Positions 1 to 64,000 of a stretch of 64,000 nt of DNA are shown piece after piece; the stretch's first letter is position 1; the number at the start of each line of letters is the position of its first letter. The stretch is taken from positions 1 to 64,000 of the forward strand of contig PBAY01000021.1 in NCBI GenBank assembly GCA_002717655.1, read 5' to 3'. Below the pieces are notes generated by a model. The model was not told where the DNA came from and did not search any database. It was given only the letters and a program-made list of their open reading frames with translations. The DNA is from Phycisphaerae bacterium (GTDB lineage Bacteria > Planctomycetota > Phycisphaerae > Phycisphaerales > SM1A02). Both the position numbers and the translations under genes were made by a program.

Positions 1-1
1 C

Positions 2-814
2 GTGATACGTGAAACCGAGGTGCTGGGCGACTACGTCAACGACGGCACGACCGCGGTCCATCGCGGCACGCTCTACATCTTCGGCGACCTCAGCGGCGAG
101 GGCACCATGCTCGGCGATGTCGACGATGGCCCGGGTGTGCGTGGTGGCGACCTGCCGTCACCCGGCGACGGTTTTTCCATCGGTGGCAGTTCGATCCTTG
201 GTGTCGATGCCTCCCTGCGGATGCTCGACTTCGATTGGACGCTGGGCATCGGCGGTGACGTGGACTGGGCCATCAATGCCAAAGATCGCTTTGCCATGAA
301 CGGCGCCACCCTCGAACTCACCGGCTTGAACACTGGTCTGCAGTCCCTGGAACTCATGAGCCTGGACATGGGAGCCGACGCTGTCGGTTTCGATCCCAGC
401 CAGGCTGGTCACTTCCCGCTGGGCACCCTGCGAGTCGCCAGCGGAACCACCGTGAGCCTTGTCGACACCCATGACAACGCCCTGGATGGCTCGGCGACCT
501 GCGAAGCGCTGTACGCCTTGACGCTCGTGGTCGAACCAGGTGGCACCCTCGTGACCGGGGGATGCCCCGTCTACGTTCAGGCCCTGGACAACCGTGGCGT
601 CATCGACGGCGACATTATCGAGATCCCGGACACCCCCACCTGCCTGGGCGACCTGGATGACAACGGCGTCGTTGACGTCGAAGACCTGCTGGCCACGCTC
701 AACGACTGGGGGTGTGAAATCGACTGCACCGCCGACGTCAATGAAGATGGCAGTGTCGACATCTCCGACCTGCTGACCGTCATCGCCAACTGGGGGGCCT
801 GCCCCGGAAACTGA
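2..814 (+). CDS. Secreted dockerin-type repeat protein, C-terminal part (5' truncated by window edge)
   Basis: The reading frame is open from the first bases of the window, so the true start lies upstream and only about 270 residues are visible. Most of it is Gly/Asp-rich, beta-type, low-complexity sequence, as in planctomycete exported proteins. The last ~55 residues hold two EF-hand-like calcium loops of the form D-x-D-x-N-G-x-x-D (GDLDDNGVVDVEDLL and ADVNEDGSVDISDLL), each followed by a 'DWG' or 'NWG' turn. This is the dockerin-like tail shared by three other proteins in the window (genes at 40591, 45230 and 46325). Such tails are thought to mediate surface attachment or assembly; the partner is unknown. 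No enzymatic domain is recognisable in the visible part. Confidence 0.75.
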   Translation: MIRETEVLGDYVNDGTTAVHRGTLYIFGDLSGEGTMLGDVDDGPGVRGGDLPSPGDGFSIGGSSILGVDASLRMLDFDWTLGIGGDVDWAINAKDRFAMNGATLELTGLNTGLQSLELMSLDMGADAVGFDPSQAGHFPLGTLRVASGTTVSLVDTHDNALDGSATCEALYALTLVVEPGGTLVTGGCPVYVQALDNRGVIDGDIIEIPDTPTCLGDLDDNGVVDVEDLLATLNDWGCEIDCTADVNEDGSVDISDLLTVIANWGACPGN

Positions 815-818
815 TTCT

Positions 819-2810
819 TCAGGGCGAGTTCACAGGGCGTTCGGCCTTGGCGGTCTGGGCCGCGACCATGTCGCGGTAGTGATCACTGGACTTCATGAGT
901 TCATCATGAGTGCCTTGATCCAGAATGGTTCCACCTTCCAGGACGATGATCAGATCGGCATGTCGAATCGTCGAGAGCCGATGTGCAATGGCGAAGGTCG
1001 TCCGGTTTTCAAGCAGTTGATCGATTGATGACTGGATCAGTCGTTCACTCTGCGTGTCGAGGTTGCTGGTGGCTTCATCCAGAATCAGAATCCGAGGATT
1101 GGCCAGAATCGCACGGGCGATGGCCAGTCGCTGACGCTGTCCCCCGGAGAGACGAACACCCCGTTCGCCGATCAGTGTATTGAAACCATGTGGTGTGTCC
1201 TCGATGAACTCCACGGCATTGGCTGCTTCGGCGGCTGCACGAACATCTTCATCGGTCGCACCACGCTGTCCGAACGCGATGTTGTCGCGGATGGTTCCAT
1301 CAAACAGGAACACATCCTGCTCCACGATGCCGATGAGACTTCGATACTTCTCCAGCTGAATGTCTCGCAGATTGACGCCGTCGATGCTGAGAGTTCCGGA
1401 ATCAGGATCGAAGAAACGAGCAATCAGATTGCAGAGGGTGGTCTTGCCGGCCCCGGAAGCGCCGATCAATGCGACGAGCTGTCCAGGTTCCGCCGTGAAG
1501 TTGATGCCATACAGAACAGGTTGCGTGGCACGTGGATAGGAGAAGGCCAGGCCCCTTGCTTCAATACGGCCCTGAACCTTGCTGGCATCAAGCGGAATCG
1601 AGTTCTGATGATCAGGCAGTTCCCGTTCTTCCTCCAGAAGATCAAGCACACGATCAAGTCCGGCAAGATTCGTCTGGAAGGATGTGGCGCTGGAGGCCAG
1701 TGTTTCAATCGGTCCCAGCAGCAGCACGAGATAGGTCAGGAACATCACGAGATCGCCCGTCGTGATCGTTCCTTCAAGGACCTGCATCCCTCCATAGAGG
1801 AGCAACGCTGCGCTGGCGATCGGAATGGCAAGGGCCCAGACCATTTCCGTGATCCGAGACCACCACCAGGCATGAATTTCCTGTCTGGCAAGCATGTGGT
1901 TGCCCGAGGTGAAGCGTGCGGTTTCCGAGCGATCACGTCCAAAGGCCCGGACCACGCGCATTCCGGAGAAGACTTCGGTGGAATGAGCGTCGATGTTGGA
2001 TCGTTGTGCGCGGATATCCCGGTAGAGTGGGCGGATGCGCGAGATCCAGGTGCGATGTGTGATCCAGACCATGGGAAGCAGCGCCAGGGCGCCGATGAGC
2101 AGCCGCCAGTCCGTGACGGAAAGGATGAGAAGAATTCCGATCAACTGGATGATGGCCCGCCATGGGTTGTAGATCATGCCGAAGATCAATTCAGCGATTC
2201 CACCTGCGTCTTCGCGAAGCAGGCTGGCAACACCACCGGCACGAAGTTCGGTAATTCGGTTCAGTGGCAGGCGTACGGCATGATCGAAGACGGTCTTTCG
2301 CAGCGAGACAGCCAGTGTTCTGGTCGCCTTGGTCGCCTGCCAGCGACTGGTCAGTCCGCAGGCCACACTGGCAAAGGCCACGACGACCAGTGTCGCGGCG
2401 ATTGCGAACAGCATCCGCTGCGGGTTGTTGTCGAGCCCCCAGGAGGCGGGTATCCAGTTGGCGAGAGAGGCTGGCAGTGGTTCGCCGGTGAAGGCATAGT
2501 CGATCACCAGTTTGGTTGCGGCAGGAGGCAGCAGGGCCAGTACGGTCGAGATGCTCAGCATCACCAGTGCCAGCACCACGGCTTTGCGTCGAGGTCCGAG
2601 TTTCGAGAGAAAGATCCGGAAGAGCGAACTCGCGGAACGAGTTCGTTTCATGCTCCGGGATGATCCGGAGAAGGTCACATGTGTCCGGTCCTTTCGATGT
2701 TGCGCGTGTCGTTTGCGCAACATGTCCTTGTACTGGGAGAACCGCCGTCCACTGGGGCCGTGTGGCAATGGATGATCGGGTTCAGGAGATGGTTCGCCGG
2801 GGGGAGTCAA
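819..2810 (-). CDS. ABC exporter, fused permease-ATPase (MsbA-like)
   Basis: A single-chain half transporter of up to 663 residues. An N-terminal six-helix ABC membrane domain (about residues 70-380) is followed by a nucleotide-binding domain with Walker A GASGAGKTTL, signature LSGGQRQRLAIAR and Walker B ILILDEATSNLD. It would act as an inner-membrane homodimer exporting a lipid, peptide or drug; the substrate cannot be told from sequence, although the MsbA-like lipid flippase role is common for this architecture. The listed start is a TTG; an in-frame ATG at 2723 gives a protein beginning just ahead of the basic segment before the first helix, and is an equally good choice. The FIST gene lies 21 nt upstream on the same strand, so the two are probably co-transcribed. 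Confidence 0.85.
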   Translation of the reverse strand: MTPPGEPSPEPDHPLPHGPSGRRFSQYKDMLRKRHAQHRKDRTHVTFSGSSRSMKRTRSASSLFRIFLSKLGPRRKAVVLALVMLSISTVLALLPPAATKLVIDYAFTGEPLPASLANWIPASWGLDNNPQRMLFAIAATLVVVAFASVACGLTSRWQATKATRTLAVSLRKTVFDHAVRLPLNRITELRAGGVASLLREDAGGIAELIFGMIYNPWRAIIQLIGILLILSVTDWRLLIGALALLPMVWITHRTWISRIRPLYRDIRAQRSNIDAHSTEVFSGMRVVRAFGRDRSETARFTSGNHMLARQEIHAWWWSRITEMVWALAIPIASAALLLYGGMQVLEGTITTGDLVMFLTYLVLLLGPIETLASSATSFQTNLAGLDRVLDLLEEERELPDHQNSIPLDASKVQGRIEARGLAFSYPRATQPVLYGINFTAEPGQLVALIGASGAGKTTLCNLIARFFDPDSGTLSIDGVNLRDIQLEKYRSLIGIVEQDVFLFDGTIRDNIAFGQRGATDEDVRAAAEAANAVEFIEDTPHGFNTLIGERGVRLSGGQRQRLAIARAILANPRILILDEATSNLDTQSERLIQSSIDQLLENRTTFAIAHRLSTIRHADLIIVLEGGTILDQGTHDELMKSSDHYRDMVAAQTAKAERPVNSP

Positions 2811-2831
2811 CGTTGAATGCTCTGGAGGAAA

Positions 2832-4049
2832 TCAGTGGCCAGGACGGAAAAGAGTCAGGACTGCGGTGTGTCCATGGAGATAGCTTTCATTCCCGATGGG
2901 TCCGAATTCGCCTGCGGCGAAGAAGCCGGCAAGAGGTGGCGAGTTCAATCTTCTTCGAGTCATCGAGATGTCATGGCCTTCGGAACCGAACAAGGACTTT
3001 CCACGGCCGTTGCAGCTGATGAGCATGGCACCGAACGGATCACTGTCCAGCTGCTGTCCATCGAGCAGCAGCTGAAGATCCTCATGCGCGGCAGACGCAT
3101 CACGGATCTGGAATTGCACGGTCTGCCCGGGTCGGATGACGGCACCGATGGAGATCGCCCCATTGGCCTGATCGGCGCCGAGAACGGAACGGACCAGAAA
3201 ATCGCCACGGCCGAAATGGTCACGGTTCTCATCGACGACGAGTCCGATCAAGAGTCCGTTCTGCAGCAGTTCACGTTCATGCTGCGGCAGTGATTCGGCA
3301 GTCTTCTGAAGTTGCTGCAATGCTGGGTATCCACCCAGTTCGGTGATGACATGCTTGTCCTTGACGCCGGTCACGACCATGGGCTGTCCGACAGGGCGAC
3401 ATCCCTGAGAGACGATGAAGTCGCAGTTCAGAGGCCCGTTGAGTGTCACACCGACTGCGCCACTGGTCTGGAAGGTATCGTCAAGAACAAGTCGGTTGAT
3501 TCCCGGTCGTGATCCACCTGAGGAAAGTCCACCGATGATGGGTAATGCGTTGGCTTCACCTCGGGATTGGGAGAGGGTCTGCAGGATGCGATGGGTCGGT
3601 GTCGTGAATGGATCACCGAACATCAGAATGCACTTGCTTTCCCGCGCGAGTCCAATTCGCTCTGGCAACTGTTCAGGCTTGCTCAGGGGAAGTGGATGGG
3701 TCGGGGTACTTCGCCAGGGTGTCAGTCTCACTCCCGGCAGATGCAGGGCAAGAGCGGAAAGTCCCGAGACTCCATCAAGCTCGACATCATCACCAAGAAT
3801 TGATTCCGCGGTCGTGGCGATCAGACATCTTGGTTGAAGGGTCTTTCTGAGCGTGTTCATCGCGTCAGAGAACCCTGACACATGTTGAAAGCTGCCGAAG
3901 GCGACCAGCAGATCAGGGGATCTTCCGAGCTGATCATGCAGGGTATCCGCCAGTTCCAGCGCGGCAGTGGGGGTATCCGGATGAGCACTGGTAGCGGAGG
4001 CACCGCCCCAGCCGCCGGGAATCTCAGGTGATGTTGACCATGAAAGCAC
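2832..4049 (-). CDS. FIST N/C domain protein (putative small-ligand sensor)
   Basis: 405 residues with the layout of the FIST family: a FIST_N half (about residues 45-215, with an 'IATTAESIL' stretch and the G-G-L-S-S-G-G-S turn near residue 180) and a FIST_C half (about 230-395, with L-P-x-H-E-R-E-L-L and a closing G-x-x-F-A-A-G-E-F-G-P-I-G motif). FIST domains are predicted to bind small ligands and are often fused to signalling domains; here they stand alone. The start is GTG at 4049. The gene is divergent from squalene-hopene cyclase (76 nt apart) and precedes an ABC exporter. Function beyond ligand sensing is unknown. Confidence 0.8.
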   Translation of the reverse strand: MLSWSTSPEIPGGWGGASATSAHPDTPTAALELADTLHDQLGRSPDLLVAFGSFQHVSGFSDAMNTLRKTLQPRCLIATTAESILGDDVELDGVSGLSALALHLPGVRLTPWRSTPTHPLPLSKPEQLPERIGLARESKCILMFGDPFTTPTHRILQTLSQSRGEANALPIIGGLSSGGSRPGINRLVLDDTFQTSGAVGVTLNGPLNCDFIVSQGCRPVGQPMVVTGVKDKHVITELGGYPALQQLQKTAESLPQHERELLQNGLLIGLVVDENRDHFGRGDFLVRSVLGADQANGAISIGAVIRPGQTVQFQIRDASAAHEDLQLLLDGQQLDSDPFGAMLISCNGRGKSLFGSEGHDISMTRRRLNSPPLAGFFAAGEFGPIGNESYLHGHTAVLTLFRPGH

Positions 4050-4124
4050 CGCGCGATGCTAACGGGGAATTGAATCAAATGTCGGCTACACTGGACATTC
4101 TCGGGCAAGAGAAAGGGATTCAGC

Positions 4125-6170
4125 ATGCCGCCCACAGGCAAGAAGAACATCAAGGCACTCAAGGATGCATTGGCTCGTGGGGTCGCCGCCCTGCGACATG
4201 TCCAGCATTCAGATGGTCATTGGTGTGCTGAATTGGAAGGGGACTCCATCCTCGAGAGTGAGTATCTGCTGATGAAGTTCATTCTCAGCCAGGAGAATGA
4301 ACCGCTCATTGATGGCAGTGGTCGGGAGCGGCTGGAACAGATTGCCGAGGGCTTGAGACTGCAGCAGCGACCCGAAGGTGATTGGGGTCAGTATCCAGGT
4401 TCCGGCATGGATATCAGTGCCACCGTCAAGGCCTACTTCGCCTTGAAGCTCATGGGTGATGATCCTGAGGCCGAGCACATGGTTCGTGCACGCAAGTTGA
4501 TTCGAGACCATGGAGGTGCGGAACGATGCAACACCTTCAGCATGTTCTATCTGGCCTGTCTTGGTCAGGTTCCCTGGCAGGCCGTACCGGCGATCCCACC
4601 TGAACTGATCATGCTGCCCAAGTGGTTCTACTTCCACATGACCAAGATCAGCGCCTGGACTCGTACGATGATCGTCCCACTTGCAGTCGTCACGGCACTT
4701 CGTCCAACAAGGCAACTTGAACCTGATCAGAGTATTGATGAGCTGTTTGTCGATGAGCGTCTGCGTCGGACCTTGACGGTTGAGAATGACGCGCCGAAGT
4801 TCTGGCGATTCTTCTTTCAGGGCATCGATCGTGGCTTGAAGTTCCTGCAGCGAATCGGAGGGCTTCCGCTTCGTCAGAAAGCATTGAGACGCTGTCGTGA
4901 CTGGATGGTTGAACGGATGTCACAGGATGGACCCGCGGAGACCGAGGGGCTCGGGGCCATCTTTCCGCCGATGGTCTATACGCAGGTCGCCTTGATGGCC
5001 ATGGGTTGGCCAAGAGATCATGAGTTGCTGCAACGTACGGAGCGTGATCTTGATGCATTCTTTCTTGAGCGTCCAGGTGGAAAGGCGATCAAGATTCAAC
5101 CGTGCTTCAGTCCGGTATGGGATACGGGTATTGCGCTGTATGCCATGACGGAAGCAGGTCTGGATGAATCCGATCCGTCGGTGCGTGCCGCAACCAAGTG
5201 GCTGCGAGGCAAGGAAACCAACTTCAAGGGTGACTGGGCTGACAATGTACCGGTCGACAAGCCTGTCTCAGCCTGGTTCTTCGAGTATGCCAATGCCTGG
5301 TATCCGGATGTCGATGACACGGCCATGGTTGCCATGGCGCTTCATCGTGCCGGTGGAAGTGAAAATGAAGCGGCAGGTCGGCGCGGTATCGACTGGCTGC
5401 TGGCGATGCAGAATGATGATGGTGGCTGGGCGGCTTTCGACAAGACGCGTCACAGGCAGATTCTGGAGTATGTCCCATTTGCGGATCACAACGCGATGCA
5501 GGATCCCTCCTGTCCAGACATCACCGGTCGAATTCTCGAATGTCTCGCCTGGCATGGGTTCAGCATCCGTCACGACTCGGTTGCCAGAGCGGTGGCCTAT
5601 ATCAAGCAGCATCAGACAGAAGAAGGTGCCTGGATCGGACGTTGGGGTGTGAATTACATCTATGGAACCTGGCAGGCGTTGGTTGGTCCCATCAACTGCG
5701 GTGTTGATCCCGGTGAAGACTGGGTTCAGCGTGCAGGTCAATGGCTTCGAAGTGTTCAGAAGGATGATGGTTCATTTGGTGAGTCACCCGACACCTATCT
5801 TGATCCAAGCCTGAAGGGCCAGGGGCCTTCAACGGCATCACAGACGGCCTGGGCCGCCATGACGATGCATGCGATCTATGGAAGTGAGGATGAGGGTGTG
5901 CTTCGTGCCGGGCATTGGCTTGCCGCCACGCAATTGAAGGAAGAGGAGGCACGCGATCCTCTGGTGAATCCTGATGGTGATCCAGCAGGCTCGTGGGCTG
6001 AGCCCTGGTTTACCGGCACGGGTTTCCCGAAGGTCTTCTATCTTCGCTATCACCTCTACAGGTTGTACTTCCCGGTCATGGCACTCGCACGAATTCTTGG
6101 TGCAAGTGAGCATGATGACACTGGTATTGAACCGGTACAGCGCATGCGTCCGAAGATCGAATCAGTCTGA
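4125..6170 (+). CDS. shc: Squalene-hopene cyclase
   Basis: 681 residues, the usual length for bacterial squalene-hopene cyclases. The protein cyclises squalene to hopene/hopanol at the inner face of the membrane and is the committing step of hopanoid synthesis. The catalytic D-x-D-D-T-A motif is intact at D395-V-D397-D398-T-A, and several QW repeats of the (K/R)-G-x2-3-F/Y-L-x3-Q-x3-G-x-W type are visible (for example Q-x3-E-G-A-W and Q-x-D-D-G-S-F-G-E). The start is ATG, with an AAAGGGA purine run about 9 nt upstream. The tailoring enzyme gene hpnH lies far away at 61.6 kb, so the pathway is not clustered. It is convergent with the RluA gene, 26 nt apart. Confidence 0.97.
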   Translation: MPPTGKKNIKALKDALARGVAALRHVQHSDGHWCAELEGDSILESEYLLMKFILSQENEPLIDGSGRERLEQIAEGLRLQQRPEGDWGQYPGSGMDISATVKAYFALKLMGDDPEAEHMVRARKLIRDHGGAERCNTFSMFYLACLGQVPWQAVPAIPPELIMLPKWFYFHMTKISAWTRTMIVPLAVVTALRPTRQLEPDQSIDELFVDERLRRTLTVENDAPKFWRFFFQGIDRGLKFLQRIGGLPLRQKALRRCRDWMVERMSQDGPAETEGLGAIFPPMVYTQVALMAMGWPRDHELLQRTERDLDAFFLERPGGKAIKIQPCFSPVWDTGIALYAMTEAGLDESDPSVRAATKWLRGKETNFKGDWADNVPVDKPVSAWFFEYANAWYPDVDDTAMVAMALHRAGGSENEAAGRRGIDWLLAMQNDDGGWAAFDKTRHRQILEYVPFADHNAMQDPSCPDITGRILECLAWHGFSIRHDSVARAVAYIKQHQTEEGAWIGRWGVNYIYGTWQALVGPINCGVDPGEDWVQRAGQWLRSVQKDDGSFGESPDTYLDPSLKGQGPSTASQTAWAAMTMHAIYGSEDEGVLRAGHWLAATQLKEEEARDPLVNPDGDPAGSWAEPWFTGTGFPKVFYLRYHLYRLYFPVMALARILGASEHDDTGIEPVQRMRPKIESV

Positions 6171-6196
6171 TCCTTTTCACAACGTGAGCAATTGAA

Positions 6197-6835
6197 TCAG
6201 AACGGAGCCGGGCTTTCGAAGATCAGTCGTTTGCCTGAAGAGGGATGTGTGAATTCCAATATGGTCGCGTGAAGCATGAGCCGATCCACGCGTGCACGCA
6301 TCTCATCAGGTGCATAGAGGTCATCACCCAGAATCGGATGTCCGATGCTCTGAAGGTGCAACCGAAGTTGATGGGAACGGCCGGTCAAGGGAAAGAGCTG
6401 GATCCTCGTACAGTCATCTCCCCGCTCCATGACCATCCAGCGGGTCTTGGATGGTCTGCCCTGAACATCGTCAATCATCTGGCGTGGAGGATTGTCCATG
6501 TCTTTCCTGATGGCCGCATCGATCATCCCCTCGTCAATCGCCAGAATGCCTCCGGCAATTGCTTCGTACGTCTTTTCCACTTCGCGATCCTGGAACTGCC
6601 TGCTCAGTTCCCGATGCGTATCGGCATCCCGTGCCAGAACAATCAGTCCCGAGGTATCTCGATCAAGTCGATGCACGATGCGTGCGCCGGGGAAATCGGC
6701 CTGTGCTCTTGCAACGAGACAATCAGCCTTCTCTGGCCCGATTCCGGGAACTGAAAGCAGGCTCGTGGGCTTCTCGAACACGATCAGCTTGTTGTCCGCA
6801 AAGATGACAGGTGGAACTTCTGGCGATTGGGCCAT
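6197..6835 (-). CDS. RluA-family RNA pseudouridine synthase
   Basis: 212 residues. The catalytic motif of the RluA class is clear at residues 56-63 (HRLDRDTSG), with Asp58 as the expected nucleophile. Other family landmarks follow: 'K-T-Y-E-A-I' (about 90) and 'T-G-R-S-H-Q-L-R-L-H' (about 155) before the C-terminal A-P-D-E-M region. No S4 RNA-binding domain precedes the catalytic core, which is short like RluA or RluE-type enzymes acting on tRNA or rRNA; the exact target uridine cannot be assigned. It is convergent with shc and divergent from the lipoprotein gene at 6879. Confidence 0.88.
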   Translation of the reverse strand: MAQSPEVPPVIFADNKLIVFEKPTSLLSVPGIGPEKADCLVARAQADFPGARIVHRLDRDTSGLIVLARDADTHRELSRQFQDREVEKTYEAIAGGILAIDEGMIDAAIRKDMDNPPRQMIDDVQGRPSKTRWMVMERGDDCTRIQLFPLTGRSHQLRLHLQSIGHPILGDDLYAPDEMRARVDRLMLHATILEFTHPSSGKRLIFESPAPF

Positions 6836-6878
6836 GATCAGTCAGACTCCTTGATCAGGTCGGTAGGATAACTCCTCC

Positions 6879-7490
6879 ATGCCACGAAACCTCATGACAG
6901 TTCTGCTGCTGCCGCTTCTGTTCACGCTTGGCTGTGAGCCGACTGTGGTCCAGTACCGCAAGAAGCCTTCCTACTACCAGCAGATGGCAGGGGCGAGCTT
7001 TCGTGATGGGATGACCGATGAAGGGGTCGAGATCCGCTGGGAGGAACCGTCCAAGCCATCAGCCAATCCCTATGAGCAGGTCATCGGAAAGGAAGTCTTC
7101 CGGATACGTGAAGAGCAGCAGGATGGCACGGTCATCATCCAGGCCAAGCTTCCACAGCATGTCCTGGTCAATACGCTGACCTGCCTTCGCAACAATGAGT
7201 ATCAGTTGTTGTGGGATCAGATGCTGGCGCGATCAACTCGAGACTTCTACGAGCGACAGGAAGACGGCTACGTCAAGTACGAGGCCCATCTGCGAAAGCA
7301 TCGCAAGGACATGGCCGCGCTCGTCAATCGTATGATCGTCGGCAAGACCTTCGGGGAGGTGGAGACGCAGAAAGCGGATGACGGAACGATCCGCTGTCGT
7401 CTTCGCAAGAAGTTGAGAAGAGATTTCGAATTCAAGGAAGTCCTCATGGTTTCCGAGGACCGGAATCTCAAACTCCTGACGATCCGATAG
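6879..7490 (+). CDS. Hypothetical lipoprotein
   Basis: 203 residues. The N-terminus is a lipoprotein signal peptide (MPRNLMTVLLLPLLFTLGC) with a lipobox F-T-L-G-C and Cys19 as the acylated residue. The mature part is hydrophilic, rich in charged residues, and has no family I recognise; the middle (about residues 90-165) looks helical, with many Arg, Glu and Lys. Signal peptide type II processing is supported by sequence; function is unknown. It stands alone between two minus-strand genes. Confidence 0.7.
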   Translation: MPRNLMTVLLLPLLFTLGCEPTVVQYRKKPSYYQQMAGASFRDGMTDEGVEIRWEEPSKPSANPYEQVIGKEVFRIREEQQDGTVIIQAKLPQHVLVNTLTCLRNNEYQLLWDQMLARSTRDFYERQEDGYVKYEAHLRKHRKDMAALVNRMIVGKTFGEVETQKADDGTIRCRLRKKLRRDFEFKEVLMVSEDRNLKLLTIR

Positions 7491-7551
7491 AGGACGCTTC
7501 TCGGAGTGCTCTCATGAGAGAGGATCTTCACCGACGTCTTCCCTGAAGAAA

Positions 7552-7575
7552 AACACCCCCGTGAAGACGGGGGTG
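7552..7575 (-). terminator. Rho-independent terminator of clpC
   Basis: An 8-bp perfect stem pairs 7554-7561 (CACCCCCG) with 7568-7575 around a 6-nt loop. Read on the minus strand, the hairpin is followed by GTTTTTCTTC, the expected U-rich tail. It lies 63 nt after the clpC stop codon. Confidence 0.8.
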
Positions 7576-7597
7576 CTGTGGGTTGGTTGGTTGTGGT

Positions 7598-7621
7598 GGG
7601 GGTGAACGAAACAACACCCCC
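7598..7621 (-). repeat. Second GGGGGTG/CACCCCC hairpin after clpC
   Basis: GGGGGTG at 7598-7604 pairs with CACCCCC at 7615-7621 around a 10-nt loop. It repeats the stem sequence of the adjacent terminator and sits between the clpC stop and that terminator. There is no U-run, so it may be a 3'-end stabiliser or an alternative pairing partner. Confidence 0.5.
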
Positions 7622-7637
7622 ATGAAGCTGGACGAAC

Positions 7638-10178
7638 TCAGTCTCCGGAAGATTCGCCACTTTCCACGGTTTCACTTTCCTTCGGGGCTTCCGCCTCGGG
7701 TGCAGGCAGATCCTCGGTATTGAAGGTCAGTTCCTTGGCACCTTCGACATGAGTCACCAGAATCTTGTGACCACTGGCGTAGACGCCTCCGAGCAGACCT
7801 TCCGCCAGCGCATCTTCGACATGGGCCGAGATGGCTCGACGCAGCGGGCGTGCACCGAAGTCGGGGTTGTAACCAGTTTCGATGAGGAAGTCCTTGGCCT
7901 GTTCATCAAGAACAAGATCCATGCCCTTGGCCTGGATGCGTTCCCGCACTTTCTCCAGTTCAAGATCGATGATCGAGTAGAGATCCTCCTTGACCAGTGG
8001 CTGGAAGACGATCGTGTCATCGAGTCGATTGATGAACTCAGGACGGAAGAACTTCTCGACCTCGGACTTCAGGGCAGTCTGGAGCTTGTCATATTCCATG
8101 ACTTCATCACGCTTGCCGAAACCAAATGACTGGCCGCCCTTGATCAAGTCAGCGCCGATATTCGAGGTCATGATCAGGATGGTGTTCTTGAAATCGACCT
8201 TGCGTCCGAAGGAGTCCGTAAGACGGCCTTCCTCCATGATCTGAAGGAGCATGTTGAAGACGTCAGGGTGACCCTTCTCGACTTCATCAAGCAGCACGAC
8301 GGCGTATGGGCGACGGCGGATCTGCTCGGTGAGCTGACCACCTTCTTCATAGCCGACATAACCGGGAGGGGCGCCGACCAGTCGTGAAACGGTGTGCTTC
8401 TCCATGTATTCCGACATGTCCAGATACACGAGTGCATCCTGATTGCCGAACATGAATTCGCACAGCGCCTTGGCGAGCAGGGTCTTGCCCACGCCGGATG
8501 GGCCGACGAAGAGGAAGCAACCCATGGGTCGATTCGGATCCTTGAGGCCACTGCGTGCCTTGCGGATGGCCTTGGAGACGTGCTTGACGGCCTCCTTCTG
8601 GCTGATGACCATGCGATGCAGTTCTTCCTCGAGCTGCAGCAGTCGCGCGGACTCGGCTTCTTCGAGGCGGGTGAGCGGAACACCAGTGATCTTCGAGACC
8701 ACCTCCGCAATCACTTCCTCGTTGACTTCGCCGGCGGTCTCGCTCATCTTGTCGCGCCATTCCTTCTGCACGCGATCCTTCTCGGCGCGAAGCTTCTCCG
8801 CCTGATCGCGAAGATCGGCGGCCTTCTCGTAGTCGGCTGCCTTGACGGCCGCTTCCTTGCTGATACCCAGCATCTCGATGCGGGATTCCAGCTCTGCGAG
8901 ATCTGGTGGCTTGGTCATGGAGCTCAGGCGTACGCGAGCACCCGTTTCATCAATGATGTCGAGGGCCTTGTCCGGCTGAACTCGATCAGGCATGTACCGT
9001 GTGGAGAGTTCGACGGCCGCGCGGATCGCATCGTCGGTGATCGTCACACGATGATGCTCTTCGTACTTGATCTTGAGGCCCTTGAGAATCTCGAAGGTCT
9101 GCTCCGCATTCGGTGGTTCGACCACGATGCTCTGGAATCGACGTTCCAGGGCGGAGTCCTTCTCGATGTACTTGCGATACTCGTCGAATGTCGTGGCACC
9201 GATGCACTGGATTTCGCCGCGTGAAAGGGCAGGCTTCAGTACGTTCGAGGCATCGATCGCACCCTCGGCACCGCCGGCACCGACAAGCGTATGAAGTTCA
9301 TCGATGAAGAGGATGACGTTCTTGGCACGTCGGACCTCATTCATGACGGCCTTGATTCGTTCTTCGAACTGTCCGCGATACTTGGTTCCGGCGACCATCA
9401 TCGCCAGATCAAGGACCACGACACGCTGATCGTGCAGCAGATCGGGGACATCCTTGTTGATGATTCGCTGAGCGAGGCCCTCGACAATGGCGGTCTTGCC
9501 GACGCCGGCTTCTCCAAGCAGAACCGGGTTGTTCTTGGTTCGACGGCAGAGGATCTGCACGAGCCGCTCGATTTCATCACTGCGTCCGATGACCGGATCG
9601 AGCTCTCCGGTCTTGGCCAGTTCGGTCAGATCACGGCCGAAGCTGTCCAGTGCAGGAGTCTTGCTCTTACCACGACGTGGTGAGCCACCGGCTTCGGGTG
9701 CACTTGGCTCAGCGGCTTCTTCCATTTCCTCGCTTTCGACGCCTGCGCCGAGGAGGTTGAGTACTTCTTCGCGAACCTCTTCGAGCTTGACGCCGAGGTT
9801 CATGAGGACCTGCGCCGCAACGCCGTCCTGTTCACGCAGCAGTCCCAGCAGAAGATGCTCGGTACCGACGTAGTTGTGATTGAGATTTCGAGCTTCCTCG
9901 ATGGCGTACTCGAGCACCTTCTTGGCACGTGGAGTCTGGGGCAACTTGCCCATGGTGACCATCTCGGGGCCGGACTTGACGAGCTTCTCCACTTCGAGTC
10001 GAACCTTGCGCAGGTCGATATCGAGGTTCTTCAGCACGTTGGCTCCTACTCCGGAGCCTTCCTTGACCAGACCCAGCAAAATATGCTCAGTTCCGATGTA
10101 TTCGTGGTTGAAACGCTGGGCTTCCTGATTCGCCAGGGCCATCACTTTTCGTGCACGATCGGTCAGTCGCTCGAACAT
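7638..10178 (-). CDS. clpC: ATP-dependent Clp protease ATPase subunit ClpC
   Basis: 846 residues. Two Clp N repeats at the start ([20 protein letters not shown] and the [20 protein letters not shown] copy) recruit adaptors. The first AAA+ domain has Walker [14 protein letters not shown] and the second has [14 protein letters not shown]. Between them lies the coiled-coil M domain with a UVR-type motif ([14 protein letters not shown]), which separates ClpC from ClpA and ClpB. It unfolds substrates for ClpP in the cytoplasm. The start is ATG at 10178 because [13 protein letters not shown] is the family N-terminus and GGAG lies 8 nt upstream; an in-frame ATG at 10199 would add seven residues. The 5' leader holds a 7-bp hairpin (10202-10220). 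No CIRCE operator was seen. Confidence 0.97.
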
Positions 10179-10201
10179 CTCATGTCTCCAAACTTCCAAG
10201 G

Positions 10202-10220
10202 CGACGGCCGCATGCCGTCG
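10202..10220 (-). other. Hairpin in clpC 5' leader
   Basis: CGACGGC at 10202-10208 pairs with GCCGTCG at 10214-10220 around a 5-nt loop, 24 nt upstream of the clpC start. It is not a CIRCE element. It could affect translation or be fortuitous. Confidence 0.4.
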
Positions 10221-10360
10221 AGTTACATCAGGGTATCCGCCAGAACGACTGCCCGCACAGCTTGTGGCCTGATACCGTGTTCTGGCACGGCTGCTGGCGA
10301 TCCGGCGGGGCAGGACGAGATCCCGACCCGGACGGGTTCATCGGCTGAGGAATCCTCGAT

Positions 10361-11716
10361 ATGAAGCACAACCTCCATCTAATACGCAGTTGGGCCCCGG
10401 CAGTTCTGCTGATGATCCTGCTGAAACCCCTCAGCGGGGTGGTAATAGGGGACGTAGCGCTCTCGACCCCTCGTCGACTTCAGGTTGTAGGGGTTGAAGG
10501 AAGGCCACTGCAGATTCAGGCCCAAAGGCTGGATCGGGAGGGAATCCATGGTGAGGAGGGTCTGGTGCCCTGGTCAACGGTCCGACCTCGAGAAGCCTCC
10601 AGGCTGTATCTACAGCTGATGGATCGTGGTGAGGGAGAGGATTGGCTTGATCTGGGCTGGATCCTCTTGGTTCATCCCCATGCTGACCGACAGGATCTTG
10701 CCATGGCCCGCGAATACCTCGCTCAGGCAGCAAGAAAGCTGCCTGAAGGGGAGGCTCGCGTTGAAACCCTGAAGCAACAGGCCGAATCCCATCGACGCGT
10801 TCTTCAGGAGAAGGCGTCGAAGGCTCAGCGAGATCTCCGCCAGAAACTGGGTACCGAAGCAAGGAGTTGGCCCGGAACACCCTGGCCGGAATCAACCCAG
10901 CAGATGGCGGATGAGCGGATGGCGAGACTCCGCGCCTGGATTGCGGACAAACTGCAGACGCTCTCACCTGATCGCGAAGTCGTCAGCAGCGGCAAGAATG
11001 TCAGAACGCGTCATGCATTGATCATTTCGGATCAGCCTCGTACGGATCTTCATGACATTGGTCTTCAGATTGATCACATCGTCTCGGATCTCAACATGAC
11101 GTTCGGTCCTTCGATTGACGCACGTCCATTCGGATCGCGGCTTGGGATTCTTCTGCTGGCCGATACCGATTCCTACGACAGTTTGAATGAGAAGTTGCGA
11201 ACGACCCGGATCGCCGCACTTCCGCGTGCACAACTGCAGGTTCTGGAAGAAGGCAGAGGTGATCTTGTCATTCTGGTTGATGGATCTCGGATCGCTGAGG
11301 CCATGCCGGCGTTGAGGCATGAACTGGTTCATGCCTGGATGCATCGCCTCCATTCACCGATTCGACCTCCCGCCTGGTTCAACGAGGGATTGGCTCACGC
11401 CGTTGCTTGGTGGCGTACGTCGCCTGCTGAGCAGTCATGGAGGCCAGCAGCCGTGAACTGGTTACGAACCCAGCCAGTCAACTCTCTGGTTGAACAGGGA
11501 TATGAAGAGGGAAAGTGGAATACCGCCGGCATTGATACGGCAGCGGCGGGGCTGCTGGTTCGTCGCATGCTTCAGAGTGACAATGAAGCGACGGTTGATT
11601 GGCTCAAACGGATCAAGCGTGGTGAAGCGCCGAATCAGGCCTTTGAGAAAGCCTTTCGTCTCACGGTCGAGCAGCAGCTCAGTCTGGCCGTCCGCTACTG
11701 GAAGCTCAATAACTGA
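10361..11716 (+). CDS. Secreted gluzincin-type metallopeptidase-like protein
   Basis: 451 residues. A signal-anchor or signal peptide occupies about residues 8-28. The C-terminal half has the zinc peptidase signature H320-E-L-V-H324 followed 18 residues later by W-F-N-E342-G-L-A-H, the arrangement of peptidase MA-like gluzincins. The N-terminal half (about 85-200) looks helical, rich in Arg and Gln, possibly a coiled coil. It would act outside the cytoplasm; the substrate is unknown. Its last 11 nt overlap the end of the convergent lolD gene. The annotation rests on the HExxH + E motif and topology. Confidence 0.75.
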   Translation: MKHNLHLIRSWAPAVLLMILLKPLSGVVIGDVALSTPRRLQVVGVEGRPLQIQAQRLDREGIHGEEGLVPWSTVRPREASRLYLQLMDRGEGEDWLDLGWILLVHPHADRQDLAMAREYLAQAARKLPEGEARVETLKQQAESHRRVLQEKASKAQRDLRQKLGTEARSWPGTPWPESTQQMADERMARLRAWIADKLQTLSPDREVVSSGKNVRTRHALIISDQPRTDLHDIGLQIDHIVSDLNMTFGPSIDARPFGSRLGILLLADTDSYDSLNEKLRTTRIAALPRAQLQVLEEGRGDLVILVDGSRIAEAMPALRHELVHAWMHRLHSPIRPPAWFNEGLAHAVAWWRTSPAEQSWRPAAVNWLRTQPVNSLVEQGYEEGKWNTAGIDTAAAGLLVRRMLQSDNEATVDWLKRIKRGEAPNQAFEKAFRLTVEQQLSLAVRYWKLNN

Positions 11717-12428
11717 ATGCTGAAGAAGCTTGCGAAACGGTCTCTTCGACCTGACCACGATTCAGAACGACGACCCGGTCCGCAAGAGCCGCGATCTTCT
11801 GATCATGCGTCACCATGACGATGCTCAGTCCGGCTTGATGTTCCTTGCGAAGAAGATCAAGGATCTCCTGACCGGTCTGTTCATCGAGATTTCCAGTCGG
11901 TTCGTCGGCCAGCAGTACCTTGGGTCTGTTGACCAGTGCTCGTGCGATGGCGACCCGCTGACGTTCTCCGCCTGAGAGTTCACGTGGACGATGGTTGAGG
12001 CGATGATTCAGTCCAAAGGCTTCAAGCAGTTCAAGTGCTCGCTGACGGTCAGTGCGAATACCGGATCCCACCAGCCCCGGCAGCAGGGCATTCTCGATCA
12101 CCGTGAGTTCAGGGAGCAGGTGGTAGAACTGAAAGACGAAGCCCACCTCACGATTTCGATAGCGATTGCGACTTCGTCGGCCATGTGAGGAAATCGACTT
12201 TCCCATGTAGCGAACTTCGCCACACCCGGGATCAGGCGTGTCCAGACCTCCAAGCAGGTGAAGCAGCGTACTCTTGCCTGATCCACTTGAGCCAAGGACC
12301 GTGACCCATTCACCCTGATGAAGTTGCATCGAACTGCCACGGAGCACCGGTACGTTGACCGCTCCCATCTGGTAGGTCTTGTGCAGTGAATCTGCTTCAA
12401 GCAATGGTGTATTGGTGAACTCACTCAT
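11706..12428 (-). CDS. lolD: ABC transporter ATPase, LolD-like
   Basis: 240 residues with Walker A GSSGSGKSTLLHLLGGLD, signature LSGGERQRVAIAR and Walker B PKVLLADEPTGNLD. The G-G-L-D after Walker A and the E-P-T-G-N-L-D sequence are typical of the LolD/MacB/FtsE group. The start overlaps the end of the permease gene by 8 nt, so the pair is translationally coupled and likely forms a lipoprotein-release complex at the inner membrane. LolD is favoured because the permease resembles LolC/E; MacB- or FtsE-type function cannot be excluded. Its 3' end overlaps the convergent peptidase gene. Confidence 0.85.
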   Translation of the reverse strand: MSEFTNTPLLEADSLHKTYQMGAVNVPVLRGSSMQLHQGEWVTVLGSSGSGKSTLLHLLGGLDTPDPGCGEVRYMGKSISSHGRRSRNRYRNREVGFVFQFYHLLPELTVIENALLPGLVGSGIRTDRQRALELLEAFGLNHRLNHRPRELSGGERQRVAIARALVNRPKVLLADEPTGNLDEQTGQEILDLLRKEHQAGLSIVMVTHDQKIAALADRVVVLNRGQVEETVSQASSAFSY

Positions 12429-14307
12429 AGCGAAGCGCCTTCACTGGATCGATGTCAGCGGCACGTGCAGCAGGAATGGCAGCTCCCACAAGACTGAAGA
12501 TGACCGCACCGATCATCGTGGTGATCGCATTGGGCCAGTCGATGTTGTTAGGAACTTCCGTGAAGTAGTAGACCGCTGGATCCCAGATCACCACGCCACC
12601 CTGCGCATCGAGAAAGAAGATCAGGCCGGTCATGGCACCCAGAATGCAGGTCCCCATCACTCCGAGGACGACGGGAAGAATCCGGCCACTGAAGCTTCGA
12701 ATGATCGTCCAGAGGAGAATCAGCAGTGTGACGGCTGCGAACGACCATCCCAACCAGAGGGGGGGTTCAGCCAGCATGTCGTGGATGCTGTTGACGTTTC
12801 TCGTGACCAGCCATCCAAGCAACAGGCCGATGAACGCGCCGATGACTCCGACGACCAGACCGTAGAGCAGAAAGATCCAGACGATTCCCGGGCGAGAGGC
12901 TCCGATACTTCTCAGAATTCCGATATCACGTGTCTTCTCGTAGACGATGGCCCAGAAGATCGCGAGGACCAGTGCGGCACAGACGATGTAGACGATCGAG
13001 AACAGCGTTCTCATCAACGCCCGCTCTTTTTCCACGGGTCCGATGAAGGCCGCGTTCTGTTCTTCCCAGGTCAGGATGTTGAGTCCGAGGTTGACGCCTT
13101 CGATGGGAGGTTGCGGACTGTCGGGATGAGCTTCAGCCATCCTGCTGGTGAAGCGTTGGTAGGCCTGGCTGACCTTGTCACGCAGTTGATTGACATCGAT
13201 GCCGTCCTGACCTCTCACGATGACCATGGTTGCTCTGGCGGGTTCCGTGGCGACGACCTTGAGCGGGTCGAATTCATCGACGATTTCTGCTTCATCGAGA
13301 TGCATCATCTGCTGCGCGACATGGATTGGAATCATTACCCGGATTTCATCAACGCTGTAGACACCGCTGCTGAATTCATTGATGAACGGCATGATCATGG
13401 TTTCCGGCTCGAGCGTTCCTCCGGAAGCATCCACAGGAACGGTCGTCAAGGCTCCTTCAAATCTTGGAAGCCACCAGAATCCATCTGCCCTGATCTGGTA
13501 TTGGCCTTGACGGTCACGGTAATTCGCGTCAGAAACATGAATTCCCGAAACAATCCCTGGCGTGCCATTGCGTTCCATGGCCATGGAGGTGGGAAGAAGG
13601 TCAGTATTTTCTGCGGTATCCCGCTGTTGTTCCACACTGATGGCACGTTGCAGTGCATCGATCTGATCAGGTTCAAGGATGTCTCGCAAGACACCTGTAT
13701 TGGTCAGCAGGACATAGCGGAGATGTTCGTTCCATTCGGGTCCGGTCAGTGCTGAGCCGAGATCCAGAACCTGACTGTCAGTGCTTACCTCGGTCGTATT
13801 CGAAAGCGAGGCTCTCAGGATCGCAATCCGTTGCGCATCATCAAGCGTCTCGACCACCGGGCCATACTGCTCGTCCCGTAGTACATGGTAGGAAGCTGCA
13901 TCAGGTACCTCTGGCCACATCAAGGTGTCTTCATAGGCCGTGACCTTGTCGAATCGAGCAGGATCGATGCCCCAGATCTGAACCATCTTCGGTTCCTTCG
14001 TAGCCCCGCGCGGATAGGGCATTCGAAGGACACCAATGGTTTCAACCAGTGGAGCTGAAGCAACTACTTCAGGCAGTTCATCAAGTTCCAGCATCAGATC
14101 TTCGTAGTACGGGATACCCGTCACGGGATAGCTGATGACGACATCGCCCATCAGCGTACGGCCGGAGTCGCGAACCATATCGAGAAATCCAGTCATCACG
14201 GATACCACGATGATCACGAGTGCCACGCAAAGCGCAACCGCCGCCACGGCCAAAACCGGAATGATGCGGCTGGTGAGATATCTGCTTGTCAGAAGGAACT
14301 GATACAC
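12421..14307 (-). CDS. LolC/LolE-type ABC permease, enlarged
   Basis: 628 residues. An N-terminal helix (about 20-45, LAVAAVALCVALVIIVVSVMTGF) is followed by a large periplasmic domain (about 55-425) and three C-terminal helices in an FtsX-like arrangement (about 440-620), ending in PAARAADIDPVKALRYE, the usual FtsX/LolC family C-terminus. Standard LolC/E proteins are about 400-415 residues; the excess is in the periplasmic part and in an extra hydrophobic insertion between the last helices (TLLILLWTIIRSF and LPVVLGVMGTCILGAMTGLIF). It most likely extracts lipoproteins with the downstream LolD-like ATPase. A single permease may act as a homodimer (LolF-like). Confidence 0.82.
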   Translation of the reverse strand: MYQFLLTSRYLTSRIIPVLAVAAVALCVALVIIVVSVMTGFLDMVRDSGRTLMGDVVISYPVTGIPYYEDLMLELDELPEVVASAPLVETIGVLRMPYPRGATKEPKMVQIWGIDPARFDKVTAYEDTLMWPEVPDAASYHVLRDEQYGPVVETLDDAQRIAILRASLSNTTEVSTDSQVLDLGSALTGPEWNEHLRYVLLTNTGVLRDILEPDQIDALQRAISVEQQRDTAENTDLLPTSMAMERNGTPGIVSGIHVSDANYRDRQGQYQIRADGFWWLPRFEGALTTVPVDASGGTLEPETMIMPFINEFSSGVYSVDEIRVMIPIHVAQQMMHLDEAEIVDEFDPLKVVATEPARATMVIVRGQDGIDVNQLRDKVSQAYQRFTSRMAEAHPDSPQPPIEGVNLGLNILTWEEQNAAFIGPVEKERALMRTLFSIVYIVCAALVLAIFWAIVYEKTRDIGILRSIGASRPGIVWIFLLYGLVVGVIGAFIGLLLGWLVTRNVNSIHDMLAEPPLWLGWSFAAVTLLILLWTIIRSFSGRILPVVLGVMGTCILGAMTGLIFFLDAQGGVVIWDPAVYYFTEVPNNIDWPNAITTMIGAVIFSLVGAAIPAARAADIDPVKALRYE

Positions 14308-14316
14308 GGCCGGAGA

Positions 14317-15006
14317 TCATAGCTGGCCAGAGCGGATTTCCACGGAAAGTGCTCTGGTCAGGCTTGCAGGGATGCCGAGATCGATCACATGGACCGTTCC
14401 GATGAATTCCGCTGCAGGGGGTTCAAGAAAGCCTTTTTTCCATCCTACGAAGCTCGCCGTGTGGCTTGCATGAACTGCATCGCCCAATGGGCGGCCGGTG
14501 TCCGTGTCCAGACCCGAGGGGAGGTCCACCGCGAGTACGGGTGCCTGGGCGGTATTGATGGACTGGATCAGATCGAGGGAATTACCTGTGACGGGTCGAT
14601 CAAGTCCTGTTCCCAACAGGGCGTCCACGATCAGGGTCGCCTCATCAAGGATCCGATGGTCCTGAGTGATTGTGATATCGAGTTGGCATGCTTGCTGCCA
14701 GTTGTGCGCCGCATCGGAGCCGGTTCGGGGAGGATCACTGGCGAGAATGGTGGTCCTGACCGACCTTTGTTTCAAATGTCTCGCCATGGCATATCCGTCA
14801 CCTCCATTGTTCCCACGGCCGCAGACAATGACGACATGCTGTGCTTCGATCGGCGGCGGCATCATTTCCAGAAGCAGTCGTGTGCATCCGATTGCAGCGT
14901 CTTCCATCAATTGCAGACCCGGGATGCCCAGTTGTTCGATTGCCTGATGGTCTACCTCCCGGATGCCTGCTCGATCAAAGATCATTGTTTCCTTTGGCGT
15001 GCCCAT
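14317..15006 (-). CDS. nnrE: NAD(P)H-hydrate epimerase
   Basis: 229 residues forming the YjeF N-terminal domain only; the ADP-dependent dehydratase half (NnrD) is absent. The enzyme epimerises damaged R-NADHX/NADPHX to the form the dehydratase repairs. Visible landmarks are G-I-P-G-L-Q-L-M-E-D-A-A, the nucleotide loop CGRGNNGGDGYAMAR, and D-A-L-L-G-T-G-L-D-R-P followed by A-V-D-L-P-S-G-L-D. The start is ATG at 15006 (MGTPKETMIFDRAGIREVD); the longer frame to 15246 is rejected because it runs into the divergent glycosyltransferase gene and carries non-homologous sequence. Confidence 0.92.
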   Translation of the reverse strand: MGTPKETMIFDRAGIREVDHQAIEQLGIPGLQLMEDAAIGCTRLLLEMMPPPIEAQHVVIVCGRGNNGGDGYAMARHLKQRSVRTTILASDPPRTGSDAAHNWQQACQLDITITQDHRILDEATLIVDALLGTGLDRPVTGNSLDLIQSINTAQAPVLAVDLPSGLDTDTGRPLGDAVHASHTASFVGWKKGFLEPPAAEFIGTVHVIDLGIPASLTRALSVEIRSGQL

Positions 15007-15051
15007 GCCAGATGGTATCCAGAGCAGGGTTTGATGACCTGACAGGGGCCT

Positions 15052-16269
15052 GTGCTCTACACTCTGCGCATGATTGTGCTGTTCATCCTTTGTGGGATTG
15101 GAATAGGGCTCGCCATCATCGGCGATGTCATCTGGTCCATCGTGGGTTGGCGGCTTCGCCGCACACTGCGATCCGGGTTGAGCGTGCGTTCCCATCTGGA
15201 AGATCCAATTGAAGAGGAACTGGTGACGATCGTGGTGCCTGCTCACAATGAAGAGCGGATCATCTCGCGTTGTGCAGAAGCCCTCATGAGTCAGAGGTGG
15301 TCGAAGCTTGAGATCATCTTCGTCGCCGATCGTTGTACTGATGGAACGGTTGACCTGCTTCGTCGGACCGTGGATGGTGATGAGCGCGTTCGGATCATCG
15401 AGAACAACAGCTGCCCTGATTCATGGGCGGGCAAGTGCAATGCAGCCAGATTGGGTGCCGCTGGCGCATCCGGTCGCTATCTGATCTTCATGGATGCTGA
15501 CACCATTGCGGATCCCGATTTGATTCGGGCTGCGGTGACCTCTGCCAAGGCACGTGGCGCATCGCTTCTGAGTCTCTTGACGAAGCTGACAATGAAAGCC
15601 GTCTATGAACGTCGTACACAGACTGCGGCCTCCATGCTGCTGCTGACTCTCTATCCGCCTGAACGAGTGAATCGTGACGAGGCATCACGTCCCTTTGCAA
15701 ATGGGCAGTTCATGCTGTTTGAACGTGAGTGGTATGAGAAGATCGGAGGGCATGAGGCGGTGCGTGATGATCTGCTGGAAGACATCGCCTTTGCTCGTTG
15801 TATTGATGAACATGGCGGACGTGTCAATCTCTTGAGTGCAGATGGACTGCTCGAGTGTTCGATGTATTCATCTTCCGCTGCGTTTCGCAGAGGCTGGCAG
15901 CGTATTTTCATCGAGGCATGCCGTCGGAAGCCAGCGAGAATGCGTCAATGGGCAACACGGCTCCGGCTGCTTGGGCTGTTCATCCCGTCAGCGATCTTGA
16001 TGGCTTGTATCGTTGGTATTGTCACACTTGCGATGGGAAGCTTCTGGTGGGGCCTGACGACCATTCTCGTTTCAGTCATCGCATTATTTGTTCAGGCCAT
16101 CGTACTGGCAGCGATCTATCGTTCATTCCACCAGCCACCAATCTCGATCTGGCGGTTTCCAATGGGCTGTGAAGATCTGGCAAGAATTCTGTGTGAAGGC
16201 GCTCGTGTACTTGAACAGGGCAAGCCTGTTCTGTGGGGCGGGCGTGAGTACATTCTGGAACCGAGATGA
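15052..16269 (+). CDS. Family 2 glycosyltransferase, membrane-bound (HpnB-like)
   Basis: 405 residues. An N-terminal helix (about 5-28) precedes a GT-A domain with VTIVVPAHNEERIISRC, the D-x-D motif MDADT near residue 144, a W-A-G-K loop, and a late L-L-E-D-I motif (QxxRW-like position). Two helices follow at about 305-350. The W-x-G-K and L-Y-P-x-x-x-V-N motifs recall the hopene-associated glycosyltransferase HpnB and glucosylceramide-type synthases, so a lipid acceptor is plausible; the window also encodes hopanoid enzymes, but this link is inference. The listed start is GTG; the in-frame ATG at 15070 is the alternative, with an AGGGG run that suits neither perfectly. It overlaps surE by 4 nt. 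Confidence 0.8.
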   Translation: MLYTLRMIVLFILCGIGIGLAIIGDVIWSIVGWRLRRTLRSGLSVRSHLEDPIEEELVTIVVPAHNEERIISRCAEALMSQRWSKLEIIFVADRCTDGTVDLLRRTVDGDERVRIIENNSCPDSWAGKCNAARLGAAGASGRYLIFMDADTIADPDLIRAAVTSAKARGASLLSLLTKLTMKAVYERRTQTAASMLLLTLYPPERVNRDEASRPFANGQFMLFEREWYEKIGGHEAVRDDLLEDIAFARCIDEHGGRVNLLSADGLLECSMYSSSAAFRRGWQRIFIEACRRKPARMRQWATRLRLLGLFIPSAILMACIVGIVTLAMGSFWWGLTTILVSVIALFVQAIVLAAIYRSFHQPPISIWRFPMGCEDLARILCEGARVLEQGKPVLWGGREYILEPR

Positions 16270-17075
16270 GTGAGAAGAAAATGCGGATCCTTTTGACGAA
16301 TGATGACGGAATTCTTGCACCTGGGATTCTGGCGCTCCATGGAGCGTTGGAAGGTCTTGGTGAAATCGTGACCATTGCGCCCAAGACCGTGCAGTCCGCC
16401 ACCAGTCATGGCATCACCTATACCGAGCCATTGATGGTGGAGGATGTCGAAATGAAACCCGGTGTCCATGGTCAGTCCGTGGATGGACGCCCGGCGGATT
16501 GCGTCAAGCTGGCCTTGCGTTCACTGTGGGAAGAACGTTTTGGCGAGGGAAGCAGGCCGGATCTGACCATCAGCGGCATGAACAGTGGAGCCAACATCGG
16601 CATCAACGTCATCTATTCAGGAACTGTTGCGGCAGCAATGGAGTCGGCATTTCTCGGAGTTCCTTCCATTGCCGTCAGTCTTCTGATGCGTAATCGGGAG
16701 AAGACGCATTGGTCACGAGCAGCTCAGATTGCCAGAGAACTCATTGATCGAGTTCTGCAGAGACCTCTGGATGCACATGAAGTCGTGAACATCAACCTGC
16801 CCGAGACCGAGTCTGCCGATCGACCAATGCCCGAGGTCAAGGTCGTTGGCATGAACAGTGCACCGCTTGAAGAAGATTACGAAAAGAGAGTCAGTCCCTA
16901 TGGTCAGGTGTACTACTGGGCAGCTGGAACGGGATTGAACTTTGCGACCACGTCACCCGGATCGGATGTCGAGGCGGTCTTGTCGGGGCATGCCAGCGTG
17001 ACACCGTTGCGTTACGTCTTGACGGATGAGGCGAGGATGCAGACCTGGCGTGATGTCTTTGGATCAACAGCCTGA
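16266..17075 (+). CDS. surE: 5'/3'-nucleotidase SurE
   Basis: 269 residues. The SurE acid phosphatase landmarks are present: RILLTNDDGI at the start (metal ligands D13, D14), the S-A-T-S-H-G loop (about 43), and SGMNSGANIG with Y-S-G-T-V-A-A-A-M-E near residue 100-120. It removes phosphate from nucleoside 5'- and 3'-monophosphates and short polyphosphate and is linked to stationary-phase survival. The start ATG at 16266 overlaps the stop of the upstream glycosyltransferase (ATGA), so the two are coupled. Its stop abuts the stop of the convergent tonB gene with no spacer. Confidence 0.95.
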   Translation: MSEKKMRILLTNDDGILAPGILALHGALEGLGEIVTIAPKTVQSATSHGITYTEPLMVEDVEMKPGVHGQSVDGRPADCVKLALRSLWEERFGEGSRPDLTISGMNSGANIGINVIYSGTVAAAMESAFLGVPSIAVSLLMRNREKTHWSRAAQIARELIDRVLQRPLDAHEVVNINLPETESADRPMPEVKVVGMNSAPLEEDYEKRVSPYGQVYYWAAGTGLNFATTSPGSDVEAVLSGHASVTPLRYVLTDEARMQTWRDVFGSTA

Positions 17076-18332
17076 TCAGTTGAGCTTGAGCATCAGTTCC
17101 ATCTGAATCGTGATGCGTTCGCCAGCTTCCAGTTCCTTGAGCTTCTCGCCTGAAGCCCGCCATTTGTACAGGCTGGCTTTCACGTTCGCATCTAGTCTTG
17201 GATCGCCGGAACCTCTCAGGATCTCCGCGTAGGCAGGCTTTCCCCTCGAGTCGAAATCAAATCGGACGAGGAGATTGCGACGGCCACTGCTGGTTACCTT
17301 CTGAAGCGCCGTGAACTTCGGCTTTCTGGGGCGAAGCTGCAGGCCATGTGCAGCGATTGGCTTTCCCATCATCCAGTCCTTGCGAGGAACCTTGATGGTC
17401 GAGGTAGCGCTGGAATCGCTTTTGGACGCATTGGGCTTCGGGGGAAGATCCTCTGCGGTGTCTTCCTTGGCCTGAGGAGATTGTTCGCCAGGTGGTGCGT
17501 CACCCTTGGAACCGCCTGGTCCAGCCTTTGAAGGCTTGGCTGGCGTCTCGGGTGGCTGAGCGGGTGGTGTCTCCTTGGGCTTTTCTGGTTCAGCCTTCTT
17601 GGTTTCCGCTGGAGCTTCTGGCTTGGCTTCTGGTTCTTTTGAAGCGGGGGTCTCAGCATCCTTGGGATTCTGAACAGGAGTGGTCTTTGTATCGGCTTTG
17701 GATTCGGGAAGTTTGTCCGAGGGTTGATCCTGTTTCGCGCCAGGTGTCGGACTGGCGGTCTCTCCGATCGGAGCGGGCCCTGTGCTTGTTGGCTTGAGTC
17801 CACCGGGTGGTGGTGGTGTCTGATCCGGCGTCTCAGAGGCCGGGCCTGTTGCCGGTGAAGGTTCCGATTTCGCCTCCGGCGCATTGGAAGCAGTTTGTTG
17901 ATCATTGTTCGGAACAGCGGCAGGCATCGTGTCAGTCTGTGCTGCTTCAGGTGTCGTAGGAGATGTTGGCTGTTGCGGAGTGGCTTGAGGTGAATCCGGT
18001 GCAGCAGGCGCTCCGCCAGCAACCGGCATGGCTGAAGCTGCTTCAAGTTCAGCCTGTTCAACCGTCGCCAGTCGTGCGAGATGCTCTTGATATTCCTCGT
18101 AGCCAATCCATGTAAGGGTGGAGGCTTCGGACTCATCAATCCCCAGTTCTTCCTTGTCTTCCTCTTCTTCTTCAGGAGTCCTCTTGAACTCCGACTTGTT
18201 CAACTGTTCCTCGTCGAATCCGCGATCAGCAGGAGATGAGGCTTCAACAAGTCCCGGGAGCAGGATGAAGAGGTGGATCCCCACGGAGGCGATCAGGGCG
18301 GCCCAGAGGATGATTCGATCATGCCGAATCAC
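17076..18332 (-). CDS. TonB-like energy-transducing protein with long Pro-rich linker
   Basis: 418 residues. One N-terminal helix (about 8-28, IILWAALIASVGIHLFILLPG), then a very long Pro/Ala/Lys/Thr-rich linker (about 90-310), then a TonB C-terminal fold (about 335-418) with N-L-L-V-R-F-D-F-D-S-R-G and SLYKWRASGEKL. It would span the periplasm and couple inner-membrane energy to an outer-membrane receptor. The start overlaps the end of exbD by 4 nt, so the two are coupled. No exbB is nearby and no TonB-dependent receptor is in the window, so the third subunit is encoded elsewhere. The linker is compositionally biased and codes apparent open frames in other phases, which are not genes. Confidence 0.82.
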   Translation of the reverse strand: MIRHDRIILWAALIASVGIHLFILLPGLVEASSPADRGFDEEQLNKSEFKRTPEEEEEDKEELGIDESEASTLTWIGYEEYQEHLARLATVEQAELEAASAMPVAGGAPAAPDSPQATPQQPTSPTTPEAAQTDTMPAAVPNNDQQTASNAPEAKSEPSPATGPASETPDQTPPPPGGLKPTSTGPAPIGETASPTPGAKQDQPSDKLPESKADTKTTPVQNPKDAETPASKEPEAKPEAPAETKKAEPEKPKETPPAQPPETPAKPSKAGPGGSKGDAPPGEQSPQAKEDTAEDLPPKPNASKSDSSATSTIKVPRKDWMMGKPIAAHGLQLRPRKPKFTALQKVTSSGRRNLLVRFDFDSRGKPAYAEILRGSGDPRLDANVKASLYKWRASGEKLKELEAGERITIQMELMLKLN

Positions 18333-18763
18333 GGTGCAGGCTCCATGGCATCTCGATCCTGTCCAACCAGTTGGATATCGATCCCGGCCAGGTGCAGCTG
18401 GTCCCAGAGACCGGTCAGCATCGGTCCACGATCGACGGTTCCATTGCCTGCTTCCATGACGATGTACACGGTGGTTTCAGGCTTTGCCTTGAGGACTTCC
18501 TGCAGGGCCGCCAGTACATCTGCTGAAGCCACCTGTTCATGGCCCACGAAGATCGTCCCATCGAGTTTCAGGGTGATTCCCACCGCCGGAGTGGTCTCCG
18601 GGCTTTCGGAGGAGGAATAGGACTCGAGCGGTACGGGCAGCATGTCGACCCGGACCATCAGGACCATGGCGTAGATGAAGAACGTGAGGATCAGGAAGAT
18701 GACGTCGATGAGCGGCATCAGCTCGATGCGTGGATCAAGTTCTTCCCGACGGAGTTTCAGCAT
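18329..18763 (-). CDS. exbD: ExbD/TolR-family biopolymer transport protein
   Basis: 144 residues. Basic N-terminus, then a single helix (about 16-37) that carries the conserved Asp of the ExbD/TolR family (ELMPLIDVIFLILTFF, Asp20), then a periplasmic domain with a T-V-Y-I-V-M-E-A motif. The Asp is the expected proton-pathway residue with ExbB or TolQ. It is co-transcribed with the downstream TonB-like gene. TolR is an alternative name; the adjacency to TonB favours ExbD. Confidence 0.88.
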   Translation of the reverse strand: MLKLRREELDPRIELMPLIDVIFLILTFFIYAMVLMVRVDMLPVPLESYSSSESPETTPAVGITLKLDGTIFVGHEQVASADVLAALQEVLKAKPETTVYIVMEAGNGTVDRGPMLTGLWDQLHLAGIDIQLVGQDRDAMEPAP

Positions 18764-18780
18764 GTGTCAGCTCTTGGGAT

Positions 18781-19137
18781 CTAGAGATCCAACTGAAGCG
18801 TTGCCAGTGCGGTCGTGACGTTCTCGCTGAACGTGAAGATGCGATCGAGGCCCGTGGCCAGAAGGGCGGTCCAGATACCGTCGCTCACGCTGCAGATAAT
18901 CAGACGCTGGCGAGGTTCGGACTTCTCAAGAAGCTCACGTGCGGTGAGCAACGCGGCCAGATTGGAGGAGTTCACTGTTGCGACATTCTGAAGATCAACA
19001 ATGACATCGGGTACTTCGCCCTGTGCATCACGGAGTGTCCGAAGCCGTTGATGGAGATTGTCCATGTCCTCCGAGAACATGGGCTCATCGTTCAGCTCGG
19101 CGATCATGATGTTTTCAGACCAACTATTCAGGGCCAT
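18781..19137 (-). CDS. STAS-domain protein (anti-sigma-factor antagonist-like)
   Basis: 118 residues forming one STAS domain. It begins with S-E-N-I-M-I-A-E-L, has the D-V-I-V-D-L-Q-N-V strand, and then V-N-S-S-N-L-A-A-L-L around the position where SpoIIAA-type proteins carry the phosphorylated Ser (the S-S pair near residue 57). It likely binds a switch kinase or another signalling partner in the cytoplasm. ATG at 19137 is chosen because the GAGGGAGAG purine run precedes it; ATG at 19179 would add 14 residues with no homology to the family. It sits between gyrA and exbD on the same strand. No cognate anti-sigma kinase is in the window. Confidence 0.8.
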   Translation of the reverse strand: MALNSWSENIMIAELNDEPMFSEDMDNLHQRLRTLRDAQGEVPDVIVDLQNVATVNSSNLAALLTARELLEKSEPRQRLIICSVSDGIWTALLATGLDRIFTFSENVTTALATLQLDL

Positions 19138-19197
19138 CAGGCTCTCCCTCTTCCGGTTCCCCGGATCAACTGTCGTCATCCTACCCGAGGAAAGGGC

Positions 19198-21849
19198 TCA
19201 TGAGGATTCTGGTTTGGTGGTTGCCACCGTATCTTCGCTCTCGCCTGCTTCTGAGGCATCATCATCGGTGTCATAGACCTTGGCCGTCGCCACGACGATG
19301 TCACCCTGCTTGAGGTTGACGAGGCGTACGCCCATGGTGTTGCGTCCGATACGACTGATCGAATCACCTGGGATTCTGACCAGCATGCCGGTGGAGCTGA
19401 CAAGAATGATCCCGCCACCAGGCTCGAGGCAACGGATGGAGACCACGTTGCCATTCCGGCTGGTGGTACGAATGTCACGCCGGCCTTTGCCGCCACGGCT
19501 CTGTGGTCGTGTCGCGCCGCCTTCGAGATGGACGAGGTATTCCTCCATGGAGGTTCGTTTGCCGTAGCCATTCTCCGTGACCGTCAACAGGTCGGCATCA
19601 TCGGAAACTCGAACGAGCCCGACGACGCGGTCACCCTCAGCGAGGTCGATACCCTTGACGCCTGACGCCGTTCGACCCATCGCTCTGGCATCGTTTTCGT
19701 CGAAGCGAATGGACATGCCTTGTGAAGTCGCGAGCAGAACATGGTCGTTGCCTTCAGTGTGAACGATGCCGATGAGTTCATCGCCCTCTCTCAGATTGAT
19801 CGCATTGATGCCTGCGGCATTCACATTGCGGTAGTCGGCCAGAGAGGTTCGTTTGACACGGCCAAGTGCCGTTGCAAAGAACAGGAAGTTCTCGCCCTTG
19901 TCAAAGTCCTTGATGCTCAGGAAGGCAACGACGCGTTCTTCTTCCTTCAACCTGAGCAGATTGATGATCGCGCGGCCTCGACTGGTTCTTGACATCTCCG
20001 GAATCTGCCAGACCTTGAGCTTGAATACACGACCCTTGTCGGTGAAGCACAGCAGGTCATCATGGCTGGAGGAGCTGAAGAGGTGTTCGATGAAATCCTC
20101 GTCCCGTGTTCCAGCACCCTTGATGCCTCGACCACCACGACCTTGTTCGCGGTACGTGTCCAGTGGGACGCGTTTGATGTATCCATCGCGGGAAATGGTC
20201 ACGACGACATCATGCTCGGCAATGAGTTCGCCCATGTCGAAGCCGTCTTCTTCGGCGTCTTCGATGCTGGTCTGTCGAGGTTTGGCGAAGCGATCGCGAA
20301 TCGCGATGCAGTCGTCACGGATGATCTGGCGGACACGTTCTTCACTGGAAAGGATCGATTCGTATTCCAGAATCTCTTCCAGAAGAGAGGTGTATTCGGC
20401 CGTGAGCTTCTCGATTTCCAGACCGACGAGCTGAATCAGTCTCAAGGCGCCGATGGCCTCGGCCTGAACACGTGTCAGTTCGATTCCATCACCTTCCTGA
20501 GATCGTGCAAGAAGAGTTGATGGGACCTGTGGGGCGTATTCATGGCCGGCCGGAATCGCGAAGCGGCGTTCCATCAAGGTCGCGATGGCTTCTTCACGTG
20601 TTCGACTTGCGCGGATGAGGCGAATGACTTCATCGACATCGCACACGGCGAGAATCAGGCCTTCAAGACGGTGGGCCTGTTTGCGTGCTTCTCGAAGCAG
20701 ATGCTCGGTTCGGCGGCGGATGACTACCCGACGATGATCGATGTAGCACTGGATGATGGACTTGATGCCCAGTGTTCTTGGTCGACCGCGATCGAGTGCG
20801 ATGTTGATGATCGAGAACGTGGTCTGCAGCGGCGTGTGGCGATAGAGCTGCCGCTCAACGACATCAGGATCAGCGCCTTTCTTGAGGTAGACGACGATCC
20901 TGGTTCGATGCTTCTTGCCGGACAGGTTCTTGATGTCAGAGATACCGTCAATGCGACCGGCCTTGGCGGCATCAACGGCCTTCTCGATCAGGTTGTTCTG
21001 CACGACCTGATAGGGGATCTCGTTGATGACCAGTGCTTCTCGTCTTCCAATCGTTTCCTGAGTCACACGGCCACGGACACGGATGCGGCCGCGTCCGGTC
21101 ACTGCGGCTTGAGCGATTCCGGAACGACCAACGATGATGCCGCCGGTCGGGAAGTCCGGCCCGGGCATGATGTCCAGAATGCGTTCCACCTCGATGTCCG
21201 GCTCATCCAGAACGGCGATGATCGAGTCGCAGACTTCCTGGACATTGTTGGGTGGCATCGAGCAGGCCATGCCTACGGCGATACCGTTGGAACCATTTAC
21301 CAACAGGTTTGGGAATCTGGCTGGAAGAACCAGAGGTTCTGATCTGGTTTCGTCGTAGTTGGGTGCGAAGTCAACCGTATCCAGCTTGAGGTCATCCAGC
21401 ATTTCCACGGCAGCAGAAGTGAATCTCGCCTCGGTGTATCGCATGGCTGCTGGTGGATCACCATCGATTGATCCGAAGTTGCCTTGCTTGTCGACCAGCA
21501 TGACCCGCATCTTCCAGTCCTGCCCCATGTTGACCAGAGTCGGATAGATCACGGATTCACCGTGCGGGTGGTAGTTGCCCGAGGTATCGCCGGCGATCTT
21601 CGCGCACTTTCTGTGCTTGCGGCCGGGGCTGAGATTCAGGTCATTCATCGCCACCAGAATTCGACGCTGGGATGGCTTGAGTCCATCACGAACATCAGGC
21701 AATGCTCGATCCATGATCGTTGACATGGCGTAGGTCAGGTAACTGTCATGCAGTTCCCGATCGATCTGTTGTTCGATCACGTGGCCTCCACCGTTGGTGG
21801 AACCCTCCGTTGACTGGGCATCGTCGTTGGGCATGTCGCGGTCGCTCAT
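19198..21849 (-). CDS. gyrA: DNA gyrase subunit A
   Basis: 883 residues. The breakage-reunion domain has the catalytic Tyr138 in A-A-M-R-Y-T-E and the QRDR HPHGESVIYP. The Asp equivalent to E. coli Asp87 is Pro103, while the Ser83 equivalent is Ser99. The C-terminal half holds the six beta-pinwheel blades, and near residue 790 the sequence Q-S-R-G-G-K-G is a near match to the GyrA box that distinguishes gyrase from topoisomerase IV. It introduces negative supercoils with GyrB. A CTGCCA-N17-TAGAAT promoter lies upstream (21928-21956). STAS, exbD and tonB follow on the same strand. Confidence 0.96.
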   Translation of the reverse strand: MSDRDMPNDDAQSTEGSTNGGGHVIEQQIDRELHDSYLTYAMSTIMDRALPDVRDGLKPSQRRILVAMNDLNLSPGRKHRKCAKIAGDTSGNYHPHGESVIYPTLVNMGQDWKMRVMLVDKQGNFGSIDGDPPAAMRYTEARFTSAAVEMLDDLKLDTVDFAPNYDETRSEPLVLPARFPNLLVNGSNGIAVGMACSMPPNNVQEVCDSIIAVLDEPDIEVERILDIMPGPDFPTGGIIVGRSGIAQAAVTGRGRIRVRGRVTQETIGRREALVINEIPYQVVQNNLIEKAVDAAKAGRIDGISDIKNLSGKKHRTRIVVYLKKGADPDVVERQLYRHTPLQTTFSIINIALDRGRPRTLGIKSIIQCYIDHRRVVIRRRTEHLLREARKQAHRLEGLILAVCDVDEVIRLIRASRTREEAIATLMERRFAIPAGHEYAPQVPSTLLARSQEGDGIELTRVQAEAIGALRLIQLVGLEIEKLTAEYTSLLEEILEYESILSSEERVRQIIRDDCIAIRDRFAKPRQTSIEDAEEDGFDMGELIAEHDVVVTISRDGYIKRVPLDTYREQGRGGRGIKGAGTRDEDFIEHLFSSSSHDDLLCFTDKGRVFKLKVWQIPEMSRTSRGRAIINLLRLKEEERVVAFLSIKDFDKGENFLFFATALGRVKRTSLADYRNVNAAGINAINLREGDELIGIVHTEGNDHVLLATSQGMSIRFDENDARAMGRTASGVKGIDLAEGDRVVGLVRVSDDADLLTVTENGYGKRTSMEEYLVHLEGGATRPQSRGGKGRRDIRTTSRNGNVVSIRCLEPGGGIILVSSTGMLVRIPGDSISRIGRNTMGVRLVNLKQGDIVVATAKVYDTDDDASEAGESEDTVATTKPESS

Positions 21850-21927
21850 GAGATGGTTCTACTCAGTTAAATGGCCCTGTCGGGCGGCGATCTGATGGTC
21901 TTGGAACCACCTTGAATCGGGCCACAT

Positions 21928-21956
21928 ATTCTACCGCAAACCAGGGGTCATGGCAG
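21928..21956 (-). promoter_or_regulatory. Sigma-70-type promoter candidate for gyrA
   Basis: On the minus strand CTGCCA (-35, 4/6 to consensus) is followed after exactly 17 nt by TAGAAT (-10, 5/6). It lies 79 nt upstream of the gyrA start. Confidence 0.6.
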
Positions 21957-21997
21957 GCCTTGACGACCTGTTGGCAACCTCCGGATCGAGGCCTTGA

Positions 21998-22615
21998 TCA
22001 GCCTTCCAGGAGGGGTTTCAGGAGTGCCAGAAATTCGAGGTTTCCAGCCCCTTTTTTCCGCTTTCCACTCTTCGCCCCGCGAATGGGAGAGGTTGTGTGA
22101 GCCAGTGACTCCCAGCCCATTTGAGGCAACGCCTCCAGAGTCGTGTTCAGAATGGCGTAAGCAGTCTCGTCATCAAGAATTCCATGCGACGAACTTCGTC
22201 CGCCACCTGCTGCGGTCTGTTCATAATGTGGCTTGATCAGAGAAATCACATGGCCCCCCGGGGCCAGCCATTGTCGTGCGATGGGCAGCACCTTGGACTG
22301 CGGAGTCCAGCCAACATCAATCACGACCAGATCAACCGGCTCATCAGGAATGGTGGCATGGAGAACATTGGTTCGTTCCCGCACTTCGACACGGTCGTCC
22401 TGACGCAGCTTCCAGTCGAGAATGCCATAACCGGTATCAAGTGAAACGACTTCACGAGCACCATGCTGCAGGAGGCAGTCGGTGAATCCACCGGTGCTGC
22501 AGCCGAAGTCTGCGCATCGCTTGCCTTGGGCGGCGAAGTCGAAGGTGTTCAGCGCGTGATCAAGTTTGGCGCCAGCCCTTGAAACCCATTGCCGTGAAGA
22601 TGAAGCTTCTTCCAT
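21998..22615 (-). CDS. TlyA-like FtsJ-type RNA methyltransferase lacking the S4 domain
   Basis: 205 residues. The core starts at Y/F-V-S-R-A-G-A-K-L (here W-V-S-R-A-G-A-K-L), then the SAM site D-F-G-C-S-T-G-G-F-T-D-C-L-L, the D-V-G-W motif and L-I-K-P-H-Y-E. These are the TlyA (rRNA 2'-O-methyltransferase/hemolysin A) features. Normal TlyA carries an N-terminal S4 RNA-binding domain of ~60 residues, which is missing here: only nine residues precede the core. Target RNA is therefore uncertain. It starts 3 nt after the lpxI stop, so the two form a unit. Confidence 0.85.
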   Translation of the reverse strand: MEEASSSRQWVSRAGAKLDHALNTFDFAAQGKRCADFGCSTGGFTDCLLQHGAREVVSLDTGYGILDWKLRQDDRVEVRERTNVLHATIPDEPVDLVVIDVGWTPQSKVLPIARQWLAPGGHVISLIKPHYEQTAAGGGRSSSHGILDDETAYAILNTTLEALPQMGWESLAHTTSPIRGAKSGKRKKGAGNLEFLALLKPLLEG

Positions 22616-22618
22616 TCC

Positions 22619-23467
22619 TCAGGATCCACTCGCAGGCATTCCCACGATGGCGATACCAGCCTTGTCTGCTGTTTCAAGAACAGCGGGTCGATCGATCAGG
22701 ATCACGCGCTCCGAGCCGATGGCGACACAACCAGCGCCAGCGGCGGCGAGTTCTTCAATGGTCTGTACTCCGATGGTGGGTACATCGGCACGACGGTCAT
22801 GGTTGGACTTGGCGGTCTTGAGCAGCGTCCAGCCACTTCGGCGACAGAGTGATCCTGCTCGCTCGATCATGCCCCGTGTTCCTTCAAGGGCTTCCACGGC
22901 GATCACATCACCTTCTCGAATCGCCATTGACTGGCCGATGTCCATCTCGACGGTCTGCTCCAGCAGCGGCCAACCGAGTGTGATGTCACCCTGTTGCATG
23001 TCGGTTGGCTGAACCTTTCCGAGAACGCCGGTCTCAGCCATGTGATCCTGTATGAATGTTGTCGAGTCCAAGAGACGAATGCCTCCTCGGTTGAGTTCAT
23101 CAGCTACGGCAGCCAGAACAGTTGCATTGCGACGGTCATGGCGTAGTCGACGATACCAGAGCAGGGCGGTCCGGATGTCCGGGATCTGTCGAACCAGTCT
23201 GAGCGGATCATGCATTCGAGCCTTGGACACGCGACCAACCATGATCGCCTCGGTTGCGCCCCATCGCTTGAGCGTCCGGAGCCATTGGCTCATTCGATAG
23301 AGCCCGACCGTACGGTATTGATCACAGTGTCCGGCGAGTTCTTCTTCAGCATGTCCACGAAAGGCGACGCACACCACGTTTCGGCCTGCTTGCTGCATGC
23401 CCTCCGCCACGATGACGGGAAGACGGCCTTCGCCTGCAATGAGTCCGATTGGTCTGGTATCAGTCAC
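22619..23467 (-). CDS. lpxI: UDP-2,3-diacylglucosamine pyrophosphatase LpxI
   Basis: 282 residues over the whole LpxI (DUF1009) length: I-G-L-I-A-G-E-G-R-L-P at the start, M-V-G-R-V-S-K near residue 77, E-G-T-R-G-M-I-E-R-A-G, and a closing A-D-V-P-T-I-G-V-Q-T. LpxI hydrolyses UDP-2,3-diacylglucosamine to lipid X in lipid A synthesis, in bacteria that lack LpxH. Its presence implies a lipid-A-bearing outer membrane. It is immediately followed by the tlyA-like gene (3 nt). Confidence 0.94.
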   Translation of the reverse strand: MTDTRPIGLIAGEGRLPVIVAEGMQQAGRNVVCVAFRGHAEEELAGHCDQYRTVGLYRMSQWLRTLKRWGATEAIMVGRVSKARMHDPLRLVRQIPDIRTALLWYRRLRHDRRNATVLAAVADELNRGGIRLLDSTTFIQDHMAETGVLGKVQPTDMQQGDITLGWPLLEQTVEMDIGQSMAIREGDVIAVEALEGTRGMIERAGSLCRRSGWTLLKTAKSNHDRRADVPTIGVQTIEELAAAGAGCVAIGSERVILIDRPAVLETADKAGIAIVGMPASGS

Positions 23468-23559
23468 GGCTGGATTGTAGATCGGAAGAGCTGATTGCCA
23501 CCTGAATCAGGCTCAGCAAGAAGGGCAGCCGCAGTCTCCGGCCTGTTAGGCTGTATTGA

Positions 23560-24171
23560 ATGACCAAAATAAAGAACATCACCGTCTTTGCCGCTTCATC
23601 CACACGAGCTGATCAAGTTCATCTTGATGCAGCAGAAGAGCTGGGGAAACTGATTGGCGAACGTGATCTCACACTTGTCTTTGGCGGTGGTGGCGTGGGC
23701 CTGATGGGCTCTTTGTATGAAGGAACGAAGGCTGCAGGTGGAGGCACGATTGGAATCACCACCACTCAGTTCGTCGAACTCGAGCAGGCGGTCCCTGACT
23801 GCGATGAATTGATCGTTGTGGAAACGATGGCGGAGCGAAAGAAGGAACTGATTGATCGAGCAGATGCCATTCTCGTTCTTCCAGGAGGACTGGGGACTTA
23901 TGAAGAATTCTTCGATGCATTCGTTGGTCGAGTTCTGGGACATCACAGCAAGGCGATGGTCCTCATCAACATCGAAGGTGCATTGGATCCACTCTGTCGC
24001 ATGATCGATGACGGCATTGACCGCAAGTTCATCAATCAGGGTGTACGCGAGTTTCTCCATGTGTTCACGACCCCGGCAGATGCACTGGAGCACGTCTTGA
24101 GCACAACCGAGCATCAGGTGGATCCCAGCAAGATGGTTCCATCAGGTGACTGGGAGGAGCCCGGTCAATAG
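23560..24171 (+). CDS. LOG-family Rossmann-fold protein (TIGR00730)
   Basis: 203 residues. The LOG signature P-G-G-L-G-T-Y-E-E is at about residue 109, with the G-G-G-G-V-G-L-M-G nucleotide loop at about 42. Family members are nucleoside 5'-monophosphate phosphoribohydrolases, best known for releasing free cytokinins; in bacteria the natural substrate is often unclear. It is the first of three plus-strand genes ending in the WecA-like and O-antigen-ligase-like genes; whether it shares their transcript is not shown (46 nt gap). Confidence 0.88.
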   Translation: MTKIKNITVFAASSTRADQVHLDAAEELGKLIGERDLTLVFGGGGVGLMGSLYEGTKAAGGGTIGITTTQFVELEQAVPDCDELIVVETMAERKKELIDRADAILVLPGGLGTYEEFFDAFVGRVLGHHSKAMVLINIEGALDPLCRMIDDGIDRKFINQGVREFLHVFTTPADALEHVLSTTEHQVDPSKMVPSGDWEEPGQ

Positions 24172-24217
24172 CGAGGTTCTTTCAGGCTCATGAGGCGGTA
24201 CGAGGTACCATTGCAGC

Positions 24218-25345
24218 ATGACATCGGCTGTCCTGATATTGATGCCTGTCGCTTTCATCGTGAGCCTCATCCTGACCGGGATCGTGGTCCGAGTAGGGCG
24301 ACGCATGGGTGCCATGGATACGCCGGGTGCCGCGGGGCATGCCAAATCCGTACGTAATGTTCCCAACATCGGCGGTATCGCGATTGCCTGGCCCCTCATC
24401 GGTGGTTTGCTTGTCGGCATGCTTCTGGTCTGCACCGCATGGGACTCGATGGTTTCCATTGTTCCGGCACTCTCAGCTTATGAAGCAAGACTTGATCAGA
24501 CTGCACCCACCGTGCTGGCCTTCGCCATTGGACTTCTCCTGCTTCATGTGATGGGCCTGATTGATGACAGGCGAAGCATCGGGCCGTGGCCGAAGTTGCT
24601 GCTTCAGATCGGAATCGCTGCGGTCATGGCGATCTGGTTTGATGTTCGACTACTTCGCATGATTGATGAGCCCTTGGGCATCGGCCCGGTTCCGAGCGTG
24701 ATCATCACCGTGGTCTGGATCGTGGTCATCACCAATGCCATCAACTTTCTTGACAACATGGATGGACTGGCCAGCGGCGTGGCTGCCATCGCCTGCAGCT
24801 TTCTCATGGCGGCGGCCATCTTGAATGAACAATGGTTCATTGCTGCGACACTGGCCGTCTTGATCGGATCTCTTGTCGGCTTTCTGGTCTTCAATTTCCC
24901 TCCGGCCAAGATCTTCATGGGCGACGGCGGGTCTCTGGTCATCGGATTCGCGCTGGCCGTACTTGTGGTGCGCACGACGTTCTACAACCCTGTTGAAGAA
25001 GGGACGGGGCTGGGGAGTGGCTGGTACGGCATCTTCATGCCCTTGGCCATCCTTGCTGTTCCGCTGTATGACTTGATCACAGTCAGTTGTATTCGGATTT
25101 CACAGGGTCGGAGTCCGCTGGTGGGTGATCAGCAGCATTACTCGCACCGGCTGGTCGCTCGTGGGCTCTCCAATCGTGGCGCCGTGATCGTCATCTGGGG
25201 GGCCACGTTGGTCACTGGAATCGCAGGTGTGTCACTTGCCCATCTGGCTCCATGGCAGGCTGTGCTTGCTGGCATACAGGTGTTGCTCATCGTGGCACTT
25301 CTGGCCGTGCTGGAGCATGCCAGTTGTGGGGCTCGTACGTCATGA
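24218..25345 (+). CDS. WecA/MraY-superfamily sugar-phosphate transferase
   Basis: 375 residues with about ten helices. It shows the polyprenyl-phosphate N-acetylhexosamine-1-phosphate transferase motifs: NAINFLDNMDGLASG (catalytic Asp cluster), K-I-F-M-G-D-G-G-S and a C-terminal H-Y-S-H-R-L (the H-x-x-x-R/H-H region). It starts a glycan on undecaprenyl phosphate at the inner membrane (WecA/TagO type rather than MraY, since no peptidoglycan genes are adjacent). It overlaps the next gene by ATGA at 25342-25345, so both are coupled and belong to surface polysaccharide or exopolymer assembly. Confidence 0.88.
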   Translation: MTSAVLILMPVAFIVSLILTGIVVRVGRRMGAMDTPGAAGHAKSVRNVPNIGGIAIAWPLIGGLLVGMLLVCTAWDSMVSIVPALSAYEARLDQTAPTVLAFAIGLLLLHVMGLIDDRRSIGPWPKLLLQIGIAAVMAIWFDVRLLRMIDEPLGIGPVPSVIITVVWIVVITNAINFLDNMDGLASGVAAIACSFLMAAAILNEQWFIAATLAVLIGSLVGFLVFNFPPAKIFMGDGGSLVIGFALAVLVVRTTFYNPVEEGTGLGSGWYGIFMPLAILAVPLYDLITVSCIRISQGRSPLVGDQQHYSHRLVARGLSNRGAVIVIWGATLVTGIAGVSLAHLAPWQAVLAGIQVLLIVALLAVLEHASCGARTS

Positions 25346-27525
25346 ACACCAAGGGCATGTGTATCGCTTCTCGATGGCCGCTGGTTGGCATCGTGCTGAT
25401 CGTTGGTGCCATCGTCATGCGGATGACTGCTCCAGCAATCAATCTGCCCTGGTTCGATGTCGACCCTTCCACGGTTGATCATGCTGCACTGGGTCTTCTG
25501 CCGGGTTGTCGATTTCTTCTCGATGCCTTGATGTTGATCGGAGCCGCGATCATCTTCATCTCAGGTGCAACGCGTGGCCGAAACACCTCTTGGCTGCTCC
25601 TGCTGCTTGCGGTTGTTCCCATGCCGATCCTGTGGTGGCATGCATGGAATGACCCGGCGGATCTGGAACAAGCCAGCATGTGGATGGCAGCCGTCCTGTC
25701 AGCGATCGCCTTGTCACAGGTTGCAGTTGATCAAGAGGCCAGGGGTTTTGGTCTGGCACTTCTTCTGGCAGCTCTGGGTCCTGTTCTTATTCAAGCTGTG
25801 TTTCAGGTGGCCTGGGAAATTCCTGCGACGATCGCGTTCTTTGAAGCCAATCGTTCCGAGGTCTTTGCCATGCGTGGTGTGGAACCCGCATCATCCGCTG
25901 CTCAGGTGTTTGAACGTCGTCTACGTGGTGCATCACCGACCGCCTGGTTCGCAAGTCCAAATCTGCTTGGAAGTGTGATGGCTGCAGGCGCCTCGGTCTG
26001 GCTTGCCATCACCATCGCAACCATCAAGGCGAAATGGGTTTCAGGTCTTTCCGGGCTTGCTGGACTTTTGACGTTGGCCATGGCGGTACTGGTCTTTGCC
26101 AGTCATTCAACTGGCGCCATCATGGTGCTGGGGATCGGGTTCATGGTGGTGATCACCGGGTTTCTGATTCCGCACGTCTGGCGTCCAAGACTTGGTTGGA
26201 TGGGTTTGTTCCTGATCATGGCGGCATTGATCTCCGTTCCGGCAAGCTCGCTGCTCAGTGATCTGCCTGGTGTTCGCAGTCTTGTCATCCGCAGTGGCTA
26301 TGTGGCAGGTGCTTCGGAGATGCTGCTTGAAGCACCGTGGACGGGTGTGGGGCCGGCGGACTTTCAGGACCAATGGCTTCAGGTTCGTGGTGCAGAAAGT
26401 CCAGAAGAGATCGTTTCGCCGCACTCGATGCCATGGGATTGGGTAACGGCCATGGGTCTGGCAGGTCTGGCCTGGTTTGCACTTGCTCTGGCGGCTCTTC
26501 TCTGGGCGGGAAGGCGACTCCAGTCGACTTCGGGTGAGGAGTCAGATGCGGAATCGCAAGCGTTGCCTCGGCGCACGATTATCGTTGCAAGCGTTCTGAT
26601 CTGTCTTGGGATGATCTGGTCGCAGTGGCATGATCTGATGCATCTGGGGTCTGATGTCGGGTTTACCAGAGTGCTTGGTTGGTTGACTTATGTTGGATTG
26701 TCGATCCTGTTCGCCAGTTGCTGGAGACTGGGATTTGGAATTGCACTCGGTACTTTTGCGGCAGTGGTGGTGCTTCTTGTTCATGCACAACTGGAGATGT
26801 CCATCGAGCAATCGATGACGGCACCATTCATACTTGCACTGCTTGGACTTTCTGCACCCGCATGTCTTCGTTCATCCAACACATCGACGGGATGGATCGC
26901 TTGGGCCATCAGCTGCGGGCTCGCCATCATGGTGATTCAGGTCGGCATGCTTCCTTCGTTTCAGACCGAGGATCGTGTCCGACTGATCGGAGAAGAGGTT
27001 CATCAATCCAGCAGGTCAGATGATGGCACCACCTTGCTTGCCAAGCGACGCCAGGCAGCCATTTCATTGATGGAAACAGCGTCACGATCGAATGATGATC
27101 GATTGGATCAAGTCGCCGCCGCCCAGTTGATCGCCGGAATCGTGCTTTCTGAATCACGAGATCGACCACCTGCTCCCCGGCAGCTGGTAGAGGCGCGTGA
27201 TGAGGCGATTGTGATTGCAAGCGATCTCTTTGAGCGAAGTAGATCAGTCGAAGCAGGGCAGATGCTGGTATCGATACTCGCCGGCAGTGGTGACGCTGAT
27301 GATCTCAATCAAGCGGTACTGATCGCGGAAGAGGTGGCTTCACTTGATCCCGTGGGCTTGTGGTCGCAGCGTCATCTTGCAGATCTGCTCTGGGAATCCG
27401 GCGAAGAAGAAGTCGCCAGAGTCATCTATGAACGTGTGTTGCAGTTGGATGCAGCTCGAGTGATCGACCCACTGCGACAACTTTCGCCGCAGGATCGGAA
27501 ACTGATTCAATCGCGACTTGATTAG
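25342..27525 (+). CDS. O-antigen ligase-like membrane protein with C-terminal TPR-like region
   Basis: 727 residues. It starts at the ATG that overlaps the stop of the transferase gene; an upstream in-frame ATG at 25252 would overlap the transferase by about 90 nt with non-family sequence. About twelve helices fill residues 10-550. A periplasmic loop contains the T-G-V-G-P-A-D-F-Q-D-Q-W and P-H-S-M-P motifs typical of WaaL/Wzy-type ligases. The last ~150 residues are helical, TPR-like (ASLDPVGLWSQRHLADLL). It likely joins lipid-linked glycan to an acceptor or polymerises it. Specificity is unknown. Confidence 0.75.
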   Translation: MNTKGMCIASRWPLVGIVLIVGAIVMRMTAPAINLPWFDVDPSTVDHAALGLLPGCRFLLDALMLIGAAIIFISGATRGRNTSWLLLLLAVVPMPILWWHAWNDPADLEQASMWMAAVLSAIALSQVAVDQEARGFGLALLLAALGPVLIQAVFQVAWEIPATIAFFEANRSEVFAMRGVEPASSAAQVFERRLRGASPTAWFASPNLLGSVMAAGASVWLAITIATIKAKWVSGLSGLAGLLTLAMAVLVFASHSTGAIMVLGIGFMVVITGFLIPHVWRPRLGWMGLFLIMAALISVPASSLLSDLPGVRSLVIRSGYVAGASEMLLEAPWTGVGPADFQDQWLQVRGAESPEEIVSPHSMPWDWVTAMGLAGLAWFALALAALLWAGRRLQSTSGEESDAESQALPRRTIIVASVLICLGMIWSQWHDLMHLGSDVGFTRVLGWLTYVGLSILFASCWRLGFGIALGTFAAVVVLLVHAQLEMSIEQSMTAPFILALLGLSAPACLRSSNTSTGWIAWAISCGLAIMVIQVGMLPSFQTEDRVRLIGEEVHQSSRSDDGTTLLAKRRQAAISLMETASRSNDDRLDQVAAAQLIAGIVLSESRDRPPAPRQLVEARDEAIVIASDLFERSRSVEAGQMLVSILAGSGDADDLNQAVLIAEEVASLDPVGLWSQRHLADLLWESGEEEVARVIYERVLQLDAARVIDPLRQLSPQDRKLIQSRLD

Positions 27526-27582
27526 CTGGAGTTCGCTGAGGCTCATCATGGATCCTGCAGCTTTTAAAGAAACGGCAGTCGG

Positions 27583-29700
27583 TTACTTCGTTGACTCCTG
27601 CTGCGCCTCGTCCAGAGCGGCCATCACTTGATCAGAGGTATAGGCAGTGGATTGCCATGGTTCCTTGAACGGATCATCAGGACTCCAGATCGCCAGCAAT
27701 GGAATTCCAGTCTGTCCAATCTCCTGCATGAGCTCCCAGCCATAGGCACTTCTTGAAGTGTTGTCGGCAGTGAACATCACGATTTGATCATCTTCAGCAA
27801 GTCGTTGCTTGACTGGATTCTGATCCAGAACAGCAGCTTTGAGTGCCTTGCAGTTGATGCACCATTCAGCGGTGAAATCAACAACTACGATCTTGCCTTC
27901 TTCTCTGGCTGCTTCGAATGTGATCGGGTCGTAGGGATTCCAGACGGTCGTGATGAACGAACCTGCGGATTCAATTCGTGCCTGTTCCAGCGCCAGCCAG
28001 GTCTGATGAGCCTTGTGAGTGGCTCCGATGGAGTACCAGATCGGGATGAATGCCATGATCACGGCAGTCAGGGTCCAGATGATTCTGTGAATAGGACTTT
28101 TGGTGATCTGGAATGTTCTCAGACACAGCCAGCCACCTGCGATGGTCAAGGCAGCGGCAATCGTCCACCAATGCAGAAGGCGCGAGAGCCAAGGCTTTTC
28201 AGCCACGAGGCCAATCAGTCCGGAGCCGATGAAGTAAGCCGCCGCAGCAAGCAGCATCAGACCCATGATCTGTTTCACAAGATCGCTTGCAGGCCCGGTT
28301 CGTGGGATGCGTTCAACAAGCTTTGGAAATGCAGCAAGAATCAAGTAGGGCGCACCCATTCCGATTCCGATTGACCCGAAGATCATCAAGGTCATGATTG
28401 GAGGTAATGCGGCTGCGCCTGCAAACAATGCTCCTGCGATGAAGCCAAAGCATGGCAGGCCCAGAATGGCTGTCATGATTCCAAAGAGGAATGATCCCCA
28501 GGCATTGTCCGCCTTGGGATTCACCATGTAGGCGGATTGGGGAAGCGAAAGGGTGAACAGACCCATGATCCCGATGCCCATCATGCCAATTACGGCACCG
28601 ATCCCGAACGTCACCCACCGGATTCCGAAGATCATGGAAGGATCTGTAACAGATGCGAAGAGCATGACCGGCAACCCGATGGCCAACCAGAAGGCGAAGA
28701 CTCCCAACGCCATCCACAGCCCGAGTGACATGGCGCGACCTGGTGTGGCGGCATGCTGGGACAGGGTCATGATCTTGATTGGAATGACAGGCAGTACGCA
28801 TGGTGTGAGGTTCAGGATGAATCCACCAATGATGCCCAGCAGTATCAGAATGAAGCCACCGAATACACCGTTCAACTCGGGAATCCACAGTCCAAAGAAG
28901 GAAGCTGTTTCGTCTACGAAGGCAGGGGGTTCAGTTGTCGCAACGTTGTCTTTTGCGGTTTCGGAATTACGCTTGATCATGTCAAGTGCAATCGAGTCGT
29001 CATAACTGCTGAAGATTGTCGGATCGGCGGCAGATGGTGGATTGAGTTTGAGGGATTCGGCTGAGACGATCTCGATCGTCACGGGTATGCCGTATTCGTC
29101 CCAGGTACTTCCTTCGCCGGGTTGTGGTGTCGGCGCCAGGCAAACCTTGTCATCACAGACCTGAAAGACGGGTTTGACGGTGATTGTTGTCGAGCCCAGG
29201 GCGGCATCATCAGCGATGGTGACCGGCACATACGCAATGGCTTCGCCTTCGAAGACGGAGTACTTAATCGGGTCGCCGGTGAACTCTACGTCTATTTCGT
29301 GCGCTTCGGGCCATTGGATGAATTGTGGATGTACCTGAAGTGGACCATCCACGGGTGTAAAGAACAGTTGGGTCTTGATGTAATCCGAAGGCTCGCCGAG
29401 TTCTGGAGGTACCACGGGGTCGTTCGTATGGATGTGCCATCCCGCATCGTGCCTGAAGATCACAGCCAGCACCAGATCTCCACCGGGTGCTGCTCGGTTC
29501 GAGTCGGCCATGGCTTGAACCTTGACCTGATCTCTGGAGTCATAGAAGACCGGTGGCTTTTCAGCTGGTTGGTTCAGGCTGGGTAGTCCCAGTCCTCCAG
29601 CATCATCGCTGGGGCCTGCAAAAGCCAGAGGTGCCAGAAAGCTCAGCAGCAGTGTTGCAAGCATCATTCTTGATCCGTAAGTCGCTGTTTGAGGTGCCAT
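27583..29700 (-). CDS. DsbD-like thiol:disulfide interchange protein
   Basis: 705 residues. A signal peptide, an N-terminal periplasmic DsbD-alpha-like domain (about 50-230), a CcdA-like membrane core with C-V-L-P-V-I-P-I-K (about 300-310) and a second Cys-containing helix (LPCFGFIAGA), and a C-terminal thioredoxin domain with C614-I-N-C617. It would pass electrons from cytoplasmic thioredoxin to periplasmic oxidised proteins. It is divergent from fliM, 146 nt apart, and ends 57 nt past the O-antigen ligase-like gene in convergent orientation. Confidence 0.9.
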   Translation of the reverse strand: MAPQTATYGSRMMLATLLLSFLAPLAFAGPSDDAGGLGLPSLNQPAEKPPVFYDSRDQVKVQAMADSNRAAPGGDLVLAVIFRHDAGWHIHTNDPVVPPELGEPSDYIKTQLFFTPVDGPLQVHPQFIQWPEAHEIDVEFTGDPIKYSVFEGEAIAYVPVTIADDAALGSTTITVKPVFQVCDDKVCLAPTPQPGEGSTWDEYGIPVTIEIVSAESLKLNPPSAADPTIFSSYDDSIALDMIKRNSETAKDNVATTEPPAFVDETASFFGLWIPELNGVFGGFILILLGIIGGFILNLTPCVLPVIPIKIMTLSQHAATPGRAMSLGLWMALGVFAFWLAIGLPVMLFASVTDPSMIFGIRWVTFGIGAVIGMMGIGIMGLFTLSLPQSAYMVNPKADNAWGSFLFGIMTAILGLPCFGFIAGALFAGAAALPPIMTLMIFGSIGIGMGAPYLILAAFPKLVERIPRTGPASDLVKQIMGLMLLAAAAYFIGSGLIGLVAEKPWLSRLLHWWTIAAALTIAGGWLCLRTFQITKSPIHRIIWTLTAVIMAFIPIWYSIGATHKAHQTWLALEQARIESAGSFITTVWNPYDPITFEAAREEGKIVVVDFTAEWCINCKALKAAVLDQNPVKQRLAEDDQIVMFTADNTSRSAYGWELMQEIGQTGIPLLAIWSPDDPFKEPWQSTAYTSDQVMAALDEAQQESTK

Positions 29701-29846
29701 GAGTGGTATCAGAGCAGATTTTGCTCATTTGTTTAAGCCCTCTACCAACGAGGGACTCAAGCAGGCCTTCGGTGCCTTCCGATAAGTAGAGGAAGCATAC
29801 CCCCGGATGCCCGGCTGGAGATCTTCTTCGGTCCCTACTTGATGAG

Positions 29847-30875
29847 ATGCCGACCCTGATGCCCAATCAAAGCAACTACCAACCTGATACCCAAACTGAA
29901 GCAATCTCACTGAGGCAACAGGGAAGTCCAGCTCAGGCAGGCGAAGATCAGCCTACGTTGTATTCCCTGGGAGGTCGGTCCGGGATTCGACCTCAGATTC
30001 GGCCTTATGACTTCAAGCGGCCCGAGCGGATCAGTCAGGACCAGTTGAGATCCCTCAAATCACTTCATGAAAGCTTTGCCCGGAACTACGGCGGTCAATT
30101 GACCGGCATGAGCCGGATGATCGTTGATATTGAGATCGAGGCAGCTGAGCAGATTTCCTATGCCGAATACATCGGAGGTCTGGGGAATCCAACCTGCTTT
30201 GCCACGGTTCTGGCCCCGGAGCTGGGCGGTCGCCTGGTACTGGAGATGTCTCGTGAGGTCTATTACCCCCTTATTGAGCGTCTTCTGGGGGGTGATGTAC
30301 ATGGTTCGATTGTTCCCGAACGAGCTTTGACCTCGATCGAGACCCGACTTGCTCGAAGTGTTCTACATCGAGCCATGCAGCCATTGCATGAAGCCTGGTC
30401 TGGACTTAGAAGCGTGAAGTTTGCATTGGAATCAGTTGAATCCAACCCACAGATCGCTCAGATCGTGTCGCCAAATGAAGTCGTGCTTGCCTTGACCTTC
30501 CGGGTTGGTCTGGCCGGTGGAGGGGGGCGGCTCAGCCTGTGTCTGCCGTATGCCCTGGTGGAGACCTTGGTTGAGGATCTTGGATCACGATCCTGGTCCG
30601 CGAGTGGTGTTGGTCATTCACATACCGCGTTGCCAGCGGTCCGTGACCGATTGACTCAGGCCGCGGTACAGGTTTCTGCTGTTCTGGCAGATACCACGAT
30701 CACGCTTTCCGAGCTCCGATCAATGCAGGCAGGTGATGTGGTGCTGACGGGTGTCCCAACTTCTGCTCCTGCGACTGTTTGCGTGGAAGGAAGGCCCAAA
30801 TTCACTGCCCAGCAGGGGCAGCATGGTGGGCATCGGGCGGTTCAGATCATCAACCCGCACTCTGCTTCATCCTGA
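29847..30875 (+). CDS. fliM: Flagellar motor switch protein FliM
   Basis: 342 residues. The signature Y-D-F-K-R-P-E-R-I-S-Q-D-Q-L-R-S-L plus L-H-E-S-F-A-R-N is at about 57-77, followed by the CheC-like middle domain and a C-terminal SpoA domain (L-R-S-M-Q-A-G-D-V-V-L, residues 297-340). FliM forms the C ring that sets rotation direction. The N-terminal ~40 residues (Gln/Ser/Pro rich) do not contain the usual CheY-binding helix L-S-Q-x-E-I-D-A-L-L. It is the only flagellar gene in the window, directly upstream of the nusA leader. Confidence 0.93.
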   Translation: MPTLMPNQSNYQPDTQTEAISLRQQGSPAQAGEDQPTLYSLGGRSGIRPQIRPYDFKRPERISQDQLRSLKSLHESFARNYGGQLTGMSRMIVDIEIEAAEQISYAEYIGGLGNPTCFATVLAPELGGRLVLEMSREVYYPLIERLLGGDVHGSIVPERALTSIETRLARSVLHRAMQPLHEAWSGLRSVKFALESVESNPQIAQIVSPNEVVLALTFRVGLAGGGGRLSLCLPYALVETLVEDLGSRSWSASGVGHSHTALPAVRDRLTQAAVQVSAVLADTTITLSELRSMQAGDVVLTGVPTSAPATVCVEGRPKFTAQQGQHGGHRAVQIINPHSASS

Positions 30876-30904
30876 GCAGCATTCCTCAAGGTAAATCAGC
30901 CCTG

Positions 30905-30925
30905 AATGCCTGAAAAACAGGCATT
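30905..30925 (+). terminator. Hairpin after fliM, possible terminator
   Basis: AATGCCTG (30905-30912) pairs perfectly with CAGGCATT (30918-30925) around an AAAAA loop, 30 nt after the fliM stop. Only a short T run follows, so termination strength is uncertain. Confidence 0.5.
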
Positions 30926-31219
30926 TACGTTGATTCAGCTTCTATTGTGGACAGCTGCCGGCAGGGCTGTGGCTGTTGCGACCGGGTGTCGAGGGAGATA
31001 CAGTACGGGATACGACCGTCAGCCGGTGCTGGTGGCCGTCTTTCGTGCAACGGCTTTTGTTGGAGTTTCTGCAGTGAGCAGCTCCGTGAATGTATTTGTT
31101 CTCCGTCATGAGGGTTGATCTGACCCAAGGCGGTGGCGTGGGTTCGGCGGGTATCGCACCCGGCGACGTGCGTCTGATTTGTGGTCCGCGTGTGGCCCGA
31201 TTCTGGGGTGGCATCGTGG

Positions 31220-31254
31220 TCTGAGTGAGCGTCACATATTGACGTTCGTTCAGA
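31220..31254 (+). ncRNA. 15-bp RNA-like hairpin in nusA leader
   Basis: 31220-31234 pairs with 31240-31254 over 15 positions around a CATAT loop. Three of the pairs are G-U, so the pairing works only in plus-strand RNA, which favours an RNA element over a DNA operator. Its role is unknown. Confidence 0.5.
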
Positions 31255-31280
31255 TGGCGCAAGCCTCTGGGCAGTCGCGG

Positions 31281-31332
31281 GCCACGGGCTGGCAGTCGGA
31301 AACGACTCCTGCCCGTGGCTTGTTTTCGTTTG
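31281..31332 (+). terminator. Intrinsic terminator/attenuator upstream of nusA
   Basis: GCCACGGGC (31281-31289) pairs with GCCCGTGGC (31311-31319). An inner AGTCG/CGACT helix is capped by a GAAA tetraloop (31294-31307), and TTGTTTTCGTTT follows. It is the best Rho-independent terminator in the window and sits 81 nt before the nusA start, where it would act as an attenuator. Confidence 0.7.
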
Positions 31333-31412
31333 AAGGCGGGCAGCAGCTGATGGAGCTGACTGACCCGAGAGAGACCCTGTACTTCCCCCTGGTGGGACAT
31401 GAGCACTGAATT

Positions 31413-32825
31413 ATGAATGCGGAGACCATCCGAATCATCGACGCCATCGCTCGCGACCGAAACATCGAGCGTGATTTGCTGATCAATGACCTTGAGCAGG
31501 CCATGATCAGTGCGGCAAGGAAACATTTCAATTCACTGGACGTTGAAGAGTTCCGTTGCAGGATCGATCCAATGACTGGTGAGATGCATCTGTGGCAGGC
31601 GGATGAAGAAGGCAATTTCAGTGAGATCCCGATTGCCAGCCTGGGCCGAATTCCAGCTCAGACTGCCAAGCAGGTGATGATCCAGCGATTCCGTGAAGAT
31701 GAGCGGGCCAGCATCTTTGATGAGTTTTCAAAGCGAGTTGGTGAAGTCTTGACCGGTACGGCTCATCGTTACGAGGGCGGCGCTCTTGTTGTCACGATCG
31801 AGCGCACCGAAGGCTTCATGCCACGTTCCGAGCAGATTCAAGGCGAGCAGTTCCATCCTGGAGACCGGGTTCGCTGCCTGATCAAGGAAGTCCGCGAAGA
31901 TGGCAGCCGGGTCAAGATCGTTCTTTCCCGTAGTCATCCAGACTTCATCCGTCGGCTCTTCGAGGCCGAGGTGCCTGAAGTTTCAGAGCACATCATCGAG
32001 ATCAAGGCCATGGCTCGCGAAGCCGGGTTCCGAACGAAGATCGCGGTTTCCTCCATTGATTCCAAGGTGGATGCCGTGGGTGCCTGTGTTGGTGTTCGAG
32101 GCAGTCGTATTCGCAACATCGTTGATGAGCTTGGTGGAGAGAAGATCGACATCGTTCGCTGGAACGAATCAAGTCAGATTCTCATCTCCAATGCACTCAA
32201 GCCGGCAGAGGTCGAGGAAGTAAGCCTCTGCTTCGAACTTGGTCGGGCGACGATCATTGTGCGTGAGGATCAACTTTCATTGGCCATTGGACGTCGCGGG
32301 CAGAATGTGCGTCTCGCGGCTCGATTGACTGGCTGGGATATCGACATTCTTACACCCGCCGAATTCGCCAAGAGTCTTGAAACACTCGAAGGTGTCATTC
32401 GAACCATCGAAGGTATCGAGGATGTCATGCTTGATCGCATGGGTGCGTTGGGCATCATCAGCGTCTTCGATGTTGAGGAAGTCGGTATCGAGGTGCTTGA
32501 GAATGAAGTCGGCATGTCCAAGGAGATGTCGGCCAAGGTTGCCGAAACATGTGCTGAACGAGCCAAGGAAGTGGCTGAGCAGCAGCAGGCCGAGAAGGAA
32601 GAAGAAGAAAAACGTCGGACCGAGGAACTTGCTGCTGCTGATGCAGTTCTGGCAGGTGGTGCGGAGCCCGATGGATCAGCAGAAGCAGCGGCGGATGCCA
32701 TTCTTGGTGGTGGTCCGGTTGCTGCGGTAGAGACGGAATCTGATCAGTCTGTCGAGCATGGCGGGTCTGGAGAAGATCAGGAAGTTGTGGAAAGTCAGGA
32801 GGAGGACGCATCGCCAGCATCGTGA
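31413..32825 (+). CDS. nusA: Transcription termination/antitermination factor NusA
   Basis: 470 residues. The N-terminal RNA-polymerase-binding domain, an S1 domain (VLTGTAHRYEGGALVVTIERTEGFMP) and tandem KH domains (KVDAVGACVGVRGSRIRNIV and SLAIGRRGQNVRLAARLTGW) are present in order. A helix-hairpin stretch follows (about 330-390), then an acidic Glu/Ala-rich tail to the end. It acts on pausing, termination and antitermination in the cytoplasm. It opens the cluster nusA-infB-rbfA; the start is ATG without a strong Shine-Dalgarno sequence. Confidence 0.96.
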   Translation: MNAETIRIIDAIARDRNIERDLLINDLEQAMISAARKHFNSLDVEEFRCRIDPMTGEMHLWQADEEGNFSEIPIASLGRIPAQTAKQVMIQRFREDERASIFDEFSKRVGEVLTGTAHRYEGGALVVTIERTEGFMPRSEQIQGEQFHPGDRVRCLIKEVREDGSRVKIVLSRSHPDFIRRLFEAEVPEVSEHIIEIKAMAREAGFRTKIAVSSIDSKVDAVGACVGVRGSRIRNIVDELGGEKIDIVRWNESSQILISNALKPAEVEEVSLCFELGRATIIVREDQLSLAIGRRGQNVRLAARLTGWDIDILTPAEFAKSLETLEGVIRTIEGIEDVMLDRMGALGIISVFDVEEVGIEVLENEVGMSKEMSAKVAETCAERAKEVAEQQQAEKEEEEKRRTEELAAADAVLAGGAEPDGSAEAAADAILGGGPVAAVETESDQSVEHGGSGEDQEVVESQEEDASPAS

Positions 32826-32905
32826 GCCAATGGCTGATCGAGCTGCATATGTGGACTTTTTTCAAGGGCTAGCGTTTGTAGAAGCGTGACACCCGGGAGC
32901 ATCGA

Positions 32906-35674
32906 GTGGCGAAGAAGACCAACACAATCAGGGTTCACCAGATTGCCAAGGAACTTGGCGTAACGTCCAAGGACGTTGTATCCAAATGCTCAAGCGAGGG
33001 CATTTCACAGGTGACCAACCACATGTCGACGTTGTCTGCAGGACTTGCTGCGACAATTCGAGAGTGGTTCAGCAACAGTGGTGAAGCTGCCGGTAGTTCA
33101 GCTGTTCAGACAGCTGCTCCCGTCGATCTTGACAAGGCCCGTGCTCGAGCCAAGCGTCGAGCGCCGAAGAAGGTGGCCGAACCGCCGGCACCAAAGACGG
33201 AAACGGAATCGGTTCCGCCGCCACCACCGCCACCAGCAGTCCCACCTCCATCAATCGCACCAGAGCCGGAGATTGTTGTTCCGAGCCCTGAAACTTCAGT
33301 TCCTGAACCTCAAACTCCACCTTCCATTGCAGCAGAAGCTCCTGATGCAGAAGGGGACAGTCAGGGTACTGATGAGCCTGCTTCAGATGCGCCGCCAGCA
33401 AGCAGTGCGCCTGAATCAGTCGCTGTTCCGAATGCGCCTGAGCGACCGAAGGTCGTCGCGCCACTTGGTCGCAAGCTCGAGCAGCCGGTGAAGACAACAC
33501 TTGCTGGTCCAAAGGTGATTCGGGTTGAACAGCCCGAGCCGGTTCGTCAGCCCCGTCCATCCAGAGGGCCTTCCCATCGTTCAGGTGGTGGTGGCGGTAT
33601 GGATCAGGACATGGCTCCACCGATGCCAGGCAGTCCTGGTGATGACCGGAAGCCATCCCGTCGCAACAAGCGGCGAAGCACCGCAAGGCCTGAAGGGCGT
33701 TCCGGGCGTGGCACGTTGTCGCCTGATCAGGGGCGGCAGGGCAACTGGCGTCAACAGGATCTTCTTGAGCGTGAACGCCGTCTGTCCAGATCGGGTGGTT
33801 TCTTCAAGGCCGCTCGTCGTGATGTGCAGAAGCGAACTGACGGGGGCGGTGGACAACGCGCCAAGTCGATTGCTGAAACCGGTGGATCTGTTTCCATCAG
33901 CGAGCCCATTACGATCAAGGAACTCAGCGCAGTAAGTGGCATCAAAGGTACGAGGATCATCAAGACGCTGCTGCTTGCAGGTGATCCTGAGACCATGGAG
34001 CGATTGACGATCAACAGTGTGCTTGATGCCGATACGGCCGTCGAGACGATGCTGGAACTCGGCATCGAGCTGGAAATCATCGAGCAGAAGACTGCTGAAG
34101 AACAGATTGCAGAGCAGTTTGCTTCACGTGACATGGTGGACGAGCAGTCTCGTTCTCCGGTTGTCACCATTCTCGGTCATGTTGACCACGGCAAGACTTC
34201 ACTGCTTGACCGCATTCGCAATGCGAATGTCGCGGAAGGTGAGGCTGGTGGAATCACGCAGGCAACAAGTGCCTTCCAGGTTCCAGTTGATGTCAGTGAA
34301 GGCAGCCGGGTGATCACCTTCATCGATACCCCGGGCCATGAAGCGTTTACCGCCATGCGAGCTCGAGGCGCCAAGTCGACGGACATCGTTGTTCTGGTTG
34401 TGGCGGCTGATGACGGTGTCATGCCGCAGACGGTTGAATCGATCAACCATGCCAAGGCGGCAGGTGTTCCGATCATCGTCGCGTTGAACAAGATCGACAA
34501 GGCTGAAGCAACTGATTCGAATATCCAGCGGATTCTCGGTCAGTTGGCTGAACAGGACATGAGTCCTCGTGAATGGGGCGGTGAAATCGAAGTGATTCGC
34601 ACCAGTGCCATCGCGAATGAAGGTATTCAGGATCTTCTTGAGATGATTGACTTCGTCGCACAGGATCTTGAATTGACTGCGGACTTCGGAGGTCGCTCCG
34701 AGGGTGTTGTTCTGGAAGCTCAGCTGCAGGAAGGTCGTGGTGCCGTTGCCAGCATCCTGGTACAGCAGGGGCAGCTCAAGAAGGGTGACTTCATCGCCAT
34801 CGGTCGAGCCTACGGTCGAGTACGTGACATGGTCGATGATCATGGCCGCAGAGTTGACTCCGCCTCACCATCGATGCCTCTTGCCATCTCGGGCATGAAT
34901 GAAGTACCTGACGCCGGTGATCGCTTCTATGTGGTCAAGTCGATCAGGGAAGCCGAAGCAGCTGCCAAGGAGCGTATCGAGCAGGAACGAAACAAGTCGC
35001 TGGCACGCGAGAAGGTCACGCTCGACAACATCTTCGAGAAGCTGCAGGGTGCGGATCAGAAGGAACTGCCCATCATCATCAAGGGTGATGTGCAGGGTTC
35101 AGTCGAGACGCTGCAGGCCACGCTTACGAAGCTTTCCACTGATGAGATCGCGGTTGCCGTGAAGCATGCCGCCGTTGGTGGTATCAACGAGTCCGATGTC
35201 GGACTTGCTGAGGCTTCAGCCGCGATCATCGTGGGCTTCAATGTCACCAGTTCATCCGGTGCTCGTCGTGCTGCAGAGAAGGCGGGTGTCGATATTCGTC
35301 TCTATGACGTCATCTACGACATCAGTGACGACCTCAAGAAAGCCATGGTCGGCATGCTTGATCCCGAGCATCGCATCGATGTCATCGGCCACGCTGAGGT
35401 CCGGGATGTCTTCAAGATCACCAAGGTCGGCATGGTGGCCGGCTGTTATGTCACGGATGGAAGCATTGAACGAAACGCCTTGATTCGTGTGACGCGTGAC
35501 GACATCGTGATCGAATCCGATCGCAAGCTGTCGCAGCTGAAGCGTTTCAAGGATGATGCGAAGGAAGTACGCAGCGGTCAGGAATGCGGCATGCTCATTG
35601 ACGGGTATGACGATATCAAGGTTGGTGACGTGCTCGAGTGCTACAAGACTCAGGAGATTGCGCCGACGCTCTGA
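32906..35674 (+). CDS. infB: Translation initiation factor IF-2
   Basis: 922 residues. An N-terminal IF2_N motif ([18 protein letters not shown]) is followed by a long Pro/Ala/Glu-rich linker (about 65-240) and the IF-2 G domain with G1 [10 protein letters not shown]3 [15 protein letters not shown] and G4 NKID, then domains II-IV. It delivers initiator tRNA to the 30S subunit. The start is GTG at 32906 with GGGAG seven nt upstream. The 80-nt gap from nusA shows no terminator, so the genes are likely co-transcribed. Confidence 0.97.
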
Positions 35675-35698
35675 GTCGGTCGATCGCGGTAGAAGCAC

Positions 35699-36118
35699 AT
35701 GGGCCATCATCGAGCGCAGACAGAATCCGTATTGAAGCGGACCGTGCAGGACATCATCTCAAGAGGTCTTGCCGATCCCAGGGTCAGTGGCATCGTCACG
35801 GTCACCCGTGTGGAGGTGAGCCCCGATGGGAGGCAGGCAACGGTCTGGTGTTCGGTCATGCCTGCGGACCGTTCGAAACTGGTGAAGCATGGTCTTGTGG
35901 CCGCGACTGGTCGCATACACCGGGAACTCAAGGACAAGCTTGAGATGAGGCGAGTGCCCAGGCTTCATTTCCGAATCGATGAGTCATTGAAGAAAGAGGC
36001 CGAGGTGCTGGCGGCCATCAATGAAGCCAAGCTCCAGGACGAAGCATTGAAACAACGTCGTGATGGCGTTGAATCCCCACCTGCTGAAGGTGAGTCAACT
36101 GAGGATCAGACATCGTGA
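35699..36118 (+). CDS. rbfA: Ribosome-binding factor A
   Basis: 139 residues. RbfA landmarks are present: V-L-K-R-T-V-Q-D-I-I, then D-P-R-V-S-G-I-V-T-V-T-R-V, then L-R-x-x-R-R-V-P-x-L-H-F-R-I-D (here E-M-R-R-V-P-R-L-H-F-R-I-D-E-S). It is a 30S maturation factor, found here in its classic place after infB. It overlaps the next gene by 4 nt (GTGA). Confidence 0.94.
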   Translation: MGHHRAQTESVLKRTVQDIISRGLADPRVSGIVTVTRVEVSPDGRQATVWCSVMPADRSKLVKHGLVAATGRIHRELKDKLEMRRVPRLHFRIDESLKKEAEVLAAINEAKLQDEALKQRRDGVESPPAEGESTEDQTS

Positions 36119-37302
36119 AGAATTCTGCCAAACACGCGAAGAAGTTCAGCTCGGTATTGAAGCGTCTCAAGGGTGATGAGCCAACAGGACCTCCATCCGA
36201 TGATCCAGTTTCCGTCATGGCCTTCGCATTCTGTGCCTGGGAGTCGACCAGTGACGTTGCTGCGAAACAGTGTGTTCAGCTTCAGGAGGCATTGATTGAC
36301 TGGAATGATCTCCGGGTCAGTCGACCCGAGGAGATTGCGGACATGGCTGGCTTTACCGATGCCAATCGGATTGAGCGAGCGAAGCGTCTGCAGAGTTCCA
36401 TGCATGCCGTGTACCTGCGAGAACACGAGACTTCAATGGAAACGCTTCGAGACATGAAGAAGCGTGATGCACGTGATTACATCGAGACATTGGATGGCAT
36501 GGTTCCCTACGTGGCTTCCTATCTCATGCTCCATTGCTATGACATCCACAGCATTCCCGTGGACGGACAGCTTTGTACGCTTCTGCGGGAGAAGCAGGCT
36601 GTTGATGAATCCGCTGATCTTGAGGAAGTGAGCTCATGGGTCAGCCGACAGATTTCTGCCGATGATGGCCGTCAGGCAGCCGCTCGTCTTCAAGCATGGG
36701 TGGATGCTGAATCGGCACGTCTGCTCAAGGAGACTCAGGCTGCGGATCGCCAGGCTGCTCAGCAACGCAAGCGCAAGTTGACCAAGATGGAAGCCGAGCG
36801 CAAGAAGATCATCGAAGAAGCCGCTGCAGAAGCTCGCAAGAAGGCTGCGGCAAAGGCTGCAGCAGCCAAGAAGGCAGAGGCCAAGAAGGCAGCTGCGGCG
36901 AAGAAGGAAGCAGACAGGCTGGCGGCGGAAGCCAAGGCGGCGGAAGAGCAGGCTGCAGCAAAGAAGGCTGCTTCCAAGAAGAAGACTTCCAAGAAGGCTG
37001 CTGCCAAGAAGAAGGTGACGAAGAAGGCGGCCACGAAGAAAAAGACTTCGAAGAAAGCCGCCACCAAGAAGAAGGTGACGAAGAAAGCCGCGACCAAGAA
37101 GAAGACTTCCAAGAAAGCCGCCACCAAGAAGAAGGTGACGAAGAAGGCTGCCACCAAGAAGAAGGTGACGAAGAAGGCTGCCACCAAGAAGAAGACATCG
37201 AAGAAAGCTGTCACCAAGAAGAAGGTGACGAAGAAGGCGGCGACCAAGAAGAAGACTTCCAAGAAAGCCGCCACAAGAAAGAAGAAAGGCAGTGGTCGCT
37301 GA
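36115..37302 (+). CDS. HhH-GPD-like domain fused to lysine-rich histone-H1-like tail
   Basis: 395 residues, GTG start overlapping the rbfA stop. Residues ~30-185 follow the endonuclease III fold order: F-A-F-C-A-W-E-S-T-S (the L-S-x-Q-T-x-D region), then L-D-G-M-V-P-Y-V-A-S-Y-L in the place of the L-P-G-V-G-x-K-T-A hairpin, then I-P-V-D150-G-Q-L matching the P/A-V-D-T-H active-site Asp. The catalytic Lys position is Tyr132 and the glycine-rich hairpin is altered, and there are no iron-sulfur cysteines. Residues ~230-395 are a Lys/Ala tail: eleven decapeptides alternating T-S-K-K-A-A-T-K-K-K and V-T-K-K-A-A-T-K-K-K. It probably binds DNA; glycosylase activity looks unlikely. Confidence 0.75.
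   Translation: MKNSAKHAKKFSSVLKRLKGDEPTGPPSDDPVSVMAFAFCAWESTSDVAAKQCVQLQEALIDWNDLRVSRPEEIADMAGFTDANRIERAKRLQSSMHAVYLREHETSMETLRDMKKRDARDYIETLDGMVPYVASYLMLHCYDIHSIPVDGQLCTLLREKQAVDESADLEEVSSWVSRQISADDGRQAAARLQAWVDAESARLLKETQAADRQAAQQRKRKLTKMEAERKKIIEEAAAEARKKAAAKAAAAKKAEAKKAAAAKKEADRLAAEAKAAEEQAAAKKAASKKKTSKKAAAKKKVTKKAATKKKTSKKAATKKKVTKKAATKKKTSKKAATKKKVTKKAATKKKVTKKAATKKKTSKKAVTKKKVTKKAATKKKTSKKAATRKKKGSGR
36961..37290 (+). repeat. Tandem 30-bp coding repeat (histone-H1-like tail)
   Basis: Eleven consecutive units of 30 bp, each coding a decapeptide with K-K-A-A-T-K-K-K, differing only at a few positions and alternating two versions. Such an array can expand or contract by slippage. It is inside the preceding CDS, not a CRISPR. 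Confidence 0.9.
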
Positions 37303-38855
37303 TGCGAATGGGCCAGCTGCTGCTCTTGATTCTGTTTGTTTCGTTTCCTTCTTCTGGAGCCGTGGCAGAATCCATACCTGATGCTTTGAGACGCATCCAG
37401 AAGGAACAGAATCTGGAGATGCCTGTCTCAACGGTATTGGAAGATCGAGAGTTCCAGTCCCGACCTGTTCGTGAAAGTCTTCGTGATTACATTCGAGCTC
37501 GTCAGGCACTGGCTCAGAATGAACCCATTACGGCCATGGGCCTGCTCACCAGTGCGATCAGTCTGGACCCATCCAATGAAGCAGCCTGGCGTGAGTTGGC
37601 GATTATTCGTGAGCGGCGTCAGCAGTATCGGCAGGCTCATCAAGCCTGGCAGCGGGTGATTTTGATCAATCCACGTGATCTTCGAGCGCTGCAATCGCTC
37701 GGCATCACCTCCTCTTTGGAAGGAGACATGGGCGAAACGGCTCGAAGGCTCATGGCCTGGCGATTGAATGATGGACATCGAACTTTCGATGATCTTCGTC
37801 CTTTCCACGGCGTGATGGCGGAAGCTGCCTTGGCTGAAAGTCTCGAGATCCTTGATGAGGGTGATGTTGCAGCAGCGATACGTCAATCAGTTCATGATGA
37901 CATTCGTGCCATGGCTCAGGGATCCAAACCATATCGGCCGAATGTCGACAACTGGATCCAGTTCGTTCGAGCGCTACATCAGCATCGGGCTCATGAATCC
38001 GCTTTTGATGCCTTGCAATTCGGGATGCTGGCAGGCTGGGTTCAGCCACAGGCCCGATTCAGAATGTTGATTCTCGCTATCGGTATCGCGACGTTGTTTG
38101 ATGATGGTCAGCATGTTTCCGCGCTGCTTCATGATCTCGATGATCGCGGCCTTCTGGATTTTCAACCAACTGCTCCTGGCACGACTCCGCTTCCTGAAGC
38201 ATTGTTCGAGACCGCACGAATCTTCAATCAGATGGGCAACTCGAAGGGTGCAGCCTGGCTCTATGAAGATGTGATCGAAGAAGATCCTGATGATGTGATG
38301 GCCTTGAACAATCTGGCCTATTACCTGCTGGAGCAGGGGCAGATCGATCCCGCCGTGGAGCGGATGATCACAACGGCCTGGGAGGCGGCACCGATGGATT
38401 CCGCCGTACTAGACAGCTATGGATGGCTGTTGTATCTGCAGGACAGATTCGAGGATGACGAAGATGGCCCAGGAGCACTCTCGCTCTTGTCAGCGGCGCA
38501 TACTCAGGCGGGTGAATACCCCAGCCCAGAGGTTCTGGATCATCTTGGTGATGTTCAGTACCGGCTTGGTGATGTTGATGGAGCGAAGGAGTCATGGTTC
38601 ATCGCTTCAGCAATCCTGACGGATCCTGCTTCCAGGGCTGAAGCGATCGGCCGGATTGAACAACTGCAGGAGAATCTGTGGGGCTGGTGGGGCAGTAGGA
38701 TGAAGGACTCGGCTGCTCTGTATGATCTTGAAACAGGACCGTTGAAGAGACGGCTGAAGTTGAAGCTGGCGGCCTTGGCGGCTGGTAGGCGACCTGCTGT
38801 TCGTGAGACTGCCAGTGAGGCCGCAGCGACAGCAGAGAAGAACGAGACTCGTTGA
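37302..38855 (+). CDS. Exported TPR protein
   Basis: 517 residues. A signal peptide (MRMGQLLLLILFVSFPSSGAVA) precedes helical repeats of TPR type at about 60-135 (A-L-A-Q-N-E-P-I-T-A-M-G, W-R-E-L-A-I-I-R-E-R-R-Q-Q-Y-R-Q-A) and 305-450 (N-N-L-A-Y-Y-L-L-E-Q-G-Q, D-H-L-G-D-V-Q-Y-R-L-G-D). It would mediate protein interactions outside the cytoplasm. Its start overlaps the previous stop by one nt (TGATG), so it is translated with the HhH/histone-like gene. Function unknown. Confidence 0.75.
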   Translation: MRMGQLLLLILFVSFPSSGAVAESIPDALRRIQKEQNLEMPVSTVLEDREFQSRPVRESLRDYIRARQALAQNEPITAMGLLTSAISLDPSNEAAWRELAIIRERRQQYRQAHQAWQRVILINPRDLRALQSLGITSSLEGDMGETARRLMAWRLNDGHRTFDDLRPFHGVMAEAALAESLEILDEGDVAAAIRQSVHDDIRAMAQGSKPYRPNVDNWIQFVRALHQHRAHESAFDALQFGMLAGWVQPQARFRMLILAIGIATLFDDGQHVSALLHDLDDRGLLDFQPTAPGTTPLPEALFETARIFNQMGNSKGAAWLYEDVIEEDPDDVMALNNLAYYLLEQGQIDPAVERMITTAWEAAPMDSAVLDSYGWLLYLQDRFEDDEDGPGALSLLSAAHTQAGEYPSPEVLDHLGDVQYRLGDVDGAKESWFIASAILTDPASRAEAIGRIEQLQENLWGWWGSRMKDSAALYDLETGPLKRRLKLKLAALAAGRRPAVRETASEAAATAEKNETR

Positions 38856-38871
38856 ATCGGAGTTCAGGGCG

Positions 38872-39624
38872 ATGGCTGGTCATAGCAAATGGGCGAATAT
38901 CAAGCACCGCAAAGCACGGCAGGATGCCGTCAAGGGAAAGGCGTGGTCCAAGTGCAGTCGCGCCATCATGGTGGCCGTGAAGAATGGTGGACCTGATCCC
39001 GATGTCAATCTCACGCTCCGTTATGCCATTCTCGATGCCAAGAGCTGCAACATGCCCAAGGACACGATCCAGAAGGCCATTGCCAAGGCCAGTGGTGAAG
39101 GTTCGGATGGCGCGGTCTTCCAGGAAGTTCGCTACGAAGGATATGGCGCCAATGGTGTCGCGATCATCGTTGACTGTCTGACTGACAATGTTCAGCGAAC
39201 AGGACCTGATCTACGACATGCGTTTGAGAAACATGGTGGTAATCTTGCCAAGCCCGGTGCCGTTGCCTTCGGCTTCCATACCAAGGGCATCATTCTGCTG
39301 GAATCTTCTGCAGCAACCGAGGATCAGTTGATGGAACTCGCGTTGGAGAATGGCGCGGAGGATGTGGCCAGCAGTGAGGGTGGTTGGGAGATCACGACCG
39401 AGCCAGCTGACTTCGTCCCCGTGCTCAAGGCGCTTGAGGATGCCGAGATACCGACGGTTTCGGCGGAGATCACGATGGTTCCCGATACGCAGGTGGCCTG
39501 TGATGCCAATACCGCACGCAAGGTCATGACGCTGGTGGACACCTTCGAGGATCATGATGATGTCCAGAAGGTGTATACCAATGCGGACATCTCTGATGAG
39601 ATCATGGCTTCGCTGGACGAATAG
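38872..39624 (+). CDS. yebC: YebC/PmpR-family protein
   Basis: 250 residues, start ATG at 38872 because the family N-terminus MAGHSKWANIKHRK is exact; the upstream in-frame ATG at 38803 is inside the TPR gene. Other landmarks are D-P-x-x-N (here D-P-D-V-N), N-M-P-K-D-T-I-Q-K-A-I and Y-E-G-Y-G-x-x-G-V-A-I-I-V. YebC/TACO1 proteins act in transcription regulation and in relief of ribosome stalling at proline stretches. It lies 16 nt after the TPR gene. Confidence 0.95.
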   Translation: MAGHSKWANIKHRKARQDAVKGKAWSKCSRAIMVAVKNGGPDPDVNLTLRYAILDAKSCNMPKDTIQKAIAKASGEGSDGAVFQEVRYEGYGANGVAIIVDCLTDNVQRTGPDLRHAFEKHGGNLAKPGAVAFGFHTKGIILLESSAATEDQLMELALENGAEDVASSEGGWEITTEPADFVPVLKALEDAEIPTVSAEITMVPDTQVACDANTARKVMTLVDTFEDHDDVQKVYTNADISDEIMASLDE

Positions 39625-39628
39625 CGTC

Positions 39629-39916
39629 ATGGCTCCCTCACAACACATCAGAACATCGATCACCTTTCACGGTCAGGTGCAGGGTGTGGGATTCCGCATG
39701 ACCACCGAACGGATTGCCAATGGTCATCCGGTCACCGGCTGGGTGAGAAATCAACCTGATGGGACCGTTGAATGCGTTGTAGAAGGGAAGTCTTCAGCAA
39801 TCACCGGCTTTCTGGATCAGGTACGCGAGACCATGAGCGGATACATTGTGGACACCCATGAGCTTCAGGCTGAAGCGACGGGCGAGTTCACGACTTTCGA
39901 GGTTCGTTACCCGTGA
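39629..39916 (+). CDS. acyP: Acylphosphatase
   Basis: 95 residues, the normal size. The motifs G-Q-V-Q-G-V-G-F-R23 and G-W-V-R-N41-Q-P-D-G-T-V-E carry the active-site Arg23 and Asn41 in the classic positions. It hydrolyses carboxyl-phosphate bonds such as acetyl phosphate. The ATG at 39629 is 4 nt after the yebC stop. Confidence 0.93.
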   Translation: MAPSQHIRTSITFHGQVQGVGFRMTTERIANGHPVTGWVRNQPDGTVECVVEGKSSAITGFLDQVRETMSGYIVDTHELQAEATGEFTTFEVRYP

Positions 39917-40368
39917 TGCATCGACTCTTCATCTGTCTTCTTGGTCTGGCATTTGCGGGGTGTTCTGCGCACCATCCATTTCCAGGTCATGACGAAGAGC
40001 AGGTCTGGAACGCCATGAAGGCCGTGGCCCAGTCTCCTGATTACAAGACGGCGCATTACACAAAGCGATGGTTCATCGTGAACAACTTCGTGGAAATCGA
40101 TGAAGAGAACCACGTCATCGAGATTGATCGTGAACTGGAGCGGATACTTCAGCGACCACAGACCAATCCCCTCTACGAGAAGGCGAACTGGATCTTCACC
40201 GTTCGTCTGCTTGAAGGCGATCCTCCGGTCGTCGAGATCGAGAATCGATCCATGAGTCTGCCGACGAAGTTCGACTTCGAGGCCCAGCGCTACTTTGCGG
40301 ACATGCAGATCCTGCTGTCGCCGCCCATGAGCCCTGCGGTGCGGGATACCACCGAAACGACTCCCTGA
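39916..40368 (+). CDS. Hypothetical lipoprotein
   Basis: 150 residues. Signal peptide with lipobox L-A-F-A-G-C16, so it is predicted to be lipidated. The mature part has no family I recognise; it includes a paired E-I-D-E-E-N-H-V-I-E-I-D strand and an R-R-L-L-E-G-D-P-P-style turn (V-R-L-L-E-G-D-P-P-V-V-E-I-E). ATG at 39916 overlaps the acylphosphatase stop by one nt; a GTG three nt earlier is less likely. It is the last gene of the nusA cluster. Confidence 0.7.
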   Translation: MHRLFICLLGLAFAGCSAHHPFPGHDEEQVWNAMKAVAQSPDYKTAHYTKRWFIVNNFVEIDEENHVIEIDRELERILQRPQTNPLYEKANWIFTVRLLEGDPPVVEIENRSMSLPTKFDFEAQRYFADMQILLSPPMSPAVRDTTETTP

Positions 40369-40590
40369 TTTCTTCTATATTTCAGGCAATCTGAGCTCAT
40401 CATCCGGCGTTCTACGCATGTACTTCCAGCAGGCCTGCTCAATGCAGCCGACGGCCCGAGGCACCTTGTGTCTTCGTGGTCGAGATGTACCTACGCCGGG
40501 ATGAACCACTCATGAAAAACAACCGACTGGATCATGACAAGGCCATGCGTCTTGGATTTCTGATTCGTGAACGTCTGCAAGGAGCTTCAC

Positions 40591-41418
40591 ATGCTGAACC
40601 CGCCCGCCATCGTCCTGACCGGATTCATCGCAGTGGTCGCCGCTGCGCAGCTCTTCGGCACCGATTCACCGGAGAAGAGGGCGGGCCTCGTCACAACTGA
40701 GCCGGCGATCTGGTCAGCTCAGGAAGGCGGCAACGGTCATTGGTACATGACCATCCGCGATCTTGATGCTGATCTGGTGACCTGGGAAGACGCTTGCCGG
40801 CAATGCGAGGACATGGGTGGTCATCTGGTGACCATCACCTCACGTGGTGAACAGCAATTTCTTGCGCATACGCTTGGGGCACGCCAGCCCAACCAGATCG
40901 GGAAGGGTACGTTCGGCTGGATCGGCATCACGACCGATGAGCAGGGGATCTCGGGTTGGGTGACGGGTGAACCCTGGGCCTTCACTTCGCGACAGATCAG
41001 CAATCGTCGGTCGTCGTCCGTACGAGATCACTTCATCATGTCCGGTCGTCAGGGGCGCACGGGCCTCTGGGATCGCCGGCCGGAAGTAGCCCGCAGCTGG
41101 TCGAGCGTCACCTGCTGGACCATTGAATGGTCGGATGACTGCAATGGCGACGGGCTGGTCGACTATGGTCAGATCCTCAATGGGACATTGGCCGATGAAG
41201 ATGGCAATGGCGTGCCGGATTGCTGTGATCAGAACACGAGCCTTCCACCGATCCATGTTGATCTCAACAATGACCGGTGCATTGATGAAGAGGATCTGAA
41301 GCAGACACTTCTTCGATTCGGCCGCAAGGGCTGGGGTCGTTCCGACATCAACAACGACGGCATCACCGATGTCGATGATGTCCTGCTGGTACTTTCAAAA
41401 TGGAATGAGAAACTCTGA
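40591..41418 (+). CDS. Exported C-type-lectin-like protein with EF-hand/dockerin tail (paralogue 1)
   Basis: 275 residues, start ATG at 40591 with AAGGAG six nt upstream; GTG at 40567 would lack this site. After a signal peptide, residues ~35-180 show a C-type-lectin-like fold (G-H-W-Y at the start, A-C-R-Q-C-E-D-M-G-G-H-L-V-T-I, G-W-I-G-I-T-T, W-V-T-G-E-P-W). A calcium-loop linker D-C-N-G-D-G-L-V-D-Y-G-Q-I-L follows, then N-G-V-P-D-C-C and two dockerin-like loops (N-N-D-R-C-I-D, N-N-D-G-I-T-D). It is paralogous to the gene at 45230. It probably binds surface glycans and attaches to other exported proteins; both roles are inference. Confidence 0.82.
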   Translation: MLNPPAIVLTGFIAVVAAAQLFGTDSPEKRAGLVTTEPAIWSAQEGGNGHWYMTIRDLDADLVTWEDACRQCEDMGGHLVTITSRGEQQFLAHTLGARQPNQIGKGTFGWIGITTDEQGISGWVTGEPWAFTSRQISNRRSSSVRDHFIMSGRQGRTGLWDRRPEVARSWSSVTCWTIEWSDDCNGDGLVDYGQILNGTLADEDGNGVPDCCDQNTSLPPIHVDLNNDRCIDEEDLKQTLLRFGRKGWGRSDINNDGITDVDDVLLVLSKWNEKL

Positions 41419-41420
41419 TC

Positions 41421-41483
41421 CCCACATCACTGTGGGAGATGGCAGGGCCGACCCGGACGTGTCACGGGTCGGCTCGCACTTTT
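41421..41483 (+). terminator. Tandem hairpins after lectin gene 1
   Basis: CCCACA/TGTGGG (41421-41436) then GCCGACCCG/CGGGTCGGC (41447-41455 with 41465-41473), followed by CTCGCACTTTT. The second stem shares CCGACCC/GGGTCGG with the hairpin after lectin gene 2. Confidence 0.6.
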
Positions 41484-41489
41484 GGCCTG

Positions 41490-44447
41490 TCATGGTGCGG
41501 TCAATTTCTGCTCATATGGAAAGATTACACGCCCGAGGATCTGGCGAATATCGACCGTGTCATTTGGTTTGTTCTGCTTCCATGTTTCATGCATTTGAAT
41601 CAATTCATCTCTGGCACGTACGAATCGAGGGTGATCGATTCTATAGATCGCCTTCATTTTATTTAAGGCTTCTACATACAAATTACTGCTGGCCTTGTAT
41701 TGCTTTCGAATGAATTTCATATGGGCGTCGACTAGGTCGATATCAATGTCATATCCGTTTGATCTATCAGTTTCCATGCTTGCGTAAGCATCTCTCATCT
41801 CATCGATCAACTCATTGGCCAGGCCAAAATCTCCACTTTGGATCAGGCAATATGCGAGTAGTTCTTTCGCATAAAAGTGATCAGCATGAGCAAACTCACC
41901 AGATTCTCTATAAACCCAGATCTTGAAATCATGAGCCTTGTTTGTGTTGGCGGTACCGGGTCTTAGACCCTGTCCCAGAGTGCTGACTGAATCTTCATAG
42001 GTTTCCATGAACTCCAGATATTTATTCATCGATTCTGCATACGAGTTGTGTGTGTTTTCTTTGGATGCAGACTTAGATACATGTTCATTCAAGCGATCCT
42101 GTGTATCACGTATATCGGCAAGTGTTGTTGTTTCAAGCGATCGATGTTGAAAGCGAATTCGCCAATCCAAATAAAGAAGCGCAGCACGACTTTCAATTGG
42201 ATGGCCAGTTGACTTCGCCTTCAGAAGAACATCGCCACAGACATCAGGGTCGCCATGGCGCAGCTGCCATTCGCCACGCAGGTACGCCGTGAAACGCTTA
42301 TCTTCATTCTCGGAATCGTCCTTCCAGCTCGCTTCAATCTGATCGAGTTGCTGGCCTGCTTCCTCATAACGTGAGTTCAAGAGCAGGCATTGAATCCTTC
42401 CTTGTTGTGCACGAAGCTTGTCGCTGTCTTTGACCGCGGCGTCCGCTGCTAATTTGAATTCTTTATCCGCTGCTTCAAATTGAGAATTTGCAAGTAAATA
42501 GAGGCCGCCGGCATATCTCTTTGCTGAATCCTGATTCGCATCTCTTGGAGGCTCGCTGCTTACAAGCCATACTTCGGATTCTTTCGTTCGTCCTTGGTAA
42601 AGCAGGCTGAGTCCGTGAATCCGCCTTCTTCGATCATCAATCTGATCAATATCAGCGTCTTCATAGATTTTAGAAATCAATGTATTGGTAATTTCCTGTG
42701 CGTCATCAGGTCTGCCATCTTCCAGCATCAGTCTTGCATCTGCCAACAGGATTTCATCTTGCAGAACTTCGGGAGCTGGATCATTGGGATCTGCATGGGC
42801 TTTCGATTCCAATGATTCAAGCCGACCTCTTGCTTCTTTGTACTTCCCCTGTTCAATGGCGGTCCAGACGCTACGAATACCGCTTTCCAAGCTTGCATCA
42901 ATGGCCAAATTGGATTCGGTTCCCAACATGCCCTTGGCTTCATTCAAGGCATTGATGACCCGTGCTCTGCCTTCTTCATCGAGTCGGGACTCCGCAAGTT
43001 TGTCCTCTGCCTGGTCAATGATCAGTTCGAGCAACTCAGTATCTTTGCCCTGTGCGATGTTCTGGTCGACACCTCCAATGATCTTCAACATGAAGTCTGA
43101 CATCTCATCAGCGGCAGCCTTCTGTTTCTCGGCTTCCATCGCCGTCTCATTTGCTCTGATTTCCGAAGCTTCCGCGGCTCTCAGCAGATACAGCAGGACA
43201 ATGGAACTCGCCATGAGCAGCAACAGAAAGCCAGCAGCAACCGATGTTGCAATCTTGTGGCGGCGTAGAAACTTTCTTGTCCGATAGGTGCGGGATTCGG
43301 GCGCGGCCTCGACAGGTTGATTGTTCAGATAGTTTCTGATGTCAGCAGCGAACTCACGGGCAGAGGCGTATCGATCATCACGTTTCTTTCTCAGAGATTT
43401 CAGGACAACCCAGCCGATTTCGCCTTTAAGCGTTTTCTTGAGTTGAACAAGGCTGGAACTTCTGCGAGCAGCAATTTCATCCGCAAGCTTGACATCAGTG
43501 GAGCTGAGTTTCGCATCAGGAACCTGAGGCGACTTCGTTCGAATCAATTGCCGGTATTCATGCTCGGCATCCGCCATGTTGCCGGCCTTCGAGACGAATG
43601 GGAGTTGTCCTGTCAAGAGTTCATACAGCACGATCCCAAGCGCATAGATGTCCACCCGCGTGTCAATATCATGGCCACCCTCAAGTTGTTCTGGACTCAT
43701 GTAGCCGAAGGTGCCGACCAGGCCACCGATTGAGGTATTGATCGTGACATCTCTGATGCTGGCATCCATGGCCTTGGCAATACCGAAGTCGATGATCTTT
43801 GATTGCGCAAGTCCATTTTCATCCTCAGTGACCAGAATATTGCTTGGCTTGAGATCGCGATGAACGATCTGCTTGAGATGTGCATGTTCAATGGCATCGC
43901 AGATGTTCGCGAAAAGGACAAGTCTTTCGCGGACCGGCATCAACTTTGAATCACAGTATTTCGTGAGTTCAGCACCCGGAATGTATTCCATGGCAAACCA
44001 TGGGCGCCCTCTTTCAGTGGAGCCGGCATCCAGTACTCCTGCGATCCCGGGATGGTTCATGATCGCAAGTGCTTGTCTTTCATTCCTGAACCGCTTGAGT
44101 GTTGCTTTGGTATCAATGCCGGGCTTGATGACTTTCAGGGCGACAAGGCGACGCACTGGCTTGATCTGCTCGGCAAGGTAGACCATGCCCATGCCGCCTT
44201 CACCAAGGATTTCCTTGATCGTGAATTTGTCGACCTGATCACCGACCTTGTAATCACCTTCAATCTGGGCAACTCGTTCAGGTTCTCCGCGTTTGGTAGG
44301 ACCGTTCTTTTTGAGAAGCTCTTCAACTCTCTCCCGAAGAAGTTGGTCTCCGCCGCATTGACGATCGAGATACCATCCCCATTTCCCGAATGGGTAAGTG
44401 CGAGCCCAGTTGAAGATCTCCTTGGCTCTCTTTTCACGATCATCCAT
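41490..44447 (-). CDS. Transmembrane Ser/Thr protein kinase with large helical C-terminus (kinase 1)
   Basis: 985 residues. The kinase domain (about 74-370) has the glycine loop G-E-G-G-M-G-M-V-Y, V-A-L-K near 102-105, HRD motif H-R-D198-L-K-P-S-N and D-F-G at 220-222. One helix at about 402-422 follows, then a ~560-residue helical, TPR-like region predicted to lie across the membrane. It phosphorylates partner proteins, most likely including the ECF sigma factor encoded directly upstream and overlapping it by 8 nt. Pkn-type kinases paired with ECF factors are a described planctomycete arrangement. It is a paralogue of kinase 2 in the same window. Confidence 0.9.
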   Translation of the reverse strand: MDDREKRAKEIFNWARTYPFGKWGWYLDRQCGGDQLLRERVEELLKKNGPTKRGEPERVAQIEGDYKVGDQVDKFTIKEILGEGGMGMVYLAEQIKPVRRLVALKVIKPGIDTKATLKRFRNERQALAIMNHPGIAGVLDAGSTERGRPWFAMEYIPGAELTKYCDSKLMPVRERLVLFANICDAIEHAHLKQIVHRDLKPSNILVTEDENGLAQSKIIDFGIAKAMDASIRDVTINTSIGGLVGTFGYMSPEQLEGGHDIDTRVDIYALGIVLYELLTGQLPFVSKAGNMADAEHEYRQLIRTKSPQVPDAKLSSTDVKLADEIAARRSSSLVQLKKTLKGEIGWVVLKSLRKKRDDRYASAREFAADIRNYLNNQPVEAAPESRTYRTRKFLRRHKIATSVAAGFLLLLMASSIVLLYLLRAAEASEIRANETAMEAEKQKAAADEMSDFMLKIIGGVDQNIAQGKDTELLELIIDQAEDKLAESRLDEEGRARVINALNEAKGMLGTESNLAIDASLESGIRSVWTAIEQGKYKEARGRLESLESKAHADPNDPAPEVLQDEILLADARLMLEDGRPDDAQEITNTLISKIYEDADIDQIDDRRRRIHGLSLLYQGRTKESEVWLVSSEPPRDANQDSAKRYAGGLYLLANSQFEAADKEFKLAADAAVKDSDKLRAQQGRIQCLLLNSRYEEAGQQLDQIEASWKDDSENEDKRFTAYLRGEWQLRHGDPDVCGDVLLKAKSTGHPIESRAALLYLDWRIRFQHRSLETTTLADIRDTQDRLNEHVSKSASKENTHNSYAESMNKYLEFMETYEDSVSTLGQGLRPGTANTNKAHDFKIWVYRESGEFAHADHFYAKELLAYCLIQSGDFGLANELIDEMRDAYASMETDRSNGYDIDIDLVDAHMKFIRKQYKASSNLYVEALNKMKAIYRIDHPRFVRARDELIQMHETWKQNKPNDTVDIRQILGRVIFPYEQKLTAP

Positions 44448-45036
44448 GATGGCTGCCTTTTTCGGATCTGCTCAACTCGCTCCTCAGCCAGGCTCGGGCA
44501 TAGTGCCAGTGGTCATCGACTTCCTTCAGTGGGATCTCGAGCAGGTCACTGACCTGTTGTTTGGTCCTTCCAAGTACGAACCTGCCCCAGAAGACATTGA
44601 ATCCATCCGGGTCATGGTCGCGCAGTTTGTCCAGTGTTTCGACCAGCACCCCGGTCTCGTCGCCAAGTGAATCGAGCTGAAACAGTCCATCCTGAACCAG
44701 ATCGAGATCCATTCGCTTGTACTCACCGCCACGCTTGAGGCTGTCGCGGGCTCGTGCGAAGTCGATGAGAATCTGCCGCATCACCCGCCAGGTGGCACCG
44801 TAGAACTGATCGCGATTCGCGAACACGGCGGGCTTGCCCTGGTTCATGCGGATCCAGACTTCATTGACCAGCATGCTGGGCTGCAGATCATCTCCAGCCC
44901 GTTCTCTGGCGACCAGCCGCTGGGCCTGACTGCGTATTTCAGCTTGAGCAATCGACCACAACTCTTCGGCAGCGGTTTCATGCCCATCACCGGCCTCGTT
45001 GAGCAATCTTGTGATGTCCCCGATGGTGGTGGCCAT
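44440..45036 (-). CDS. ECF-type RNA polymerase sigma factor, kinase-linked (sigma 1)
   Basis: 198 residues. It fits the ECF family typical of planctomycetes: N-terminal L-L-N-E-A-x-x-G-D, then A-R-A-R-D-S-L-K-R-G-G near residue 97, and a C-terminal helix-turn-helix F-V-L-G-R-T-K-Q-Q-V-S-D-L-L-E-I-P. No conventional anti-sigma gene follows; the overlapping kinase (8 nt) is the probable regulator. An extended -10 TGGTAGAAT lies upstream (45097-45105). It is a close paralogue of sigma 2 at 49759-50352. Confidence 0.9.
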   Translation of the reverse strand: MATTIGDITRLLNEAGDGHETAAEELWSIAQAEIRSQAQRLVARERAGDDLQPSMLVNEVWIRMNQGKPAVFANRDQFYGATWRVMRQILIDFARARDSLKRGGEYKRMDLDLVQDGLFQLDSLGDETGVLVETLDKLRDHDPDGFNVFWGRFVLGRTKQQVSDLLEIPLKEVDDHWHYARAWLRSELSRSEKGSHHG

Positions 45037-45067
45037 GAATCAGCGTTTCCCGATGGTTGAAACGGCC

Positions 45068-45085
45068 CTCAAAGACAACTTTGAG
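45068..45085 (-). other. Hairpin in leader of sigma 1
   Basis: CTCAAAG (45068-45074) pairs perfectly with CTTTGAG (45079-45085) around ACAA, 32 nt upstream of the ECF start and downstream of the -10 candidate. It may act as an RNA hairpin or as an operator half-site pair. Confidence 0.4.
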
Positions 45086-45096
45086 GAATTCTCCTG

Positions 45097-45105
45097 ATTC
45101 TACCA
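45097..45105 (-). promoter_or_regulatory. Extended -10 promoter candidate for sigma 1/kinase 1
   Basis: On the minus strand the sequence TGGTAGAAT gives TGn followed by TAGAAT (5/6). No good -35 is present, as expected for an extended -10 element. It lies 61 nt upstream of the ECF start. Confidence 0.45.
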
Positions 45106-45138
45106 GTGGCCTCCGTCTGGGTTACGCATCCCTTTCCG

Positions 45139-45156
45139 GCCCCCTGATCAGGGGGC
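45139..45156. promoter_or_regulatory. Perfect 18-nt palindrome between sigma 1 and lectin 2
   Basis: GCCCCCTGATCAGGGGGC reads the same on both strands. It lies in the 193-nt divergent spacer, 103 nt from the sigma 1 start and 74 nt from the lectin 2 start. It could be a dimeric regulator site or a very stable hairpin. Confidence 0.5.
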
Positions 45157-45229
45157 TCCTGCCGGCCTACTTGGCCCTCAGAGTTGGTCTGGCAGGCCCC
45201 CGAGACTGAACGAAACAGGAGACTTGTGC

Positions 45230-46039
45230 ATGAATACTTACCGCGCGATCGTTGCAGCCACACTGCTGGGCGCCAGCCCCGTCCTTGTCGCTGCTGGAGG
45301 TGATCTGGAAACAGTTCCGGTGCAATGGGCCGCTGAAGAAGGTGGGAATGGTCATTGGTATGTCTATGTCCCCGGCGAGTGCAATGAAACCACGACAGCT
45401 GAAGAACTGATTCTGGCCGCTGAAGCCCTTGGCGGTCATCTGGCGACCTTTGCTGATCAAGCGGAATGGGATTTCGTAAGACTGGCTCATGGGGGACTTC
45501 AACTGGATGATCCCTGTACGGCTGACTGGTTCCTCGGTCTGACTTCCAGCCCGGGTTCCTATGAATGGCAGTGGGTGACTGGTGAGCCCGTCACGTTCGA
45601 TGCCTGGGGAACAAGCGCCTGTGGCGCAGGTCCCTATCCCAACAACCAGCCATACAGCACCCTGGCCTATGTCTCGAATCGATTTGATTGTGGGCAGGTC
45701 TGGGATGACGGAGTCTACGGCGCGATCAGTCGAAACCTGATGGTCGAGTTCTCCTCGGACTGCAACGGTGACGGCATCGTCGACTACGGACAGATTCTTG
45801 ATGGGACCTTTGAGGATGGAGATGGCAATGGTGTACCGGATTGCTGTCAAGATGATGGTGATTGCCTTGGGTGTCCCGCTGATATCCATCCCGACGGCGT
45901 CGTCGATGTGACGGACGTCCTGATTGTGATCGCATGCTATGGAATCACGGACCCGCAGAATGGTGATGTGGATTCAGATGGCGATGTCGACTCTGACGAT
46001 CTGTTGCTGGTTCTTTCAAACTGGGGCATCTGTGAATAG
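45230..46039 (+). CDS. Exported C-type-lectin-like protein with EF-hand/dockerin tail (paralogue 2)
   Basis: 269 residues, ATG at 45230 with AGGAG eight nt upstream; a TTG at 45224 is less likely. After the signal peptide, the lectin-like region (about 30-175) shows G-N-G-H-W-Y, E-A-L-G-G-H-L-A-T-F, W-F-L-G-L-T, W-V-T-G-E-P-V and N-L-M-V-E-F. Then D-C-N-G-D-G-I-V-D-Y-G-Q-I-L, D-G-D-G-N-G-V-P-D-C-C and a dockerin tail ending N-W-G-I-C-E. The order and the linker match paralogue 1 at 40591. It is divergent from sigma 1, and a strong hairpin follows it. Confidence 0.83.
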   Translation: MNTYRAIVAATLLGASPVLVAAGGDLETVPVQWAAEEGGNGHWYVYVPGECNETTTAEELILAAEALGGHLATFADQAEWDFVRLAHGGLQLDDPCTADWFLGLTSSPGSYEWQWVTGEPVTFDAWGTSACGAGPYPNNQPYSTLAYVSNRFDCGQVWDDGVYGAISRNLMVEFSSDCNGDGIVDYGQILDGTFEDGDGNGVPDCCQDDGDCLGCPADIHPDGVVDVTDVLIVIACYGITDPQNGDVDSDGDVDSDDLLLVLSNWGICE

Positions 46040-46092
46040 CAACAGTTGATCGCAGTCATCATGCCTGTCTTCCAGCTTCGAGCAGCTGGGCA

Positions 46093-46123
46093 ACACCGAC
46101 CCGCGTCAGAAGCGGGTCGGTGT
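46093..46123 (+). terminator. Strong hairpin after lectin gene 2
   Basis: ACACCGACCCGC (46093-46104) pairs over 12 bp with GCGGGTCGGTGT (46112-46123) around a 7-nt loop. No U-run follows, but position and stem identity with the hairpin after lectin 1 suggest a terminator or RNA-end structure. Confidence 0.6.
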
Positions 46124-46287
46124 CCATGCATGAAGAGTGTTCTGTTTGAATTTAAGTGAAAGTTGAAGTGAGTTGTCTTTTGGCAATTGGGCGTGAAATG
46201 AAGGGAAGACGCGTTAGCGTGTAGATGTTGGGGGGCCTGAGGAAGCGATCACGCGGCCTCAGGAGATTTGTTCACTCAGGGAACATG

Positions 46288-46310
46288 TCCCGTTGTCCAT
46301 CGCAACGGGA
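46288..46310 (+). other. Hairpin upstream of Shine-Dalgarno of 46325 gene
   Basis: TCCCGTTG (46288-46295) pairs with CAACGGGA (46303-46310) around 7 nt. It ends two nt before the AGGAG (46313-46317) of the next gene, so it may modulate translation. Confidence 0.45.
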
Positions 46311-46324
46311 CCAGGAGAAGAGAC

Positions 46325-47434
46325 ATGCCCCAACAACTACGAAGAACGCTTTGTGCCATCGCCTTTGCAGCCCCGATGACTATTGGAGTCGGCGCAGTCT
46401 GTGCCGGTCAATCTGACGGCGTCCGTAATGGAAGCTTTTCAGAAGCTGTCAAGGATGGCTGGCTGCATACCCAGTATCTCTCGAATTCCTTCCAGGTCAT
46501 CGCCGGCATCGAGAGTGAGCCTGAGACAGATCGCGGCGCTTTCATTCGGATGGAAATCGATCGCACGATTGGAAACGAAGATGCGTTTCCATCGGAACCT
46601 GCCATGCTGATACAGCACGACATCGTGCTGGGAGACTGCAGTGATCTTGCAAATGTCATCCTTCAATTCGACTATCGATCGACTGGTGTCACGGGGTTCT
46701 ATGGTCTGCTGGTTGAACTCAAGGCACGAGATGGCTTCAATGAAGCCGCTTCCATTTCACACAAACTGCTTGGTACGAGCATTGAAGAAATAGTCAAGGA
46801 TCCAGATAAAGGATGGTGTACCGCACAGTTGTCGCTGCCACTTCCTGCAGGATCGGATCCTGCCGACTTCCTGTATGACATTGAATTCACGATGCTTCCG
46901 TGGGGAGCGGATGTCCAACAGCCAGTCTGTGGTGTGGCCTTTCCTGTCGTTGATCTTGATGAGATTTCACTTGCAGCCGTAGATATGCCAGGTGATCCGC
47001 TGCCAGAACCAGTCTTGATCTGTGGTGATGCATGGGCTGCCATGGTCGGGGTGAATGTGACGATGGTCCCACTGGTGACCGAAGCTGTTCAGGAACCTGA
47101 TATCGAGCCGATCTTCCGGCATCGAATCATCAACCCACTCGATCCAGTTGTCTGTGGCGAGGCATCATGGCCGGAAACGCCTTGTCTTCTTCATCTTTCA
47201 ACAACAGCCCCGTTCTATACGCCTGCAATTGAGCCATGCCAGGCTGATTTCAACGGTGACGGCAAGGTGAATGGTGCAGATCTCGCATTACTGCTGGTTG
47301 AATGGAACAGTACCGATTCATTTGCTGACCTGAACTGTGATTCACTGGTCGACGGTGGGGATCTGAGTCTGCTGCTCAGCAACTGGGGTTTCTGCAATCC
47401 AACAGCCGGGCTGATCGCACCGCCAAGTCAGTAG
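46325..47434 (+). CDS. Exported protein with dockerin-like tail (no lectin domain)
   Basis: 369 residues, ATG at 46325 chosen for the AGGAG seven nt upstream. A signal peptide (about 5-29) is followed by a ~270-residue domain with no family I recognise; it has a beta-rich look, with N-G-S-F-S-E-A at the start and V-V-D-L-D-E-I-S-L near residue 220 that resembles carbohydrate-binding jelly-roll proteins of the type found in planctomycete exoproteins. The last ~55 residues hold two calcium loops (D-F-N-G-D-G-K-V-N-G-A-D-L-A-L-L and N-C-D-S-L-V-D-G-G-D-L-S-L-L) ending in N-W-G-F-C. It lies between the two ECF-kinase units. Confidence 0.75.
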   Translation: MPQQLRRTLCAIAFAAPMTIGVGAVCAGQSDGVRNGSFSEAVKDGWLHTQYLSNSFQVIAGIESEPETDRGAFIRMEIDRTIGNEDAFPSEPAMLIQHDIVLGDCSDLANVILQFDYRSTGVTGFYGLLVELKARDGFNEAASISHKLLGTSIEEIVKDPDKGWCTAQLSLPLPAGSDPADFLYDIEFTMLPWGADVQQPVCGVAFPVVDLDEISLAAVDMPGDPLPEPVLICGDAWAAMVGVNVTMVPLVTEAVQEPDIEPIFRHRIINPLDPVVCGEASWPETPCLLHLSTTAPFYTPAIEPCQADFNGDGKVNGADLALLLVEWNSTDSFADLNCDSLVDGGDLSLLLSNWGFCNPTAGLIAPPSQ

Positions 47435-47470
47435 AACGCGGTTCCATCATTGCAGCTGATCTGGATGGTT

Positions 47471-49762
47471 CTATTCGTTGCTGATGCTCTGCAGCGCGAT
47501 CAAAAGCAACCGGGCCTGCTCCTTGAACCGTTCTGCCATTGCTGGATTCGTTGCGTCCTTGCTCGCCTTGCTGACCAGAGAGAGCTGTTCCATCAGTTCC
47601 TGACGGTTCATCTTCATGATCTGTTCGGGAGAATAGAGTGTGATCGAGACGTTGCGCTTGTCTTCTTCTCGAGGACGTGATCTTCTTCCGCTGCGGGAAC
47701 CCTCTTGTCTGGCCAGCTCGGCTCTTTCCCGTGCCCGCTTGATGGCATCCGCCTGAGCTCGCTGGGTTTCAGCCCATGGTCCACTCATCGAATCGATGAC
47801 ATTCTTCATGGAAACGGTCATTGAATGATCATCGCCCCAGTACTGCTGGTAGAGATCATGAGCTTCTTCATAGTGCGACATGGCCTGATCAATCCGCTGT
47901 TCTCGCTGGATGTTCACGCCACGGATATAGAGGAGTCTTCCCAACGTATTGATCAGTTCATTGCGTGTGTCATCCTCCACTGACTGCGCTGCCTGACTGC
48001 TGGTGACGGCTTTCCGGTAATAGTCCAGCGCCACGTCGTATTCCTCGAGATACCACATGTACAGCCCGAGTGTTGAAAGTGAATCGAGTGTTTCCGGATG
48101 ATCAGCCCCCAGTTCACGTTGGCGGATCTGGAGCGCCTTTTCAATCTCGACCTTGCCTTCCATGTCATTGCCCATCGCAAGATGGAAATGGCCCAGTGCA
48201 TTGCGGATGGTGGCTTCGTAGATCGGGTTGTCTGCAAACTCATTTCCGATGCGATCGCCTGCCTGGAACATCATGTCTTCCAGAGCTGCAATCGCCTGCT
48301 GCACGGGTGCGTTGATGCCGAATGACAAGGTCATCTTCTGAGTGATGTCAGAGAGGTTCGGGAGGACCTTCCGAGCGGGTTCGCGCAGCATGTTGTCGAT
48401 GAACGTGATTGCTTTCTCGGCAGAAGCCCGTTCGGCTTCTGCCTGACGGGCCTGCTCTCGTGCATCGGCCTGAGCCTTGTTGGCGATCACCTCGGCTTCG
48501 ACTGCTTGCAGCCACAGGGTGATGGAGATGACGGTTGCACACATCAGCAGAAGAATGAACGAGGCGACGGTCGCGACCTGAACCTTGTGTCGACGGAAGT
48601 ATTTCTTCCAGCGGTAGGCTCGGCTGATTGGTCCTGCCTCAAGTGGTTCGCCTGCAAGATATCGCTCGCAATCCTCGCGTAGGGACTCCGGCGAGGAGTA
48701 GCGTTCAGAGCGATTCTTGCGCAACGCCTTCATCGGGATCCACTCCAGTTCCTTCTTCAAGGTCTTTTGGAGATCTTCGATGCTGGTTCGACGTGAACGT
48801 GCGATGTTGGTTGCATCCTCGCCACCAAAGGAAGTGATCTGTGTACTTGGATGGGGAGGATCCAGTTCCCGGATTGAATGCTTGAGGTCTTCCTGATTGG
48901 AATCGCTCTTGGTCTGACTGGCGAAGGGAACACGTCCTGAGAGCAGCTCATACAGGATGACCCCGAGTGAATAGACATCGGTACGAGTATCGATGTCATC
49001 CGACCCTCGGACCTGTTCCGGACTCATGTAGGACAGAGTGCCGACGAGTTGACCGATCGACGTATGAAGGGTCATGTCCGTCAAGGGTGTACTGACCGCT
49101 TTGGCGATGCCGAAGTCGATGATCTTGACCTGAGGCCGATCCTGTTCGTCACGCATGATCAGCAGATTGCTCGGTTTCAGATCGCGATGGATGATGCCTT
49201 TCTGGTGAGCATGCTGCACGGCATCACAGACCTGCATGAACAACTCGAGCCGTTGGCCTGTTTCGAGCCGGTTTTGATTGCAGTATTCATTCAGGTCGAG
49301 GCCCTTGATGTATTCCATGGCGAACCAGTGTCGACCGGTCTCGGTTGCACCTGCTTCCAGCACCCGGGCGATCCCGGGATGATCCATCATCGCCAGCGCC
49401 TGCCGTTCGGCCTGGAAGCGTGCGAGCGTATTACTGGTATCAAATCCGGGCTTGATGACTTTCAGGGCAACAAGACGACGTACTGGTTTGGATTGGGAGG
49501 CCAGATAGACCGCACCCATGCCGCCTGATCCAAGTTGTTCACGGATCGTGAATGGCCCGACCTGATCGCCTTCCTCATACTCCCCGGCAATTCGTGGCTT
49601 TGGTGGATCCACCACGGTCGAGGCGTGTCGATCCAGAAGCAACCGTATTTCCTGAAGAAGTTCAGGTTGCCCCGCACAGGCATCTTCCAGGTAGGCCGCG
49701 CGATCATCACCTTCCCTTTTCAGGGCCTCCGTGAAGATCGCCTTGGCTTGTTCATAACTCAT
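47471..49762 (-). CDS. Transmembrane Ser/Thr protein kinase (kinase 2)
   Basis: 763 residues. ATG at 49762 is chosen because it overlaps the ECF stop (ATGA) and is followed by M-S-Y-E-Q-A-K-A-I-F; the longer frame to 49819 is within the sigma gene. The kinase domain (about 70-370) has G-S-G-G-M-G-A-V-Y, V-A-L-K (98-101), H-R-D194-L-K-P-S-N and D-F-G (216-218), with one helix near 395-420 and a helical C-terminal part of ~340 residues carrying a TPR-like region. It is shorter than kinase 1 but clearly paralogous. It presumably acts on sigma 2. Confidence 0.9.
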   Translation of the reverse strand: MSYEQAKAIFTEALKREGDDRAAYLEDACAGQPELLQEIRLLLDRHASTVVDPPKPRIAGEYEEGDQVGPFTIREQLGSGGMGAVYLASQSKPVRRLVALKVIKPGFDTSNTLARFQAERQALAMMDHPGIARVLEAGATETGRHWFAMEYIKGLDLNEYCNQNRLETGQRLELFMQVCDAVQHAHQKGIIHRDLKPSNLLIMRDEQDRPQVKIIDFGIAKAVSTPLTDMTLHTSIGQLVGTLSYMSPEQVRGSDDIDTRTDVYSLGVILYELLSGRVPFASQTKSDSNQEDLKHSIRELDPPHPSTQITSFGGEDATNIARSRRTSIEDLQKTLKKELEWIPMKALRKNRSERYSSPESLREDCERYLAGEPLEAGPISRAYRWKKYFRRHKVQVATVASFILLLMCATVISITLWLQAVEAEVIANKAQADAREQARQAEAERASAEKAITFIDNMLREPARKVLPNLSDITQKMTLSFGINAPVQQAIAALEDMMFQAGDRIGNEFADNPIYEATIRNALGHFHLAMGNDMEGKVEIEKALQIRQRELGADHPETLDSLSTLGLYMWYLEEYDVALDYYRKAVTSSQAAQSVEDDTRNELINTLGRLLYIRGVNIQREQRIDQAMSHYEEAHDLYQQYWGDDHSMTVSMKNVIDSMSGPWAETQRAQADAIKRARERAELARQEGSRSGRRSRPREEDKRNVSITLYSPEQIMKMNRQELMEQLSLVSKASKDATNPAMAERFKEQARLLLIALQSISNE

Positions 49763-50352
49763 GAGTTGTCGTTGTCTTCCGTGATTCTGGCCTTGAGCCA
49801 TGCTCGTGCATGTCGCCAATGCATGTCGACATCATTGATTTCGACGTCGAGCATTTCCGCTACCTGCTCCCGGTTCAAGCCAAGTGCGAATCTTCCCCAG
49901 AAGACTTCGAATCCCATCGGATCAAGTTCTCGCAGTCGATCCAGTGCAGGCAGCAGCGCACTGGTTTCATCTCCGAGGTTGTCGAGTGAGCGCAGGCCAT
50001 CAACAGCCAGATCAAGATCAACTCGCTTGCGATCTCCACCGCGCTTCAGGCTCTGACGTGCTCGAGCATAATCAACCAGAATCTGCCGCATGACTCGCCA
50101 GATGGCACCATAGAACTCACGGCTGCTGTTGAAGCGAGGTGGTCCATCCGTTCCGCCATGGATCTTCAGCCAGGCTTCGTTGATGAGCATGGTTGGCTGA
50201 AGTTCAGCGCCTTGCTTTTCACGTGCCACGAGCATTTCTGCCTGGCCACGGATTTCCTGCTGTGCGATCTGCCAGAGACTCTCGGCGGCAATGGAATTTC
50301 CATCTGCAGCTTCATCAAGCAACTTGGTGACTTCACCGGCATTCGTGGCCAT
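49759..50352 (-). CDS. ECF-type RNA polymerase sigma factor, kinase-linked (sigma 2)
   Basis: 197 residues, with the same layout as sigma 1: L-L-D-E-A-A-D-G-N, Y-A-R-A-R-Q-S-L-K-R-G-G-D-R-K-R and the C-terminal F-A-L-G-L-N-R-E-Q-V-A-E-M-L-D. It overlaps kinase 2 by 4 nt. A TATACT -10 lies at 50399-50404, about 46 nt upstream of the start. No adjacent anti-sigma gene exists, so the kinase is the likely regulator. Confidence 0.9.
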   Translation of the reverse strand: MATNAGEVTKLLDEAADGNSIAAESLWQIAQQEIRGQAEMLVAREKQGAELQPTMLINEAWLKIHGGTDGPPRFNSSREFYGAIWRVMRQILVDYARARQSLKRGGDRKRVDLDLAVDGLRSLDNLGDETSALLPALDRLRELDPMGFEVFWGRFALGLNREQVAEMLDVEINDVDMHWRHARAWLKARITEDNDNS

Positions 50353-50398
50353 GCGTGTTCCTTTGCCCAGCGTCGATTGGATCTGGGATCTTTGCCCG

Positions 50399-50404
50399 AG
50401 TATA
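50399..50404 (-). promoter_or_regulatory. -10 element candidate for sigma 2/kinase 2
   Basis: TATACT on the minus strand is a 5/6 match to TATAAT. No matching -35 was found, so support is weak. Confidence 0.35.
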
Positions 50405-50502
50405 GGCCGAACCTATTGAATCGCCTTGGAATACTGATCCATCTCACATGACAGCGGGCCTCAGCATCATTTCCATGCTTCTTTGACCGGATGAACGTGA
50501 GG

Positions 50503-51210
50503 TCATCGAATGGCAGTCGTCATGCCGCCATCGGCACAGATTGACTCACCAGTGACATAACTGCTCGCTCGAGAACACAGATAAGCGACGATATCTGCGA
50601 TCTGTCTGGTGGTAGCTACTTTGCCGGCAGGGATCGTGGCCAGAATTTCCGATGAAACGTCATAGGAATCAACGAAGCCAGGGAGAACGGAATTCACGCG
50701 GATATCCGGCGCCCATTGTCTCGCGGCCATTCGTACGAGTGCAGTCAGTCCTGAACGAAGTACCGTGGAAATCGGGAAGTCATCCATGACTTCACGGGCG
50801 GCAGCGCCAGAGATGCAGACGATGGAGCCTTCCGCGCCACAGGCTCGCATGGCCGGTACGGCTGCTCGTGCGATCCGCATCACGCTCAGGAGCACCATGT
50901 CCAGACCGTTTCGCCAATCCTCATCCGTGAGATCGAGCAACGGTCCCCGAGGAAGATGACCGGCGCTCAATGCAGCTACATCCAGACGACCGTAGTGATC
51001 AACAGTTGCAGCGATGAAGCGTTCGATGTCATCGGCTTTCATCATGTCGCCTTCAATCGCCAGACCTCCAAGTTCATCAGCGATGTCCTTGATGGCGGGG
51101 CTACGACTCATCAGGGCAACCCGAAAGCCGTCTTCGGCCAAGCGGCGTGCACAAGCTGCACCAATACCCTTGCTGGCGGCGGTCACAATGGCAACTGGTT
51201 GATTCGACAT
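50503..51210 (-). CDS. SDR-fold oxidoreductase-like protein lacking the Tyr-Lys pair
   Basis: 235 residues with an SDR Rossmann fold: nucleotide loop T-A-A-S-K-G-I-G near residue 10, L-S-A-G-H (NNAG-like) near 81, S134 of the catalytic set, and the G-G-M-T closing strand. The Y-x-x-x-K motif is replaced by S148-T-V-L-R152. The reduced motif suggests altered or lost catalysis; a binding role or a variant SDR subfamily are both possible. The start is ATG at 51210 (MSNQPVAIVTAAS); the longer frame to 51300 runs into the neighbour gene's end. The next gene upstream on the same strand is the glycosyltransferase. Confidence 0.8.
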   Translation of the reverse strand: MSNQPVAIVTAASKGIGAACARRLAEDGFRVALMSRSPAIKDIADELGGLAIEGDMMKADDIERFIAATVDHYGRLDVAALSAGHLPRGPLLDLTDEDWRNGLDMVLLSVMRIARAAVPAMRACGAEGSIVCISGAAAREVMDDFPISTVLRSGLTALVRMAARQWAPDIRVNSVLPGFVDSYDVSSEILATIPAGKVATTRQIADIVAYLCSRASSYVTGESICADGGMTTAIR

Positions 51211-51229
51211 GGTTGGAGATTGTATGGAG

Positions 51230-52393
51230 CTAGAGGCGAACTCGCTCGCCGGATCTGGCATCTTGCAGCCGATGGAGATCGCCACGCCATCGCACACCAC
51301 CTCGAATGATTGCCAGCCACAAGGATCGTTGGGCGACCAGGAGGGTCAGGATCAGGCCGAGAGGCAGGACTCCAGTCCAGATCCAGGGGAGGCCGAACCG
51401 CAAGGCAGAGGCCAGACCGGTTCCAATCGCGATCAGGCAACCAATCGCGGCCGTTATCCCGATTCCGCTCGGGACCAATGCCCATGTGCAGACCATGATG
51501 AATGGAATCAGCAACAGCACGGTCAGGCAGAGCACCATCATGGCTCGCAGGAGCAGCCCGATTCTTCCTCCGGCCTTGGCGGCTCCCTTTTCCATGCCCT
51601 GCAGGAAGTCGCGAGTCGAGCGGTACCACCTGACCGACAACCGATCCGTCGCGACGGCAAGACGAGCGGTTCCGCCGGATTCGCGAATGATGGTTCCGAT
51701 CCCGACGTCGTCAGCAATCTCCATTCGGAGTTGTTCCATGCCTCCGGCATCTTCCAGCGCCTGGCGACGGACCAGATTGAAGGCGCCGACCCCCATGGCT
51801 CGGTCGGCTTCATCATCATTTGCTTTCCACAGTTTCAAGGCAGCCACCAGAATGATCATCATCACCGCCAGACAGGCCCGCATCAGTACGGGGCCACCGG
51901 CAATCCGTGGGATCAGCGCAACATGATCAGCCTGCTGATCCTTCGCCCATGTCATGGCGGATGACATGAGGTCTGGTTTCAGATGTACATCAGCATCCGA
52001 GAACAGAATCCAATCACCTCTGGCAAGATCCAGTCCACGTTGCTGTGCATGGACCTTGCCAAGCCAGCCATCGGGTAGTTCTGTGAGATGGATGACCCGT
52101 ACGCGATCATCCTCACGTGCCAGCTGGTCCATGATCGCACCGGTTGAATCAGTGGATCGATCATTGATCAGGATGAACTCCAGATCAGTGGATGGATCTT
52201 CCAGACGGCTGCGCATGGCGGCTTCAAGTTCGTCGGCTTCATCCCGTGCAGGGCAGATCACGCTGACCAGTGGATGAGCCTCCCGAGTTGCAGCAGGTAG
52301 TGAACGTACACGTCTCGATGTCGTGATCAGCATGAAAGCCAGGCCGATCCAGAACAGGACGCTGCAGAACAGGATGATCCATACCCAGATCAT
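51230..52393 (-). CDS. Family 2 glycosyltransferase, membrane-bound
   Basis: 387 residues. One N-terminal helix (about 3-24), a GT-A domain (V-S-V-I-C-P-A-R-D-E, N-D-R-S-T-D-S-T, D-A-D-V, D-D-V-G-I-G) and C-terminal helices at about 285-345. It has the W-L-G-K loop and F-S-D-A-D motifs seen in lipid-linked GT2 enzymes of the glucosylceramide/HpnI class, so a lipid acceptor is possible. The ATG at 52393 is chosen because helix 1 begins there and the longer frame to 52450 covers the terminator hairpin. The SDR-like gene follows 19 nt after its stop. Confidence 0.8.
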   Translation of the reverse strand: MIWVWIILFCSVLFWIGLAFMLITTSRRVRSLPAATREAHPLVSVICPARDEADELEAAMRSRLEDPSTDLEFILINDRSTDSTGAIMDQLAREDDRVRVIHLTELPDGWLGKVHAQQRGLDLARGDWILFSDADVHLKPDLMSSAMTWAKDQQADHVALIPRIAGGPVLMRACLAVMMIILVAALKLWKANDDEADRAMGVGAFNLVRRQALEDAGGMEQLRMEIADDVGIGTIIRESGGTARLAVATDRLSVRWYRSTRDFLQGMEKGAAKAGGRIGLLLRAMMVLCLTVLLLIPFIMVCTWALVPSGIGITAAIGCLIAIGTGLASALRFGLPWIWTGVLPLGLILTLLVAQRSLWLAIIRGGVRWRGDLHRLQDARSGERVRL

Positions 52394-52422
52394 CTGGAAA
52401 GAGTAGCTGTTTCCCAAAAGAC

Positions 52423-52448
52423 GCGGGCGGCACCTAGATGCCGCCCGC
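52423..52448 (-). terminator. Rho-independent terminator of the Xer gene
   Basis: GCGGGCGGCA (52423-52432) pairs over 10 bp with TGCCGCCCGC (52439-52448) around a 6-nt loop. On the minus strand GTCTTTTGGG follows. It separates the xer transcript from the glycosyltransferase gene. Confidence 0.75.
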
Positions 52449-52500
52449 ATTCGATTCCATCCTTCCGAGCGTCGGGAGGAGAGAGATTGTCCAGTCCGGC

Positions 52501-53514
52501 TCAGCCGGCTTCAGCTCTTGGATGCGCGTCGTTGTAGGCTTCCTGCATCCGCTGAGTGGTCAGATGGGTATACACCTGAGTGGTGGAAAGACTCTGATGT
52601 CCAAGCAGTTCCTGAACACTTCGCAGATCAGCACCATTGTCCAGCAGGTGGGTCGCGAAGCTGTGACGGAGGGTGTGGGGTGAGATCTCCGGATCGAGAC
52701 CGGCTTCCTTGAGGTACTTGGTGACTTTGCGGCGGACCGACCGGGCGCTGATCCTGCTGTCACCCTTGTTGATGAAGACGGAGTCTTCGCCCCGAAGTTC
52801 ATGATTGAGCCGACGGCGCATCTGGAGATAGTGCTGCAGGGCGGCCATGGCATGGGAACCGAGTGGAACGATCCGTTCACGTCGTCCCTTGCCGCGAACG
52901 ATCAGTGCCTGACCGACTTCGTCGATGTCCTGGATATCCATCCCGACGAGCTCGCTGACGCGGATGTCGGTTGAATAGAGCGTTTCAAGCATGGCTCGAT
53001 CGCGTGCGCCCAGCAGAGTCTGGACATCTGGTGCCGCGAGCAGTTTTTCGACTTCCTGAACACCAATGGCCTTTGGAAGACGCTTGGCCTGTCTGGGTGT
53101 TCTGATGAGTGCCATTGGATTGCCCTGAATCATGCCACGTCGTTCCAACCATCGGTAGAAGGAACGCATGGTTGCAATCTTGCGAGCCATGGTTGCCGGT
53201 GAATAGTCGAAACCATCGAGATGAGCGAGGTAATCTCGAACGGAAGACGTGTCAGCTTTCAGAATCATGCCCGTAATGGTGGTTGGGCCAACGGTCCCCA
53301 CGACATCGGTTGTGCCGTTGCTTTCGTTGGATCGTTGCCATGCGTCTGTTTCACCACTGACGTTGATCGTGACGTTGTTTTCATCGGAAAGGAACTCGAT
53401 GTACTGACGCAGATCGACACCGTAGCACTTGGCGGTGTAGGGGCTGAACGCTCGTTCATCGAGGAGATAGCTGAGGAAGTCAGCAACGATTGGAAGGGTG
53501 TTGTTGTGGCTCAT
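52501..53514 (-). CDS. Tyrosine recombinase, XerC/XerD type
   Basis: 337 residues. The active-site set is complete: R185 in S-T-D-I-R-V-S-E-L, K209 in R-G-K-G, H280 and R283 in S-P-H-T-L-R-H-S-F, H306 in L-L-G-H and Y315 in Q-V-Y-T-H-L. It would resolve chromosome dimers at dif. The N-terminal SAM-like domain carries an insertion of about 40 residues (about 46-88) rich in Asn, Thr and Gly, not seen in typical XerC/D (about 295-300 residues). There are no phage or integron features nearby. XerC and XerD cannot be separated here. Confidence 0.9.
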   Translation of the reverse strand: MSHNNTLPIVADFLSYLLDERAFSPYTAKCYGVDLRQYIEFLSDENNVTINVSGETDAWQRSNESNGTTDVVGTVGPTTITGMILKADTSSVRDYLAHLDGFDYSPATMARKIATMRSFYRWLERRGMIQGNPMALIRTPRQAKRLPKAIGVQEVEKLLAAPDVQTLLGARDRAMLETLYSTDIRVSELVGMDIQDIDEVGQALIVRGKGRRERIVPLGSHAMAALQHYLQMRRRLNHELRGEDSVFINKGDSRISARSVRRKVTKYLKEAGLDPEISPHTLRHSFATHLLDNGADLRSVQELLGHQSLSTTQVYTHLTTQRMQEAYNDAHPRAEAG

Positions 53515-53604
53515 GGTTCTTCTTGAAGGGGCTGCAGGGGAGAAAGGAATGTGGATGTTTTTCGCGTGGTTTCGTATGAAGCAACTGCTTCAGAGTGGGC
53601 TGTA

Positions 53605-53829
53605 TCAGGTGTCTGCTGTGGCTTGAAGCATTTGTTGCCGGACCATCGCCACATCGAACCAGTCCAGTGGAACTCGCTCATCAGCAGCGAATTCGGAGAC
53701 GTATTCAATGAGGCTTGCCTCATCACCAGCTGACCACTGGAAGGTCCATTGGGATCGGCCCTTGTAGAGCGTGATCCGGAAGGATTCGGGTTCATGCGTT
53801 GGCGGAGGAAGTTCTGAGTCGTAGGTCAT
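53605..53829 (-). CDS. Small hypothetical protein
   Basis: 74 residues, with ATG at 53829 preceded by an AGG; a start at 53850 would give 81 residues. It has a plausible fold-like pattern: I-T-L-Y-K-G-R-S-Q-W-T-F-Q-W followed by D-E-A-S-L-I-E-Y-V-S-E-F and a final helix D-W-F-D-V-A-M-V-R-Q-Q-M. No family recognised. It is upstream of xer on the same strand, 90 nt away. Confidence 0.55.
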   Translation of the reverse strand: MTYDSELPPPTHEPESFRITLYKGRSQWTFQWSAGDEASLIEYVSEFAADERVPLDWFDVAMVRQQMLQATADT

Positions 53830-53863
53830 GCCTGGGCCTCGTGAGCCCATTCAGAGTCTGGAC

Positions 53864-54622
53864 TCAGTATTCATTCAATGCAGCCAACCGTTCGTGCTCA
53901 TTGCGAAGGAGCTTCGCGAGGAGCTGGTGGGCCACGAATTTCGTGTACAGATCCATCTTCACCAGGTAGATGTCAGAGCCGTAGGCCGAGTCAGGGTGTG
54001 TTCGCCCAGTGGCGAACAGTGCCAACGCTTCAAGCGTGGCATGATCCGAAGCATCAAAGATGCCGGCGGCCTGTGCAGCGGCGGTGGGGCCCGCCCTGGA
54101 AGTTTCGTTGGATTGATCGGAGAGCGAGGCCGTCCGTGGACTGCTCAGACGATCGTGAGTATTGAATAGTTGCAGGGCGAGCCCCAACGTCGGGGGCTTG
54201 TAGGGATCCCATGCCGTGACATTGCCCACGATCAGACCGTCAACACCCAGTGTCTCCATGAGCTTGCGTGCATCCTCTGGAGAAGTGACGGCTCGCATGC
54301 GTAGACGGTGCATGACGGCCAGCGTTCGAGTGACGGGGATCGTGTTGATGCCGTTGACTTGCTGGAGTTCCTCGGTCAAGGCATCGCTGATCTGAATCGT
54401 ATCGGCAGCTGAAGTGCCTGATTCATTGACCAGTGGTGCCACGGCCCACAGGGCTGTCCATTGATAAGGTGCAGCTAAACGGTTGGGCTGGCTGAGCTTA
54501 TGACTTTCGGCACAGCTGGCAAGCCCCAGATGGCAGAGGATCAAGGCCGCAGCCAGGATCCAGCGGGGTCCTTCGACGCTCCAATGGCGTCGAGATGGCG
54601 AGATGGACTGTGCACTTGTCAT
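53864..54622 (-). CDS. Lipoprotein with CsgG/LpoB-like domain
   Basis: 252 residues. Signal peptide with lipobox G-L-A-S-C37. The mature part includes A-V-A-P-L-V-N-E-S-G near residue 60 and G-V-D-G-L-I-V-G-N-V-T-A-W near residue 127, the N-terminal and central signatures of the CsgG/LpoB/TolB-N-like family. It likely sits in the outer membrane. The leader has tandem hairpins (54637-54675) and an AGGA before the start. It is divergent from the tRNA-Lys/SNF2 unit. Confidence 0.7.
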   Translation of the reverse strand: MTSAQSISPSRRHWSVEGPRWILAAALILCHLGLASCAESHKLSQPNRLAAPYQWTALWAVAPLVNESGTSAADTIQISDALTEELQQVNGINTIPVTRTLAVMHRLRMRAVTSPEDARKLMETLGVDGLIVGNVTAWDPYKPPTLGLALQLFNTHDRLSSPRTASLSDQSNETSRAGPTAAAQAAGIFDASDHATLEALALFATGRTHPDSAYGSDIYLVKMDLYTKFVAHQLLAKLLRNEHERLAALNEY

Positions 54623-54636
54623 GGCGTCCTGCCCTG

Positions 54637-54675
54637 TGGTGGGCTCCGCCCACCAGTCGCCCGCATCCGTGCGGG
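54637..54675 (-). promoter_or_regulatory. Tandem hairpins in 5' leader of 53864-54622 lipoprotein gene
   Basis: TGGTGGGC/GCCCACCA (54637-54655, 3-nt loop) and CCCGCA/TGCGGG (54660-54675) are perfect stems 4 nt apart. On the minus strand they end 14 nt before the start codon, right before the AGGA. They could hold the ribosome site. Confidence 0.45.
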
Positions 54676-54933
54676 ATCCCCTGAAACCAAAAAACCGGCT
54701 TCAAGGGCCCGAAAATGGCCATTTGGGTCATCTCCGGCCTCTCTTGATCGACCATGAAGGCCAAGGTCGGACAATTATTCTCGGAACTCTGTTTCGGACC
54801 CTCTCAGGCCCGTATCTACAGTGATTGGAACCAGCTCGATCCAAATTCCGGCAGGCCACCAGCCTACAGTTCAGTTGCATTAGCAGGCTGTCCACATCTT
54901 GTGCCATTCTGAGGGGTCTGCAGGGGATTCCTT

Positions 54934-54939
54934 TACAAT
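54934..54939 (+). promoter_or_regulatory. -10 element of tRNA-Lys
   Basis: TACAAT (5/6) lies 11 nt upstream of the tRNA 5' end. No consensus -35 is found at 16-18 nt. Confidence 0.5.
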
Positions 54940-54950
54940 ACGTCGTTCTC

Positions 54951-55023
54951 GATCGCGTAGCTCAGTTGGTAGAGCAACCGCCTTTTAAGCGGTAGGTCCT
55001 GGGTTCGAGCCCCAGCGCGATCA
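54951..55023 (+). tRNA. tRNA-Lys (anticodon UUU)
   Basis: Full cloverleaf: acceptor stem GATCGCG/CGCGATC, D stem GCTC/GAGC, anticodon stem ACCGC/GCGGT with loop CTTTTAA (anticodon TTT), T stem CTGGG/CCCAG with TTCGAGC, discriminator A at 55023. The 3' CCA is not encoded. It is followed after 49 nt by the SNF2 gene. Confidence 0.98.
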
Positions 55024-55072
55024 CTAGTTTTTTGCCATCAATCGATGGCTACCTGTCGGAGGGGTGTTGGAA

Positions 55073-58000
55073 GTGCTGCATGCGAATTGGAGCGATGGCC
55101 GCCTTGTCGTATGGGCTGAATCGATTCGTCGCTTCCTCCTCCTTTCCGATTCTCAGGCCAACCCGTTGGCACCAGCTTCGGAAACGGTGACTGAGCACCC
55201 CTTCGCAACGCCTCCAGATGAACTCAGAGAATTGCTTGAAGAGCAGATTCCAGCGGTCAGGAATCTGCTTGGTGAAGAGACTTCTCTTGTGATCACACTC
55301 CCGCGGGATCTTCTGGGTCCCTGGCCCAGCGATCCACTGGCCAATCTTGTTGGTGGTGTCGAGACGGGAGAAGGTTCTTCACTCGGTGAGTTCACCGTTC
55401 CCGGCATTGCAGTTGATGCGGCGCACATTGCCTCGTTCATTCTCGCCATCTGGCGTGTCGACCGGAAGAAGCGACTGGAGCTGGGTGCAAGTCTCGACTG
55501 GTGGCGTGCAGTAAGTCTGTTCGTTCTGGATCTTCTTGCCGACCAACGATTCATTCCTTCGATGAAGCAGGATGATCGAGCGATGCTTCATGCTTCATGG
55601 AGACCGTGGTTGCATGATGAAGAAGTTTGCCGTCGACTGTCGGCGGTCCTCGCTTCAATGCCTCCGTTGATGCGTGCAGTTCAGGACGGTATTGGTGAAG
55701 CGGCATGGCCTCGACTCGAGTCTGCGTTGGCAGGTATGGTTGACGGCGCCATCCGACGATTGCTCATTGCCGATGATTTCCCTGAAGCAGTGGAAGATCG
55801 TGATCCTTCGGATCCACACGTCGCCTGGTTGTCGGCTTTGCTCGACAGTGGCAACAGGATCAATCAGGATGGTGAAGCAGGTCGCGCCCTGTTCCGTGAT
55901 GTTCGCCGCTGGATCGGTCGTCTTGATGATGTCGGTGCCGACCTCGAGTACCGACTGTGGTTGAATCTGACTTCGCCACCGGGTGGCGCCACGGAACCAT
56001 GGCGACTGGATCTGGGACTGCACTCCAGTGGAGATCCGATGCAGCGGTTGACCGCAGAGGATGTGTGGACCCAGTCACCGGAATCTCTCGGGAGCTTGGG
56101 TGATGGTTCTGCTGAACCGCAGGATATTCTGGTCACGGAACTGGGACGCGCAGCCAGACTGTACCCCGTACTTGAGCCGCTGCTCACCGAGGCCACGCCG
56201 GCTGGTGTCGATCTTGATACCGCCAAGGCGGCTCAGTTCCTCTCCGAATTCAAGCCATTGCTCGAAGAAGCGGGTTTCATCATCAGTGCGCCCGCCTGGT
56301 GGGGTACCAGTGATGGCACCCTTGGACTTCGTCTTTCGGTGGATGCAGAGGATCTCGATACGGCCTCTGAGCACGAACTTTCTCTGGCAGGCTTGAACAC
56401 GATGGTCGCCTATCGTTGGCAGGTAGCTGTTGGCGACCAACCTATTTCACTTGAGGAACTGCGACGTCTCAGCATGCAGAAACTTCCGCTTGTACAGGTG
56501 CAGGGGAAGTGGGTTGAGATTGATCAGGCCCAGGTCAGTCGTGCGATGACCTTCCTTGAGCGATCCGAATCAGGTGGTCAGGAGATGCGTCTCATCGAGG
56601 CGCTCCGGATGGCTTCCGGCGGCGAAGACGAAGAAACAGGTCTGGCGATCACCGGACTCGAGTCGACCGGATGGGTGTCGGATCTGCTTGGCACCAGCAA
56701 TGGCAGCTGGATGGACGGCGTAACACAGCCTGAACGATTTGAAGGTGAGCTGCGACCGTATCAGCTTCGCGGTCTTGCCTGGCTTTCGTTCCTCGATCGT
56801 CTCGGTCTGGGTGGCTGTCTTGCGGATGACATGGGCCTTGGCAAGACGGTGCAGTTGATTGTTCTGCTTCAATGGGAGCGCATTCGTGCAGAAAAGGCGG
56901 GGCAGAAACTGGCACCCACTCTTCTGGTCGTACCAACTTCAGTGACGGGAAACTGGGAAAGAGAACTCGGACGATTTGCTCCTGAACTAGAGGTCTACAT
57001 TCATCATGGTCCGGGTCGTCCTGTCGGTGATGAGTTCGCCGAGGCCATCAAGAATGCTGATGTAGTCATCACGACCTATGCACTGGTCAGTCGTGATCAG
57101 GAAACACTGCAGAACGTGCTCTGGCATCGAGTCGTTCTCGACGAGGCCCAGTACATCAAGAATCCGCCGACCAAGCAGACTGCTGCGATTCGAAGTCTGG
57201 AAACCAATCGACGGATCGCCTTGACCGGTACGCCGGTTGAGAACAGGCTGACCGAGCTGTGGTCGATCATGGAATTCTGCAACCCGGGCTACCTGGGTGA
57301 AGCGCCGGAATTCCGTCGACGTTTTGCTCGTCCGATTGAACGTCATCGTGACAGCCGTCAGGCTGATCAGTTGAAACGACTCATTCAACCATTCGTACTT
57401 CGCCGACTGAAGACCGATCGCAATGTGATCAGCGATCTTCCGGATTGTGTCGAGACCCGTGAGTTCGCCACGTTGTCTCCTGAGCAGGCCAAGCTCTACG
57501 AGCAGGTTGTCGATGGCATGATTGGTCGTGTTGATCGCAGTGACGGTATTCAACGACGCGGGTTGATTCTCGCGATGCTTGGCAAGCTCAAGCAGATCTG
57601 TGATCATCCGGCGCTGGCTGAAAGTGGTGATGATCTGGCTCATCTGGTCCGTCCAGATGGTTCGGATCTGCACAGTCTGTCCTCGCGTTCCGGCAAGGCG
57701 ACACGCTTGATGACGCTGCTGGAAGAGGTGCTTGCTGCAGGTGAACGTGCACTGGTCTTCACGCAGTATCGACGAATGGGCAAGCTTTTGACCGCCATGA
57801 TCGGTCATGATCTGGATACTCAGTCGCTGTTCCTGCATGGCGGTACACCCGTGGCCAAGCGACAGCAGATGATTGATGGATTTCAGGCGGATGCCTGCGA
57901 TACACCGGTATTCGTTCTTTCACTGAAGGCTGGCGGACTCGGTCTCAATCTCACCGCTGCCAATCATGTCTTCCATTTCGATCGCTGGTGGAATCCGGCG

Positions 58001-58237
58001 GTTGAGCGTCAGGCGACCGACCGTGCGTTCCGCATCGGGCAGAGTCGAACCGTGCATGTGCACAAGTTCGTCTGCCTTGGAACCCTCGAGGAACGTATTG
58101 ATCAGATGATTCAGGAGAAAACAGCACTGGCTGAGAACATCATTGGATCCGGTGATGACTGGCTTACGGAGTTGAGTACTGGCCAGCTTCGTGAGGTACT
58201 CATGCTCCGAGCGGATGCAATGGAGGTCGAGGCATGA
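55073..58237 (+). CDS. SNF2-family helicase/ATPase with bacterial SNF2-associated N-terminus
   Basis: 1054 residues. The N-terminal half (to ~540) includes an SNF2-associated domain with L-R-R-L-S-M-Q-K-L-P-L-V-Q-V-Q-G-K-W-V. The helicase core has Walker A D-D-M-G-L-G-K-T (Lys591), D-E-A-Q box near 690, and G-L-G-L-N-L-T and D-R-A-F-R-I-G-Q-S-R near 955-1000. It is a DNA translocase (HepA/SNF2). GTG at 55073 is preferred because GGAGGGG (55058-55064) lies 8 nt upstream; GTG 55064 overlaps this sequence. The next gene overlaps by 4 nt. Confidence 0.93.
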   Translation: MLHANWSDGRLVVWAESIRRFLLLSDSQANPLAPASETVTEHPFATPPDELRELLEEQIPAVRNLLGEETSLVITLPRDLLGPWPSDPLANLVGGVETGEGSSLGEFTVPGIAVDAAHIASFILAIWRVDRKKRLELGASLDWWRAVSLFVLDLLADQRFIPSMKQDDRAMLHASWRPWLHDEEVCRRLSAVLASMPPLMRAVQDGIGEAAWPRLESALAGMVDGAIRRLLIADDFPEAVEDRDPSDPHVAWLSALLDSGNRINQDGEAGRALFRDVRRWIGRLDDVGADLEYRLWLNLTSPPGGATEPWRLDLGLHSSGDPMQRLTAEDVWTQSPESLGSLGDGSAEPQDILVTELGRAARLYPVLEPLLTEATPAGVDLDTAKAAQFLSEFKPLLEEAGFIISAPAWWGTSDGTLGLRLSVDAEDLDTASEHELSLAGLNTMVAYRWQVAVGDQPISLEELRRLSMQKLPLVQVQGKWVEIDQAQVSRAMTFLERSESGGQEMRLIEALRMASGGEDEETGLAITGLESTGWVSDLLGTSNGSWMDGVTQPERFEGELRPYQLRGLAWLSFLDRLGLGGCLADDMGLGKTVQLIVLLQWERIRAEKAGQKLAPTLLVVPTSVTGNWERELGRFAPELEVYIHHGPGRPVGDEFAEAIKNADVVITTYALVSRDQETLQNVLWHRVVLDEAQYIKNPPTKQTAAIRSLETNRRIALTGTPVENRLTELWSIMEFCNPGYLGEAPEFRRRFARPIERHRDSRQADQLKRLIQPFVLRRLKTDRNVISDLPDCVETREFATLSPEQAKLYEQVVDGMIGRVDRSDGIQRRGLILAMLGKLKQICDHPALAESGDDLAHLVRPDGSDLHSLSSRSGKATRLMTLLEEVLAAGERALVFTQYRRMGKLLTAMIGHDLDTQSLFLHGGTPVAKRQQMIDGFQADACDTPVFVLSLKAGGLGLNLTAANHVFHFDRWWNPAVERQATDRAFRIGQSRTVHVHKFVCLGTLEERIDQMIQEKTALAENIIGSGDDWLTELSTGQLREVLMLRADAMEVEA

Positions 58238-59127
58238 GCCGAACGAGAATGGAATTGCCAACACCCAAAAGAAAAGTCGAGCGAACCTCGAAGTTCGAAT
58301 CCGAGGTTTCCGAACTGGAACAACTTCCAGTGGCGGGAACCTGGTTGAAACAGCTTCGTGAGATCTTCTCTCAGGAAGTCATGACACGTGGTCTGGAAGC
58401 AGCTCAGGCCGGCAAGGTCAGACGAGTGGACTTCAAGGCCGGCAGCATCTCTGCTCAGGTTCGTGCAGAGGTCGGTGATACGAGGCGCATGACCATCCAT
58501 GCCGAGTTGATTCCTGATCGTTCATGGGACCGCGTTGTCGAGGCCATGTCAGGTGAAGCGATCTATGCGGCCTGTCTTCTTGAACGTCAGCTGCCACCTG
58601 ATCTTGAGCAGTTGTTCGTCAGTCAAGGGGTGCCTCTGATACCTGCTGAAACAGACAGTCTGGATATCCAGTGGGATGGCGACGGGCATCCCGAACTCTG
58701 GCGTGCCGCTGCGTTGGGCTGGCTTGTCGCGCAGAAGCTGGCTGCTGATCCGCTCATGATTCTGGAGTTCCGCGGTCAGTTGGTCCCCGCTTTGTCGGAT
58801 CGACTTCGGCAGCAGCGAACGCTCATGACCAGAGGTGGCGCGACGGCTCATCCTGATCCGCCGCTTGCTGCGGACATTCTGACGGGTGCGGCCTTGAACG
58901 AGTGTGCTGATCGTTTCTGGAGATTGGGGGCGGACTTCGATGAAGCGCGGCGGCCTGCCGTTCTGGAACACATTCCCCATGCCTTGCTGCGTCGTCTGGG
59001 ACCCAGCACGATGGAATCAGGCAAATTTCCCTTGTCAGGTCTGCTCGCCACCATCTATGACACAGTGGCTGATCATGCTCGGTCGTTGCAGGAGGGTCCG
59101 TCCGAGGATCCTCCCTCGGAGTCCTGA
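58234..59127 (+). CDS. SNF2-partner protein with degenerate SWIM region
   Basis: 297 residues. It occupies the usual place of the SWIM zinc-finger partner after SNF2 genes and keeps the flanking family sequence: W-L-K-Q-L-R-E-I-F, then R-G-L-E-A-A-Q-A-G-K-V, and L-A-A-D-P-L-M-I-L-E-F-R-G. The expected C-x-C-x-n-C-x-H cluster is missing: near residues 143-158 the segment reads L-D-I-Q-W-D-G-D-G-H-P-E-L-W-R. It starts at 58234, overlapping the helicase stop by 4 nt. Zinc binding looks lost; the protein may still act as a helicase partner. Confidence 0.75.
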   Translation: MSRTRMELPTPKRKVERTSKFESEVSELEQLPVAGTWLKQLREIFSQEVMTRGLEAAQAGKVRRVDFKAGSISAQVRAEVGDTRRMTIHAELIPDRSWDRVVEAMSGEAIYAACLLERQLPPDLEQLFVSQGVPLIPAETDSLDIQWDGDGHPELWRAAALGWLVAQKLAADPLMILEFRGQLVPALSDRLRQQRTLMTRGGATAHPDPPLAADILTGAALNECADRFWRLGADFDEARRPAVLEHIPHALLRRLGPSTMESGKFPLSGLLATIYDTVADHARSLQEGPSEDPPSES

Positions 59128-59157
59128 CACCAGACTCTCCATCTATTCTCAAAAAGA

Positions 59158-59189
59158 ACGACGCGTCCCCGGAACCGGGAACGCGTCGT
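59158..59189 (-). terminator. Terminator of the rpsP-trmD-rplS transcript
   Basis: ACGACGCGT (59158-59166) pairs with ACGCGTCGT (59181-59189), with an inner CCC/GGG pairing. On the minus strand TTCTTTTTGAG follows. It may also serve the SNF2 partner transcript on the other strand. Confidence 0.75.
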
Positions 59190-59211
59190 GTCGTTGCATT
59201 GGATTGGCGGA

Positions 59212-59589
59212 TCAGCTGAAGTGCTTGAGTCCACGACGCTGATCGCGGAGTCGCCGTGACTTGCCTACACGGTTGCGCAGGAAGTAGAGCTTGGCTCGGC
59301 GTGCATCACCACGACGGACGACTTCGATCTTCGCGATACGTGGTGAATGGACGGGGAACACCCGTTCCACACCTTCATTCGCGACGATTCGTCGAACAGT
59401 CATGGTCCGGTTGATGCCGCGCCCCTTCTCAGCGATGACCACGCCCTGGAAAACCTGAATACGCTCTTTTTCGCCTTCGATGATGCGCACGTGTACGTCG
59501 ATGGTGTCGCCGACGGTATGGGTGGACATGTCTTCAGACGACTTGAGCTGGTCCTGTGTGACGGATTCAATCAGTTCATGTCGGTTCAT
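59212..59589 (-). CDS. rplS: Ribosomal protein bL19
   Basis: 125 residues. The start is ATG at 59589 ([12 protein letters not shown]); the longer frame to 59670 would begin inside the trmD-rplS spacer. Landmarks are [18 protein letters not shown] and [20 protein letters not shown]. It is a large-subunit protein at the 30S-50S interface. It is last in the rpsP-trmD-rplS order. Confidence 0.96.
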
Positions 59590-59675
59590 CTCATCTTCTC
59601 CAGGCCTCATGTTCTTTCGAGGCTTGATGCGACTTGGGTCGTGCGCTCGATCGGGCAGCCCAGGGGTCATTGGTT

Positions 59676-60371
59676 CTATTCAAGCAGGTCAGGTCGGCGG
59701 TCCCTGGTTCGCTCTTCACTCTTGGCTCGTCGCCAGGCATCCACCGCACCGTGGTCTCCACTGATCAGGACTTCGGGAACTTCGCGATCCTGCCAGACCC
59801 GCGGTCGGGTGTAGTGAGGAACGTCCAGCATTCGATGGCCTTGATCGTCGTGAATCGTGAAGGAGTCTTCCTGAGCCGAATCATCGTGCCCGAGGGCACC
59901 GGGAATCAGTCGAGTGACAGCGTCTGCAAGTGTCAGGGCGGGTAGTTCACCGCCACTGAGGACGTAATCACCGATACTGATTTCCCGTGGATTGAGTTCC
60001 TCAATGACTCGTTCATCGATGCCCTCGTAGCGTCCTGCGATCAGCAGGATTCTGGGCAGTGATGCGAGTTCCTCCACGGTTGCCTGGTCGAGTCTCCTTC
60101 CTTGTGGCGAGAGCAGGATTCGCTCCGCCGGTTGTTCGTTCATTTTCTCGACGGCCAGTACTGCATCGTGCAGTGGTTGACACGTCATCACCATTCCAGG
60201 TCCGCCTCCAAATGGTCGGTCATCCACCCGGTTGTGTCGGTCGGTAGTCCAGTTCCGGATGTCGTGAACGTGGTACGACACGACTCCGCTCTGAGCTGCC
60301 CGTCCCGGAATGCTGGTCGCGAGAACGCTTTCAACCATTTCGGGAAACAGGGTGAGGATGTCAAACCGCAT
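59676..60371 (-). CDS. trmD: tRNA (guanine-37-N1)-methyltransferase TrmD
   Basis: 231 residues. Start ATG at 60371 ([12 protein letters not shown]), six residues inside the longest frame. It has P-F-G-G-G-P-G-M-V, the SAM knot [13 protein letters not shown] and [11 protein letters not shown]. It methylates G37 next to the anticodon. Family length is about 240 residues. No purine-rich Shine-Dalgarno sequence is seen upstream. Confidence 0.96.
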
Positions 60372-60389
60372 GACGGAGGACCCGTTCAA

Positions 60390-60665
60390 TCACGCGGTAC
60401 CAGCGGTCTTCTTGCCCGGAGTGGGATCGATACCGCTGCGCTTCAGAAGCGAACGTGCCGTGTCACTTGGCTGGGCGCCGACGCTCAGCCAGTATTCGAT
60501 GCGCTCGTTCTTCAACGAAAGTTGCTTGTCTTCAGGTGCAACGGGATCGTACCAACCGAGTTCTTCGATGACTCGGCCGTCCCGGGGTGCACGCTTGTCC
60601 ATTGCATTGAGTCGGTAGAAAGGGCGATGTCGCCGTCCCATCCGCTTGAGTCGCAGTACGACCAT
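60390..60665 (-). CDS. rpsP: Ribosomal protein bS16
   Basis: 91 residues. Start ATG at 60665 (MVVLRLKRMGRRHRPFYRL) with GGAGG upstream; the longer frame to 60938 is not supported. The downstream G-W-Y-D-P motif is present. It is an essential small-subunit protein. It begins the unit rpsP-trmD-rplS; the promoter at 60802-60830 lies 137 nt upstream. Confidence 0.96.
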   Translation of the reverse strand: MVVLRLKRMGRRHRPFYRLNAMDKRAPRDGRVIEELGWYDPVAPEDKQLSLKNERIEYWLSVGAQPSDTARSLLKRSGIDPTPGKKTAGTA

Positions 60666-60779
60666 GAGGCTCCTCCTGTCTTGGCACGCGATTCGGTACG
60701 TTGCCGACTCCTGTCGACTGGAAACGTCCGGCTCTCCCGTGAACCGCCCGGAGCCATCCGGCGGACGTGGGGGAGAAGC

Positions 60780-60795
60780 TTCGCCGCGTGGCGAA
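60780..60795 (-). other. Hairpin in rpsP leader
   Basis: TTCGCC (60780-60785) pairs with GGCGAA (60790-60795) around a 4-nt loop, just downstream of the promoter. Further weaker pairing (GGCTC/GAGCC) follows toward the start, so the leader is structured. Confidence 0.4.
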
Positions 60796-60801
60796 TCGCA
60801 A

Positions 60802-60830
60802 ATTGTAGTGGAGATCGCAACCAGATCCAA
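60802..60830 (-). promoter_or_regulatory. Sigma-70-type promoter of rpsP-trmD-rplS
   Basis: On the minus strand TTGGAT (-35, 4/6) is followed by a 17-nt spacer and TACAAT (-10, 5/6). It is the best promoter match in the window. Confidence 0.7.
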
Positions 60831-60858
60831 GGGCCGGGATGGGCATTTCAGGGAGGCT

Positions 60859-61539
60859 TCAGCCTCCAAACAGGCTGCTGACGAAGTTGGCATAGCGGTT
60901 AGCCATGACCATGGTCCACTGAAATGCTCCATCCGCAATCCCGCCGATAAAGATCATCATGAAGATGAACAGGCCGGCAAACTGGGCCTGAGGGTGGCGG
61001 TAAAGCTCACGGATCTTCCAGGAACAACTGGCCAGAATGCGGGATCCGTCCAGCGGGGGTACCGGGATCAGATTGAGCAGGCAGAGAACAAGATTGAGCC
61101 ATCCACCTATCAAGAGGAACAGCATGGCCTGCTGTTGCCAGGTCGGATCCAGTTCCGCGGTGGTCGGTGGCGTGTAGTTGCCTTGCCAGATGCCCAGGGC
61201 GGTGAGGCAGGCGAAGGCGAGCAAGATATTCATCGCGGGCCCTGCGACGGCAACGATGGCATCGCCCCAGCGGCGATGTCGGAACCGCGAGGGATTCACG
61301 GGCATCATGCCCCAGGCAATTCCGATGATGGCAAACACCACGAGTGACATGGTTCCCATGTGCACGATTGGGTTGGCGGTCATTCGTCCCAGTTCACGGG
61401 GAGTCATGTCGCCTTCCCAGATGGCCGCCCAACCATGGGCCAGTTCATGAAGGGTGATGGACAGCAGAACCCAGAAAATCCAGGACAACAGGAAGATCGG
61501 CCCGCCTGAATCAAATGCGTTGTGAACCCACCAGCCCAT
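60859..61539 (-). CDS. M50-family site-2-protease-like membrane protein
   Basis: 226 residues with about six helices. The zinc site H31-E-L-A-H35 lies in the second helix region, and N-L-I-P-V-P-P-L-D-G near residue 160 is the second metal motif. It is an integral membrane metalloprotease of the short SREBP/rhomboid-independent type. Its substrate is unknown. It lies between hpnH and the rpsP promoter. Confidence 0.88.
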   Translation of the reverse strand: MGWWVHNAFDSGGPIFLLSWIFWVLLSITLHELAHGWAAIWEGDMTPRELGRMTANPIVHMGTMSLVVFAIIGIAWGMMPVNPSRFRHRRWGDAIVAVAGPAMNILLAFACLTALGIWQGNYTPPTTAELDPTWQQQAMLFLLIGGWLNLVLCLLNLIPVPPLDGSRILASCSWKIRELYRHPQAQFAGLFIFMMIFIGGIADGAFQWTMVMANRYANFVSSLFGG

Positions 61540-61558
61540 CAGTACCGCTCATGCTTGT

Positions 61559-62698
61559 TCATGCGGCGCCGGCTCGTTCACCCGACTTCAGATCGATGCC
61601 CAGTTGAACAAGATGGGCTTCGGGCCCATGAGGCTTGCCTTCTTCTTCCTTGAGCCGTTGCTTGGCAGCAGGGTTGGCGTACTTGTTGAAGATCATGGCT
61701 TTGACCGTTCCCCAAATGCCACCGAAGCTTGAGAAGGTGTGGTCTACCGCAGTTGCTTCGTATCCGGAATGGACCATGCAGTCGCGACACTTGGGATTGC
61801 CTGATTCAAAGCCGTAATTCGACCAGTCGACCTCATCCAGAAGCTGCTGGAAAGTATCGGTATAGCCTTCCTGCAGCAGATAGCAGGGCCGCTGCCAGCC
61901 GAAGATGTTGTAGGTGGGATTGCCCCAGGGGGTGCAGTCGTATTCGCGTGTACCCATAAGGAAATCAAGGAACAATGGCGATTGATTGAATTTCCATCGC
62001 TTCTTTCGGTTCGAAAGGATCATCTCGAACAGGTTGTTTGTTTCCTTGCGATGCAGGAAGTTCGCTTGATCGGGAGCCTTGTCATAGGCATATCCAGGGC
62101 TGAGCATCATGCCTTCGACACCGACATCCATCATGATGTCGAAGAATTCACGAACGGCATTGGGGTCGGTTCCTTCGAACAGCGTGGTGTTCGTTGTCAC
62201 ACGGTATCCGCGTTCAACCGCCGACTTGATTCCTTCAAGCGCCTTGTCGTAGGTCCCGTCGCGACACACGGCAAAGTCGTGTTCATTGCGTCGGCCGTCC
62301 AGATGGACGGAGAAGGTCAGGTACTTGGATGGTTTGAACATTCCATCATCAAGCGCCTTCTTCAGAAGGATGGCATTCGTGCAGAGATAGATGTACTTGC
62401 GTCGTTTGACGAGTTCCTCAACCAGTTCCGTGATATGCGGATAGAGCAGTGGTTCACCACCCGGAATCGAAACCATCGGTGCGCCACACTCATCAACGGC
62501 CTTGAGCGCATCTTCCAGTGGCATGTCGCGCTTCAGGATGTGGGCGGGGTATTGAATCTTGCCACAGCCGGCACAGGCGAGATTGCAGCGGAAGAGTGGC
62601 TCGAGCATCAGCACCAGTGGATATCGCTTGCGACGCAGAATCTTCTGCTTCAGCACGTAGCTGGCTACGGTCCACATTTGTGAGATCGGGACGCCCAC
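61559..62698 (-). CDS. hpnH: Adenosyl-hopene transferase HpnH (radical SAM)
   Basis: 379 residues. The radical-SAM cluster motif is C38-x3-C42-x2-C45 in F-R-C-N-L-A-C-A-G-C. Other family features are R-R-K-R-Y-P-L-V-L-M-L-E-P-L and I-P-G-G-E-P-L-L. HpnH joins 5'-deoxyadenosine to hopene, giving adenosylhopane, the first step in C35 hopanoids. The start is GTG at 62698, since V/M-G-V-P-I-S-Q-M-W matches the family start and AGGAG lies 5 nt upstream; a TTG at 62716 is rejected. It works downstream of squalene-hopene cyclase at 4125. Confidence 0.95.
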   Translation of the reverse strand: MGVPISQMWTVASYVLKQKILRRKRYPLVLMLEPLFRCNLACAGCGKIQYPAHILKRDMPLEDALKAVDECGAPMVSIPGGEPLLYPHITELVEELVKRRKYIYLCTNAILLKKALDDGMFKPSKYLTFSVHLDGRRNEHDFAVCRDGTYDKALEGIKSAVERGYRVTTNTTLFEGTDPNAVREFFDIMMDVGVEGMMLSPGYAYDKAPDQANFLHRKETNNLFEMILSNRKKRWKFNQSPLFLDFLMGTREYDCTPWGNPTYNIFGWQRPCYLLQEGYTDTFQQLLDEVDWSNYGFESGNPKCRDCMVHSGYEATAVDHTFSSFGGIWGTVKAMIFNKYANPAAKQRLKEEEGKPHGPEAHLVQLGIDLKSGERAGAA

Positions 62699-62897
62699 GA
62701 GCTCTCCTCGTTCCAAACACTGGGGCAGGGCAGACTTGCCGAAATCATGCCCTCTTTACTTTCGGGGCCGCATGGTACCAGCCAGTCAGGTGCTGGTCTA
62801 AGGGGAATGAGTGGTGTAATAGTCCGTTAATCAGCTGATAAACGGGGTTCCGGGGGCATAAACACTGCTTGCAACGAAAAAACCTTGTTCATGGGCC

Positions 62898-63710
62898 ATG
62901 TATGGCGAACCTCAGTGGTTTCAGGGTGGTATCGACCGTATGTCTGCAGCTTCACTTGCCTTTGACGGATGGTCCCAAGGAAGCGGAGAGTCCGCTTCAG
63001 GGTCGGGTATCATGACCCGTCTTCAGGGGTTGTGTCGTCCCCGGCCGGTTCGGGCCCAGACCAGTGTCCGGCCGCCGGCAGCTTCCATGGACCAGGAGAT
63101 CGCTTTGCAAGAGCGAACAGACGAGGCCCTGCTGGCTGCACATCTTTCAGGAGCAGATGATTCTGCTTTCGAGATGCTGCTGCTGCGTTATGCAGACGAG
63201 CTGGTCCCGTTTCTGACTCGGTTGACCGGATCCAGAGCTGCGGCTGAAGATGTCTTTCAGGAGACCTTTCTCCAGATTCATCAGAGTGGCGGCACATTCG
63301 ACATGAGTCGTCGTTTCAAACCATGGATGTACACCATTGCCGTGAACAAGGGCCGCGACTGGCATCGTCGAAATGCCCGTCGCAAGGCGATGTCATTGTC
63401 TGCAGGCATGGGGTCTGATGACGACGGGGCTCGTATCGGAGATCTGTTGGCGGCTGATGGCCCTGCTCCGGGCTCTGCGATGGAAGACACCGAACGAGTT
63501 AGTGCCGTGCAGAAGGTCGTTGATGAAATGCCGGAGCACCTGAGAGAAATACTTTTGCTGAGCTATTTTCAGCGTATGAGTTACAACCAGATTGCCGACG
63601 CCCTTGAGATTCCACTCGGGACGGTCAAGAGTCGGCTGCATTCCGCTGTTGCTGCGTTTGGGAGAGCCTGGCAACAATTTCAAGCGGGGGGCAAGGGAGA
63701 AGTGAACTGA
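62898..63710 (+). CDS. ECF-type RNA polymerase sigma factor with long N-terminus
   Basis: Up to 270 residues; the start is uncertain. ATGs at 62898, 62940 and 63087 are possible, and none has a clear Shine-Dalgarno sequence. Region 2 starts near D-E-A-L-L-A-A-H-L-S and includes F-E-M-L-L-L-R-Y-A and R-F-K-P-W-M-Y-T-I-A-V-N. Region 4 is P-E-H-L-R-E-I-L-L-L-S-Y-F-Q-R-M-S-Y-N-Q-I-A-D-A-L-E-I-P-L-G-T-V-K-S-R-L. It is of the conventional RpoE type, distinct from the two kinase-linked factors, and is followed by a small downstream gene, the usual place of an anti-sigma factor. Confidence 0.85.
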   Translation: MYGEPQWFQGGIDRMSAASLAFDGWSQGSGESASGSGIMTRLQGLCRPRPVRAQTSVRPPAASMDQEIALQERTDEALLAAHLSGADDSAFEMLLLRYADELVPFLTRLTGSRAAAEDVFQETFLQIHQSGGTFDMSRRFKPWMYTIAVNKGRDWHRRNARRKAMSLSAGMGSDDDGARIGDLLAADGPAPGSAMEDTERVSAVQKVVDEMPEHLREILLLSYFQRMSYNQIADALEIPLGTVKSRLHSAVAAFGRAWQQFQAGGKGEVN

Positions 63711-63711
63711 G

Positions 63712-64000
63712 ATGGATGGACGTGATACCAGTGCCGATGTCGGCTGTAGCCTGGAACCCCAGGACGCAGAACTGTTTGATCGGCTTGTGGATGTACAGTT
63801 CGACCTGAATGCCTTGACGGATCTTGACGCTTCCACGCGAGCACGCGCCGAGCGTCTTACAGCCATGATGGGTTTGCTTGAGGATTACCCCGTGGAACCG
63901 ATGTCCACGGATCAGCGAAGTCTTCTTGTTTCCGCAACGCTGGCACGGATCAATCGTGAAGAAGAGCTTCAGCAGGACCGCATGCGGATCGATTCCGGTG
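63712..64000 (+). CDS. Gene after ECF sigma factor, 3' truncated (possible anti-sigma factor)
   Basis: The ATG at 63712 (one nt after the ECF stop) opens a frame that runs off the window after about 96 residues: a hydrophilic, acidic start (D-A-E-L-F-D-R-L-V-D) with helices and an A-R-I-N-R-E-E-E-L tail. No zinc finger or membrane segment is visible in this part. Position suggests an anti-sigma factor; this is inference only. Confidence 0.5.
   Translation, partial: MDGRDTSADVGCSLEPQDAELFDRLVDVQFDLNALTDLDASTRARAERLTAMMGLLEDYPVEPMSTDQRSLLVSATLARINREEELQQDRMRIDSG

Follow-up and report, generated by a model that had tools for sequence, protein, structure and literature searches.

Ser/Thr kinase (STK)-linked ECF sigma factors are common in planctomycetes, although little is known of what they respond to or which genes they transcribe. 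The closest described systems are two ECF43 pairs, EcfP/PknT of Vibrio parahaemolyticus and EcfK/PknS of Xanthomonas citri, in which the kinase activates the sigma factor by phosphorylation; the phospho-sites are experimentally established as STTA in EcfP and QATE in EcfK, and the EcfK regulon of X. citri consists of neighbouring genes for type VI secretion (PMC8999054, PMC13147305). Among planctomycetes, the STK-linked groups ECF59, ECF61, ECF62 and ECF217 are predicted to be regulated by phosphorylation (PMC8999054, PMC8103513). The TPR/WD40 receptor kinases of Planctomycetota have undergone a lineage-specific expansion through duplication and recombination (PMC11032199), and a cohesin/dockerin ‘planctosome’ has been described in freshwater Phycisphaerae (PMC6461901).

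Here we analyze a window of 64,000 nucleotides from a Phycisphaerae bacterium (contig PBAY01000021.1, positions 1 to 64,000), which contains two ECF sigma-kinase units and three exported proteins. As in EcfP/PknT and EcfK/PknS, an ECF sigma factor adjoins a transmembrane Hanks kinase, and an uncharged motif with Ser or Thr in its third position replaces DAED; as in PknS, the kinase has an N-terminal extension ahead of its kinase domain, together with periplasmic TPRs. Unlike in those systems, the neighbours are opposite-strand lectin/dockerin exoproteins, several units share a locus, and the sensor halves are swapped at the membrane helix; both phosphorylation and the regulon are, moreover, predictions in the present case. 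Like the sigmas of the planctomycete STK-linked groups, those described here are genomically linked to Ser/Thr kinases; in the literature searched, we found neither an exoprotein neighbourhood nor receptor shuffling for ECF59, ECF61, ECF62 or ECF217. The cytosolic Pkinase domain, single membrane helix and periplasmic TPR array are shared with the TPR/WD40 receptor kinases. Whereas PMC11032199 compares domain architectures, we compare same-locus congeners with near-identical cytosolic halves and unrelated ectodomains, or the reverse, and we add synonymous-site evidence of transfer.

We put a probability of roughly 0.6 on the reading that marine Phycisphaerales have here, between yebC and an SDR gene, a conserved signalling locus that recombines internally and whose units are receptors. 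The anatomy of the units, their syntenic conservation, their non-random neighbourhood, the opposite orientation of the neighbours and the mosaic kinases can be read from sequence; that the sigma factors are phosphorylated, and where, what the units sense and which genes they control is what we infer.

Two sigma-kinase units of a predicted phosphorylation-activated type

The sigma and kinase genes of each unit overlap, by 8 bp in unit 1 and by 4 bp in unit 2 (Table 1). Both sigma factors score above the curated cut-offs of PF07638 and TIGR02999 (Pfam/NCBIfam). The genome encodes three strong sigma factors of this kind, and a kinase gene overlaps in three of the three units. The original prediction of two ECF sigma-kinase pairs with overlapping minus-strand genes is thus confirmed in all its coordinates and in the families assigned. 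No anti-sigma family was matched among the ten window proteins scanned. A single-sequence search of the PDB with sigma 2 gave no match, and a profile search gave weak ECF matches only.

Table 1. Features of the locus, in order of position in the window.
Feature	Position	Strand	Evidence
YebC, conserved left flank	38878..39624	+	orthologues in G002-G005 adjoin ECF-kinase units or share a contig edge with them
Exoprotein 1: signal sequence, C-type lectin domain, degenerate C-terminal dockerin	40591..41418	+	Lectin_C 3e-8; local dockerin HMM 8e-7
Kinase 1 (985 aa)	41490..44447	-	Pkinase 1e-44
ECF sigma 1 (198 aa), LQPSM at sigma2.2 DAED position	44440..45036	-	PF07638 3e-35, TIGR02999 5e-39, alignments
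Divergent intergenic region, sigma 1/exoprotein 2: CCTCAAAG-ACAA-CTTTGAGG dyad and AGTTGTCTTT (45071-45080, minus strand)	45037..45229	.	sequence, motif scans
Exoprotein 2: signal sequence, C-type lectin domain, dockerin	45230..46039	+	Dockerin_1 4e-5; Lectin_C 23.2 bits
GAGTTGTCTTT upstream of exoprotein 3, candidate shared element	46170..46180	+	motif scans
Exoprotein 3: signal sequence, unassigned middle region, C-terminal dockerin	46325..47434	+	Dockerin_1 3.5e-6
Kinase 2 (763 aa): kinase domain, TM 399-418, TPR ectodomain	47471..49762	-	Pkinase 2e-49, TPR_12 4e-16
ECF sigma 2 (197 aa), LQPTM at sigma2.2 DAED position	49759..50352	-	PF07638 2e-35, TIGR02999 1e-37
SDR-type oxidoreductase, conserved right flank	50503..51300	-	adh_short_C2 6e-50

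Kinase 1 consists of an N-terminal extension, a Hanks kinase domain, a membrane helix at residues 403-422 and a helical, TPR-like ectodomain of ~560 aa (TPR_19, 2.5e-5; its model, of low confidence, is helical throughout and matches TPR folds weakly). VAL-K, HRD and DFG are invariant in the kinase alignment (in kinase 1, K105, HRD 196-198 and DFG 220-222), and the catalytic residues are thus intact. Each kinase has a single membrane helix, and the motif RRHK precedes it in both (403-422 in kinase 1, 399-418 in kinase 2), giving a positive-inside topology. The helices and this topology agree in placing helical/TPR ectodomains outside the membrane, as had been proposed.

In both sigma factors, LQP[S/T] replaces the acidic DAED of ordinary ECFs, which in this same genome carry EAED or AAED at the sigma2.2 position. 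The replacing motif takes the forms LQPSM, LQPTM and LQATL, and Ser or Thr stands at the third motif position in all 11 related sigma factors that were aligned and in 64 of the 66 wider relatives that were parsed. These patterns, together with the analogy to EcfP and EcfK, support the prediction that both units are ECF-kinase pairs of the phosphorylation-activated type. The TPR ectodomain, beyond the inner membrane, would take the signal and activate the cytosolic Hanks kinase. The kinase would in turn phosphorylate the Ser or Thr of LQP[S/T], in region 2.2 of the sigma factor encoded by the overlapping gene, and the phosphate would provide the negative charge that the motif lacks, allowing the sigma factor to bind RNA polymerase. 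Once activated, it would most likely transcribe surface genes, some of the neighbouring lectin/dockerin genes included.

Exported lectin and dockerin proteins beside the units

Three exported lectin-dockerin proteins had been predicted on the plus strand. Export stands for all three, the lectin domain for two and a clear dockerin for two: the dockerin of exoprotein 1 is degenerate, and exoprotein 3 lacks a lectin domain. The lectins, exoproteins 1 and 2, are homologous to each other (33%), score above the PF00059 cut-off and are predicted to bind sugar; the model of exoprotein 2 matches C-type lectin structures (E ~2e-6, pLDDT 64). The duplicated calcium-loop dockerin, PF00404, is found in exoproteins 2 and 3. 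Exoprotein 1 is convergent with kinase 1 and homologous (44%) to the same-locus lectin of G005, while exoprotein 3 is convergent with kinase 2, and the corresponding loci of G002 and G003 carry its orthologues (70% and 53%). The likeness to the planctosome (PMC6461901) lies in exported Phycisphaerae dockerin proteins with non-cellulosomal partners. The differences are that these domains are C-type lectins, not peptidases, and that a search for a cellulosome-type cohesin partner (PF00963) gave no match in the 91%-complete genome.

The proximity of such genes to the units does not appear to be random. Dockerins make up ~2.6% of the genes (73 in 3.07 Mb), and yet they occupy four of the six flanks of the genome's three units (p ~7e-6); at the level of the genus, 8 of 15 units have at least one immediate dockerin neighbour (p ~1e-7), and a unit is found no more than 10 kb away from 6 of the 13 lectin clusters (p ~9e-8), all of these being tests devised once the pattern had been seen. 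Every one of the genome's three full-length lectins of the exoprotein type adjoins a sigma-kinase unit, and the immediate dockerin neighbours across the genus are on the opposite strand in 11 of 11 cases. The layout recurs at several loci of the genus and in two other genera (L154, L155), which upholds the association of sigma-kinase units with lectin/dockerin exoproteins. There are, however, comparable units that adjoin no exoprotein. We also considered the vertical descent of a single lectin-linked sigma lineage and rejected it: the sigma tree requires about six label changes, and the labels cluster no more than when shuffled.

A conserved site with exchangeable contents

In four of five congeners (G002-G005), ECF-kinase units lie between yebC and the SDR gene, or adjoin either one at a contig end; all of these genomes are MAGs, and several contig ends fall inside the locus. 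The SDR orthologues, 67-74% identical, mark the edge of the module in each. Synteny in relatives, which had been suggested as a check, is therefore found. Between the flanks, the congeners carry other combinations of sigma lineages and from one to four kinases, so that the locus both accumulates and exchanges units rather than holding one twin. Its middle is replaced between flanks that are 81% identical. The G003 site, which counts against our main reading, contains two sigmas and several kinases; its stretch from yebC to the distal sigma lacks an exoprotein, and the sole dockerin is on the SDR side. The sigma factor-kinase pairing is real, since related species have the locus in the same position even as recombination replaces the sensor halves of their kinases.

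As judged from their sequences, the kinases are mosaics that are broken at the membrane helix. Kinase K3 of G003 and the kinase of G005:C39 are 96% identical over residues 61-390, and their ectodomains have no BLAST match; identity at four-fold sites is 67.5% in residues 61-390 versus 33% in yebC (Fisher 3e-8). Conversely, G005:C32 and L155 have ectodomains of 89% identity (75% at four-fold sites), with 73% in the kinase domain (38% four-fold) and 58% in the sigma factor (33% four-fold; Fisher 2e-9). Their shared tract carries on into the convergent dockerin gene, where four-fold identity is 81%; the sensor half and the 3' dockerin end were transferred recently, between genera, as one tract. 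This second case is built on distances and four-fold sites; topological proof was not obtained from a five-taxon kinase-domain tree, which does not exclude a G005:C32/L155 pairing because L155 has a long branch. Re-pairing of the sigma factor is seen at C40. The modules probably evolve by ectodomain replacement at the membrane boundary, by sigma-kinase re-pairing and by exchange of the whole middle between conserved flanks.

Close loci with a C40-type ectodomain number only five among 181 family genomes. At these five, ectodomain identity tracks identity at the C-terminus of the convergent exoprotein (r 0.72, 4/120 permutations), while kinase-domain and sigma identity do not. A strict pairing of ectodomain and exoprotein, which these related loci support, is contradicted at the yebC site: between G000 and G002, the ectodomains opposite the exoprotein 3 orthologue are unrelated, so that exoprotein and ectodomain are not strictly matched. 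We are doubtful that these are receptor-diversification loci, in which conserved kinase/sigma output halves are recombined at the membrane helix with exchangeable ectodomains, and an ectodomain is able to move along with the convergent lectin/dockerin gene beside it. If they were, surface ligands and their receptors would vary as matched sets in these bacteria, for instance for cell-cell or particle recognition. More generally, constant output halves combined with turnover of sensor halves and adjacent lectins offer direct, testable candidates for signals and regulons. The breakpoints at the membrane boundary illustrate the way in which new bacterial receptors originate, and the mosaics are natural chimeras for dissecting the role of each kinase half.

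Alternative explanations

Fast-evolving receptor units and surface genes might instead both gather at a few recombination-prone sites with no regulatory tie, the sigma regulons lying elsewhere. To this we assign real weight, short of thinking it probable: entire middles are swapped between conserved flanks, same-lineage units occur both with and without exoproteins (G005:C39, G003:C15), and a common promoter motif was not found. However, the association recurs across different sigma lineages at several separate loci, generic hot spots do not predict the fixed opposite-strand orientation of the immediate dockerin neighbours, and G000, G002 and G003 all retain the exoprotein 3 orthologue at the site, although their receptors differ. 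A different arrangement would have the exoprotein, or its surface complex, sensed by the ectodomain, and hence acting upstream of the unit instead of, or besides, downstream. Binding of protein partners is a property of TPRs, and both the correlation at the C40-type loci and the inter-genus transfer that carried ectodomain and exoprotein end together are in keeping with it; but the loci are just five, physical linkage alone could explain the co-transfer, and the unrelated ectodomains opposite exoprotein 3 at the yebC site are at odds with it, so that we think it unlikely.

Still less credible is the view that one sigma-kinase-exoprotein module was simply duplicated in tandem within this genome. 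In its favour, sigmas 1 and 2 fall in one clade (100/100), and the two lectins are homologous. Yet the units share only 56% identity in their sigmas and 51% in their kinase domains, with ectodomains lacking significant similarity, so that any duplication must be old; and sigma 2, kinase 2 and exoprotein 3 are each closer to relatives in other species than to the neighbouring unit. Given this divergence and the other unit combinations of the congeners, we do not uphold the original description of a duplicated module. We consider it very improbable, lastly, that the mosaic kinases are assembly chimeras joined within a conserved kinase-domain repeat, even though all genomes are MAGs and some contigs break off here, those of L156 and G002:C8 where kinase and membrane helix meet and that of G002:C22 inside the kinase. 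Instead of being exact repeats, the shared tracts mostly have a per-window identity of 83-98%, so no assembler k-mer directly joins the two records; G005:C32 lies inside a 154-kb contig; sigma and flanks are continuous; and the mosaic pattern recurs in independent MAGs.

Upstream sequences and control of the exoproteins

A sigma motif shared by the lectin-gene promoters had been proposed as a check, and we compared 16 upstream regions of sigmas and exoproteins. One candidate 10-mer, AGTTGTCTTT, is common to the sigma 1/exoprotein 2 region, exoprotein 3 and the G002 sigma; at p ~0.06 in an unbiased scan, we do not accept it as a shared sigma promoter. Nor is it conserved, being absent upstream of exoprotein 1, of the C40 genes and of the exoprotein 3 orthologues in G002 and G003. 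For GAGTTGTCTTT, the candidate element ahead of exoprotein 3, the pattern RAGTTGTCTTT has five copies genome-wide, two of them in the module; near the orthologous genes of G002 and G003 it is absent. Consensus sigma-70 promoters and terminators show no excess in the window relative to shuffles. The claim that the sigma factors control the exoproteins is not supported in its original form: no shared promoter motif is established. With that outcome, and with the sensors opposite one dockerin being unrelated between two species, we put forward such control as a plausible prediction. In one sigma lineage (G003:C8, G005:C32, L154), a putative promoter of the housekeeping type, TTGCNC-17-GATACT, is present at the sigma gene, which argues against simple autoregulation.

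Gene content and predicted activation

The two sigma-kinase pairs and three plus-strand genes of the original prediction have the correct coordinates, as listed below. Domains were assigned with Pfam and NCBIfam, by which both kinases are Hanks kinases with TPRs. That all three exported proteins carry dockerins holds for exoproteins 2 and 3, and only in degenerate form for exoprotein 1. The lectin domain is modeled with a C-type lectin fold (pLDDT 64), and its top PDB matches are C-type lectins (E ~2e-6). For the large helical extracytoplasmic parts, a low-confidence model of the kinase 1 ectodomain is helical throughout and matches TPR folds weakly.

Features of the two-unit module and its flanks
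Feature	Position	Strand	Domains and remarks
yebC	38878-39624		one flank of the module
Exoprotein 1	start 40591	plus	signal sequence; Lectin_C; degenerate dockerin
Kinase 1	41490-44447	minus	Hanks kinase; start overlapped 8 bp by sigma 1 gene
ECF sigma 1	44440-45036	minus	PF07638/TIGR02999
Exoprotein 2	start 45230	plus	signal sequence; Lectin_C and Dockerin_1
Exoprotein 3	start 46325	plus	signal sequence; Dockerin_1
Kinase 2	47471-49762	minus	Hanks kinase; start overlapped 4 bp by sigma 2 gene
ECF sigma 2	49759-50352	minus	PF07638/TIGR02999
SDR gene	50503-51300		other flank of the module

Elsewhere in the window, an ORF at 36115-37302 has a long histone-H1-like tail rich in Lys and Ala; about 11 copies of an imperfect 30-bp tandem repeat encode it.

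The pairs resemble planctomycete STK-linked ECF groups and probably work like ECF43-type systems. EcfP and EcfK have a Thr in place of the acidic DAED motif of sigma2.2, and its phosphorylation by a kinase licenses RNA polymerase binding (PMC8999054, PMC13147305). The window sigmas have LQPSM and LQPTM at this position; S/T occurs there in 11/11 close relatives, and ordinary ECFs of the same genome have EAED or AAED. Because the kinases retain intact catalytic residues and positive-inside topology, and the genes overlap, the best inference is that each sigma is activated by its own kinase. That is, the kinase would phosphorylate the S/T of its partner, as in EcfP/EcfK.

A recurrent neighborhood with variable contents

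The genome (3.07 Mb) encodes three strong sigmas of the PF07638/TIGR02999 type, each overlapped by a kinase gene; the third unit lies on contig C40. All three full-length lectins of the exoprotein type adjoin such units. Since the neighborhood tests were designed once the pattern had been seen, they are descriptive only: dockerin genes (73 dockerin_GC domains in this genome) occupy 4/6 unit flanks (p ~7e-6), 8/15 units of the genus have an immediate dockerin neighbor against about 5% expected per unit (p ~1e-7), and 6 of 13 lectin clusters in the genus are no more than 10 kb from a unit (p ~9e-8). Genus-wide, all 11 immediate dockerin neighbors are encoded on the opposite strand from their unit. 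We do not class the dockerins as cellulosomal, because no PF00963 cohesin was found in this genome (91% complete).

The synteny to be looked for in relatives was found in congeners G002-G005, with units at the yebC flank, the SDR flank or both; G001 lacks both flanks. G003 has a kinase-sigma pair beside yebC, with three more kinases and another sigma beyond it before the contig breaks toward SDR, and its SDR contig opens with an exoprotein 3 orthologue. In G005, yebC is followed by a kinase-sigma pair, a lectin homologue of exoprotein 1 (44%) and a pair of dockerins, and the SDR contig holds a sigma flanked by kinases. In G002, SDR is next to a lectin that diverges from a sigma, and on the yebC contig an orthologue of exoprotein 3 (70%) converges on a large kinase ectodomain; G004 has yebC, then kinase-sigma.

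A second site, marked by preA and then a GDLFVT-type dockerin, harbors units in G003 (C45), G005 (C32) and the window's own genome (C40). Its two flanks are 81% identical in G003 and G005, and the entire middle differs. Units of like layout also occur on G003:C8 and in records L154 (genus g5) and L155 (genus g52). At the edge of this second variable ECF-kinase site, a preA-like gene and, after it, a GDLFVT-SSHQVQQF propeller-like dockerin protein are syntenic and 80-82% identical in three species (L036:5589-7878, L118:2353-4676, L122:16925-19251).

Exchange at the membrane boundary

By sequence comparison, the cytosolic and extracytoplasmic kinase parts have separate histories. Over aa 51-350, kinase K3 of G003 and that of G005:C39 show 92-100% identity in each 50-aa window, and 88% at 351-400. 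The ectodomains of K3 (954 aa) and C39 (621 aa) are unrelated and give no BLAST match. At four-fold sites, identity reaches 67.5% for the kinase domain, against 37.5% for the sigma genes of the two units and 33% for yebC. Thus, the kinase domain was exchanged recently relative to the genome.

G005:C32 and L155 we read as exchange in the reverse direction, with a common ectodomain (89% identical, four-fold 75%) and divergent kinase domain (73%, 38%) and sigma (58%, 33%). The high-identity tract begins at the TM, crosses the stop codon of the kinase gene and covers the 3' end of the convergent dockerin gene (four-fold 81%), up to the contig end. A five-taxon kinase-domain tree alone does not reject the pairing of C32 with L155, so that topology is weaker here than the distance evidence.

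Not every such difference indicates a swap. Compared with G003:C8 and L154, G005:C32 has 90-93% identity in the kinase domain and 86-90% in sigma, but only 40-57% in the ectodomain and ~32-33% in the exoprotein C-terminus; with G003:C8, four-fold identity is similar on both TM sides, which marks this case as fast divergence and not a swap. Sigma partners have also been exchanged, since in its cytosolic part the G000:C40 kinase (own genome) matches the kinases of G003:C8 and G005:C32 at 78% identity, whereas its sigma is closest to that of G003:C45 (61% against 46%).

The contigs of L156 and G002:C8 stop only a few codons from the TM, which fits a conserved kinase domain that continues into one of several ectodomains; such ends also make assembly artefacts a caveat on the mosaic pattern. 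The MAGs L155 (4184-4934) and L156, which ends just before the TM, have ~100% identical kinase-domain DNA over 750 bp and ~84% identical sigma genes, reflecting either recent conversion or an assembly effect. Strong ectodomain turnover may extend beyond planctomycetes: kinases of two other MAGs (L189, L190; Thermoanaerobaculales, Sulfomarinibacter) are 89% identical in their cytosolic parts and only 33% in their ectodomains.

The sigma-kinase pairing is of a known kind; the exoprotein neighborhood and TM-boundary exchange in these receptors are without earlier report in the literature searched, which was mostly non-subscription.

Proposed control of the exoproteins

The recurrent, oriented neighborhood and the divergent sigma 1/exoprotein 2 region suggest that the sigmas control the neighboring exoproteins, as originally proposed, although a common promoter element was not demonstrated. 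The best candidate for the anticipated shared motif, AGTTGTCTTT, is rare genome-wide but reached only p ~0.06 in an unbiased scan and is not conserved. Alternatively, the kinase ectodomains might sense the exoproteins. This reading is supported by a single group of five loci (r 0.72, 4/120 permutations), but at the yebC site unrelated ectodomains face exoprotein 3 orthologues, which contradicts it.

Between sigma 1 and exoprotein 2, a perfect 8-bp dyad, CCTCAAAG-ACAA-CTTTGAGG (45061-45080), overlaps the AGTTGTCTTT site and is a possible operator. In one sigma lineage (L154, L158, L160), the divergent sigma/lectin region holds a conserved block of ~36 bp upstream of sigma (CCCCTGCGATACTCGG..GGAACGCAAGGATTTC), in which TTGCNC lies 17 bp upstream of a housekeeping-like extended -10.
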